From contig JAICBP010000076.1 in the NCBI GenBank assembly GCA_021766785.1, positions 24,189-60,645 on the forward strand: 36,457 nucleotides of DNA, in the 5' to 3' direction. The stretch is from Sulfurimonas sp. endosymbiont of Alviniconcha boucheti. GTDB taxonomy: Bacteria > Campylobacterota > Campylobacteria > Campylobacterales > Sulfurimonadaceae. A model generated the notes under the pieces. The model was given only the letters and a program-made list of their open reading frames with translations. It had not been told where the DNA came from and did not search any database. Of the stretch, positions 1 to 36,457 are shown piece by piece. Within the stretch, counting starts at the first letter, position 1; each line of letters opens with the position of its first letter. Both the position numbers and the translations under genes were made by a program.

Positions 1-77
1 CTTTTATCAAGTGGCATCTCCATAGCATGTAATGAAAATGATAAAAATAGCAGTAATGACAGAGTAAAACGATACAT
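1..77 (-). CDS. N-terminus of a secreted protein (cut by window edge)
   Basis: The first 25 codons of a minus-strand gene are visible. They read M-Y-R-F followed by a run of Leu/Ser/Phe and then SLHA|MEMPLDK, a signal peptide with an A-x-A-like signal peptidase I site after about residue 18. An AAAGG ribosome site lies 7 bases before the ATG. The rest of the gene is outside the window, so the mature protein is unknown. It is most likely periplasmic or outer-membrane. Confidence 0.6.
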   Translation of the reverse strand, partial: MYRFTLSLLLFLSFSLHAMEMPLDK

Positions 78-110
78 AAACAACCTTTAAGTAATTTAAT
101 TCTTATTGTA

Positions 111-153
111 GAGCCACTTGCAAATTTAAAAATACTAAGTAGCTAATTTCTCC
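111..153 (+). repeat. Intergenic repeat, copy A (CCACTTGCAAATT family)
   Basis: The segment starts GAGCCACTTGCAAATTT and contains AAGTAGCTAATTTCTCC further on. The same two blocks occur at 24317-24353 and 24939-24975, and the first block occurs inverted at 25031-25060. It is therefore a dispersed short repeat of this genome, not part of a gene. Here it lies upstream of the start of the left-edge gene. The rest of 78-360 is AT-rich, with no ORF and only weak inverted repeats. Confidence 0.6.
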
Positions 154-376
154 TCATAGTGTTTTTTTAAATTAAAAAAATCTCTATTGGATAATAATTC
201 CAATATTTTATCTAAATTTTGCTAAATTTTTATAAATTCTTCATTTTCACTCCGTGCTTTATGGTATTAAAGTTAAGCACTCTAATTACCTAGCTTCTTA
301 TTAATTCTAATAAATACTAATTAGTTCTTAAGTTTTTATTGTTATACTTTATAAATTAAATAAAGGCTGCTTAAAT

Positions 377-577
377 GATGCAAAAATTGCTTATAGAGAA
401 AGTGTAAAAATTTGAAATGAAATCTTAGAAGATTATTTATTATCAATTATTGGAAATGCTCAATCAATTTTAAATTCTGAAAGAAATCATGCAAAAGTAT
501 TTGATGAAATGTATGGAGAAGTAAAGCTATGGGAACCTATAGCTGAATTTATCATTGATTTATATAAGAAACATTAA
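377..577 (+). pseudogene. Decayed ORF upstream of fic
   Basis: One frame reads DAKIAYRESVKI, then an in-frame TGA at 413-415, then 53 sense codons beginning NEILEDYLLSI and ending IIDLYKKH before TAA at 575-577. The frame is protein-like on both sides of the TGA (a TGG to TGA change would account for it), and no good start codon or ribosome site serves the downstream part. It ends 16 bases before the Fic start, as an upstream partner gene would. I do not recognise the family. A short antitoxin-like or regulatory partner of Fic is possible but not shown. Confidence 0.4.
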
Positions 578-593
578 TATAATTGGAGTGCAA

Positions 594-1274
594 ATGAAAA
601 AATTAAATAAACTATCACTAAAACAAAGAGAAGAACTTTTTAGACAGCTTCGTATTTCAATTACACATCACTCTAATGCCATGGAAGGAACAACTCTCTC
701 TTTTGGAGAGACAAAAGAACTGTTAGAGTTAGGACATACAGCTGGGCATAAACCACTTGGTGAGCAACTTGTTATTTTAGGCTTTGCAAAAGCTTATAAT
801 GTAATAATTCGTGAGGCTACAAATAAAGAAAATATTATTGACAGTAGTTTTATAAAGGATATTCATGCAATTATGTTTGAAGATGCTCTAAAAGTTGCAC
901 CTGAATATGTTTCTAAGCCTGTTGGAGCATATCGACTAGATGAAAGATATATTAAAGGTGTAGATATAAAACTATCAGCACCTAATAAAATCTCGAATGA
1001 TTTAGAAAATCTACTTTATAGATTTAATAGTAATAATATGAGTTTAGCAGATATTACAGAGTTCCATATATTATTTGAAAGAATACATCCATTTGCCGAT
1101 GGCAATGGAAGAGTAGGAAGATTAATAATGGCTTTTCAAGCTATACAAAATAATATCGTTCCACCTCTCATAAAGAATGAGGATAGAAGTGAATATTTAA
1201 AAGCCATCAATGATAAAGATGAACTTTTTAAGTTTATAGATGAGAGTATTCAAAACAGTATGGACTTACTATAA
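594..1274 (+). CDS. Fic-domain protein, self-inhibited AMPylase type
   Basis: The 226-residue protein carries the Fic core motif HPFADGNGRVGR at 165-176, with the catalytic His and the anion-loop Gly/Asn/Arg intact. Enzymes of this family transfer AMP, or occasionally other phosphate-containing groups, from nucleotides to protein hydroxyls. Near the N-terminus, SNAMEG (27-32) matches the inhibitory helix motif (S/T)xxxE(G/N). Its position before the Fic fold suggests the class with an N-terminal inhibitory helix. The ATG at 594 is chosen because GGAG lies five bases upstream. An in-frame TTG at 555 has no ribosome site. The stop codon lies inside the first copy of a 22-bp direct repeat. The target protein cannot be told from sequence. 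Confidence 0.88.
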   Translation: MKKLNKLSLKQREELFRQLRISITHHSNAMEGTTLSFGETKELLELGHTAGHKPLGEQLVILGFAKAYNVIIREATNKENIIDSSFIKDIHAIMFEDALKVAPEYVSKPVGAYRLDERYIKGVDIKLSAPNKISNDLENLLYRFNSNNMSLADITEFHILFERIHPFADGNGRVGRLIMAFQAIQNNIVPPLIKNEDRSEYLKAINDKDELFKFIDESIQNSMDLL

Positions 1275-1290
1275 TGTCCCCAGAAAAACA
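1269..1290 (+). repeat. 22-bp direct repeat, copy 1
   Basis: This copy begins CTATAATGTCCCCAG and is identical over 22 bases to 2445-2466. It contains the TAA stop of the fic gene (1272-1274). The two copies are 1176 bases apart and bracket the HrgA-like gene, so that gene plus one repeat copy forms a unit. Confidence 0.85.
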
Positions 1291-1457
1291 AACCACTTAA
1301 TACAACACTCTTACTTAACTTTCGCACCTAAATCCAAGCAAATTTTATAATACCCACTTGTCTTTCAGTTTAGGCGTTATCCATTAGATACCATTAAAGT
1401 TTTAACTATAATTAAATTTGATATAATTTAACTATAAAAAATCAAAAAGATATTACA

Positions 1458-2438
1458 ATGACAATTAAAGAAGCGATTTTAAAGAGTTTAGAAGAATTAG
1501 AAGATATGGTAAATAATGGGCAAATTTATGATTTTATAATCAAAAATAATTATTATGATTTTAAACAAGCCAAAACACCAAAATCAACAATTTCAGCACA
1601 GCTTGGTGAATTTATTAGAAATAATGATACAAGAATGAAAAGAATAAAAGGTAAAAGTGGTATATTTTATTATTATCTTACAAAATTCGAACAAAATATT
1701 GATATTGACAACTTTAACAACTCCAAAATAGAAAGTATAAAAAAAGAATCAAAAACTAAAAAAACATATCATGAAAGAGATTTGCATAAATTATTAAGTA
1801 GCTATCTGAAAAATAAAAATATCTATTCAAAAACTATTTTACATGAAGAATCAAAAAATAGTAAAGATGATCATCAAAAATGGATACATCCAGATATAAT
1901 TGGGATAGAATTTGTAAATCTTACATCAAAAGTTAATAAAGCATTTATGAAAATATTAAATAAGGCAGATACTTTTAAACTAACTTCGTACGAAATTAAA
2001 AAAGAGATTAATACTGATTATGAACTAAAAAAATCATATTTTCAAGCTGTGTCAAATTCAAGCTGGGCAAATTATGGATATTTGGTTGCTTTTGAAATAA
2101 GTGATAACTTAAAGGATGAGATGCAAAGACTCAATGAATCTTTTGGAATTGGTATTATTGAGTTAAAGGCAAATCCCTATGAAAGTAAAGTTGTGTTTCA
2201 ATCAAAATTCAAAGAGTTAGATTTTAAAACTATTGATAAATTGTGCAAAGTAAATCAAAAATATGAACAATTTATTGAACTAATTGAACGAATCTTAACA
2301 ATAGAGGAGAGAAATTATAAATCTATAGAAAAAGAGTTGGATAATTTTTGTGATAGTTATTTTCAAAATGATTCAGAAATTGAAGATTATTGTAAGAGAT
2401 ATTTTATACCACTTGAAGATAATGAGGATATTGAATAA
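1458..2438 (+). CDS. HARE-HTH / PD-(D/E)xK protein, HrgA-like
   Basis: The 326-residue protein has two parts. Residues 1-75 look like a HARE-HTH winged-helix domain, found in chromatin-like and restriction-linked proteins. Residues about 105-260 look like a nuclease fold: HERDLHKLL, then HPDIIGIEF (144-152) and YEIKKEI (178-184), giving the D146...E179-x-K181 pattern of PD-(D/E)xK enzymes. This matches the COG2958 group, which includes Helicobacter pylori HrgA, a gene found at restriction-modification loci. DNA cleavage is inferred, not shown. No methyltransferase is adjacent. The ribosome site is weak. The gene lies in an accessory patch with Fic and between 22-bp repeats, which suggests acquisition. 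Confidence 0.68.
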   Translation: MTIKEAILKSLEELEDMVNNGQIYDFIIKNNYYDFKQAKTPKSTISAQLGEFIRNNDTRMKRIKGKSGIFYYYLTKFEQNIDIDNFNNSKIESIKKESKTKKTYHERDLHKLLSSYLKNKNIYSKTILHEESKNSKDDHQKWIHPDIIGIEFVNLTSKVNKAFMKILNKADTFKLTSYEIKKEINTDYELKKSYFQAVSNSSWANYGYLVAFEISDNLKDEMQRLNESFGIGIIELKANPYESKVVFQSKFKELDFKTIDKLCKVNQKYEQFIELIERILTIEERNYKSIEKELDNFCDSYFQNDSEIEDYCKRYFIPLEDNEDIE

Positions 2439-2444
2439 TAATGT

Positions 2445-2466
2445 CTATAATGTCCCCAGAAAAACA
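2445..2466 (+). repeat. 22-bp direct repeat, copy 2
   Basis: Identical to 1269-1290 and starting seven bases after the stop codon of the HrgA-like gene. Sequences beyond the 22 bases diverge at once on the right-hand side. The following stretch to 2666 holds no ORF. It is a plain AT-rich leader for the flagellar pair, with a GGGG block about 10 bases before the next ATG. Confidence 0.85.
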
Positions 2467-2666
2467 TATAGCGCAGAGTTTAAAGTAAAAAATTTAGAGA
2501 GTTTTGAAAATTAATGTTGTTTGTGTCATAATCTCCTCTCGTGTTTAAAAAAGTGATACATGTTGAGTGAACTCTTAGTGTGTGAATTTTTCACTTGTAA
2601 GTACTTAACTTATAGAGCAATTTAGCTTATTGGTTAATTTGGTATGGAATTATTGGGGCTTAATAT

Positions 2667-3611
2667 ATGATACAGATAAATCCAAATGCAAAAACTCTCA
2701 ATATCATACTCCCAAATACAAATAGAGCACTTCAAAAAGTGATTGAGAATGTTTCATCAAAAGAGTTACAAACACTCTCTTTGGGTAAAGATTTAAATAC
2801 CATTATAAAAGATCTATTTGAACAGAGCAAAGAGAACCAAAAAGCAGATAAATTACTTTTAGAACTTGCAAAGAAAAATCCTACACTCAAAGAGCTAGGG
2901 AGTATAACAAGTAGTGTAAAAGAGCTGATTCAAGTTCTTACAAAAGAGAGTACACTTCTAGCTTTAAAAAAACAGCTCACAACTTTTTTAAGTGATATCA
3001 AAGATATAAGCCCAAAAAATCTTCAAGAAAAAGTACTAAACTCTGGTCTCTTTTTAGAAAATAAGCTCAAAACTATTCAAGCATCTCAAGTAGAGATTAT
3101 TATAAAAGAGACTCTTTCTAATGACTTCAAAGTAATTTTACTCAAGGCTATAGAGAGTGTGCAAAACTCTACTCTGGCAAATAAACAAGAGATCCTCAAG
3201 CATTTAGACAAAACTCTGCTTACTATAGACTACCAGCAGTTAGTCTCGCATCTTTCAAACGCCACTTCGCTCTTTATCCCATACTCTTGGGATGCTCTTG
3301 AAGATGGAGAGATAAGTATGAAGAGTACAAAAGATGGAAAGTTCTTTACCGATATAGAGTTGCAACTCAAAGTATTTGGTTCTCTAAAACTTCGACTTGG
3401 AATGTTTGAAAAAAATCAGCTCAGTATCAACATAAATGCAGAAAATAAAACACTCAAACAGATCCTACAAGAGAATATACCAATACTCAAAAAACAACTC
3501 ATTGATGTTGGGATTATACTAATGAGTATCCATTTTATAGATGAGTCTCATAGCACAGCCTATGAAGAAATTATTCAGAGCATAGATGCAGGGTTTGAGG
3601 TAACAGTATGA
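2667..3611 (+). CDS. FliK-like flagellar hook-length control protein
   Basis: A 314-residue protein with a long helical N-terminal region rich in Lys/Leu and a conserved C-terminal block at about 225-300. The block contains GSLKLRLGMF, then INAENKTLKQILQ, then LKKQLIDVGI. This is the pattern of the FliK C-terminal (Flg_hook) domain, which contacts FlhB to switch the export apparatus from hook to filament substrates. The stop codon overlaps the next start by four bases (ATGA), and that gene encodes an FlhB C-terminal-like protein, the natural partner of this domain. The protein is shorter than canonical FliK, so it may be a second, FliK-like factor rather than the main hook ruler. Confidence 0.72.
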   Translation: MIQINPNAKTLNIILPNTNRALQKVIENVSSKELQTLSLGKDLNTIIKDLFEQSKENQKADKLLLELAKKNPTLKELGSITSSVKELIQVLTKESTLLALKKQLTTFLSDIKDISPKNLQEKVLNSGLFLENKLKTIQASQVEIIIKETLSNDFKVILLKAIESVQNSTLANKQEILKHLDKTLLTIDYQQLVSHLSNATSLFIPYSWDALEDGEISMKSTKDGKFFTDIELQLKVFGSLKLRLGMFEKNQLSININAENKTLKQILQENIPILKKQLIDVGIILMSIHFIDESHSTAYEEIIQSIDAGFEVTV

Positions 3612-3883
3612 GTCATACAAGAGAAAAAGCAGTAGCCCTTAAGTATGAGAAGGGTAGTGCTACCCCAAAAACCACAGCAAAAGTTACAGTAAAAGGGAGA
3701 GGTTATATAGCAAAAGATATCATCAAAATAGCAAAGCTTCATGATGTCCCTATTAAAAAAGATGAAGATTTAATAGAGATGCTCTCTAAACTAGAAATAG
3801 ATAAAGAGGTTCCTCCTGAGATGTATAAGGCAATAGCTGAAGTCTTCTCTTATGTCTATAGACTTACGAAAGATAGGGAGTAA
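3608..3883 (+). CDS. flhX: FlhX, stand-alone FlhB C-terminal-domain homologue
   Basis: A 91-residue soluble protein that aligns with the part of FlhB after the autocleavage site. It begins SHTREKAVALKYEKG where FlhB has NPTHxAVALKYD, and continues with AKDIIKIAKLHDVPI and the IPEEFY-like EVPPEMYKAIAEVFSYVYRL. The NP of the NPTH cleavage site is absent, so it is effectively born as the cleaved domain. Campylobacterota are known to carry such FlhX proteins, and Helicobacter FlhX can replace the FlhB C-terminal piece. It is translationally coupled to the FliK-like gene upstream. It lacks any membrane segment, as expected. Confidence 0.85.
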   Translation: MSHTREKAVALKYEKGSATPKTTAKVTVKGRGYIAKDIIKIAKLHDVPIKKDEDLIEMLSKLEIDKEVPPEMYKAIAEVFSYVYRLTKDRE

Positions 3884-3904
3884 AAGATCTTCTCATCTAT
3901 CTTT
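3869..3904. terminator. Possible bidirectional terminator between flhX and polA
   Basis: AAAGATAG at 3869-3876 is the exact inverse complement of CTATCTTT at 3897-3904, with a 20-base loop that can pair further through GAG/CTC. It sits between two convergent genes, overlaps the end of flhX, and ends TTTTATATT on the plus strand. The loop is large and the T-run short, so confidence is limited. Confidence 0.4.
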
Positions 3905-3908
3905 TATA

Positions 3909-6620
3909 TTACTTCAAATCACTCCACTTCTCACCAATATTTAGACTTGCTTTGAGTGGGATATTTAACTCCATAATATTTTCCATAACACTTCTAAACC
4001 TTGCTCCTAATACATCTGCTTCTTTTGCATCTACTTCAAATATAAGTTCATCATGGATTTGAAGAAGTATCTTGGCGTTTATATCCTCTTCTCTTATTAA
4101 AGCATCTATTTTGTTCATACTCAGCTTGATAAGATCGGCTGCACCTCCTTGAAATACTGAGTTAACACTCTCGCGTTCATAAGCGGCACGAAACATTGGA
4201 GTTGCATTTTCATAGTCGAAATATCTACGGCGTTTAAGTAGTGTCTCTATAAAACCATTCTTTTTTGAGCTATCTACTATACTTCTAAAGTAAGTTTTTA
4301 CGGTAGGAAAGGATTCAAAGTATCTCTCTATTATCTCTTTAGCCTCTTTAGTTGTGATGCCTAGAGTATCACTAAGTTTTTTTGGTCCCATTCCATAAAG
4401 AAGTCCAAAATTTACTGTTTTAGCAATAGAACGCTTAAACGATGCCTCTTCTTCACCAAAGAGTACTATCGCAGTCTGGAGATGAATATCCTTATCCTCT
4501 TTAAATGCAGAGATTAAGACACTATCTTGTGAGTAGTGTGCTAGTAGGCGCAACTCTATTTGAGAGTAGTCGATACCGATGAGTTTTTTGCCTTTACCTG
4601 CTACAAATGCCTCTCTTATCTTTGCACCTAGTGGCGTTCTTGTCGGGATATTTTGTAAGTTAGGGTTTTTTGAGCTTAGACGTCCTGTTGCTGTGCCAGT
4701 TTGGACAAAAGAGGTGTGTATTCGACTTCTCTTACTCTCCTTAGAGAGTTGTAAAAGTGGTTCTATATATGTTGAGTAGAGCTTATAGACTTCACGATAC
4801 TCTAAGAGTTTTGGGATGATTTTATGAGTCTCTTTGAGTCCATGTAAAACTTTCTCATTAGTAGAGTAACCAGTTTTTGTCTTTTTCCCAACAGGAAGAC
4901 CAAGTGTCTCAAAGAGTACAACACCGAGCTGTTTTGTAGAGTTGATATTAAACTCACTACCAGCTAACTCATAAATACTTTTTGTGAGTTCACCTAGTGT
5001 CACTTTTACTTCGACAAGGAACTCCTCTAAAAAAGCACCATTGAGTTCGATACCCTCTCTCTCCATTCTTAAAAGTGTATGAATAAATGGAAACTCAACT
5101 TCTCTTGCCTCTTCTATAAGGTGTGTTGCATTTTGGAGTTCTAGCTTCTTTAAGAAAAGATTGTAAAGTTTTGCAGTTATATATGCATCTTCTGCTGCAT
5201 ATTTACAAGCATCTTCAAGATCTACACTTGCAAAAGTCTCACCCTTTTTGACACTATCTTTAAACGCCATCATAGTGTGCCCTAAAAGTGCGCTAGAGAG
5301 TTTATCAAGGGAGAGTGCTGAGTTTGAGTTTATAAGCCAAGCTAAAATCATACTGTCGGCATAGACTTCTAAACTTTCATCTTCTAAAAAACGAGTTACA
5401 AAGTGGAGATCAAACTTTATATTATGTCCTACTACTTTTGAGTGAAATATCTTTCTTATAGCTGCTTTAGCATCTGCCTCACTTATTTGATCTACAATAC
5501 CAAGGTAAAAATGTGCAAAAGGAACATAGTAAGCTTCTTTCTCATTTACACAGAAACTAAAACCTACTAGGTGATCTTTGTTATAATCTAGTCCTGTTGT
5601 CTCTGTATCAAACGCCACTAAAGTATCTGCATTAAAAGTAGAGAGTATCTTTATTAGTTCTGCATTATCAGTAATAAGAGTCGCTTTAAACTCTATATTT
5701 ACACCATAATCTTCCTCTTTAACTTCAATACTCTTCTGTTTAGAATTGCTCACTTGATTTTTTGCATGAAGGATTCGCAGTATCGCGTTTTGCTCATACT
5801 TTACTAACTCATCATAAATATTTAAAAATGGATTTTCTATGTCCATCTTGTACTCTTCAAAATCTATAGACTCTACTACATTATCTCTTAGTGTAACAAG
5901 CTTTTTAGACATATAGGCAGCATCTTTACTCACTATAAGTTTTTTCTGGTTTGCACCTTTTATCTCTTCTATATGAGCATAAATATTATCTAAATTACCA
6001 TACTCCGTGAGCAGTTTTTGTGCACCTACTTTTCCGATACCTTTAACACCTGGAACGTTATCTGCACTATCCCCAAGAATAGATTGATAATCTGTAAATT
6101 GTTTTACTGTAACTCCATACTTCTCATAACAAGCTTTCTCATCCATTATCTTACGTTTGATGGCATCGACAACAACAACATTTGCTTCATCATCTATAAG
6201 CTGATAGAGATCTTTATCGTGAGAAACTATGCGTACACTGTAGCCTTTCTCTTTTGCAAAATGCACAACAGTCGCTATCATATCATCTGCTTCAAAACCT
6301 GTCATACCTAGAGTCTTATATCCCATCTTATCTATCCACTCTATAGCTATAGGGAGTTGCATAGAGAGCTCTGGTGGTGGAGTAGAGCGATTTGCTTTAT
6401 AGTTAGGGTCTATCTCATTTCTAAAAGTATCACCTTTGCTATCAATAGCAAAGATAATATAGTCACTTCCATGATCTTTTTGTAGTGTTGTTATAAAATT
6501 TATAAATCCTGTAAGAAGTCCTGTAGGAAATCCATCTCTGTTTTTGAGATGTTGAGGGAGGGCATAAAAGCTTCGAAAGAAGAAGCCAAATGTGTCTATA
6601 ATAGTTACTGTTTTACTCAT
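3909..6620 (-). CDS. polA: DNA polymerase I
   Basis: A 903-residue, three-domain PolA that fills gaps and removes RNA primers in replication and repair. Residues 1-290 are the 5' nuclease: IDTFG, FEADDMIAT, SHDKDLYQL and the helix-hairpin-helix NVPGVKGIGKVGAQKLL. Residues about 310-500 are the 3'-5' exonuclease. All its metal ligands are present: D338/E340 in FDTETTG, D404 in GHNIKFD, and Y474/D478 in YAAED, so proofreading is expected to work. This is unlike Bacillus-type PolA, in which these residues are lost. The polymerase domain has motif A DYSQIELRLL (D684), motif B RSIAKTVNFGLLYG (729-743) and motif C HDE (856-858). It is transcribed alone and faces flhX. Confidence 0.97.
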   Translation of the reverse strand: MSKTVTIIDTFGFFFRSFYALPQHLKNRDGFPTGLLTGFINFITTLQKDHGSDYIIFAIDSKGDTFRNEIDPNYKANRSTPPPELSMQLPIAIEWIDKMGYKTLGMTGFEADDMIATVVHFAKEKGYSVRIVSHDKDLYQLIDDEANVVVVDAIKRKIMDEKACYEKYGVTVKQFTDYQSILGDSADNVPGVKGIGKVGAQKLLTEYGNLDNIYAHIEEIKGANQKKLIVSKDAAYMSKKLVTLRDNVVESIDFEEYKMDIENPFLNIYDELVKYEQNAILRILHAKNQVSNSKQKSIEVKEEDYGVNIEFKATLITDNAELIKILSTFNADTLVAFDTETTGLDYNKDHLVGFSFCVNEKEAYYVPFAHFYLGIVDQISEADAKAAIRKIFHSKVVGHNIKFDLHFVTRFLEDESLEVYADSMILAWLINSNSALSLDKLSSALLGHTMMAFKDSVKKGETFASVDLEDACKYAAEDAYITAKLYNLFLKKLELQNATHLIEEAREVEFPFIHTLLRMEREGIELNGAFLEEFLVEVKVTLGELTKSIYELAGSEFNINSTKQLGVVLFETLGLPVGKKTKTGYSTNEKVLHGLKETHKIIPKLLEYREVYKLYSTYIEPLLQLSKESKRSRIHTSFVQTGTATGRLSSKNPNLQNIPTRTPLGAKIREAFVAGKGKKLIGIDYSQIELRLLAHYSQDSVLISAFKEDKDIHLQTAIVLFGEEEASFKRSIAKTVNFGLLYGMGPKKLSDTLGITTKEAKEIIERYFESFPTVKTYFRSIVDSSKKNGFIETLLKRRRYFDYENATPMFRAAYERESVNSVFQGGAADLIKLSMNKIDALIREEDINAKILLQIHDELIFEVDAKEADVLGARFRSVMENIMELNIPLKASLNIGEKWSDLK

Positions 6621-6754
6621 ACTTAGCTCGTCTATATAGTATCGAACTAATATCCATTATAGTTTTAGAGAGAGAGGGGAGGGACTCTGTACGATTATTT
6701 ATTAAACTTTTCATAACTAGCCTTTTATAAATTTGCAATATTACTTTATTATAC

Positions 6755-9448
6755 CTAAAAACTAGAACTAAAATTAAACTGAAATTTAGTCCTATCTTTT
6801 ACGAAACTTGCATCATTATAAATATACTCTACATTTATAGGTATTGTAAAATTATTTATAAAAACAGTTGCAAAAGTCATTCCAGTCTTTACTTCATTTA
6901 CTCGTTCATGTACATCTTTAAAATCTGCTAAATCATAGTAACGGTATCTTGTATAAAGTGTCTCTCGTTGTAAGGAGAGGGGAAAAGTAAAAAAGTATGC
7001 TGAAAAGTTTAACACCTTTGCAAGGTTTATCCCAATATATCCTGCACTTTGAACATAACTACTGCTACTTAAACTTGCCATATTAATAACAGAAGGATCA
7101 AAATCATAAGAAGACATTGAGGAGATCTTTACTCCTCTTTTATTTATATTTGTGTCTGCATCACTTATTGAGTATTTTCCCTCTGCTCCAATATAAAATT
7201 CTCTAGGAAGATCATGCTTAGCAATTAAGTTTGTACCTACTATTTTGTCTTCTCTCTCTTGTACACCATAAAGCTGTATGCCATAGTGCTGATTTGCATA
7301 AAAACTCACACCATATTGCTCATGCTCAGAAAGTGATAATGTAACACTAAGAGGTTCCCTTGATATGGTATCATAGTCTTGATAATAACTCATATCAAGC
7401 GCACCATTCCAGTAGCCTTTTTTTAAGAATGGCACTTTTGCATTCGCCATAATACCACTATCTCGTATATCGGTTTTTGACCCCTTATCTATAACACCAT
7501 AACCAACAATACGGTAGTTAAGAAGATATTGTGCATTTGAATATCCTGCCCCAGCAACACTTATTGCATCAATATCTTTAGAAATAAAAAGATTTGCACT
7601 GTTTTGTTCAAGAGGATCTTCAAAATTTATATTTAAATTACCTATAAAATCATTCATATAAGAACCTATAGAGAATTGTGTACCACTATAATGCATATTA
7701 AAAAGAGAGTAATACTCCTCCTCTAAGTTGAACTCCTCTTCCTTTTTGATCTTTTGAGATCTCTTGTTTTTAATATATTTATTACCATAATAAGCTTTAT
7801 CTTCAAAAAAGAGTTTTGTGTTATAGGGTTGTTCCTGTTTTTGTGTCATCTCATTTATCACATAGTAGTACTCTTGAGAGCCTACTGCTGCAAGGAGAAC
7901 CTCTTTATCATTTATCACTCTTGCTTCTACAATATTATCTCCACTGCTAACTCTTGTAATAGTAGCGTTACTATAACGATAAAGTGTTGATCCTAGTTGA
8001 GAGTTCGCTACAAAGTAGATATTATCTTTAGAATCTACACCACTTACTATTCCATAAAAACCTCTGTAGGAGTAGAGTGCTGTTTTATTTTTATAAAGTG
8101 TTCTTATTTTTCCTTTTTGTTTGAAGTAATAAAGATTATCCTTTTTATCTATAAAAACCGAAGAGTTTACCTGTGAGTAAAATTTATTTCCTACATAGAG
8201 TTGTGGTTGTGAATAGGAAGAGGCGACATCAAAGTAAACTATTTGACCAGTAGAGAGATACCCCTGTATCATCTTTGAATCTGTTCCTTCTTTGATGTAG
8301 CCATTGGCATTAAAAAGTCCTTGTCTTATACGAATAGGGGAGGTGTACATACTCCCCTGTGTAAGATATTCTCCATCTACTTTTAGTACTTTTCCTGAAA
8401 GATAAGAGTCTCGATGTTTTGTTATCTTTTTTGTTTGTTTATTGAAAATTACAAGTTCTGGAGCTCTCCGTCCACTCTCATTTGTGATAAAAAAAATCTC
8501 ATTTTTTGAATTTCCTAAAGAGCTAAAAAATTGTGATTTTGCGATGATCTCACCATTAACTTCCACAAGATCTTTAGCCAGATTTTTTTCATACTTCTCA
8601 AAATCTCCAACACTATCGACAAAGGTATGTCCCACACTGTCCAACATACTTATATCTGTAAAAAGAGGGAAGATACAATCTTGAGAGTGTCTTTTAAAAT
8701 AACTATTTATTCTCTTAAGACCATAATGTTTAGCCATATATAGGTTATAAAAACCACCTTGTATATAGGCTATTTCACCATAAGGAAAGGCTAGTTTACT
8801 ATTATAAAGATATTCTGGTTTGAGTTGATTATCCTTAGCCTGTAGAAGTGTTAATGCTTTAAATCTACCACTATAAAGGCGACCTCCATTACCATGCCAG
8901 GACTCATTAAGTACTGCATTTCCCTCTAACATAAATGAATTTTCTAATAGATTTGGAATAATAAGTGGAGAGTATAAATTACCAAAGATAGCATGGAGAG
9001 ATTGAGAGATAATATCTCCTTTAACATTGAGCTGATAGTTATGTGCTGTTTCATGGTATAACAGTGTATCTAGCCATGATGTTGAAGAGAAGTAGTCCAC
9101 TAACTCTGTTCCCCCAACATAATTAATCTGCCTGTTATTAGGTATCTGTGTTGAGAAGCCGTTGGCTATTTGGTTGTTGTCTGAGATAAGTCCTACATAG
9201 AGTGTTTCATCAAGTTTCCAGTTGAAAAAGTTTTCATAATTATCATGAAGTGACTCCTCTATAGAGGCGGTTTCTTTTGCAAAAGAAAGATTATCTTTTG
9301 TATAAATAATCTCAATATTTTTGCTTTGAAGCTGATGTGTATAATAACTCTTATCATGAGGAACGATAGAGCGTCGAGTCTCTAAAGGAAGATCAAATGT
9401 AGCAAAAAGAGAAGAGATACTAAGTAGAGATAATGCAAGATATTTCAT
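6755..9448 (-). CDS. Outer-membrane protein with zinc-metallopeptidase, propeller and barrel regions
   Basis: A large (897-residue) secreted protein with a signal peptide ending near residue 16 (SISSLFA). Three regions can be seen. At 120-190, LLYHETAHNYQL gives HExxH (132-136), and 39 residues on LEGNAVLNE supplies E175, the third zinc ligand of gluzincin peptidases. Residues about 290-560 carry repeated short beta-strand units with Y/F-x-G and SKDNIYF-type segments, like a TolB/SMP-30 propeller. Residues about 580-897 consist of alternating hydrophobic strands rich in Tyr, and the protein ends in Phe (FNFSSSF), as outer-membrane barrels do. It may therefore expose or shelter a peptidase at the outer membrane. 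I know of no named family for the whole. It follows the DUF4105 gene on the same strand after 114 bases. Confidence 0.62.
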   Translation of the reverse strand: MKYLALSLLSISSLFATFDLPLETRRSIVPHDKSYYTHQLQSKNIEIIYTKDNLSFAKETASIEESLHDNYENFFNWKLDETLYVGLISDNNQIANGFSTQIPNNRQINYVGGTELVDYFSSTSWLDTLLYHETAHNYQLNVKGDIISQSLHAIFGNLYSPLIIPNLLENSFMLEGNAVLNESWHGNGGRLYSGRFKALTLLQAKDNQLKPEYLYNSKLAFPYGEIAYIQGGFYNLYMAKHYGLKRINSYFKRHSQDCIFPLFTDISMLDSVGHTFVDSVGDFEKYEKNLAKDLVEVNGEIIAKSQFFSSLGNSKNEIFFITNESGRRAPELVIFNKQTKKITKHRDSYLSGKVLKVDGEYLTQGSMYTSPIRIRQGLFNANGYIKEGTDSKMIQGYLSTGQIVYFDVASSYSQPQLYVGNKFYSQVNSSVFIDKKDNLYYFKQKGKIRTLYKNKTALYSYRGFYGIVSGVDSKDNIYFVANSQLGSTLYRYSNATITRVSSGDNIVEARVINDKEVLLAAVGSQEYYYVINEMTQKQEQPYNTKLFFEDKAYYGNKYIKNKRSQKIKKEEEFNLEEEYYSLFNMHYSGTQFSIGSYMNDFIGNLNINFEDPLEQNSANLFISKDIDAISVAGAGYSNAQYLLNYRIVGYGVIDKGSKTDIRDSGIMANAKVPFLKKGYWNGALDMSYYQDYDTISREPLSVTLSLSEHEQYGVSFYANQHYGIQLYGVQEREDKIVGTNLIAKHDLPREFYIGAEGKYSISDADTNINKRGVKISSMSSYDFDPSVINMASLSSSSYVQSAGYIGINLAKVLNFSAYFFTFPLSLQRETLYTRYRYYDLADFKDVHERVNEVKTGMTFATVFINNFTIPINVEYIYNDASFVKDRTKFQFNFSSSF

Positions 9449-9562
9449 GTCATTACATCCTTTAATTTAGAGAGTTTTTAAAGAGAGATAACTATTCTAT
9501 CATAATTTAAGTAATAGTGACCAAACCTGTAAAACTCTTTTTTATGTCGCTGTTTTATTGTA

Positions 9563-11356
9563 CTAAAACAACTTACTAAAACCAAATTCATAATTTTGAT
9601 ACTTATCATTAGTATTCACTTGTTCAAAATTAAAATATAATTTATAATCTTTAAATAAAAATATAGTATGTTCTAATACAAATTTATCATAAATTTTATT
9701 GTCATTTACAAATAATGGTTGATAGTATAATAGACTTTTCATATTGAAGATTTCATATATCATTCCACCTATCTGTGGATTGAAAAATATATGGGCTTTA
9801 TCATCTCTATTATATCCAACTCCAAGATTTAACATTGCAAATACATTTATATCATGCCACAATAAAAAATCTATTCCTATTGCACCATCTATTTTAACAG
9901 TATCTATATACTTCATTTTTTTGCTATACTCTTTTTTGACAGCTAACTCAAATTGATAGGACAAATCATTAGTTAGTGTGTCATAGGGGATATATGACTT
10001 CATTCCATATAAAGTAAATTCTTTTAATTCTATATCATTTTTATTTGCTAAAATTGATAAATAAGCGATTTTTAATTCACTCTCTCCAAAATATTCTCTA
10101 TTATTATCATTTAATAAGTGTGAAGCTCCTAAAAATGATAATTTAAAAAACTCCTCTTCATTTATATTATTATAGCCTATGTCAATCTGTCTTTCATTTG
10201 GAATATTATTTGGAGATTTATATTCTGATATATCAAAAATAGTTCCATCATTTTTAATTGAATTATAAATACTCTTTCTAAAATTATTAAATTCATCAAT
10301 ATTGATGTCATTATTTTTATATTGCACACTACTATAAGCTTCCAATAGTTTTAAGGAGTTAAAATCTAATTTAGAAATCTTGTTATAGCTTTTATTTTCT
10401 ACAATACTTTTTATATTGTTAATCTTATAACTATCTAAACCCTCAGCTGTCATCTTTATCAACCATTCATTACTTGGAGATAATTCACTTTTTTCTATCA
10501 GATTGTATTTATAGAGTAATTTGACTATATCAAGAGGGGTTATCCATAGTTTATTATCATCATATATCTTTGGATTTGCTAATGATAATGCATAGTAAAT
10601 TACGGTTGAACAATTATAGCTTGTAAAAAAATATTTCATATCAATACCTTTTAACTCCCATATATGATAATAAATCAATTTTTTTCTATACTCTGATAAT
10701 TTTAATTGATATGCCCAAACATTTCTATTCTCTTTTTTTGTATATTGTTCAACTATTTTTTTATATGGTAGTAGTGCAAATAATCCTTTCATTCCTGAAA
10801 AAATATTTTGATATGCTAATGTTACTAAATTTGTACCATCTAATATTGTGTAGAATGTAATGGCATGTTCTACTTCTCTATTTTGATAATTTTTGCCACT
10901 ATATTTTAAAAATGTATGCCCCATCATACTTGAAGGATTTTTCACATTTTCAGAAGCATAAATTAAAGATATTTTATCAGCTGGTGCTTTCATCTTATAA
11001 GTATTAAAATTTGGACAATTTATTTTAGGAAATTCGCTATCAGATACATTTAGTTCGTGAGATATAAATAATAATCTACTTGGAAACTTACATTGTGGGT
11101 GGTTATTGATGTTATGGTAATTTTCTTGTGAAGTGTAAAAATATTTTATGGTCGTTATTAATTCATTTTTTAATGAAAAACTTTGACTTAGAATAAATTT
11201 TTTATTTTTAATATTAAAACTACCATTATAATGAAGCAGTGCTTTCCATTCATTCTTTTCATAAAGTTTTAAATTATTTGCTTTATTTAAAATTTTTTCT
11301 TGTGAAGAGTATAGAAGAATAGGAAAAAAGAAAAGAAGAAAAAATCTTCTAATCAT
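9563..11356 (-). CDS. DUF4105 (Lnb N-terminal periplasmic domain) protein
   Basis: A 597-residue exported protein whose N-terminal hydrophobic segment (residues 4-17) is followed by SSQ. The DUF4105 core spans about 85-260, with conserved cysteines at C89 and C114, MMGHTFLKYSG (H147), VEHAITFYT (H164), and TSYNCSTVIYYAL containing C249. The His and Cys spacing and the fold prediction of this family suggest a papain-like hydrolase. The name Lnb derives from its use as a fused periplasmic domain, and its substrate is unknown. The C-terminal half (about 390-597) has alternating strands and ends SKLF, like a membrane barrel. The gene starts 11 bases after the repeat lipoprotein stops, so the two form an operon. 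Confidence 0.78.
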   Translation of the reverse strand: MIRRFFLLFFFPILLYSSQEKILNKANNLKLYEKNEWKALLHYNGSFNIKNKKFILSQSFSLKNELITTIKYFYTSQENYHNINNHPQCKFPSRLLFISHELNVSDSEFPKINCPNFNTYKMKAPADKISLIYASENVKNPSSMMGHTFLKYSGKNYQNREVEHAITFYTILDGTNLVTLAYQNIFSGMKGLFALLPYKKIVEQYTKKENRNVWAYQLKLSEYRKKLIYYHIWELKGIDMKYFFTSYNCSTVIYYALSLANPKIYDDNKLWITPLDIVKLLYKYNLIEKSELSPSNEWLIKMTAEGLDSYKINNIKSIVENKSYNKISKLDFNSLKLLEAYSSVQYKNNDINIDEFNNFRKSIYNSIKNDGTIFDISEYKSPNNIPNERQIDIGYNNINEEEFFKLSFLGASHLLNDNNREYFGESELKIAYLSILANKNDIELKEFTLYGMKSYIPYDTLTNDLSYQFELAVKKEYSKKMKYIDTVKIDGAIGIDFLLWHDINVFAMLNLGVGYNRDDKAHIFFNPQIGGMIYEIFNMKSLLYYQPLFVNDNKIYDKFVLEHTIFLFKDYKLYFNFEQVNTNDKYQNYEFGFSKLF

Positions 11357-11367
11357 TAATATTCTTT

Positions 11368-12171
11368 TTATGGAGTTGTAATATTATCATCAACCGGCGT
11401 TGGTGTATCACCATTCTCTGGAGTTGTAATATTATCATCAACCGGCGTTGGTGAATCATCATTCTCTGGAGTTGTAATGTTATCATCAACCGGCGTTGGT
11501 GTATCATCATTCTCTGGAGTTGTAATATTATCATCAACCGGCGTTGGTGAATCATCATTCTCTGGAGTTGTAATATTATCATCAACCGGCGTTGTTGTGT
11601 CATCATTTTCTGGAGCTGTAATATTATCATCAACCGGCGTTGGTGTGTCATCATTCTCTGGAGTTGTAATGTTATCATCAACCGGCGTTGTTGTGTCATC
11701 ATTTTCTGGAGCTGTAATATTATCATCAACTAGAGTTGTTGTATCATTATTCTCTGGAATTATTATATTATCATCATATTTCCACATAGCTCCAGTGTAA
11801 GAATCAATAGTTGTAAAACTTATTGCTAAAACATCACCAAAAACCCAAGGGTTTATTCTCTTTTTTATTATTATAGGCTCAAACTCATTATCATCACTAG
11901 TTAATAATAAATTTTTATTTTTTCTAAATATTGTAATTGTAGCAGGAGTGGTAAAAGATTGAGTCTCTTCCGATTCTTCTCTTAGTTTAGTACTCAAAAG
12001 CTCATCTATCATAGTTTTATTTTTTATTGATATATGCCTTAGACTGGCTTTCATTGGCTTACTTGAATTAATAGTGATTTTTTGTTTTACACCACCACCA
12101 TAATAAGTAGCACATCCACTAAACATTATAACACTTACCAATGGCAACACAATTAATAATTTTTTATTCAT
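11368..12171 (-). CDS. Lipoprotein with eight 16-residue Asp/Thr/Pro repeats
   Basis: A 267-residue lipoprotein whose lipobox MFSGC ends at residue 19. The N-terminal 125 residues contain a compact domain with INPWVFGDVLAISFTTIDSYTGAMWKYDD, a pattern seen in small bacterial lipoproteins with a buried C-terminal hairpin (NPW...G...D..TGA.WK). From about residue 135 the protein is an acidic, unfolded tail of eight near-identical 16-residue units of the type PENDDTPTPVDDNITT, ending abruptly at Pro. Such tails usually act as flexible spacers or surface-exposed stalks, so that role is an inference. The ribosome site is AAAGGA. It is the first gene of a pair with the DUF4105 gene. Confidence 0.75.
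   Translation of the reverse strand: MNKKLLIVLPLVSVIMFSGCATYYGGGVKQKITINSSKPMKASLRHISIKNKTMIDELLSTKLREESEETQSFTTPATITIFRKNKNLLLTSDDNEFEPIIIKKRINPWVFGDVLAISFTTIDSYTGAMWKYDDNIIIPENNDTTTLVDDNITAPENDDTTTPVDDNITTPENDDTPTPVDDNITAPENDDTTTPVDDNITTPENDDSPTPVDDNITTPENDDTPTPVDDNITTPENDDSPTPVDDNITTPENGDTPTPVDDNITTP
11374..11757 (-). repeat. 48-bp tandem repeat (8 units), coding
   Basis: Eight head-to-tail 48-base units, each 16 codons, differ at only a few bases. Variable positions give T/S/P/A substitutions plus one Asp to Gly. The first unit (11710-11757) is the most diverged. The period is a multiple of three, so gain or loss of units preserves the frame. The units lack stops in other frames too, so long shadow ORFs appear on both strands. 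They are not separate genes. Confidence 0.92.
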
Positions 12172-12197
12172 TTTTATCCTTTAACTGTAAACATTGT

Positions 12198-12254
12198 ATT
12201 ATAATTTTATTTAGTAGAATATTATCTTAATCTAACAAAAAAGCAGATAATATT
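12198..12254 (-). promoter_or_regulatory. Promoter and inverted-repeat operator candidate for the repeat lipoprotein
   Basis: On the minus strand a TATAAT (12198-12203) lies 26 bases before the start codon. A perfect 10-bp inverted repeat, AATATTATCT at 12218-12227 and AGATAATATT at 12245-12254 with a 17-base spacer, covers the expected -35 area. It could be a repressor or activator site. The rest of 12255-12433 has no ORF, only a GACTAG/CTAGTC hairpin at 12385-12400 that may end the operon above it. Confidence 0.4.
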
Positions 12255-12433
12255 TATAAATTTTACATAAGGAATGCATAATTTATTAAAATGTATATAT
12301 TGAGTATTTATAAGAATAGAGAGTGAAAGAGATTGAATTGTTGTTTTTTAGAGGAGTTTTTTCAACATTTTTTTAGTCCATTTCGACTAGAAACCTAGTC
12401 TATATTGTATATTTATTTGATTTTCCATATTCT

Positions 12434-13156
12434 CTATTTTATAGAAGAAGAGTGGCAATTTCTTAATGTCTTGTTAGGGTTCTTTATGTAGCCATAGCCA
12501 TTGTAAATAGTCAAAGCACCATAAAGAATAATAGCTACACTAGATAAACTCATCATCATATTTCTAAAGCTTGTAGCAGAAGCGAGAGAGGTTAAAAGAC
12601 CAACCCCAAACATAGTAGGAATGGTACTCATCCCAAAAATAGCCATAACTAAAGCACCATAGAAAGGATTAGCCGTACTAGCAGCGGTAATGGCAAAAAA
12701 ATAAACAAATCCACAAGGAAGAAGCCCATTGAGCATACCTAGAAGGAAAAAGCTACTGTTAGATCTGGAGTTAAGCACTCTTTGGAATGTTTTTTTATAA
12801 AGTGGTGAGCTTGAAAAAGAGTGTTCTATGAGTGTAAGAAATTTTATTTTTCCTAGTAATGAGACTCCTGCAAGTATCATAAAGAGTCCTGCTATTATAA
12901 GTAATATAGCATTGGCTAGATTTGAAAAAAGTACTACACCACCAAGAGTACCAAACATAGCACCTAAAATTGTGTACGTCAAAACACGACCAAAGTTATA
13001 GAGCAGATGTGCCACTGTTTTAGTGACTTTTGAGCTTTGTGGTTCTATTTTTATGGTTGAGTATGCCATCACTATACCCCCACACATCCCTATACAGTGT
13101 CCAAAAGATCCTAAAAATGCGATACTTATAATAGTAAGAATATTAACAGTTTCCAT
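12434..13156 (-). CDS. TauE/SafE-like membrane protein (COG2836 type)
   Basis: A 240-residue polytopic membrane protein with about six hydrophobic segments. The first helix region carries GHCIGMCGGIVMAYS, and later GLLPCGFVY repeats the Gly/Pro/Cys pattern. This is the signature of the COG2836 'sulfite exporter TauE/SafE' branch related to DsbD/UreH-like transporters. Members often sit beside cytochrome oxidase or copper-handling genes and are thought to move copper or other metals, not sulfite. It starts three bases after the NosL-like gene ends and is last in a six-gene operon. The paired Cys-Met motifs support metal handling. The exact substrate is unproven. Confidence 0.78.
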   Translation of the reverse strand: METVNILTIISIAFLGSFGHCIGMCGGIVMAYSTIKIEPQSSKVTKTVAHLLYNFGRVLTYTILGAMFGTLGGVVLFSNLANAILLIIAGLFMILAGVSLLGKIKFLTLIEHSFSSSPLYKKTFQRVLNSRSNSSFFLLGMLNGLLPCGFVYFFAITAASTANPFYGALVMAIFGMSTIPTMFGVGLLTSLASATSFRNMMMSLSSVAIILYGALTIYNGYGYIKNPNKTLRNCHSSSIK

Positions 13157-13159
13157 CGT

Positions 13160-13663
13160 TTAGAGTCCTAAAAGTTTTTTGCGAATTTTTGGGTCTTGCA
13201 TAGTTTCTCCACGAAGCATTTTAAGTTTAAAAGTTTTATAAGAGACAAAGTTTTTTTGATTATTTTCGTAAGCTCCAAAACCATATCCCATGGGTGTAAT
13301 ATCATTAAGAGAGTAGTATGCATCTTCTGCATGAAGCCATCTCTTTGTATCTTTTGTCCGTACCCAGATAACAGCCTTATCTTTAAATGGTTTATCTTCA
13401 AGCCAGTGAATAAAACCACCATGATCATGAAAGAACCATGTTTTTCCATCTGGAGCTATAACTTCTGATACATAGGTCATATCATCTATAATCATACCAC
13501 AATCACTATCTTGATACTTATGCAAAATAATTTCAAGAGGAACTTTATCAATATTTCCTTCTTTGATAACAACCATCTTTTGAACATTACCAAGAGAGAG
13601 GAAGAGTGCGACGATAAGAAGTATAAAAACAGATATAAATAAAAATGGAGTGATTTTTTTCAT
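13160..13663 (-). CDS. NosL-like membrane-anchored copper chaperone
   Basis: A 167-residue protein with one N-terminal membrane anchor (residues 5-25) and a periplasmic NosL-type domain. The motif DCGMIIDDM (54-62) has the Cys and Met used by NosL to bind Cu(I). It is followed by IAPDGKTWFFHDHGGFIHWL and, near 120-130, DITPMGYGFGAY with a further conserved Met. NosL proper matures nitrous oxide reductase. No nos genes are present here. The partner is a TauE/SafE-type transporter three bases downstream, so a general role in copper delivery, perhaps to the cbb3 oxidase, is inferred. Confidence 0.74.
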   Translation of the reverse strand: MKKITPFLFISVFILLIVALFLSLGNVQKMVVIKEGNIDKVPLEIILHKYQDSDCGMIIDDMTYVSEVIAPDGKTWFFHDHGGFIHWLEDKPFKDKAVIWVRTKDTKRWLHAEDAYYSLNDITPMGYGFGAYENNQKNFVSYKTFKLKMLRGETMQDPKIRKKLLGL

Positions 13664-13675
13664 AAAAGTATTATA

Positions 13676-14161
13676 CTACTCTCTTCTTTTTTTACCCTTA
13701 CCTAAATCATCATAAGCTAAAAAATTTATGAGATCCTTATGCATTGCATCATCAAGACTATCCCAAATAGCCTGTTTTTGTGAGAAACGTTCTAGATTCT
13801 CTTTTTTAGATTTTTTTATATCTCGTATAAGATAGTGGTAGCGAACAAGGTTTTTTGTATATTCACTCACAAAAGACCAGTTTTTTATAATCTGATAACT
13901 TCGCTCTTCATGATCAGTAAAACTCCACTCATGAAATTGAAAGTCCTCTTTATCTTTTCTAAAAGCACTAAAAGGTTTTCCTATATCATGGAGTAGTCCA
14001 GCAGGTACGAAACGCCACTCTCCTGCTTTAATGCACTCATAAGTTACTCTTAATGTATGTAGTAAAACACCATGTTGGTGCCACTTATTTTGAGTAAAGA
14101 GAAGTGAGTTCCAGAATGCATATGAAAAAATGCTATTAGATATATTTTTATTTTTATGCAT
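13676..14161 (-). CDS. HD-domain phosphohydrolase-like protein
   Basis: A 161-residue soluble protein with the HD metal-site pattern: HGVLLHTLRV (H35), GLLHDIGKPF (H58-D59), TDHEERSYQ (H84) and a later conserved LINFLAYDDLGKG (Asp). HD proteins hydrolyse phosphate esters, often of nucleotides. No specificity domain is present, so the substrate is unknown. Its ATG overlaps the stop of the recombinase gene by one base (TAATG), so it is translated from the same message. Confidence 0.8.
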   Translation of the reverse strand: MHKNKNISNSIFSYAFWNSLLFTQNKWHQHGVLLHTLRVTYECIKAGEWRFVPAGLLHDIGKPFSAFRKDKEDFQFHEWSFTDHEERSYQIIKNWSFVSEYTKNLVRYHYLIRDIKKSKKENLERFSQKQAIWDSLDDAMHKDLINFLAYDDLGKGKKRRE

Positions 14162-15003
14162 TATATACCTTTCTTATGACTATTTTTATCTGAAATAGGG
14201 TGAAAAACATCTACTGTCTCTTTTAAGCTATTTTTCTCTATATGTGTATAGATTTGTGTAGTCATCAAAGAAGCATGTCCTAATAGTTCTTGAACAACTC
14301 TTAAGTCTGCTCCTCCTGTTATAAGTGATGTTGCATAGGAGTGGCGCAGTATATGTGGTGAAACACCTAGATACTTTTGGGTTATTTTATAGGCACTAAT
14401 TCTGCTGAGTTTATCTCCTTTATAGTTTACCCAGATGTATTCGCTATCAAAAGGCATCTCTCTTTTATATTCAGATATTGCTTGAATGGCAATTTTAGCT
14501 AGAGGAACTATCCGCTCTTTCTCCCCTTTTGCATGGCGAATATGAAGCCACTCCTCTTCTATATCGGTAAACTCCAAAGCAAGAGACTCACTAATACGAG
14601 CTCCAGAGGCATAGAGAAATAGGAGCAGTGCAAAGTCTCGTTTGCCTATCCAAGTTGTCTTATCTATAAGAGAAAGACCAGTTTGTACTTGTTCGTATGA
14701 AAGATATTTAGGAAGGAGTTTTGGAATTTTTGCAAATTGAAATTTATCTTTTTTTTGCCGAAATTGTTCTTTAAAACAGAAGTCAAAAAAGGCATTTACA
14801 GCAGAAAGTTTTCTATTAAGTGTCCGTTTATTTTCATAAGTAGATAAGAGAGAAAGAAGTTTATCAGAGTCTAAAGAGAGAAGAGTCTTTTTTGAGCGCT
14901 CCTCAATCTGAAGAAGATCACTTTTGTAAGCACTCACACTCTTTTTTGAGAGGGAGCGAGTAACACTAATATACTCTAAAAATGCTTCAAGTTCATTAGA
15001 CAT
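14161..15003 (-). CDS. Xer-type tyrosine recombinase
   Basis: A 280-residue site-specific recombinase with an N-terminal SAM-like core-binding domain (1-90) and a catalytic domain. All catalytic residues can be seen: R136 (ASGARISES), K159 (HAKGEKERIVPL), H217-x-x-R220 (PHILRHSYATSL), H243 (LLGHASLMTT) and Y252 (QIYTHI). The length and HILRHSYAT/LGHASL motifs are of the XerC/XerD type used for chromosome dimer resolution. It is shorter than Helicobacter/Campylobacter XerH, so I give no xerH symbol. It lies in a housekeeping operon with one-base overlaps on both sides and no integrated element nearby, which argues for the resident Xer enzyme rather than a phage integrase. Confidence 0.85.
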   Translation of the reverse strand: MSNELEAFLEYISVTRSLSKKSVSAYKSDLLQIEERSKKTLLSLDSDKLLSLLSTYENKRTLNRKLSAVNAFFDFCFKEQFRQKKDKFQFAKIPKLLPKYLSYEQVQTGLSLIDKTTWIGKRDFALLLFLYASGARISESLALEFTDIEEEWLHIRHAKGEKERIVPLAKIAIQAISEYKREMPFDSEYIWVNYKGDKLSRISAYKITQKYLGVSPHILRHSYATSLITGGADLRVVQELLGHASLMTTQIYTHIEKNSLKETVDVFHPISDKNSHKKGI

Positions 15004-16010
15004 TACTCAATACTAATGGTTATATTGTTTATAAAGAATTTTTTATCACCTATAAATACAAAACCATCAGAATCAAAATCAACGGCATGTACAGTATAAT
15101 CAAATGATTTTTTATCTACTACTATCATGTATCCTTCTTTTTCCAATATATATAATTTATCTCGATTACTTATCATACCATAGAAGTGTGCGAAGGGGAA
15201 TTTAATTTTAGAGATGACTTGAAGCTCTGGGGTTAGAGATATTATCTCTCCCTGTTTTGTTGCGATATAAAGAGTCTCTTTATCATATACAATATTTCTA
15301 ATCTCATATTTTGAATGTAACTCTTTTTTAGCAATAGAGAGTAAGGCATAACTTGTTACTGCAATAATTTTGTTTTGTATAACCTGTAGAGAAATAATAT
15401 TGTTAAACTGATCTTTACTTGAGACTATAACTGTACGAAGTTTTTTCTTTTGTGTATCATTGACAAAGATAATCTTTCCATCTAAAGTTGCAAAAAGAAC
15501 TAGTCCATGCAAAAAATAAGGGTTAACAATACGAGAATCAGATGCAAGGAACTTCCCTCCTTGTTCTTTAAAAAGTATATTTTTGGTAGTAAGATCATAA
15601 AGTGCAATTTCATTATCTGCAAAAAGAACTGCGAGTTCATTACCTTGTACAGAAGCACCTGCTACCGTTTTTTTTAATTTTATATATCTATTAAGTAAAG
15701 TATTTTTCGTTGATAATAAAGAGAGATTTCCATCTAAACTTGCACTAATAATCCAATCATCACTTTGAGATATGAGCCTATAGTTACTCTTTATCTTTAC
15801 ATCTATAACACCATGCGTTGTTAATACACTCTCATCATTTAAAAGTGCTACATTTGAAGATGTATCTACAATCATAAACCCGGACTTTTCAGATTTATTC
15901 CATTGTGTATCTAAAAGTTTTGGTTTATAGACTTCTCTTGTGCTACATCCAGAGAAAGTTATGAGTAAAAGCAGACTAAAAAGTATAGAGTCTCTTAAAG
16001 ATCTTTTCAA
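15003..16010 (-). CDS. BamB-like beta-propeller lipoprotein
   Basis: A 335-residue lipoprotein whose lipobox FSGC places the lipidated Cys at residue 22. The mature part is a series of short strand units such as WIISASLDGNLSLLS, NELAVLFADNEIALYDL, LVLFATLDGKIIFV and TLYIATKQGEIISL, the seven- or eight-bladed PQQ-like propeller of BamB. BamB assists outer-membrane barrel assembly. The gene follows a YfgM-type gene with a three-base gap, the same yfgM-bamB order as in Escherichia coli, which strengthens the call. Sequence similarity to BamB is weak by eye. Confidence 0.65.
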   Translation of the reverse strand: MKRSLRDSILFSLLLLITFSGCSTREVYKPKLLDTQWNKSEKSGFMIVDTSSNVALLNDESVLTTHGVIDVKIKSNYRLISQSDDWIISASLDGNLSLLSTKNTLLNRYIKLKKTVAGASVQGNELAVLFADNEIALYDLTTKNILFKEQGGKFLASDSRIVNPYFLHGLVLFATLDGKIIFVNDTQKKKLRTVIVSSKDQFNNIISLQVIQNKIIAVTSYALLSIAKKELHSKYEIRNIVYDKETLYIATKQGEIISLTPELQVISKIKFPFAHFYGMISNRDKLYILEKEGYMIVVDKKSFDYTVHAVDFDSDGFVFIGDKKFFINNITISIE

Positions 16011-16013
16011 CTT

Positions 16014-16610
16014 CTATTTTACTCCGTAGTGCATAAGTGTTTGAGCAACTTTTGCAAGTGGAGAGTTTCCATCTATCATGCTAAGAAGTTCATGTGACTC
16101 TTTTAGTTTTTTCTCTTTTATTAAGATGATAGCACTCTCAATACGAGCTAAATCTGCATAAAGAGCATTTGGTTGTTTAGCATATGCAGCAAGTTTTGTA
16201 AGATCTTGTGTGCTTTGTGCTATTTCATAAGATGCTAAATCACCTATTAAAAGTGCTTTTGAATTTTTTAAAGTCTCTAACTTTGCAGTATCTTTATTTG
16301 CTACTGCTTGAGAATAGATCCACACATCATGAAGTACTGGACTTGATCCTTTTAGTTTCGCTGATATTGCAGGATTATTTGCATCTCTTTGAAGTTCATT
16401 CAATGCTTCGTTTGCGGCATCTATAGTATTTTGCTTATAGGCACTATAGGCAGTATTAGTTGCAATGAATAGGGCAATAGTTATTACCCCTCCAATTATA
16501 ACTTTTTTATATTTTTTCACAAGTTTTTCTGTAACAACAGCTTTCTCAAAAAACTTCTCTTCTGAAGTCAACTCATCTTTTACCATCTCTAAATCAGTTT
16601 TTAAACTCAA
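16014..16610 (-). CDS. YfgM-like inner-membrane TPR protein
   Basis: A 198-residue protein with a cytoplasmic N-terminus, one membrane helix at about 38-56 (VIIGGVITIALFIATNTAY) and a periplasmic helical-repeat part. The periplasmic part has the pattern of TPR helices: YSQAVANKD, YEIAQSTQDLTKLAAYA, ARIESAIILIKEKKLKES. YfgM proteins interact with the Sec translocon and periplasmic chaperones. It is the first gene of the six-gene operon, and the next gene is a BamB-like propeller. An AAAAGG ribosome site lies just before its ATG. Confidence 0.7.
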   Translation of the reverse strand: MSLKTDLEMVKDELTSEEKFFEKAVVTEKLVKKYKKVIIGGVITIALFIATNTAYSAYKQNTIDAANEALNELQRDANNPAISAKLKGSSPVLHDVWIYSQAVANKDTAKLETLKNSKALLIGDLASYEIAQSTQDLTKLAAYAKQPNALYADLARIESAIILIKEKKLKESHELLSMIDGNSPLAKVAQTLMHYGVK

Positions 16611-16636
16611 AAAATTTCCTTTTCATTTATAATTTC

Positions 16637-16642
16637 ATTATA
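16637..16642 (-). promoter_or_regulatory. -10 element for the yfgM-like operon
   Basis: A consensus TATAAT on the minus strand lies 26 bases before the yfgM-like start, in the 101-base divergent gap shared with gatC. No convincing -35 box is visible. Confidence 0.45.
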
Positions 16643-16657
16643 TTACCCATAAAAAAG

Positions 16658-16686
16658 TTAAAGTTTTATCAAATCTATGCTAAAAT
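16658..16686 (+). promoter_or_regulatory. Promoter of gatC-pilT
   Basis: TTAAAG (16658-16663) and TAAAAT (16681-16686) are separated by 17 bases, with TGC directly before the -10 making it an extended -10. It is 25 bases from the gatC start and drives the three-gene plus-strand unit. Confidence 0.5.
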
Positions 16687-16711
16687 CTATCAAAAATAGT
16701 AAGGAATGTGT

Positions 16712-17002
16712 ATGCAAGTAGATGATATACTCTTATCAAAACTAGAAAAATTATCTTTTTTACAAATAAATAGTGACAAACGAGAGGAGATAAAAGAGCA
16801 ACTATCCGAAATAGTAAGTTTTGTAGATAACCTTAGTGAGCTCAATACAGATGGAGTTGATGCGAACTTCTCTATGGATCAGCATCCGACACCACTTCGT
16901 GAAGACAGCATAAAAGAGAGTACACAAATAAGTGAAGATATTTTATCTCATGCACCAAAAAGTGCAGATAATTTTTTTATTGTTCCAAAAATAATTGAGT
17001 AA
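16712..17002 (+). CDS. gatC: Asp/Glu-tRNA amidotransferase subunit C
   Basis: A 96-residue GatC, the small stabilising subunit of the GatCAB enzyme that converts Glu-tRNA(Gln) and Asp-tRNA(Asn) to the amides. Family features are the N-terminal helices (DDILLSKLEKLSFLQI...REEIKEQLSEIVSFVDNLSELNTDGV) and the C-terminal LREDSI...ILSHAPKSADNFFIVPKII. The ATG at 16712 is chosen because AAGGA lies at 16701-16705, six bases upstream. The in-frame ATG at 16706 abuts the ribosome site and cannot use it. gatA and gatB are not in the window. Confidence 0.93.
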   Translation: MQVDDILLSKLEKLSFLQINSDKREEIKEQLSEIVSFVDNLSELNTDGVDANFSMDQHPTPLREDSIKESTQISEDILSHAPKSADNFFIVPKIIE

Positions 17003-17006
17003 TAAC

Positions 17007-17153
17007 ATGATACAAGTTTATGGAATAAAAAATTGTGATAGTGTTAAAAAAGCACTTAGTAAAGAAAATCTTCTTATTAAACGTTCAGTAAAATATAATA
17101 ATAAAATTTTAATAGGTTTTCATCATGAAAAGTATCAAAAGGTTTTTTTATGA
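17007..17153 (+). CDS. 48-residue internally deleted ArsC/Spx-like protein
   Basis: A short intact ORF that starts five bases after gatC and overlaps pilT by four bases (ATGA). Residues 1-17 (MIQVYGIKNCDSVKKAL) match the start of the ArsC/YffB/Spx family, including the Cys of the thioredoxin-fold active loop (C10). Residues 22-47 (LLIKRSVKYNNKILIGF, then EKYQKVF) match its C-terminal IKRPV..Y..K.LVGF..E.Y...F. The roughly 60-70 residues that normally lie between are missing, in frame. It may be a remnant kept because it couples gatC and pilT translation, or a real mini-protein. The ribosome site is weak. Confidence 0.68.
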   Translation: MIQVYGIKNCDSVKKALSKENLLIKRSVKYNNKILIGFHHEKYQKVFL

Positions 17154-18256
17154 GTGGAGTGATTGAAGAAGGAGGAATTACTCCTGAAAAAAAAAGATTA
17201 GACATAAAAAAGCTGCTTAAGTCAGTACTTGCTTTTAACTCTTCAGATCTCCACCTTGTTGTTGGAAGTGAACCCCAGATTCGTATAGATAAAGAACTTC
17301 GTGCACTTAACCTTCCTCTACTTGATGCTAAAGATGTTGAGACTATGGCATACTCTCTTATTGAAGATAAACAGAAGAAAGAGTTTGAAGAAAAAAATGA
17401 ACTTGATTTTTCATTTGAGATTCAAGAAGTTGGACGTTTCCGTGCAAACTATTATCGTACTATTCATGGTATTGCTTGTGCTTTTCGTATGATTCCGATT
17501 GATATTCCTACTCTTGATGAGTATGAAAATCCACCTATTTTTAAAGAACTTATAAAAAAAGAGAAGGGACTCATTCTTGTTACTGGTCCAACTGGTTCAG
17601 GTAAATCAACAACACTTGCTTCTATGCTCCATGAAATAAATATGACTGAACGCCGACATATCATCACCATAGAAGATCCTGTTGAATTTGTACACAAAAA
17701 TAACAAATCACTCTTCTCTCAACGTAATGTAGGAAGCAATACAGCTTCATTTGCAGTAGCACTTAAGTATGCTTTACGGCAAGATCCAGATATTATACTT
17801 ATAGGAGAGATGCGTGATGCTGAGACTATTGGGGCAGCTCTTAGTGCCGCTGAAACTGGTCACTTAGTTTTTGGAACACTACATACAAACTCTGCACCTG
17901 GAACTATTAATCGTATAATCGATGTTTTTGAAGGAGAAGAACAGGCACAAATCCGTGCACAGCTTGCTTCTTCACTAGTAGCAGTTATATCTCAAACTCT
18001 TATTCCAAAGATTGGGTCTGGGAAAGTTGCAACACAAGAGATTCTTATCACAAATCCAGCTATCCAAAACCTGATCCGTGAAGATAAAGTACACCAAATC
18101 TATTCTCAGATGCAACTTAACCAACAAGAGACAAAGATGACAACACAAGCACAAGAGCTCCTAGAGTATGTAGAAAAAAATATTATCTCCAAAGAGAATG
18201 CTATCAAAAACTCTAACCGACCAGAGGAGCTTATGAACATTTTAGGAAACTTTTAA
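17150..18256 (+). CDS. pilT: PilT-type retraction ATPase
   Basis: A 368-residue hexameric ATPase of the PilT/VirB11 superfamily that powers pilus retraction and twitching. It has the PAS-like N-terminal domain (SSDLHLVVG...), Walker A GPTGSGKST (146-154), Asp box IITIEDPVEF, Walker B DPDIILIGEMRD (212-223) and His box ETGHLVFGTLHTNSA. The C-terminal region keeps AQLASSLVAVISQTLIP. The AIRNLIRE motif important for retraction is recognisable as NPAIQNLIRED. No pil structural genes are nearby. The gene ends nine bases from the convergent methyltransferase gene. Confidence 0.93.
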   Translation: MSGVIEEGGITPEKKRLDIKKLLKSVLAFNSSDLHLVVGSEPQIRIDKELRALNLPLLDAKDVETMAYSLIEDKQKKEFEEKNELDFSFEIQEVGRFRANYYRTIHGIACAFRMIPIDIPTLDEYENPPIFKELIKKEKGLILVTGPTGSGKSTTLASMLHEINMTERRHIITIEDPVEFVHKNNKSLFSQRNVGSNTASFAVALKYALRQDPDIILIGEMRDAETIGAALSAAETGHLVFGTLHTNSAPGTINRIIDVFEGEEQAQIRAQLASSLVAVISQTLIPKIGSGKVATQEILITNPAIQNLIREDKVHQIYSQMQLNQQETKMTTQAQELLEYVEKNIISKENAIKNSNRPEELMNILGNF

Positions 18257-18265
18257 AGTTCTCTC

Positions 18266-19273
18266 TTAGCTCTCTTTGCGAAAACGTATCATCTTAAATC
18301 GCTCTCCTAAAAAATCAGGAAGAATAAGTATCTTTGCCTTTTCAAGTTCCTGTTTATAAATCTTCTCATCAACATTTTCTTTAAGCATCTCTAAAAGATC
18401 TAACATCCCCATATCTATAAGTGCTACCATCTGAGCTTTTAGTTCTACAAAAGTCACTCCTGCTTCTTCATAAGCATCTTTGACATGAGCAAAAGTTACA
18501 TCATAAGTAATATCACTCTTAGCAAAAAGCTCTTTTCGTGGCTGGAACTCTTTATGATCCTTTGGAATGAAAAATGGAATAACTTTATGCTTTGTATAAA
18601 TACGAAGTGAGAAGTCTGGACGAGCGGTCATCTCTCCATAATCAAAGCTCATAAACTCAAACTTCTTAGCAGCATTTGCCATCTCAAGCGCGAACTCTTC
18701 ATAGCCAAGTGCTATCTCCCCTCGATCTTTAGCATACTTCTTTGCCTTTTGATCTACCCAAACATCATCAACATCAAACGCTACATGATGCGTTGTAACA
18801 CTTGCTGTTTTACCCTTAAAGTAGAGTTCACAAGGAAAAGCATCAAAGATCTCATTTGCTATAAAAAAAGCATTTTTACACTGAAGTTGCTTAAGAGATT
18901 TGTAATGAGTTAGTTGAACAGTATCACCGAAACTCTCTTTAAAGTAACAAGCCTGTTGTCTCTGCAAGTTATCAAATCTTTCGATAATAACAAAGTTAAG
19001 GCTTTTTAAAAGTTTAGGTCGTAAAGTATAGAGAAACTCACAAATATCTGCTAAAAAGTAACCATGGTGTGCACCTATCTCACAGATAGTGGCATTGGCT
19101 TCTAAAAAATTTTCATCTATTAAAGAGATTATATGTTTTGCAATAGTTCCACCAAAAAATTTACTTGTACTTACTGCAGTATAGAAGTCACCCTCTTTTC
19201 CAATACTTTTGTAAGTCGCATAGTAACCATCTTCACCATAGAGCCACTCTGTCAGATACTCACTAAACTTCAA
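18266..19273 (-). CDS. MidA/NDUFAF7-type SAM-dependent methyltransferase (COG1565)
   Basis: A 335-residue protein that begins MKFSEYLTEWLYGEDGYYATYKSIGKEGDFYTAVSTSKFFGG in two conserved blocks, as COG1565 proteins do. ICEIGAHHGYFLADICEFL is the SAM-binding glycine-rich loop, here with His-His in place of the common Gly-Arg, and FIANEIFDAFPCE follows. The eukaryotic homologue NDUFAF7 dimethylates an arginine of complex I. In bacteria the substrate is not established. It starts two bases after the TolC-family gene stops, so it is the last gene of that cluster. Confidence 0.85.
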   Translation of the reverse strand: MKFSEYLTEWLYGEDGYYATYKSIGKEGDFYTAVSTSKFFGGTIAKHIISLIDENFLEANATICEIGAHHGYFLADICEFLYTLRPKLLKSLNFVIIERFDNLQRQQACYFKESFGDTVQLTHYKSLKQLQCKNAFFIANEIFDAFPCELYFKGKTASVTTHHVAFDVDDVWVDQKAKKYAKDRGEIALGYEEFALEMANAAKKFEFMSFDYGEMTARPDFSLRIYTKHKVIPFFIPKDHKEFQPRKELFAKSDITYDVTFAHVKDAYEEAGVTFVELKAQMVALIDMGMLDLLEMLKENVDEKIYKQELEKAKILILPDFLGERFKMIRFRKES

Positions 19274-19275
19274 AT

Positions 19276-20505
19276 CTATTTTCCTTCCTCAACATACATT
19301 TCATAAAGATTAAGTAGCTCTAACTGTTTATCTATTTCATAGATTTGAGTATCTAACTCTTGAATTTTTAGGGAGTTGCTTAGTGTCTCTACATCATATT
19401 CTGTTTTATAACCAGCTTTAAAAAGTCTTTTTGTATCTGTTAAGAGTTTTGAGTAAAGCTCTATATTTTCTTTGCTAAGGGTTATTTTTTTATCAAAGTT
19501 TTCTATATTTTTTAGTACCTGTTCAAAAAGAGCTGTAAACTCTCTTTTTCTATCTTCTGCTACTACTCTTGCTTTTAAGAAGTCTATTTTTGCAGACTCT
19601 ATATCTCGAAAGGCATTAAAATCTAGTGGTATATTGATACGGATTCCATAGTCATAATATTGCGAATCATTTGTAGAGGTTTGAATGTTTGACTTAAATT
19701 TAAACTGCTGTTCGGAGTTATTCCAATTATATCCTGCTGTAAAACTTACACGAGGAAGATATTTTGCAATTCTTACATTTTTTGCATAAAGATTTTTTTC
19801 TATTAGAGCATCTGTCTGTTTAAGGACAATATTATGCTTTAAAAACTTTTTTGCACTGATATATTCTAAATGTGGAATAGTCGCATGCTTATAATCAAGA
19901 TCACTTAATGTTGTAAAATGATTAATAAGTCTCTCCTCTGCTGTTTGCATATCATAGAGTGCTTGAATAAGAATATTTCTTTGAATAATGGCATTATCTA
20001 AAAATCCAGAGTCAAGTTGTCCATTTAAATATTGCTCTTTTTTTTGTGCAAGATTAATTTCTGCATTTTTTATCTGTAGATTTTGTGCCTTTATGCGTAA
20101 CTCTTGTTGTTTTATCTGCATAAGCAGTGCTATAGTCTCTTTAATCATTTTGCGTCTTGCGACATCTATTGTGTAGTCAGAGTAGAGTTTGCTAGCATTT
20201 GCAAACTTAATCCCATAGTAGATACCACCACCTTGAAAAATAGGCTGATTTATACGAATAGTAGCACTTTGGCTCTTTAACTCATCATCATAAGGTTTAT
20301 TTTTTATATAGCTATAATTGAATTGTAGTGGTGCTATCCAAGAGTCACGAAGCTTTGAACTCTCTGCTTCATTTTTTTCATACTCATATCTAAACTGCTT
20401 CTGCTTTAAACCAGAGATATAAGAGTCTAAAGTATTATCCTCATTAGCATATGTTAACGTATTAAACGCGAGACATAGCAGAGTAAAGAGCTTTAAAGCC
20501 TTCAT
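19276..20505 (-). CDS. TolC-family outer-membrane channel
   Basis: A 409-residue outer-membrane efflux protein. The signal peptide (MKALKLFTLLCLAFNTLTYA) is followed by a mature protein with the long paired helices of the family (residues about 110-200 and 290-400) and strand segments such as PLQFNYSYIKN and RVSFTAGYNWN. Its start is well supported by GAGGA six bases upstream and by the signal peptide. This means its first 44 bases overlap the end of the upstream argD-type sequence in another frame. A HlyD-like adaptor is two genes upstream. No inner-membrane pump is encoded in the window. Confidence 0.86.
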   Translation of the reverse strand: MKALKLFTLLCLAFNTLTYANEDNTLDSYISGLKQKQFRYEYEKNEAESSKLRDSWIAPLQFNYSYIKNKPYDDELKSQSATIRINQPIFQGGGIYYGIKFANASKLYSDYTIDVARRKMIKETIALLMQIKQQELRIKAQNLQIKNAEINLAQKKEQYLNGQLDSGFLDNAIIQRNILIQALYDMQTAEERLINHFTTLSDLDYKHATIPHLEYISAKKFLKHNIVLKQTDALIEKNLYAKNVRIAKYLPRVSFTAGYNWNNSEQQFKFKSNIQTSTNDSQYYDYGIRINIPLDFNAFRDIESAKIDFLKARVVAEDRKREFTALFEQVLKNIENFDKKITLSKENIELYSKLLTDTKRLFKAGYKTEYDVETLSNSLKIQELDTQIYEIDKQLELLNLYEMYVEEGK

Positions 20506-23449
20506 CGATTTCCTCTTTTGTTATAGTGAGTGGTGGTAAAAATCTTAGTGTATCTCTTCCCGCTTTAAGAACCATTGCTCCACTCTCTTTGGCGTTTACT
20601 ATGATAGAAGAGAGAGTTTTTGTATCTTTAACGCGAAGTCCACACATCATACCTATACCTACTTTAGCAGTAAACTGCTCTTGATGATCTTCATAAAACT
20701 TTTCTAGTGCTTGATTAAAATAGAGAGATATTTTCTCTAGTGTACCACTCTGTTTTAACTCATTTAAAATCTCTACTACAGAGCAGACCGCTGTAGAGCT
20801 AAGATAGTTACCGCCAAAAGTAGAACCATGATCACCAGCAGAGAGTACATTTTTAAGTGAAGTCATCACAATCCCTACAGGTACACCACCTCCAATACCT
20901 TTAGCAAGGGTAATGATCTCTGGAGTTATACCATAGAGTTGCGATGCTGTAAACTCTCCAGTTCTATATCCACCAGTTTGAACTTCATCTACTATGAGAG
21001 GAATATTTTGTAATTTAAGCAGTCTCTCAAGTGCTTGTACTTGTGCTTTATCTTGAGGTTCAACACCACCTTCACCTTGAATAAGCTCTATCATAACTGC
21101 TGCGGTATGATCATCAAGAAGAGCTTCAATAGCCTCTATATTCTCTGCATAAACAAAACCATCTGGAAATGGACCGAAATAGTTATGCATCGCTTCTTGT
21201 CCAGTAGCTTTTACAGTGGTAATTGTTCTTCCATGAAAAGAGTGTTTTAGCGTGATGATTTTGTAGCGTTTGATCTCACCATCGCGTTCACCATGCTTTC
21301 TAGCAATCTTTATAGCACCTTCATTTGCTTCAGCTCCACTATTTCCAAAGAAACATGCCATATCATAGCCACTAGCTTTTGCAACTGCTTCTGCTGCTTT
21401 AGCTTGTGGTGCGATATTATAAAGGTTTGAGATGTGTGTAATATTTGATATTTGTTCACATATAGCTCTGTTTACTCTCTTGTTAGCATGTCCAACACTC
21501 ACAACCCCAATACCTGATGTAAAATCAATATACTTCTTCCCACTACTATCCGTTAAAGTCGCATTTGTTCCACTAACAAACTCAACATTATCGCGTCCAT
21601 AAGTTTGAAGTAGATACTTTTTATCTAACTCTTCTATGTTCATTATCTCTCCTCTTTGTACTCTCTCTTTTTTTGCTTGTATTGTAACTTTTTCTTCTTG
21701 ATAAACAGCACTATCTCCTTCCCAAGAAATTTCCGATGATGTCAAATTATTAACACCTTTTGTTCCACTGTATATTAAGAGTGTATCGAGTCGTAAAGTA
21801 TCTTTATGTTTTACAACAAGAGTAACACTTCCTACTGAACTACTCACTACAATACTTTCGCCCTCATTATAGCCCAAATCACTATGGATATAAACAAACG
21901 CTTCACGTTTAAACTGAGAGTTAAGACTTGTAGTACTTTTTGGTGTTATAAGGTAGAGTTCCTTACTTTTTTTTCTCTGTTTATCTCTATTTTTTGTTAG
22001 AACTATTTTATTTATAGATCTATCGATTTCTATCTCTTCAAGAAAAACAAACATATTATCATCTGTATCAAATCCATTTTTATAAGGGAGATCCTCTCTA
22101 GCACTCACAATAAGGCTTCCATCATCACTTTTATGGCTAAAACTTTTAAAATGCTCTATATACTCTTGTTCAGGTTTGAGTTGTATTTTATACTCTTTGC
22201 ATAAAAAGGATGTAAGATCATACTCACTAATTCCTATTTCACTCTCCTGTAATTTTGGCATCTCTATCATCGCATTATGCCCATAAGAGGTACGAATATC
22301 ATTTTTTTCTAAAAATGTTTTTGCTGGTATAACTAGGTCTGCTCTTTGGCTTGTAACATTTTCATAGAGTCCAAAATAAATAACATTTTGTATATGCTTC
22401 ATTGCATTGTAAGCTCTCTGTGCATTTGGCATTTGCTCTAGTGGATTTGCCCCTTGAATAAACAGAGTTTTAAACTCATTAAACTTAGTATTTACTTTTG
22501 AGACTCTTTTTGCTTCTGTTATAAAGGGTGTTGTTATTCCCTCTTTTGAGTCACCAAGATAAGCTACCCCACACCCTTCTTTGCCAAAGAGACCAAGAGT
22601 GACCACTATTGCATCTATGGCTCGGAGAATATCTGCACCATCTTTATACTTTTGAATACCTACACCACAAACAAACGCCACTCTTTTATTTTCAATATGT
22701 GCTAAAATAGTACCAACCTGACCCAGAGTCACTCCCATGTTCTCAAGCATAGATTTGATCCGAATTGTCTGAGTAAGTTCATAAAAATCTTCATATTCAT
22801 TTGCATACTTTTCTAAATACTCATAGTCACAACTACTGTTAATATGTAAAAAACGAGTTAATATCATTGCAAGATATAAGTCTGTATGTGGTTTAATCTG
22901 TAAATGAATATCTGCCATTTGTGCTATTTCTGTTTTGATAGGATCTATTACAATAATAGTTTTATTTTTTACAAGAGGCAAAAGATGACTTGAAGTTGTA
23001 TGAGGGTTGCGTCCCCAGAAGATTATGACCTCACTTTTTGCTATCTCAGAAAGAGGCATATTCTTATTGGATCCTCGTCCTTTGATAATACCAGCTTCAC
23101 CTGCTCCATCACAAAGGCTTCCGTTTGTCAAAGTTGCCCCTACTTGAGCAAAAAAATGATCAGTCACCTCTTGCATAAGTCCAAAGTTGCCACTTCCTCT
23201 ATAGAGCAGTGTCTCACTCTTATCATTTGTATCTAAAAGCTCTTTTAGTTTACTAAGAGCCTCTTGCATACTTATAGATATGCCTTTATACCTTGGTTTT
23301 GTAATGCGATCATACTCTCCAAAATGGTTCATATGTGGACATAAAAATCCCTGTGTATGTCCACTACTTTTTCCCTTTAATGCAAAATTTTTATACTCTA
23401 TTTCACAAGCATCAAAACAATCAAGAGGACATGCAGTAGTTTTACTCAT
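20462..23449 (-). CDS. argD: Molybdopterin oxidoreductase fused in frame to ArgD-type aminotransferase
   Basis: A single 995-codon frame with two complete enzymes. Residues 1-602 resemble the formate dehydrogenase/YoaE class of molybdenum-bis-MGD oxidoreductases. It has a [4Fe-4S] motif C7-x3-C11-x3-C15-x21-C37, then VIIFWGRNPHTTSSHLLP, DPIKTEIAQMADIHLQIKPHTDL and GSLCDGAGEAGI, where the Cys may ligate molybdenum. Residues 603-995 are a full-length class III aminotransferase of the acetylornithine type: FFGNSGAEANEGAIK, HSFHGRT, IVDEVQTG and PLP-lysine K850 in TLAKGIGGG. The ATG at 21641-21643 is preceded by GAGGAGA. ArgD could therefore be made from an internal start, and the joined frame may be a fusion or a lost stop. 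It overlaps the HlyD-like gene by eight bases. Confidence 0.85.
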   Translation of the reverse strand: MSKTTACPLDCFDACEIEYKNFALKGKSSGHTQGFLCPHMNHFGEYDRITKPRYKGISISMQEALSKLKELLDTNDKSETLLYRGSGNFGLMQEVTDHFFAQVGATLTNGSLCDGAGEAGIIKGRGSNKNMPLSEIAKSEVIIFWGRNPHTTSSHLLPLVKNKTIIVIDPIKTEIAQMADIHLQIKPHTDLYLAMILTRFLHINSSCDYEYLEKYANEYEDFYELTQTIRIKSMLENMGVTLGQVGTILAHIENKRVAFVCGVGIQKYKDGADILRAIDAIVVTLGLFGKEGCGVAYLGDSKEGITTPFITEAKRVSKVNTKFNEFKTLFIQGANPLEQMPNAQRAYNAMKHIQNVIYFGLYENVTSQRADLVIPAKTFLEKNDIRTSYGHNAMIEMPKLQESEIGISEYDLTSFLCKEYKIQLKPEQEYIEHFKSFSHKSDDGSLIVSAREDLPYKNGFDTDDNMFVFLEEIEIDRSINKIVLTKNRDKQRKKSKELYLITPKSTTSLNSQFKREAFVYIHSDLGYNEGESIVVSSSVGSVTLVVKHKDTLRLDTLLIYSGTKGVNNLTSSEISWEGDSAVYQEEKVTIQAKKERVQRGEIMNIEELDKKYLLQTYGRDNVEFVSGTNATLTDSSGKKYIDFTSGIGVVSVGHANKRVNRAICEQISNITHISNLYNIAPQAKAAEAVAKASGYDMACFFGNSGAEANEGAIKIARKHGERDGEIKRYKIITLKHSFHGRTITTVKATGQEAMHNYFGPFPDGFVYAENIEAIEALLDDHTAAVMIELIQGEGGVEPQDKAQVQALERLLKLQNIPLIVDEVQTGGYRTGEFTASQLYGITPEIITLAKGIGGGVPVGIVMTSLKNVLSAGDHGSTFGGNYLSSTAVCSVVEILNELKQSGTLEKISLYFNQALEKFYEDHQEQFTAKVGIGMMCGLRVKDTKTLSSIIVNAKESGAMVLKAGRDTLRFLPPLTITKEEIDEGFKALYSAMSRV

Positions 23450-24236
23450 CTTTTAACTCTATTTTCACAAGTTGTGAGAATATTTTAGGAGCTTTTATAA
23501 TAATTTGTGCTTTATATTTAGAAATATTTTTATTATCAGCAACATTTAAAAGTCTGTTTATGTGATAAGATGTTTTTTTGTTATCTATATATACTATCTT
23601 CTCTTTTGCATGTAAAAGATCTTCTTTATTCAAATAAATAGTAAGTATCGCTCTATGTTCATCTACTAAAGTAGCTAAAGGTGTCCCTTTATTGACAACT
23701 TCACCAACTTTAACTTTAAGTGAATAGAGTTTAAAGCCTTTTGCTTTGAGGTTTTTATCTTGTAAGCTACGTTCTAATTTTACTTTTTTAAACTTTAGAT
23801 CTGCTATCTGATTTTTTAGAGTATTAATCTCTTTTTCAATATTTAGAGCCGCATTTTTACTATTAATAAGCTCATAAAATTCTCTATCTTTCTCAATGCT
23901 TGACTTGATTTTTAACTTTTTAACTCTTTCATAATTTAGGTGTTTTTTTTCTAAACTCTCTCGTAAGTTTTTCAAAATATTTTTATCTACTTCTACTGTA
24001 TTTTTTAGATAAGCTATTTTTTTATTTACAACAAGCAACTCTTCTCTATCAAGTTCCGAATCTATGACAATATAAGAGCTGTTTTTAAGTGTTTGACCTA
24101 TCAGATTTTCATTTGCTAATATGACAACACCAAGAACATTGGAAGAGATATTACGTGTTTCATAAGGTGCAACTTTTGAGTAATAAATAGTTGCATGAAG
24201 TGATAATGCTATAAGAAGAGTAAGTAATATTTTCAT
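23442..24236 (-). CDS. HlyD-family periplasmic adaptor
   Basis: A 264-residue protein with a signal peptide (MKILLTLLIALSLHA) and the layout of membrane-fusion adaptors. A short biotinyl-lipoyl strand (ISSNVLGVVILANENLIGQTLKN) leads into a long coiled-coil hairpin at about 75-165, rich in Lys/Glu/Leu, and then the second lipoyl half (GEVVNKGTPLATLVDEHRAIL). It is shorter than typical adaptors. Adaptors link inner-membrane pumps to TolC channels, and a TolC-family gene lies two genes downstream. The pump itself is missing here. Confidence 0.8.
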   Translation of the reverse strand: MKILLTLLIALSLHATIYYSKVAPYETRNISSNVLGVVILANENLIGQTLKNSSYIVIDSELDREELLVVNKKIAYLKNTVEVDKNILKNLRESLEKKHLNYERVKKLKIKSSIEKDREFYELINSKNAALNIEKEINTLKNQIADLKFKKVKLERSLQDKNLKAKGFKLYSLKVKVGEVVNKGTPLATLVDEHRAILTIYLNKEDLLHAKEKIVYIDNKKTSYHINRLLNVADNKNISKYKAQIIIKAPKIFSQLVKIELKDE

Positions 24237-24316
24237 AATAATGTAGAACCTTTATAATAATTAAGCAATTTTACCATTTCATTATTAATATTCAAGAATA
24301 ATCTATTTATTACTCC

Positions 24317-24353
24317 GAACCACTTGCAAATTGAATTTGCAAGTAGCTTCTCC
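24317..24353 (+). repeat. Intergenic repeat, copy B, with palindromic stem
   Basis: CTTGCAAATT and AATTTGCAAG are perfect inverse complements around one central base (24323-24343). AAGTAGCTTCTCCC follows, as in copy A. It sits just after the toxin gene stop on the minus strand and could fold into an RNA hairpin there, although no U-run follows. Confidence 0.6.
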
Positions 24354-24361
24354 CATAAAAA

Positions 24362-24643
24362 TTATAACGGTTTATTTTTTTGAAATATATTTAAAATAAC
24401 TATTTCATTATTATCAAGGTCAACTTCGTAGATAATTGTGTAGCCTTGAAAAGTCATATCTCTAACTTTGTCATCATCAAAATAATATGATTTTTTAAAT
24501 TTATATGGAAAGTTTGGAAGATTTTTAATTTGTTTAAATAACTCTTTTTTGAATTTTTTGGAAGCAGAAAGTTTATCTTTTGCAATATACTCAAAGATAA
24601 TATTGAAACTAATTTCAAATTTTCTATTAAGCTTAATTTGCAT
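24362..24643 (-). CDS. ParE/RelE-superfamily toxin
   Basis: A 93-residue toxin-like protein with the RelE/ParE fold pattern: FEISFNIIFEYIAKDKLSASKKFKKELFKQIKNLPNFPYKFKKS, a short loop, then VRDMTFQGYTIIYEVD and IVILNIFQKNKPL. The conserved central Arg and the C-terminal 'I..IF..' are present. ParE toxins poison gyrase and RelE toxins cut mRNA on the ribosome, and this sequence alone cannot decide between them. Its start overlaps the antitoxin end by 11 bases, and such coupling is usual for type II toxin-antitoxin pairs. Two repeat elements flank the pair. Confidence 0.82.
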   Translation of the reverse strand: MQIKLNRKFEISFNIIFEYIAKDKLSASKKFKKELFKQIKNLPNFPYKFKKSYYFDDDKVRDMTFQGYTIIYEVDLDNNEIVILNIFQKNKPL

Positions 24644-24890
24644 ATTTTAGTTCAAGTTCTTTTTCAAGTTTGTTAGTCTTATCTTCAAAATCATCAAATG
24701 ATATTAATTGATTTTTTTCATTTTTTATATCAGTTCTTATCTTGTGAAGTTCTTTTTGTCTTTCATAAAAGTAAGTGTCATATTCTAAGTTCTTATTTTT
24801 TGTGATAGTTATACTATCACTATGATTATTAACATAGTTTATAAAATCATTAACATAATCATCTTGGATTTGTATTGCCATAGTTTGCAT
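24633..24890 (-). CDS. Antitoxin of the ParE/RelE pair
   Basis: An 85-residue small protein beginning MQTMAIQIQDDYVNDFINYVNNHSDSITI, a short DNA-binding or dimer region, and ending in a charged helical tail (DFEDKTNKLEKELELKYAN) suited to wrap around a toxin. The ATG at 24890 is chosen because GGAG lies six bases upstream. The in-frame TTG at 24902 would overlap that site. A 7-bp inverted repeat spans the start codon, which hints at autoregulation or a translation-limiting hairpin. Confidence 0.8.
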   Translation of the reverse strand: MQTMAIQIQDDYVNDFINYVNNHSDSITITKNKNLEYDTYFYERQKELHKIRTDIKNEKNQLISFDDFEDKTNKLEKELELKYAN

Positions 24891-24923
24891 AATATACTCC
24901 AATATCTAATTATGCATATTATA
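24887..24923 (-). promoter_or_regulatory. TA promoter and inverted repeat
   Basis: TGCTATAAT, an extended -10 on the minus strand (TATAAT at 24918-24923), lies 27 bases before the antitoxin ATG. GCATAAT (24887-24893) and ATTATGC (24909-24915) form a 7-bp inverted repeat whose first arm covers the start codon and whose spacer contains the ribosome site. Antitoxin binding there, or RNA folding, would fit autoregulation. Confidence 0.55.
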
Positions 24924-24940
24924 GCAAATTAAAGTAAAGG

Positions 24941-25059
24941 AGCCACTTGCAGATTCCCGAAAAAGTAGCTAATTTAATGTTTTACCCCAACTTTTCAACT
25001 TCAAAAAATCGGGATAAGAGAGATTAATTACTTGTGTAAGCTTGAATTTACAAGTGGCT
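24941..25059. mobile_element. MITE-like element with AGCCACTTG termini (copies C and D)
   Basis: The left end reads AGCCACTTGCAGATT, and the right end, on the other strand, reads AGCCACTTGTAAATT: 13 of 15 bases match, so these are terminal inverted repeats about 120 bases apart. The inside has TCCCGA and TCGGGA, another inverted pair, and no ORF of its own. Its left end shares both blocks with copy A. The right end forms the last ten codons of the adjacent cytochrome gene. Miniature non-autonomous element is an inference. No transposase was found in the window that obviously serves it. Confidence 0.5.
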
Positions 25060-25474
25060 TTTTATTGTGATTAAAATATTTGCCATGTCCCTTAAAATTT
25101 TTAGGTGGAAAATTATCAAATAGCCATCCAGAAACTTTTTTTAACTCCTCTAAAGTTATATTTCCTTTTTGAGAAGGCATTAGACCAAATCTTGCAATCT
25201 TTTGTGGCATACAAATGGCTTTTTCTTTTTTTGGATTTTGTACATAATCAACCATAAAATTAATAGCATCCTCTTTATTTGGATAAGCCATTTTTATATG
25301 TCTCATAACACCCATTATCGCAGGAGCAACCATATTTGCTCTGTTTGTTGGCATGGATTTAATGTGACACATAGCACACTTTGCATCAAATATTTTGTTG
25401 GCATCTGCTGCAGCAAAAAGTGAAGTCGCTACTCCTAAAGTACCTATAAATACTACTATTTGTTTTATTTTCAT
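25028..25474 (-). CDS. Periplasmic monohaem c-type cytochrome
   Basis: A 148-residue exported protein. Residues 1-21 are a signal peptide (ending SLFA|AADA). The haem-binding motif C33-A-M-C36-H37 and the likely distal ligand M99 (FGLMPSQKG) define a small class I cytochrome c that shuttles electrons in the periplasm. There is an unusual extra CxxC-free cysteine at residue 88. The last ten residues (KPLVNSSLHK) are encoded by the right end of an intergenic repeat element, so the natural C-terminus was probably replaced or extended by that insertion. Confidence 0.88.
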   Translation of the reverse strand: MKIKQIVVFIGTLGVATSLFAAADANKIFDAKCAMCHIKSMPTNRANMVAPAIMGVMRHIKMAYPNKEDAINFMVDYVQNPKKEKAICMPQKIARFGLMPSQKGNITLEELKKVSGWLFDNFPPKNFKGHGKYFNHNKKPLVNSSLHK

Positions 25475-26087
25475 TGTTTGTCCTCAAATAAATTTACCCA
25501 TTTCAATAGGCATATTCAAACTTTCAGATGGTCTGACTGCTTGGATATAACGACTGAGTTGAACTACAAGACGATATTTTTACTTTAGTTTTTGTTACTT
25601 TACAAGATAAAAGCTTAAACTATCGCAGGGTAACCTTGTTTTCTTTTGGTGATGTCAACCGCGGAGTTAAAATAGGCAGTATGAAAGCTGCTTAACAAAC
25701 AGTTTTTACAACCCAAAGCTTAAAGAAACAGATTAATTCTGTTAAAGTCTTTTTTGAATAATTTCAAAGGAGGCTTATGCTAAAAAAAGGTGAAGTAAAA
25801 ATGATTCATAAAATGCACAAAAAAGTCATGAGAAATTTGTAGATGAGTACTTGAGCGAAAAAACATTTTTTTACAACACAACTGATGCCACAAAGATTCT
25901 CTTGAGAGAAAAAAAAGAGGAAACAAGAAAATCTAAAAATCCGATAATCTTGGAGCAGCAGATTATAATTAAATAAATTATGGAAGTAATAGTAATTTTT
26001 AGATACAATTTACAATTCATATAAAATTTAATTTATCTGATAAAACTATAAGAAAAATAACATATATCATATAAATAATATTGCAAA
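25475..26087. other. 673-base region with decayed sequence and no intact gene
   Basis: The part next to the cytochrome holds its leader (ATTTGAGGACAAACA before the ATG). From about 25620 the base composition is more GC-rich than the surroundings (e.g. GGTGATGTCAACCGCGGAG), and short broken frames such as LFSFGDVNRGVKIGSMKAA are visible. A decayed ORF follows (25777-25976). I see no tRNA or intact coding region. Confidence 0.5.
25777..25976 (+). pseudogene. Frameshifted transposase-like remnant
   Basis: A strong AAAGGAGG ribosome site (25766-25773) precedes ATG at 25777 and the peptide MLKKGEVKMIHKMHKKV, which then hits TAG at 25840. This start resembles the N-terminus of IS21-type IstA transposases (MLxxxEVxMIxxMHKQG...). 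Another frame continues from about 25820 as SHEKFVDEYLSEKTFFYNT to TAA at 25974. Two frames joined by a shift, without the DDE core, point to a deleted and decayed insertion sequence. The IS21 assignment rests on about 16 residues and is tentative. Confidence 0.35.
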
Positions 26088-26117
26088 TTGACATATCTTA
26101 CTTATAAAAAATAAAAT
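26088..26117 (+). promoter_or_regulatory. Promoter of the one-chain restriction-modification gene
   Basis: TTGACA (26088-26093), a perfect -35 box, and TAAAAT (26112-26117) are separated by 18 bases. They lie 37 bases before the chosen ATG. This is the best sigma-70-type match in the window. Confidence 0.6.
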
Positions 26118-26153
26118 AGGATAGAATACTTTTAAACACATAGGAGTTTGAAA

Positions 26154-28400
26154 ATGGCACTTGAGAGAGATATTGAAAATTTATTAGAACAGCAATTATT
26201 AAAAAATGGTTGGGAAATTAATTTTCAAAATAAAAATAAAGATGTATACCATCAAAAGACTAGAACAGAAGAAGAAAATCTAAAACTTGGTGCTTTGAAG
26301 CCTGATTTTTGTTTATATATAAATAAAACATCAAGCTACCCTGAAATTATTATTGAAACAAAAAAACCTAATATGAACTTGGCAAAAACAAAGGAACAAG
26401 CATTAAATTATGCTAAATTATTGGGGTCAAAAATTATAGTCTTATTTGATGGACTTCAAACAAAAAGTTATTGGGTAGAAAATGAAGAAAATTTATTATT
26501 AAATGGATTAGAAGTTAATACAATAAAAGATAAAGAGTTTTATAAAAAATTCATATCATTAAATTTAAATAATTATCAAGATAACAATATTATAATAAAT
26601 TCAAAAGAGGACTTAATAAATGTTTTTGCTTTTACAAACCAAAAACTAAGAAAAGCTGGAATTACAAAGGGTATGGAGAGGTTTTTTGAATTTTCCAATC
26701 TTCTGTTTTTAAAATTAATTTCTGAAGAGAATGAAATCATTTCAGAAAGTATCCCCGAATATATAAAATGGGAAAGCTACAAAAATAAAACTGGTGATGA
26801 GCTTTTAAATTACATTAATGATATAGTAATTGATAAATTGGAAACAATATTTAATAAACAAAATGAAGAGACTCTATTTACAAAACTTATTATTCAAGAT
26901 ACATTAGCTTTAAAACAAATTATTGATAAATTGGATAAATTGAATTTAAGTGGTATTAAAACTGATATAAAAGGTGATGCCTTTGAATATTTTATACAAC
27001 AGTATAATACATCTAATAATGATTTAGGTGAATATTTTACACCTAGACACATAGTAAACTTTTTAGTACAACTTGCTAATCCAAAATATGGGGAAAAAAT
27101 ATATGACCCATTTTGTGGAACAGGAGGAATATTGATTTCTGCTTTTAATCATATTCGTGATAGTTTAATTGAACAAGGATATTTAACAGATAAAGTATTG
27201 AAAGATTTAAAAGAAAATACAGTTTATGGAAGTGAAATATCATCAAATGCTAGAATTGCTAAAATGAATATGATTTTAACAGGTGATGGTCATAGCAATA
27301 TAAAACAACAAGATACACTATTACATCCTAAAAAAGAAGATTTCGATATAATTATTACCAATATTCCATTTAATTTAGAGGGTACAGCAACATCTCTATA
27401 CTCACTTTTAAATGACAATGGAAATTCTCAATCAATACAACACATAATTGATTCATTAAATAAAAAAGCTACAGCAAGAGCCTATATTATAGTTCCTGAA
27501 TCAATACTTAATAATAAAGAATTAAAAAGTCTTAGAAAATATTTAATAGATAATAATTTATTAAAACAGATTATATCTCTACCTTCAGGTGTCTTTTTGC
27601 CATATACTGAAGCAAAGGCTTCAGTATTAGTTTTACAAGGCTTAAATAATAAAGCAGTTGATACTATTAAATATACAAGAATTAAAAATGATGGTTTTAC
27701 TTTAACTCAAAGAAGAAGAAAAATTATAAATCAAGTTAATGATCTAGAAGAGTATAATTTTGATAATTCTTATGCAACTTATGAGATTAAAACAGATGAA
27801 ATTATTAATAATGATAATTACTCTTTTATATGGTTTAAATATTTTAATGAAATACCTAAAAATTATATTTTATTAAAAGACTTACTTGAGGAAGAGAGAG
27901 TAAAGAATAGTGATTTGTATGAGACCGTTACAATAACCAAACATGATTTCTATGGAATTATTAGCGGTGAAGCATATTGGGGTGATTCTTTTATGTCAGT
28001 TACATCTGAAACAAATCAAGATTATAAAGTAGTTAACAAAAAATCAATTGCATATAATCCGTCTCGTGCAAATACTGGTTCATTGGGAATTAATTTGACT
28101 AATAAACCAGTTGCAGTTAGTAAAATGTATGTTACATTTAAAGTAATAAATGATGATTTTCTACCAGAATATATATACTTATGTCTAAAAAGTCAAGAGG
28201 GAATTCAAAACATTAAGGATAGGTCTTTTGGTTCAGTAAGACAATCATTAAGATTTGATGATTTATGTACTATATCCATTCCTAATATCTCTAAAATAGA
28301 GCAACAAAAAATTATAGACAGAGCAAATAAAAAATACAAACAATATATTAAATATAAGAAGGAATTAAACCTATTTGATATGTCAGACAACAAATCGTAG
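26154..28400 (+). CDS. Single-chain nuclease-methyltransferase-specificity enzyme (Type IIG-like)
   Basis: A 748-residue protein joining three parts. Residues 1-140 resemble the HsdR N-terminal nuclease: LKPDFCLYI with D51 and EIIIETKKPN with E68-x-K70, a PD-(D/E)xK site. Residues about 150-560 are an HsdM-type N6-adenine methyltransferase: GEYFTPRHIVNFL, SAM motif I DPFCGTGGILI (318-328) and the catalytic tetrapeptide, here NIPF (403-406) in place of NPPF. Residues about 580-740 are a single HsdS-like recognition domain with a helical spacer (YIYLCLKSQEG...FGSVRQSLRFDDLCTISIP). No helicase/translocase is encoded. The ATG at 26154 has AGGAG seven bases upstream; an in-frame TTG at 26148 is too close to it. 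It was probably acquired, as it neighbours repeats and a decayed element. Confidence 0.82.
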   Translation: MALERDIENLLEQQLLKNGWEINFQNKNKDVYHQKTRTEEENLKLGALKPDFCLYINKTSSYPEIIIETKKPNMNLAKTKEQALNYAKLLGSKIIVLFDGLQTKSYWVENEENLLLNGLEVNTIKDKEFYKKFISLNLNNYQDNNIIINSKEDLINVFAFTNQKLRKAGITKGMERFFEFSNLLFLKLISEENEIISESIPEYIKWESYKNKTGDELLNYINDIVIDKLETIFNKQNEETLFTKLIIQDTLALKQIIDKLDKLNLSGIKTDIKGDAFEYFIQQYNTSNNDLGEYFTPRHIVNFLVQLANPKYGEKIYDPFCGTGGILISAFNHIRDSLIEQGYLTDKVLKDLKENTVYGSEISSNARIAKMNMILTGDGHSNIKQQDTLLHPKKEDFDIIITNIPFNLEGTATSLYSLLNDNGNSQSIQHIIDSLNKKATARAYIIVPESILNNKELKSLRKYLIDNNLLKQIISLPSGVFLPYTEAKASVLVLQGLNNKAVDTIKYTRIKNDGFTLTQRRRKIINQVNDLEEYNFDNSYATYEIKTDEIINNDNYSFIWFKYFNEIPKNYILLKDLLEEERVKNSDLYETVTITKHDFYGIISGEAYWGDSFMSVTSETNQDYKVVNKKSIAYNPSRANTGSLGINLTNKPVAVSKMYVTFKVINDDFLPEYIYLCLKSQEGIQNIKDRSFGSVRQSLRFDDLCTISIPNISKIEQQKIIDRANKKYKQYIKYKKELNLFDMSDNKS

Positions 28401-28433
28401 GAACTAAAAGGCTACACTTGCGATAATTTAAGC

Positions 28434-28458
28434 TTTAAGAGAGCTATTTCCTCTTAAA
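28434..28458. terminator. Hairpin between convergent genes
   Basis: TTTAAGAG (28434-28441) pairs exactly with CTCTTAAA (28451-28458) around a nine-base loop. It lies between the restriction-modification gene and the M16 peptidase gene, whose stop codon follows directly. On the plus strand it is followed by TTACTTTTTC, so a bidirectional terminator is likely. Confidence 0.58.
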
Positions 28459-29826
28459 TTACTTTTTCAATATAACAGTAGTAGATTTATCAAAATCAAA
28501 ATACTTTTTCGCTACCTCTTGTACCTTTTTTGCTGTTATTTTCTCTACATCTTCTTCATAAGTCATTAGTGGTGAGATGTCTCCACGAACTAGATAGGAG
28601 CCATACAGATTTGCAACAGAAGTTGAACTCTCTAGTGAATAGATGAAGTCTGACTTAGTATTTGTTTTAACTTTATCAAGCTCTTTTTTTGTTACTTTTG
28701 TCTCTTTCATAAGCTCTATCTGCGCTATAAGCTCTTTTTCTACATCTTCAGCTTTGACACCATGGTTACAAGTTGCCATGAAGATAAAAAGACCTGGGTC
28801 AATATTCTCCATATTGTAAGCATAGACACTGTTTACTAGACGTTTTTTATCTATGAGTTCTTTGTAAAGGCGTGAGCTTTTTCCTGAGAAGAGTATCTCA
28901 CTTATAACACTAAGTGTTACTTGATCTTTATCTTTAAAGTCTGGTATATGAAAGGTGATAGCTATCATCTCTACTTCACTATCTCTCTTTATCATTACTC
29001 GCTTTGCACCATCTTGTTCAGGCTCTACAAACTTCACCTTTGGAACTTCTCCATGGTTTTTGATCTCACCAAATGCCCCCTTTGCACGTCTGAAAACTTC
29101 ATTTGGTTCTATATCACCAGTTACTACCAAGATAGCATTGTTTGGCTGGTAGTAAGTCTTATGAAACTCTCTTATATCCTCAATAGTCCATGTTTTGATG
29201 TCATTCATAAACCCTATAGGAGTCCAGTGGTATGGGTGGTAGAGATAAGCATTGTTAAAAAGTCTAAAATAGAGATAGCCAAGAGGAGAGTTGTCTGTTC
29301 TCCATCGTCTCTCTTCTGTTACTACATTACGTTCAGGTTGGAACTCCTCATCTTTAAGTTTTAAGTTTTGCATAAGCTCTGCAAAGAGATTTATAGATGT
29401 TGTCAGGTTGTCAGTGCTAGACTTAATGTAGTAGTGTGTATAGTCAAAACTTGTACTCGCATTGTTAACGCCACCGATACTTTTGACCTCTTTATCAAAC
29501 TCACCCTCTTTAAGATTTTTAGTACTTTTAAAGTTCATATGTTCTAGCATATGAGCGATTCCAGTTTTTCCCATAACTTCGTTACGGCTTCCTACTTTGT
29601 AGAAAATATCTGTACTGATGACATTTGACTCATTATGAAGAGGAATGACTACGATTTGGAGTCCATTTTTAAGTGTTTTTGTTTTAAAACTAGGGAGTGG
29701 TGATGGCATAATTACCTCGCTTTTTGTTATTATATCTTTCTGTTTTTTTGATATTTTGTTCTCTGTATTGTTTTGTGATGCGAACAGAAGGGAGACACCT
29801 AGAGTTAATGTTGCTACTATTTTCAT
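28459..29826 (-). CDS. M16-family zinc peptidase (periplasmic)
   Basis: A 455-residue pitrilysin-family protein with a signal peptide (MKIVATLTLGVSLLFA). The inverted zinc motif H92-M-L-E95-H96 and the downstream glutamate near E171/E172 (NVVTEERRWR) are intact, so it should be active. A second, non-catalytic half begins near residue 220, where the substrate-positioning region ELIDKKRLVNSVYAYN is also seen. Bacterial M16 proteins of this size often work as pairs or degrade peptides in the periplasm. It starts directly at the end of pyrD, so the two are co-transcribed. Confidence 0.88.
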   Translation of the reverse strand: MKIVATLTLGVSLLFASQNNTENKISKKQKDIITKSEVIMPSPLPSFKTKTLKNGLQIVVIPLHNESNVISTDIFYKVGSRNEVMGKTGIAHMLEHMNFKSTKNLKEGEFDKEVKSIGGVNNASTSFDYTHYYIKSSTDNLTTSINLFAELMQNLKLKDEEFQPERNVVTEERRWRTDNSPLGYLYFRLFNNAYLYHPYHWTPIGFMNDIKTWTIEDIREFHKTYYQPNNAILVVTGDIEPNEVFRRAKGAFGEIKNHGEVPKVKFVEPEQDGAKRVMIKRDSEVEMIAITFHIPDFKDKDQVTLSVISEILFSGKSSRLYKELIDKKRLVNSVYAYNMENIDPGLFIFMATCNHGVKAEDVEKELIAQIELMKETKVTKKELDKVKTNTKSDFIYSLESSTSVANLYGSYLVRGDISPLMTYEEDVEKITAKKVQEVAKKYFDFDKSTTVILKK

Positions 29827-30885
29827 CTATTTTCTATCCTTACCAATAGCTTCAGTAATACTATCATAACCATCGGCTTTAAGAAGCTCAATAAGCCTTT
29901 TATTGATGTTCATAATCATATCTGGACCATGAAAGACAAGAGCACTGAAAATCTGCACAAGATTTGCACCTGCTTTAATTCGTCTATAGGCTTCCTCTGC
30001 TGAATCAACTCCACCAACACTTATTAAAAGGGTTTTACCATATAGCTCTTTAGCAATAGCTTCAAAGATTTTAAAACTTTTCTCTTTAAGAGCTGCTCCA
30101 CTAAGCCCACCTATAGTTTTTGGATGCTTTACAAGTGAGTAGTCTATAGTTGTGTTTGTAGCGATGATACCATCAGCACCTTTTTCGACTGCCATCTTTG
30201 TGAGAGCTACTGCCTCTTCTATTTCCATATCTGGAGCGATTTTAAGAAGTATTGGCATATCTGTTAAAGCTTTTGCCTTTTGAAACAAAGAGCCTATAAA
30301 TACTTCGTTTTGTAAGTCTCTAAGTCCTGGAGTATTTGGTGAAGAGATATTGATTACAAAGTAATCTCCCATATTATTAAAAGCTTTTATGAGATGAATA
30401 TAGTCATTTATAGCCTCTCTTTCTGGAGTGATTTTATTTTTACCGATATTTATGCCGATAGGAGTAGTGAAAGGAAAATATTTTTTAAGTCTTTTAGTAA
30501 CCTTGTAAGCACCATCATTATTAAATCCCATTGCATTTTGAATACTCTCTTCTTCTATATGGCGAAACATACGAGGCTTAGGATTACCACCTTGTGGTTT
30601 AGGCGTTACCGTGCCAATCTCAGTAAATCCAAATCCTAATGTTTGTATGCCTCGAATCATTGTCGCATTTTTGTCAAAACCAGCACCAAGACCCACAGGA
30701 TTAAAAAAAGTGCGACCAAAGATCTCTTGATGTAAAATAGTATCATCGATAAAGTGTGATTTTAGAAAAAAGTTAAAAGGAAATTGATAAATATTTGGTA
30801 GGCGCAAGAGAGACTCTGCCACATGGTGAGCACTCTCTGGTTGAAGTTTAAAAAGTAGAGATTTTATCGCTTGATAGTTCATCAT
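29827..30885 (-). CDS. pyrD: Dihydroorotate dehydrogenase, quinone-dependent (class 2)
   Basis: A 352-residue class 2 enzyme that oxidises dihydroorotate to orotate in pyrimidine synthesis and passes electrons to membrane quinones. The N-terminal helical extension (residues 1-45) that contacts the membrane is present. The FMN site shows NPVGLGAGFDKNA and GFGFTEIGTVTP, and the catalytic Ser lies in FVINISSPNTPGLRDLQ. ADGIIATNTT and ISVGGVDSAEEAYRRI complete the barrel. MM at the start leaves two possible ATGs. Confidence 0.95.
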   Translation of the reverse strand: MMNYQAIKSLLFKLQPESAHHVAESLLRLPNIYQFPFNFFLKSHFIDDTILHQEIFGRTFFNPVGLGAGFDKNATMIRGIQTLGFGFTEIGTVTPKPQGGNPKPRMFRHIEEESIQNAMGFNNDGAYKVTKRLKKYFPFTTPIGINIGKNKITPEREAINDYIHLIKAFNNMGDYFVINISSPNTPGLRDLQNEVFIGSLFQKAKALTDMPILLKIAPDMEIEEAVALTKMAVEKGADGIIATNTTIDYSLVKHPKTIGGLSGAALKEKSFKIFEAIAKELYGKTLLISVGGVDSAEEAYRRIKAGANLVQIFSALVFHGPDMIMNINKRLIELLKADGYDSITEAIGKDRK

Positions 30886-30968
30886 AATGTATCCATAAAA
30901 AAGATTTTATGATTATACTAAATTAACACTTCAAATTGCTTTATAGAAATTAGCTTTAAATAGAGATA

Positions 30969-33209
30969 CTAAAACTTTTCTCCTAGATAAAGATAAGCAC
31001 TATGTTCTCCCCCTGCTGAAGATCCATAAGCGAGATAAAAGGGTCCCAAGAATGTATCTATAGCAAAATAGATAGAAGCTGATTTCTTTAGTTTAGCATA
31101 ATTAAAAGAAGTTCCACCATCCCATGTATCTCCTACCTCTAAAGAGAACCCTGTATAGAGTGCTGAGTCCAATGTTCCAAAAAAGCTACTTCCCTTTATT
31201 TTATAAGCATAACGAGCAACTCCCAATACTAAATTATCTCCTATTGTAGAGTATGGTGCATATCCTGAGAGATTAAAGAGACCACCTAACATAAATGTTC
31301 CAGCTAATCTTGGGATGGAGTCCATCTTATAGGTGTTTGCATATTGACCATAAAAAGTCAGACTGCCTGAATTGAAATTAAAAGGTTTTTTTACACCTAC
31401 ATAGATCTGTTCATAATCGTAATCACTTCCAAGTATAGCCATCTCTTTACTCCAACGAATTTTTCCAAAAAAGCCTTTTGTTGGAAAGTTTACGTCATCA
31501 AGTGTATCCATTTTCAATGTTATATCTAAAGGGCGTGCACTATAATCCCAATTTATACTTTGTAGTACAGCAAGAGGCTTTTTCTCTGGAATAGCTGTAG
31601 GAAAATTATTAATTATAGTACTATCTTTATAGCTAGAGAGTGATATCTCTACCTCGAAATCATTAGTGATATGTGTACCAAAAGCAAAAGTTCCTCCATA
31701 ACGCCCTATTTTTATCTCCTGATTACCATCAAGATCTTTCTCAATCAAAGATAGAGGAAATATATCATCAGTAATAACATATTTTAAAGATGGTCTTATA
31801 TAATACTTCTGGCTACTCTCTAGTGGTTGAAATAATTCGGTTCGTATTTTTTTATAATGTCCTATTTCAAAATCATTTCTCCACTCTCCACCATAGGCAT
31901 TTACTCCAAATTTTGTATATCCAAGCTTAAAGGAGTATGCAGAGTGTCCTTTGAAATCATCCTCTAGTCCTATAGAGAAACGAACTTTCCCAAGACTATC
32001 CCAGCTTGGTGTAGTTGTAATGATCAGCTCTGTTTTTTCCTCTTTTTTGCTTATTTTATAATCTACACTATCAAAGAGTGTCATATTATAAAGATAGAGA
32101 AGATCCTCTCGTAATTGTTTTAGGTCAAGTTGCTCTCCAACTTTTTGGTGGATAGAGCCTCTAATAGAACTATTTGAGAGATATGTAGAATTATGTATCA
32201 CTATTTTATCTATAATTGGTGCTTGAAATATATGCTTTGTACGATGTTTACGAACATACTTTTTATACTCTTCTTCACTAATACTTAACTTAGTAAGAGA
32301 GGAGAGTCTCTTTTTTGCAGCTTTCTCTCCAGCTAAAATGATCTCTTTATAGTGACTTGTATCTAATCCATTATATCCATTAAGATCTGGTGTTATAAAA
32401 ATATCTTTTTTAGAGTGTAAAGCAAGGGATTCTTCTACATTTTTTCGCATCATAATATCTACAAGTTGCTCTAAAACAATAAGATAGGAGTTGATTTTAC
32501 GATTTTTTTTGAAATCTTCACTTACATTGATAGCTATAATAATATCAGCACCCATATCTTTTGCGACTTGAATAGGGAGGTTATCACTCACGCCTCCATC
32601 AACCAAATCAATTCCATCAATAGTAACAGGCTCAAAACCTCCAGGAATAGCACTTGATGCATAGATAGCTTTTGCTAGATCTCCAGACTTTAGTACCACA
32701 GCATTACCATTTTTTATATCTGTAGCAATACAACGATAGGGAATACTTAGGTTATCAAAATTCTCAATATCTTGTACATTTTGTGTAAGTTGCATAAACT
32801 TTAGCATAAGAGGTTCGCGTTTAAGGATACCTGTTGGGAGGACAAAATTTCCATAAGTATTTACTCCTACTCCTACATGTCCTTGATAGATATAATCGAT
32901 CTCCTTTTTTTGCATAGGTATATCTACTCTATTAAAATTTGGTCGAATATATTTAGTCCAATCGGTACTCTCTAGCATAGTAGCTATCTCATCTGGAGAC
33001 ATTCCAGCACTATAAAGAGCTCCTACAAAAGATCCCATACTTGTACCAACTATCATATCGATAGGGATTCTATTCTCTTGCAATACTTTGAGTACACCTA
33101 CATGTGCACCACCTCTTGCACCACCACCACTAAGAACCAAAGCTATCTTTGGTCTCTCTTGAGCAAAAATAGCACTAACTATACACAATAAAAATAGTAG
33201 ATTTCTCAT
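30969..33209 (-). CDS. Patatin-like phospholipase with POTRA and outer-membrane barrel (type Vd autotransporter)
   Basis: A 746-residue protein with a signal peptide (ending IFA, residue 16) and a patatin domain at 20-310. Its oxyanion loop is GGGARGG (28-34), its nucleophile S58 is in GTSMG, and its acid D204 is in VDGGVSDN. A POTRA-like segment follows at about 330-400 (IHNSTYLSNSSIRGSI...LDLKQLREDLLYLYNMTLFDSVDYK). A 16-strand-type barrel of the BamA/surface-antigen class runs to the C-terminal YLYLGEKF. This order and size match Pseudomonas PlpD and Fusobacterium FplA, lipases that deliver their own passenger to the cell surface. It ends the cysS operon, two bases after the ferritin-like gene. 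Confidence 0.9.
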   Translation of the reverse strand: MRNLLFLLCIVSAIFAQERPKIALVLSGGGARGGAHVGVLKVLQENRIPIDMIVGTSMGSFVGALYSAGMSPDEIATMLESTDWTKYIRPNFNRVDIPMQKKEIDYIYQGHVGVGVNTYGNFVLPTGILKREPLMLKFMQLTQNVQDIENFDNLSIPYRCIATDIKNGNAVVLKSGDLAKAIYASSAIPGGFEPVTIDGIDLVDGGVSDNLPIQVAKDMGADIIIAINVSEDFKKNRKINSYLIVLEQLVDIMMRKNVEESLALHSKKDIFITPDLNGYNGLDTSHYKEIILAGEKAAKKRLSSLTKLSISEEEYKKYVRKHRTKHIFQAPIIDKIVIHNSTYLSNSSIRGSIHQKVGEQLDLKQLREDLLYLYNMTLFDSVDYKISKKEEKTELIITTTPSWDSLGKVRFSIGLEDDFKGHSAYSFKLGYTKFGVNAYGGEWRNDFEIGHYKKIRTELFQPLESSQKYYIRPSLKYVITDDIFPLSLIEKDLDGNQEIKIGRYGGTFAFGTHITNDFEVEISLSSYKDSTIINNFPTAIPEKKPLAVLQSINWDYSARPLDITLKMDTLDDVNFPTKGFFGKIRWSKEMAILGSDYDYEQIYVGVKKPFNFNSGSLTFYGQYANTYKMDSIPRLAGTFMLGGLFNLSGYAPYSTIGDNLVLGVARYAYKIKGSSFFGTLDSALYTGFSLEVGDTWDGGTSFNYAKLKKSASIYFAIDTFLGPFYLAYGSSAGGEHSAYLYLGEKF

Positions 33210-33211
33210 TA

Positions 33212-34030
33212 CTACTCCTTAAGAAGCTTTTTCATAAGTTCTATATGATAACTCTCTTGATAATTTATAAAGTCAAAAAACTTAGATAGCTCTTCATCTT
33301 TTATAGAGTCGCTTAGCTCTTTACACATCACTTTTGCAGCTTCCTCTTCGGCTATACCATCTATGATAAACTTTTCAAAATCTTTAACGAGGTAAGTCAT
33401 TTCATGGAGTTCACGAGGAAGAGCAAGTATCCCCATGATAGACATCATATTGCCAAAAGATTTGAGGTGGAAGTGTGATTCTGCAATGAGATCTTCAAAG
33501 ACATTATACTCTAAAGCATTTTTTGTGCGAGTTTGCATATAGGCATAGACAAGTATAAGTTCATACTCTTTATAGGACTCTTCAAATAAGAAGAGTGTCA
33601 GTGCATCGATTTGGGCTTGGTCTAAGTCTTTATCTAGCCATCTTCTCTGGATATTAAATGCGGTAATTTTTTGATCGTTTTTCTTCTCAGATAGAAGAGA
33701 AGTAAGGTAAGTGAGTAGATATTCATCATCTGTTTTGATGCGTTGTGAGAGTATAGAGTCTGTTGTTCTTTTTTGAAACTCTTGAACTTCATCGGCTAGA
33801 GCTTGAAGTATCTCAAAAGTGCTTTCACGCTTGTAGAGGGTAATATCTCTATTGTAGTTGTAGTTACCACCATCGGCTAAGATAGCTTCACCTATCCATT
33901 TCATATGGCGAAATGCGATAAGTGAAAACTCATAGAGTCTTGATTTGATACTCTCATCTTTTATGGCAAAAGATGCAAAAGTTATGCTAAGATAGAGTTC
34001 ATGTTTTGCTTGATATATACTACTGTTCAT
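33212..34030 (-). CDS. Ferritin-like (four-helix) protein
   Basis: A 272-residue, all-helical soluble protein with no signal peptide. Glu/His residues recur at the spacing used by di-iron carboxylate proteins: AKHELYLS, EFSLIAFRHMKW, LFLFEESYKEYEL, DLIAESHFHLKS and NYQESYHIELMKK. This supports a ferritin-like fold, perhaps an iron store or oxidase. I do not recognise a named family. Its start overlaps the NifU-like gene end by 11 bases, so a shared role in iron or iron-sulfur handling is inferred. Confidence 0.6.
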   Translation of the reverse strand: MNSSIYQAKHELYLSITFASFAIKDESIKSRLYEFSLIAFRHMKWIGEAILADGGNYNYNRDITLYKRESTFEILQALADEVQEFQKRTTDSILSQRIKTDDEYLLTYLTSLLSEKKNDQKITAFNIQRRWLDKDLDQAQIDALTLFLFEESYKEYELILVYAYMQTRTKNALEYNVFEDLIAESHFHLKSFGNMMSIMGILALPRELHEMTYLVKDFEKFIIDGIAEEEAAKVMCKELSDSIKDEELSKFFDFINYQESYHIELMKKLLKE

Positions 34031-34490
34031 TTTGTTTATCCTCTTTTATCTCGCAACTTTCTGCCATCTTAATGATGTGAGCTTCTTCTTGTTTACCTTT
34101 TGCTAGATTCTCAAAGTTTACCATAGATGCTACAAAAGCATTAAGGACTATCTCTGCACAGATCTGTTGCTGTTTGGTCATAACACCGAGTTTATCCTTT
34201 ATCTTTCCTAGAGCCAAATGAGCATACTCTATACTCTTACCCTTAATCATATCTGTGTACATAGATCCTATGACTACTGTGTCTTGACATCCATTAGTAG
34301 CGAACTTTATATCTTCAATAGTATTATTCTTACGAAGTGTATAGAAGATGACATACTCTTTAGTTTTTTCATCTGTAGCTACTCCTATGCAGGTAGGATT
34401 TTCAAGTTTGCCATAGTTGTGTGGGTTCATAAGGTGCATTATCACCTCTTTATTTATACCTTCAGGAACTTTTGTCTCTTCATTTATCAT
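34020..34490 (-). CDS. NifU/IscU-like scaffold protein with altered cluster site
   Basis: A 156-residue protein of the IscU/NifU N-terminal family, which builds iron-sulfur clusters. HLMNPHNYGKLENP is the family opening. The three cluster cysteines are present as PTC34, GC68 and IC111. The usual PACGD becomes PTCIG, so the conserved Asp that helps cluster release is missing, and GCGSAIASSS becomes GCQDTVVIGS. The C-terminal half is acidic and the NifU ferredoxin-like domain is absent. Start: ATG at 34490, overlapping the cysS stop by four bases and preceded by GGGAG. The longer TTG-started frame is rejected. Confidence 0.72.
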   Translation of the reverse strand: MINEETKVPEGINKEVIMHLMNPHNYGKLENPTCIGVATDEKTKEYVIFYTLRKNNTIEDIKFATNGCQDTVVIGSMYTDMIKGKSIEYAHLALGKIKDKLGVMTKQQQICAEIVLNAFVASMVNFENLAKGKQEEAHIIKMAESCEIKEDKQNEQ

Positions 34491-35887
34491 ATCTTCTCCC
34501 AAAATGTTCCAGATGGTGTATCCATAAGTGTAACACCAAATGAGAGTATCTCTTCTCTGAGTCTATCAGACTCTTCAAAGTTCTTCTCCTCTTTTGCTGT
34601 ATTTCGTTGCTTTATCAGTGTAGCAATAGCAGATTTTGCCTCTTCATCTATTCCAAACTGAAAATATTCAAAAGGATTTTTTACTCCAAAGCCAAGTATC
34701 TTTTCAATATATGCTAAGTTTGAGAGTGTCTCTTTTTTGAGAGCTTTGTGTTTGCCGGCAGTATCAAGTATCTCATTGGCGTTTGAAATCATCTCATCAA
34801 TAAGGGCTAAGGCAGTAGAGATATTCATATCATCATTTAGTGCTTCTAAAAGATTATTTTGAAACTCTGTTGTATCGGAATGAAGAGCTAAACCAAAGAG
34901 ACGTTTTTTAAGTCGGTAGATTTTATCAAGCCGTTTTTTTGCAGTGGCTAAATCTTCTGTATTGAAGTTGAAGTTACTTCTATAGTGTGTACTTAAAAGA
35001 TAAAAACGCACCACTTCTCCATCATACTCTTTAAGCGCATCTTTGAGAAAAAAGCTATTGCCAAGAGACTTGGACATCTTCTCACCATTGATATTTACAA
35101 AACCATTATGCATCCAGTAGTTTGCAAGTTCATGGTTTGAACTACATCGTGTCTGTGCTGCTTCATTCTCATGGTGAGGGAAGAGTAGATCAGCACCACC
35201 ACCATGTATATCTACTCCAAACGCCAGTTGAGGTTGTGCTAAATGCTTCTCAATCATAGCAGAGCACTCCAAGTGCCATCCTGGACGACCAGATCCAAAA
35301 GGAGATTCAAATGTGAGAGTATCATCTTTAACAGATTTCCACAAAGCAAAGTCAGCTGGATTTTTCTTTAGAGTTGAGGATTTTACGCGCTCTTGTTTAT
35401 CACCCTCATCTTGAACACGTTTTGAGAGGGTGAGGTAGTCACTATCACTTTTCGTGTCAAAATAGATATCTCCATCTTGTGTAGTATATGCATGTCCAGC
35501 ATCTATAAGTCGCTGTATCATCTCAAACATGGCGTTTAAAGACTCAGTAGCCTTAGGCTCAATATTTGGTCGTGCAACTCCAATAGACTCCATCTCTTTA
35601 TAAAATTCATTAGTATAAAACTCTGTAATCTCTTTAATATCTTTATTTTGTACAGCCGCTTTTTTAATGATTTTATCATCTATATCGGTAATGTTTCTTG
35701 CATAAACAACATTAAGACCATTGGCGTTTAAGATACGAGTAAGTAGGTCAAAGACTAAGGCAGATTTTGCATGCCCTAAGTGAGCATTGTCATAAACAGT
35801 AGGTCCACAGACATAAAGAGTAACTTTTCCCTCTTGAAGAGGAATAAATTCTCTTTTTTCTTTTTTTACAGAGTCGAAAATATACAT
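34487..35887 (-). CDS. cysS: Cysteinyl-tRNA synthetase
   Basis: The class I enzyme that charges tRNA(Cys). The catalytic motifs are HLGH in TVYDNAHLGHAKS and KMSKSLGNS. The zinc-binding Cys/His set that selects cysteine is seen as VCGPTVYD, GRPGWHLECSAM and HHENE. The C-terminal anticodon-binding region is complete (IGFGVKNP, FEESDRLREEILSFGV). The start MYIFDSVKKEK at 35887 matches the family's usual beginning better than the ATG at 35902, which would add five residues. The gene heads an operon with a NifU-like, a ferritin-like and a patatin gene. Confidence 0.95.
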   Translation of the reverse strand: MYIFDSVKKEKREFIPLQEGKVTLYVCGPTVYDNAHLGHAKSALVFDLLTRILNANGLNVVYARNITDIDDKIIKKAAVQNKDIKEITEFYTNEFYKEMESIGVARPNIEPKATESLNAMFEMIQRLIDAGHAYTTQDGDIYFDTKSDSDYLTLSKRVQDEGDKQERVKSSTLKKNPADFALWKSVKDDTLTFESPFGSGRPGWHLECSAMIEKHLAQPQLAFGVDIHGGGADLLFPHHENEAAQTRCSSNHELANYWMHNGFVNINGEKMSKSLGNSFFLKDALKEYDGEVVRFYLLSTHYRSNFNFNTEDLATAKKRLDKIYRLKKRLFGLALHSDTTEFQNNLLEALNDDMNISTALALIDEMISNANEILDTAGKHKALKKETLSNLAYIEKILGFGVKNPFEYFQFGIDEEAKSAIATLIKQRNTAKEEKNFEESDRLREEILSFGVTLMDTPSGTFWEKI

Positions 35888-35919
35888 AAATAATTTTTCC
35901 ATAAGTGCATTTACAAAAT

Positions 35920-35925
35920 ATTATA
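35920..35925 (-). promoter_or_regulatory. -10 element of the cysS operon
   Basis: TATAAT on the minus strand lies 17 bases before the ATG at 35902 and 32 bases before the preferred ATG at 35887. The longer distance fits a transcript starting there with a short leader. No -35 box is clear. Confidence 0.4.
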
Positions 35926-35987
35926 GTACAACATAGCTTATAGGAGGATTGAAATATTATTTTTTAGATTTTCTTTTTTATCACTAA

Positions 35988-36016
35988 TTGTATCTCCATT
36001 TCTCTTGGAGATACAA
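35988..36016. terminator. Strong stem-loop after the FISUMP gene
   Basis: TTGTATCTCC (35988-35997) and GGAGATACAA (36007-36016) form a perfect 10-bp stem with a nine-base loop, 22 bases past the end of the right-edge gene on its transcribed strand. No U-run follows, so it may be a terminator of the U-poor kind or a 3' stabilising structure. Confidence 0.5.
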
Positions 36017-36037
36017 ATGATCAATGATACTATTGAG

Positions 36038-36457
36038 TTAGTCTTTTATACAGCGGACAGAAAATCCGTATGTTTTTACACTGTTTGCATTAGAATAGAC
36101 ATTATTTGGATAGAAATCTATACTCTTAGCCTTTGATCCACTAGCTGTTCCAAACCAGTAAGAAGATTCTATTCCTTGTTGCAGAACTTTACCTTTTTCC
36201 CATGGTGAACGGAAGCCAGACATTGACAATTTTAAAACACTGTTAAAAGCACCAGATGGGTCTTGAGAACTCCATGTCTGTGTCTCTTGATACCACTCAT
36301 TTTCACTATCATTAGCTCCATTTGGATCAAGTGGTAATCTATATCCTACTGGACAAATATTATTTTTACTTAGTTCTCTTGCCCATAAGGTATCACTAGA
36401 ATCTACTCTCCAATCATTTCCACTGGTAATAAAGAATGAGTGAGATGGATCATTGGA
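36038..36457 (-). CDS. C-terminal part of a FISUMP-domain protein (cut by window edge)
   Basis: An open frame of 139 codons enters from the right edge and ends at 36038. The residues NICPVGYRLPLD, TWSSQD, SGFRSPWE, SSYWFGTASGSKAKSIDFY and the last line YGFSVRCIKD match the C-terminal motif of the Fibrobacter succinogenes major paralogous (FISUMP) domain, found in secreted or surface proteins of otherwise variable design. Function is not known. The in-window ATG at 36229 is internal to the domain, so it is not the start. Confidence 0.78.
   Translation of the reverse strand, partial: SNDPSHSFFITSGNDWRVDSSDTLWARELSKNNICPVGYRLPLDPNGANDSENEWYQETQTWSSQDPSGAFNSVLKLSMSGFRSPWEKGKVLQQGIESSYWFGTASGSKAKSIDFYPNNVYSNANSVKTYGFSVRCIKD

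Follow-up and report, generated by a model that had tools for sequence, protein, structure and literature searches.

Architecture of the predicted protein

The window, by which we mean the whole 36,457-nucleotide stretch of DNA analysed here, comes from a Sulfurimonas endosymbiont of Alviniconcha boucheti whose genome comprises 2.24 Mb in 83 contigs. On its reverse strand, at 6755-9448, lies an open reading frame of 897 amino acids that starts with ATG and ends in NFSSSF (Table 1). Directly upstream on the same strand, at 9563-11356, is a gene for a protein with Lnb_N (DUF4105), DUF7843 and DUF7840 domains. An initial annotation of the 897-amino-acid protein had proposed that a gluzincin-type peptidase, a propeller-like middle and a C-terminal outer-membrane barrel share one chain, and had named the lack of a peptidase fold around residues 120-190, or of a barrel at the C-terminus, as outcomes that would speak against this. 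Both are present in an AlphaFold2 model of the whole chain, which has three domains (mean pLDDT 79.2, pTM 0.82) and supports the proposal. The details on which it was built hold as well: E175 of LEGNAV stands 39 residues past H136 of HETAH, the repeated strand units appear in the model at about residues 300-533, and the barrel has 16 strands at 586-896 and a C-terminal Phe. Ahead of these domains, the N-terminal residues read as a predicted Sec signal peptide.

Table 1. Features of the 897-amino-acid protein and its gene, in coordinates of the window
Feature	Coordinates	Strand	Evidence
Whole gene: peptidase, propeller, Omp85-like barrel	6755..9448	(-)	Open reading frame and AlphaFold2 model
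Signal-peptide-like N-terminal stretch, residues 1 to ~17: Lys, hydrophobic run, LFA	9398..9448	(-)	Sequence read-out
Gluzincin (M1-like) peptidase domain, residues 28-295	8564..9367	(-)	Models, Foldseek/VIA; profile match to relatives, E 7e-40
HETAH, residues 132-136: predicted catalytic Glu and pair of zinc-binding His	9041..9055	(-)	62/62 distinct homologues
Glu175, predicted third zinc ligand, in LEGNAV	8924..8926	(-)	62/62
Glu182, acid 7 residues after the zinc-ligand Glu	8903..8905	(-)	62/62
Tyr228 in YxxG, candidate transition-state Tyr	8765..8767	(-)	62/62
TolB-like propeller, residues 296-540	7829..8563	(-)	Model strands; TIGR02800 matches of relatives at the same place
YYFKQKGKxRTLYKN, in the propeller, most invariant stretch of alignment A1	8087..8131	(-)	Alignment
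Linker from propeller to barrel, residues 541-585 (45 residues)	7694..7828	(-)	Partly low confidence, pLDDT < 50 at 554-575
16-strand Omp85/TpsB-like barrel, residues 586-897, Phe at end	6758..7693	(-)	Model, VIA; profile link to relatives
Loop joining strands 11 and 12 (residues 763-800), the longest of the barrel, at the Omp85 L6 position	7049..7162	(-)	Model

The peptidase domain

Folded alone, the first domain gave a model (pLDDT 70.4, pTM 0.75) whose Foldseek matches, among the 50 listed, were all zinc peptidases, 49 of them M1 enzymes and one a collagenase; the best E value was only 0.0058, a weak match for a model of moderate quality (pLDDT 70). VIA aligned the domain best with the M1 enzyme IRAP (Z 11.5, rmsd 4.1, 214 residues aligned) and also with lugdulysin of family M30 (Z 10.9, rmsd 5.3, 226 aligned). 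Across the M1, M9 and M30 chains with which the model shares the gluzincin catalytic fold Z reached at most 11.5, and in helical folds a Z below about 13 can reflect a common arrangement. Because the lone-domain model matches M1 aminopeptidases, the first domain is, as modelled, a gluzincin whose fold and active site resemble those of M1 enzymes. Its sequence did not place it in the M1 family: hhalign found no sequence-level relation between the family's peptidase domain and M1 (E 0.1-0.14), and a Pfam search of the 897-amino-acid protein gave no M1 match.

Conservation of the active site was counted over 62 distinct domains of homologues (41 close, 21 distant), chosen by HMM similarity with no motif filter. 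H132, E133, H136, E175, G176, E182, Y228 and G231 are kept in every one, and N96 and R190 are each kept in 61. A separate set of 38 members had been gathered with a regular expression demanding HExxH and EG[NDS]A, which makes residue counts in that set circular for those residues; the count over the 62 repeats it without the filter. Since HETAH and Glu175 are kept in all of these motif-unfiltered homologues, their presence is not a matter of chance.

The motifs follow one another (HExxH, EG, an acid at +7, YxxG) in the order seen in M1 enzymes of the same genus. At the spacing equivalent to Glu182, one M1 peptidase encoded in the genome carries Asp, and M1 peptidases of the genus carry YEKG at a distance similar to that of the YxxG of Tyr228, a residue that we take as the candidate transition-state Tyr by analogy with M1 enzymes. 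The likeness to M1 aminopeptidases is thus one of fold and motif order, whereas the Glu that follows the second His by 19 residues in M1 follows it by 39 here, and the window protein lacks a sequence-level M1 profile match and is fused to a propeller and a barrel. Taken together, the computations show a gluzincin domain that resembles M1 and whose active site is complete and strictly conserved, with predicted zinc binding and peptidase activity.

The propeller and the barrel

In the model, region 300-533 is made up of strands only (21 listed), with pLDDT mostly about 90. The TolB propeller model TIGR02800 was matched after the peptidase domain by all eight gammaproteobacterial relatives scanned (E 3e-30 to 3e-4) and by two of nine scanned Bdellovibrionota proteins (L052 and L055); the other seven (two distant, five close relatives) had no match to it. 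These distant relatives align to the window protein's family through the peptidase domain. The family's propeller alone matched theirs weakly (E 0.003), propeller and barrel together gave a profile match of E 5e-14 over 552 columns (reversed control 0.03), and the relatives' propeller in turn matched TolB at E 1e-8. When the family propeller was aligned directly with TolB by hhalign, the match was not significant (E 0.054), likewise with 38 members.

The stretch YYFKQKGKxRTLYKN is the longest near-invariant run of alignment A1, exceeding any near the active site, and becomes looser when Bdellovibrionota members join the alignment. It is perhaps a binding face.

VIA placed the barrel nearest to CdiB (Z 20.0, rmsd 3.5, 291 aligned) and FhaC (Z 20.0, rmsd 3.1, 263 aligned), followed by BamA of F. 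johnsoniae (Z 19.6, rmsd 3.7, 289 aligned), PelB, BcsC, 4y25 and TamA (Z 17 to 19.6 for these five); classical porins, at Z 15 to 16, came below the Omp85/TpsB proteins. The profile match between the family barrel and the relatives' barrels depended on the number of sequences, improving from E 0.095 with nine members to E 4e-10 with more (reversed control 0.046). The relatives' barrels matched BamA at E 2e-7, and one relative scores 23.5 bits against PF01103, for which the cut-off is 24. Compared with BamA directly by hhalign, the family barrel gave E 0.12, no better than the reversed control at 0.06, and 38 members gave a like result. Because the direct comparisons are not significant, the links of the propeller to TolB and of the barrel to BamA rest on intermediates, and a sequence relationship of the barrel to Omp85 barrels is seen only by way of gammaproteobacterial and Bdellovibrionota proteins. 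Twelve of the 15 complete relatives carry, close to their C-terminus, the RG[FY] motif known from Omp85 loop 6; in the window protein's family, the loop at the loop-6 position holds RG[VI]K, off the aligned place of the canonical motif. The protein has no POTRA domain.

By these comparisons the 897-amino-acid protein is homologous along its length to a peptidase-propeller-Omp85 family of Gammaproteobacteria and Bdellovibrionota. Since its barrel links via relatives to BamA, and some of those relatives match TolB in the middle, we read it as a peptidase-propeller-Omp85 protein that has diverged and lacks POTRA, with an architecture close to that of the uncharacterised 'WD40-Omp85' class.

Distribution and genomic context

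Pfam and NCBIfam searches with the 897-amino-acid protein returned chance matches below cut-off only, as did Pfam searches with ten relatives. A PDB sequence search with the protein gave nothing meaningful, and tblastn of one relative against plasmids gave no match. Close full-length relatives are patchy in Campylobacterota, being present in 12 of 60 genomes among relatives when the protein was the query; in a sample of the phylum searched with a profile, 11 of 298 genomes had a match. The closest named relative, from a Sulfurimonas MAG, is 61% identical. The phylum sample around a Bdellovibrionales MAG contained 103 matching genomes out of 191; in 15 of these the match was strong (E at or below 1.7e-85) and usually spanned the full length, and in the remainder it mostly covered just the N-terminal ~300 residues. 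Within the class to which the one gammaproteobacterial MAG belongs, matches occur in 16 of 185 genomes, that MAG included. The contig of this MAG that carries the family member (L019) may be misbinned, or the family member transferred, because that member lies among the Campylobacterota sequences in a FastTree tree. Another relative (L028, G249:C1:1109654-1112314) has three in-frame TAA codons in its match and is possibly a decaying copy.

We consider the family widespread but essentially unstudied, with the window protein as a diverged member. The design had been called little described in this group; that description fits its function, but the design itself recurs in Bdellovibrionota and Gammaproteobacteria.

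Among the loci compared, many of them with short flanks, no partner gene was widely shared; one lying farther away may exist. The gene polA and two open reading frames beyond it, one FliK-like, are common to two of 27 other loci, other neighbour families found in three to five loci are short opposite-strand open reading frames or unrelated genes, and the Lnb_N/DUF4105 neighbour had no match in any of the 27. Elsewhere in the window, a 995-amino-acid open reading frame at 20462-23449 (-) is an unusual fusion that matches molybdopterin oxidoreductase in its N-terminal part and class-III aminotransferase in its C-terminal part, and an N-6 DNA methylase at 26148-28400 (+) has a weak HSDR_N-like N-terminus and is perhaps a single-chain restriction-modification enzyme. 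The same genome also has a Peptidase_M1 match at G000:C1:17598-17996 within an open frame of 3742 amino acids.

Relation to known Omp85 proteins

The WD40-Omp85 subfamily was defined by a TolB-like propeller and the lack of POTRA, and was likened to a BamA-BamB fusion (Heinz and Lithgow 2014, PMC4104836). As that paper describes it, the likeness to the window protein consists in a propeller before the Omp85 barrel, no POTRA, and a propeller nearest to TolB; a TolB-like propeller ahead of the barrel is what we find here, in the model strands and in the joint propeller and barrel profile match. The subfamily's description, on which this comparison is based, names no zinc peptidase (PMC4104836), and the window protein's family differs further in being much diverged. 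It matches no Pfam or NCBIfam model. The zinc peptidase is also a different domain from PF00149, which we take to be the metallophosphoesterase domain. PF00149 is what the 'Metallo' Omp85 subfamily is described as carrying (PMC4104836). The metalloprotease and WD40-like Omp85 subfamilies have been called not well characterised, and every Omp85 protein studied before PlpD is described as serving protein assembly or translocation (PMC11116518). Like the window protein as we read it, PlpD, a patatin-Omp85 protein, has an enzyme N-terminal to an Omp85 barrel and holds it in the periplasm (PMC11116518); unlike it, PlpD combines a patatin lipase with POTRA rather than a zinc peptidase with a propeller. 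The window itself encodes, at 30969-33209 (-), a protein of the PlpD type (patatin, POTRA and Omp85), which makes two Omp85 proteins with an enzyme in this stretch of DNA. Among open-licence PMC papers we found none that describes a chain joining a zinc peptidase to a propeller and an Omp85 barrel.

Proposed function

With moderate confidence, we propose that the 897-amino-acid protein is an outer-membrane-anchored, periplasm-facing zinc peptidase. Its Sec signal would send it to the periplasm and BAM would insert its barrel, with the peptidase and propeller remaining on the periplasmic side. In tricorn or DPP-type peptidases propellers dock or gate substrate, and the propeller here would do likewise, while the zinc site would trim peptides, or envelope proteins that have misfolded, close to the outer membrane; the barrel may be an anchor only or may also let substrate pass. 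In this the protein would resemble the periplasmic peptidase BepA, but tethered to the membrane. To our knowledge BepA is not a barrel fusion, and the comparisons made showed no homology between the two. The likeness lies in the proposed way of working, as BepA is an M48 zinc peptidase described beside the outer membrane (PMC8423444).

The Omp85 barrel could instead handle client proteins that the zinc peptidase processes or proofreads, which would make the protein a translocation or assembly factor resembling a BamA-BamB fusion with a protease added. Strict conservation of the active site fits a processing step, and Heinz and Lithgow, to whom WD40-Omp85 proteins suggest a BamA-BamB fusion, favour an assembly role (PMC4104836). 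We nevertheless hold this role to be unlikely, since the protein has neither POTRA nor a canonical L6 motif at the aligned place, no conserved neighbour offers itself as a client, and the genome has genes for BamA and a TolB-type protein at other places. The patchy occurrence among relatives suggests, moreover, that the protein is dispensable.

Orientation in the outer membrane

Connections between barrel strands fall into two kinds. After strands 2, 4, 6, 8, 10, 12 and 14 their length is nearly fixed (sd 0.0-0.2), and after strands 1, 3, 5 and so on to 15 it varies (sd 0.8-5.6), the longest loop included; these figures are for 37 family members (the 38-member set with one C-terminally cut sequence omitted), with strand positions taken from the window protein's model alone. 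In outer-membrane barrels short fixed turns face the periplasm. The fixed even-numbered turns would thus be periplasmic, and therefore so would the chain before strand 1, which holds the peptidase and the propeller. The peptidase had at first been annotated as surface-located, which is probably wrong: it precedes strand 1 of an Omp85-like barrel, the turn and loop lengths put the N-terminal side in the periplasm, and there is a parallel in PlpD, an Omp85 protein whose enzyme was formerly believed to be exported but stays periplasmic (PMC11116518).

To reach the surface, the peptidase and propeller would have to be moved outside by the barrel, or by the BAM complex during assembly, as was once proposed for PlpD. 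The top barrel matches, FhaC and CdiB, are Omp85/TpsB relatives that export proteins, and the partly low-confidence linker ahead of strand 1 could in principle thread a barrel. Such active threading would, however, be a necessity, the turn and loop pattern points the other way, and the surface model of PlpD was contradicted by experiment (PMC11116518). On balance, we regard a surface location as rather improbable.

Implications for the family

A non-peptidase hydrolase on an M1-like scaffold is very improbable, for most enzymes of the M1-like and other gluzincin kinds are peptidases; even so, fold and active site alone do not fix substrate, and the Foldseek matches include LTA4H, an M1 member that also opens an epoxide. 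We suggest, tentatively and with some doubt, that the propeller-Omp85 class as a whole consists of outer-membrane-anchored zinc peptidases and not of BamA-BamB-like assembly factors. It would form a separate envelope-protease system, in which the Omp85 barrel has turned anchor, or has become an entry port with incoming peptides trimmed by the propeller-gated peptidase beneath. A strictly kept zinc-peptidase site on a POTRA-less Omp85 barrel gives this uncharacterised propeller class a testable enzymatic role. It would be a second case, beside PlpD, in which an Omp85 scaffold has come to hold a periplasmic enzyme, and would offer an outer-membrane-bound protease for study in Campylobacterota, Bdellovibrionota and Gammaproteobacteria.

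Follow-up and report, generated by a model that had tools for sequence, protein, structure and literature searches.

The window, the whole stretch of 36,457 nucleotides of Sulfurimonas DNA analysed here, carries on its reverse strand an open frame of 995 codons in which a molybdopterin oxidoreductase gene (MoOR) is followed, with no stop, by an argD-like aminotransferase gene. The features of the locus, all on the reverse strand, are as follows, in the order in which they are transcribed.

23442-24236, reverse strand: HlyD-like gene, a conserved neighbour, upstream of MoOR and overlapping its start
20462-23449, reverse strand: MoOR-ArgD open frame, 995 aa, ATG start, stop-free
21644-23449, reverse strand: molybdopterin oxidoreductase (MoOR) part, residues 1-602
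21646-21690, reverse strand: junction (variable tail of MoOR), shorter by net 2 nt than its counterpart in the two nearest species
21668-21674, reverse strand: A7 tract, candidate place of the indel, in a divergent stretch
21649-21654, reverse strand: GAGGAG ribosome-binding site serving argD, 5 nt upstream of its ATG
21643-21645, reverse strand: out-of-frame TAA overlapping the argD ATG (TAATG), read after a one-base shift
21641-21643, reverse strand: internal ATG of argD itself
20462-21643, reverse strand: argD-like class III aminotransferase part, residues 603-995 plus stop
19276-20505, reverse strand: TolC-like outer membrane efflux gene, a conserved neighbour, overlapping the argD 3' end by 44 nt

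The long stop-free frame, the full ribosome site before the ArgD ATG and the TAA that a one-base shift would place across that ATG had all been described in a first-pass annotation of this DNA, and each is present at the coordinates listed.

Between positions 18266 and 24236, argD lies within a cluster conserved in Campylobacterales that comprises HlyD-like, MoOR, ArgD, TolC-like and methyltransferase genes. The window has this gene order, followed by PilT, in common with G101 and G041, its two nearest species. In the window, no inner-membrane pump gene was apparent beside the HlyD/TolC pair. At its 3' end argD overlaps the TolC-like gene by 44 nt (20462-20505), out of frame and in the signal-peptide region at the start of that gene; the same overlap is present in both sister species and at many other loci.

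The position of MoOR is less constant. Nine loci (L044, L045, L046, L052, L055, L068, L069, L071 and L073) keep the HlyD, ArgD and TolC-like genes without MoOR between HlyD and ArgD, and MoOR is therefore an optional member of the cluster. At seven others (L092, L029, L042, L065, L083, L084 and L085), MoOR and argD are separated by roughly 0.7-2.5 kb of additional DNA, and MoOR is found more than 100 nt away from argD in some relatives. Since several relatives lack MoOR in the cluster or have it far from argD, the two need not cooperate.

Identity of the Two Halves

Both halves had been described as intact and as carrying their motifs, which agrees with the Pfam domains, the invariant cysteine set and the lysine K850 found here. 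The Pfam Molybdopterin domain was matched by residues 109-391 with 79.9 bits, above the gathering score of 24, and Molydop_binding by residues 514-575 with 22 bits, below the cut-off of 26.8 (E 1.7e-4). Residues C7, C11, C15, C37 and C113 were invariant in a 12-row alignment; the first four we take to be the N-terminal 4Fe-4S ligands. The MoOR body is conserved to about residue 592, and the tail beyond it is variable. MoOR scored below the equivalog cut-offs for both Fdh-alpha (98.3 versus 666 bits) and NasC (119.7 versus 1100 bits), and for this reason it was not assigned a substrate.

The aminotransferase half matched Pfam Aminotran_3 over residues 625-991 with 292.9 bits against a gathering score of 30.5, and its best matches were ArgD models and solved acetylornithine aminotransferases. 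Its match to the subfamily model TIGR00707 covered positions 1-379 of 381 at 392-395 bits, below the curated cut-off of 410.05. K850, the PLP-binding lysine of an LAKG motif, was invariant in the 12-row alignment. Within the genome this half matches ArgD best and is the only argD-like gene found; from sequence and neighbours, the two other matches read as BioA-like and HemL-like. Given the score below the TIGR00707 cut-off, the half is named ArgD-like rather than ArgD, a name that rests on best match and synteny, with the activity a predicted one.

Because both halves are conserved genes, a chance open frame is excluded. Comparison with the sister species indicates that each half is under purifying selection (dN 0.12 and dS 1.1 for MoOR; dN 0.06 and dS 0.63-0.75 for ArgD). 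A genuine fusion would likewise leave both halves intact.

The Joined Frame among Relatives

Genomes of the genus and of the order were surveyed as sets containing one genome per species. Among the matches listed from 135 Sulfurimonas genomes, the stop-free MoOR-ArgD frame occurred in the window's genome (G000) alone; a second joined frame was not found among the matches listed from 399 Campylobacterales genomes, nor was joining common to more than one lineage seen among the listed matches of the two sets. A stop separated the genes in 60 of 61 distinct junctions. These comprised 31 with a gap of 0-60 nt, 9 with a 4-nt ATGA overlap, 11 with an overlap of 5-20 nt and 9 with the genes further apart; the single joined case was the window. 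Relatives picked for their large open-frame lengths in the genus search, G086, G070, G009 and G059 among them, were rejected as further fusions, there being a stop after MoOR at about 580-600 aa. The titles and abstract openings that a literature search brought up contained nothing specific on a MoOR/argD pair in Sulfurimonas.

This distribution bears on whether the frame encodes a selected bifunctional MoOR-ArgD fusion enzyme, an explanation that we regard as highly improbable. An uninterrupted frame whose two halves are intact and conserved is what such an enzyme would have, and confidence in a structure prediction of the joined chain was low at the junction, as might be seen for a flexible linker, although the whole model was weak (pLDDT 66.7, pTM 0.41) and is too poor to judge the chain or to back a fusion. 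In the alignment supplied to that model, the read-through rows came from relatives in which MoOR and argD are by chance in the same frame. Against a fusion enzyme stand its confinement to one genome among the matches listed, the several relatives whose cluster lacks MoOR or has it far from argD, and the retention by argD of a ribosome site of its own. A metabolic link between the MoOR and ArgD activities was not found. The first-pass annotation had offered either a real fusion or a small change that removed a stop; the second option is the one favoured by these data, the first being without support across any lineage.

Sequence of the Junction

The first-pass annotation had named, as what would refute a fusion, relatives with an extra or missing base near 21650 that gives separate ORFs; both sister species are net 2 nt longer there than the window and have separate ORFs. 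Their MoOR and ArgD proteins are 80 and 89% identical, respectively, to those of the window. In both, MoOR ends ...VTIQ(L/S)EKEIET(K/E)EENL, after which a TGA overlaps the argD ATG (ATGA). The window reads ...VTIQAKKERVQRGEI-MNIEE. The difference in length lies in the interval from VTIQ to the AAAGAGG box (AGAAGAGG in one sister species). Read in the next frame (frame 1), the window's tail becomes KREYKEER, followed by the TAA that overlaps the ATG; the KEE of the sisters is recovered there as YKEER plus stop. In the window's open frame, the conserved ribosome-site box is translated in a frame other than that of the sisters. This restoration of KEE points to a short indel within the variable tail as the cause of the altered frame.

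Both the difference in length and the open frame are features of the window's assembly; that they stem from a true mutation is inferred. Divergence of the tail is too great for one unique alignment, and the indel is accordingly given as a net change, with the A7 tract, where the sister species carry only A5, as a candidate place. The ribosome site of argD is predicted to pair more strongly with the 16S end in the window (-9.3 kcal/mol) than in the sisters (-5.9 kcal/mol), values obtained with the standard anti-Shine-Dalgarno sequence, not one read from the window's genome.

The A7 tract also invites an explanation by slippage, ribosomal or transcriptional, which would yield a mix of fused and terminated MoOR in the manner of programmed frameshifting. 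In frame, GCA AAA AAA GAG does present an A AAA AAA run, and a stop lies within about 23 codons in both other frames. The tract is merely A5 in both sisters, however, A7/T7 runs are frequent in the genome (1.08 per kb) and a conserved frameshift context was not found, and of the explanations weighed here slippage is the least credible.

Quality of the Assembly

An assembly or sequencing error would mean that the true base count differs, perhaps within the A7 tract, and that the genes overlap as they do in the sisters. The join is confined to one genome, among the matches listed, and lies at a homopolymer; moreover, the GeneTack survey (PMC3711429) names indel mutation or sequencing error as the main source of singleton frame transitions. 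To set against this, 397 kb of the window's genome, of which about 357 kb were readable and some stretches masked, were compared with 1.2 Mb of a complete relative, and a genuine frameshift was absent from about 129 orthologous frames (39,554 aa, about 119 kb coding). Among the ORFs of the window's genome, MoOR-ArgD alone spanned two frames of the complete relative. One frameshift candidate, C79:48658-48991, was rejected because it looks like an ORF antisense to a real gene.

A7/T7 runs are, in addition, common in this genome, at about one per kb, and the tail differs by substitutions too. With MoOR dS at about 1.1, an indel in the unconstrained tail would be expected from divergence alone. 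As no genuine frameshift was seen in the other frames, a real lineage-specific indel appears well above an error in likelihood, and the latter is considered unlikely. Of the two ways of losing the stop proposed in the first-pass annotation, a small recent change and a sequencing error, error is the less likely.

Discussion

The locus is probably best explained by a lineage-specific indel of net -2 nt that accidentally joined two operon genes which function separately, with ArgD initiating by itself. As a rule, the cluster neighbours MoOR and argD meet at a stop and start that overlap or lie close together. A small indel in the unconstrained MoOR tail, net -2 nt and thus equivalent to +1 modulo 3, would have brought the two genes into one frame here, leaving the overlapping stop unread. 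Since argD keeps GAGGAG with stronger predicted pairing, ArgD is expected to begin at its own ATG as before, giving a free protein of ~43 kDa. As no stop separates MoOR and ArgD, a readthrough chain is expected wherever MoOR is translated: ribosomes would run on into ArgD, and we infer that MoOR would then be present only as a MoOR-ArgD chain of ~110 kDa.

That this species-specific chain is truly made, as the sole form of MoOR and as a very young fusion derived from an overlapping operon pair, is a tentative proposal and somewhat doubtful. If it is true, a redox enzyme and an enzyme of arginine synthesis are physically tied, and a fusion has been caught at its origin. If the indel is real, it shows that one small event of this kind can turn an overlapping operon pair into a single frame with the ribosome site of the downstream gene left in place, which could plausibly be how a gene fusion begins. 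A full-length two-domain frame whose junction falls in a variable tail, and whose relatives have stops there, should not be taken as evidence for a bifunctional enzyme.

Both halves can be compared with known proteins. MoOR resembles the DMSO-reductase superfamily (formate dehydrogenase-like; PDB 7bkb and 1aa6) in its Molybdopterin domain and N-terminal cysteine motif, but is shorter, lacks an equivalog score and is joined C-terminally to ArgD. The C-terminal half matches acetylornithine aminotransferase ArgD over its full length (PDB 2ord, 2e54 and 3nx3; E 8e-81 for 2ord), to which the frame predicted here adds MoOR as an N-terminal extension.

The 4-nt overlap of MoOR and argD in the sister species, with the ribosome site inside the upstream gene, is like that of ATGA-overlap coupled pairs, and termination-reinitiation coupling at such overlaps has been tested in other gene pairs (PMC6728339). 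By analogy, the sisters' overlap would allow coupling of this kind between MoOR and argD. In the window, by contrast, the stop is out of frame; termination coupling is consequently impossible, and argD would be translated either from its own ribosome site or by readthrough. The window is also comparable to the singletons of the GeneTack survey (PMC3711429), being found in a single genome, without conservation, with a small indel at a gene boundary; it differs from them in that its transition joins two genes instead of breaking one.
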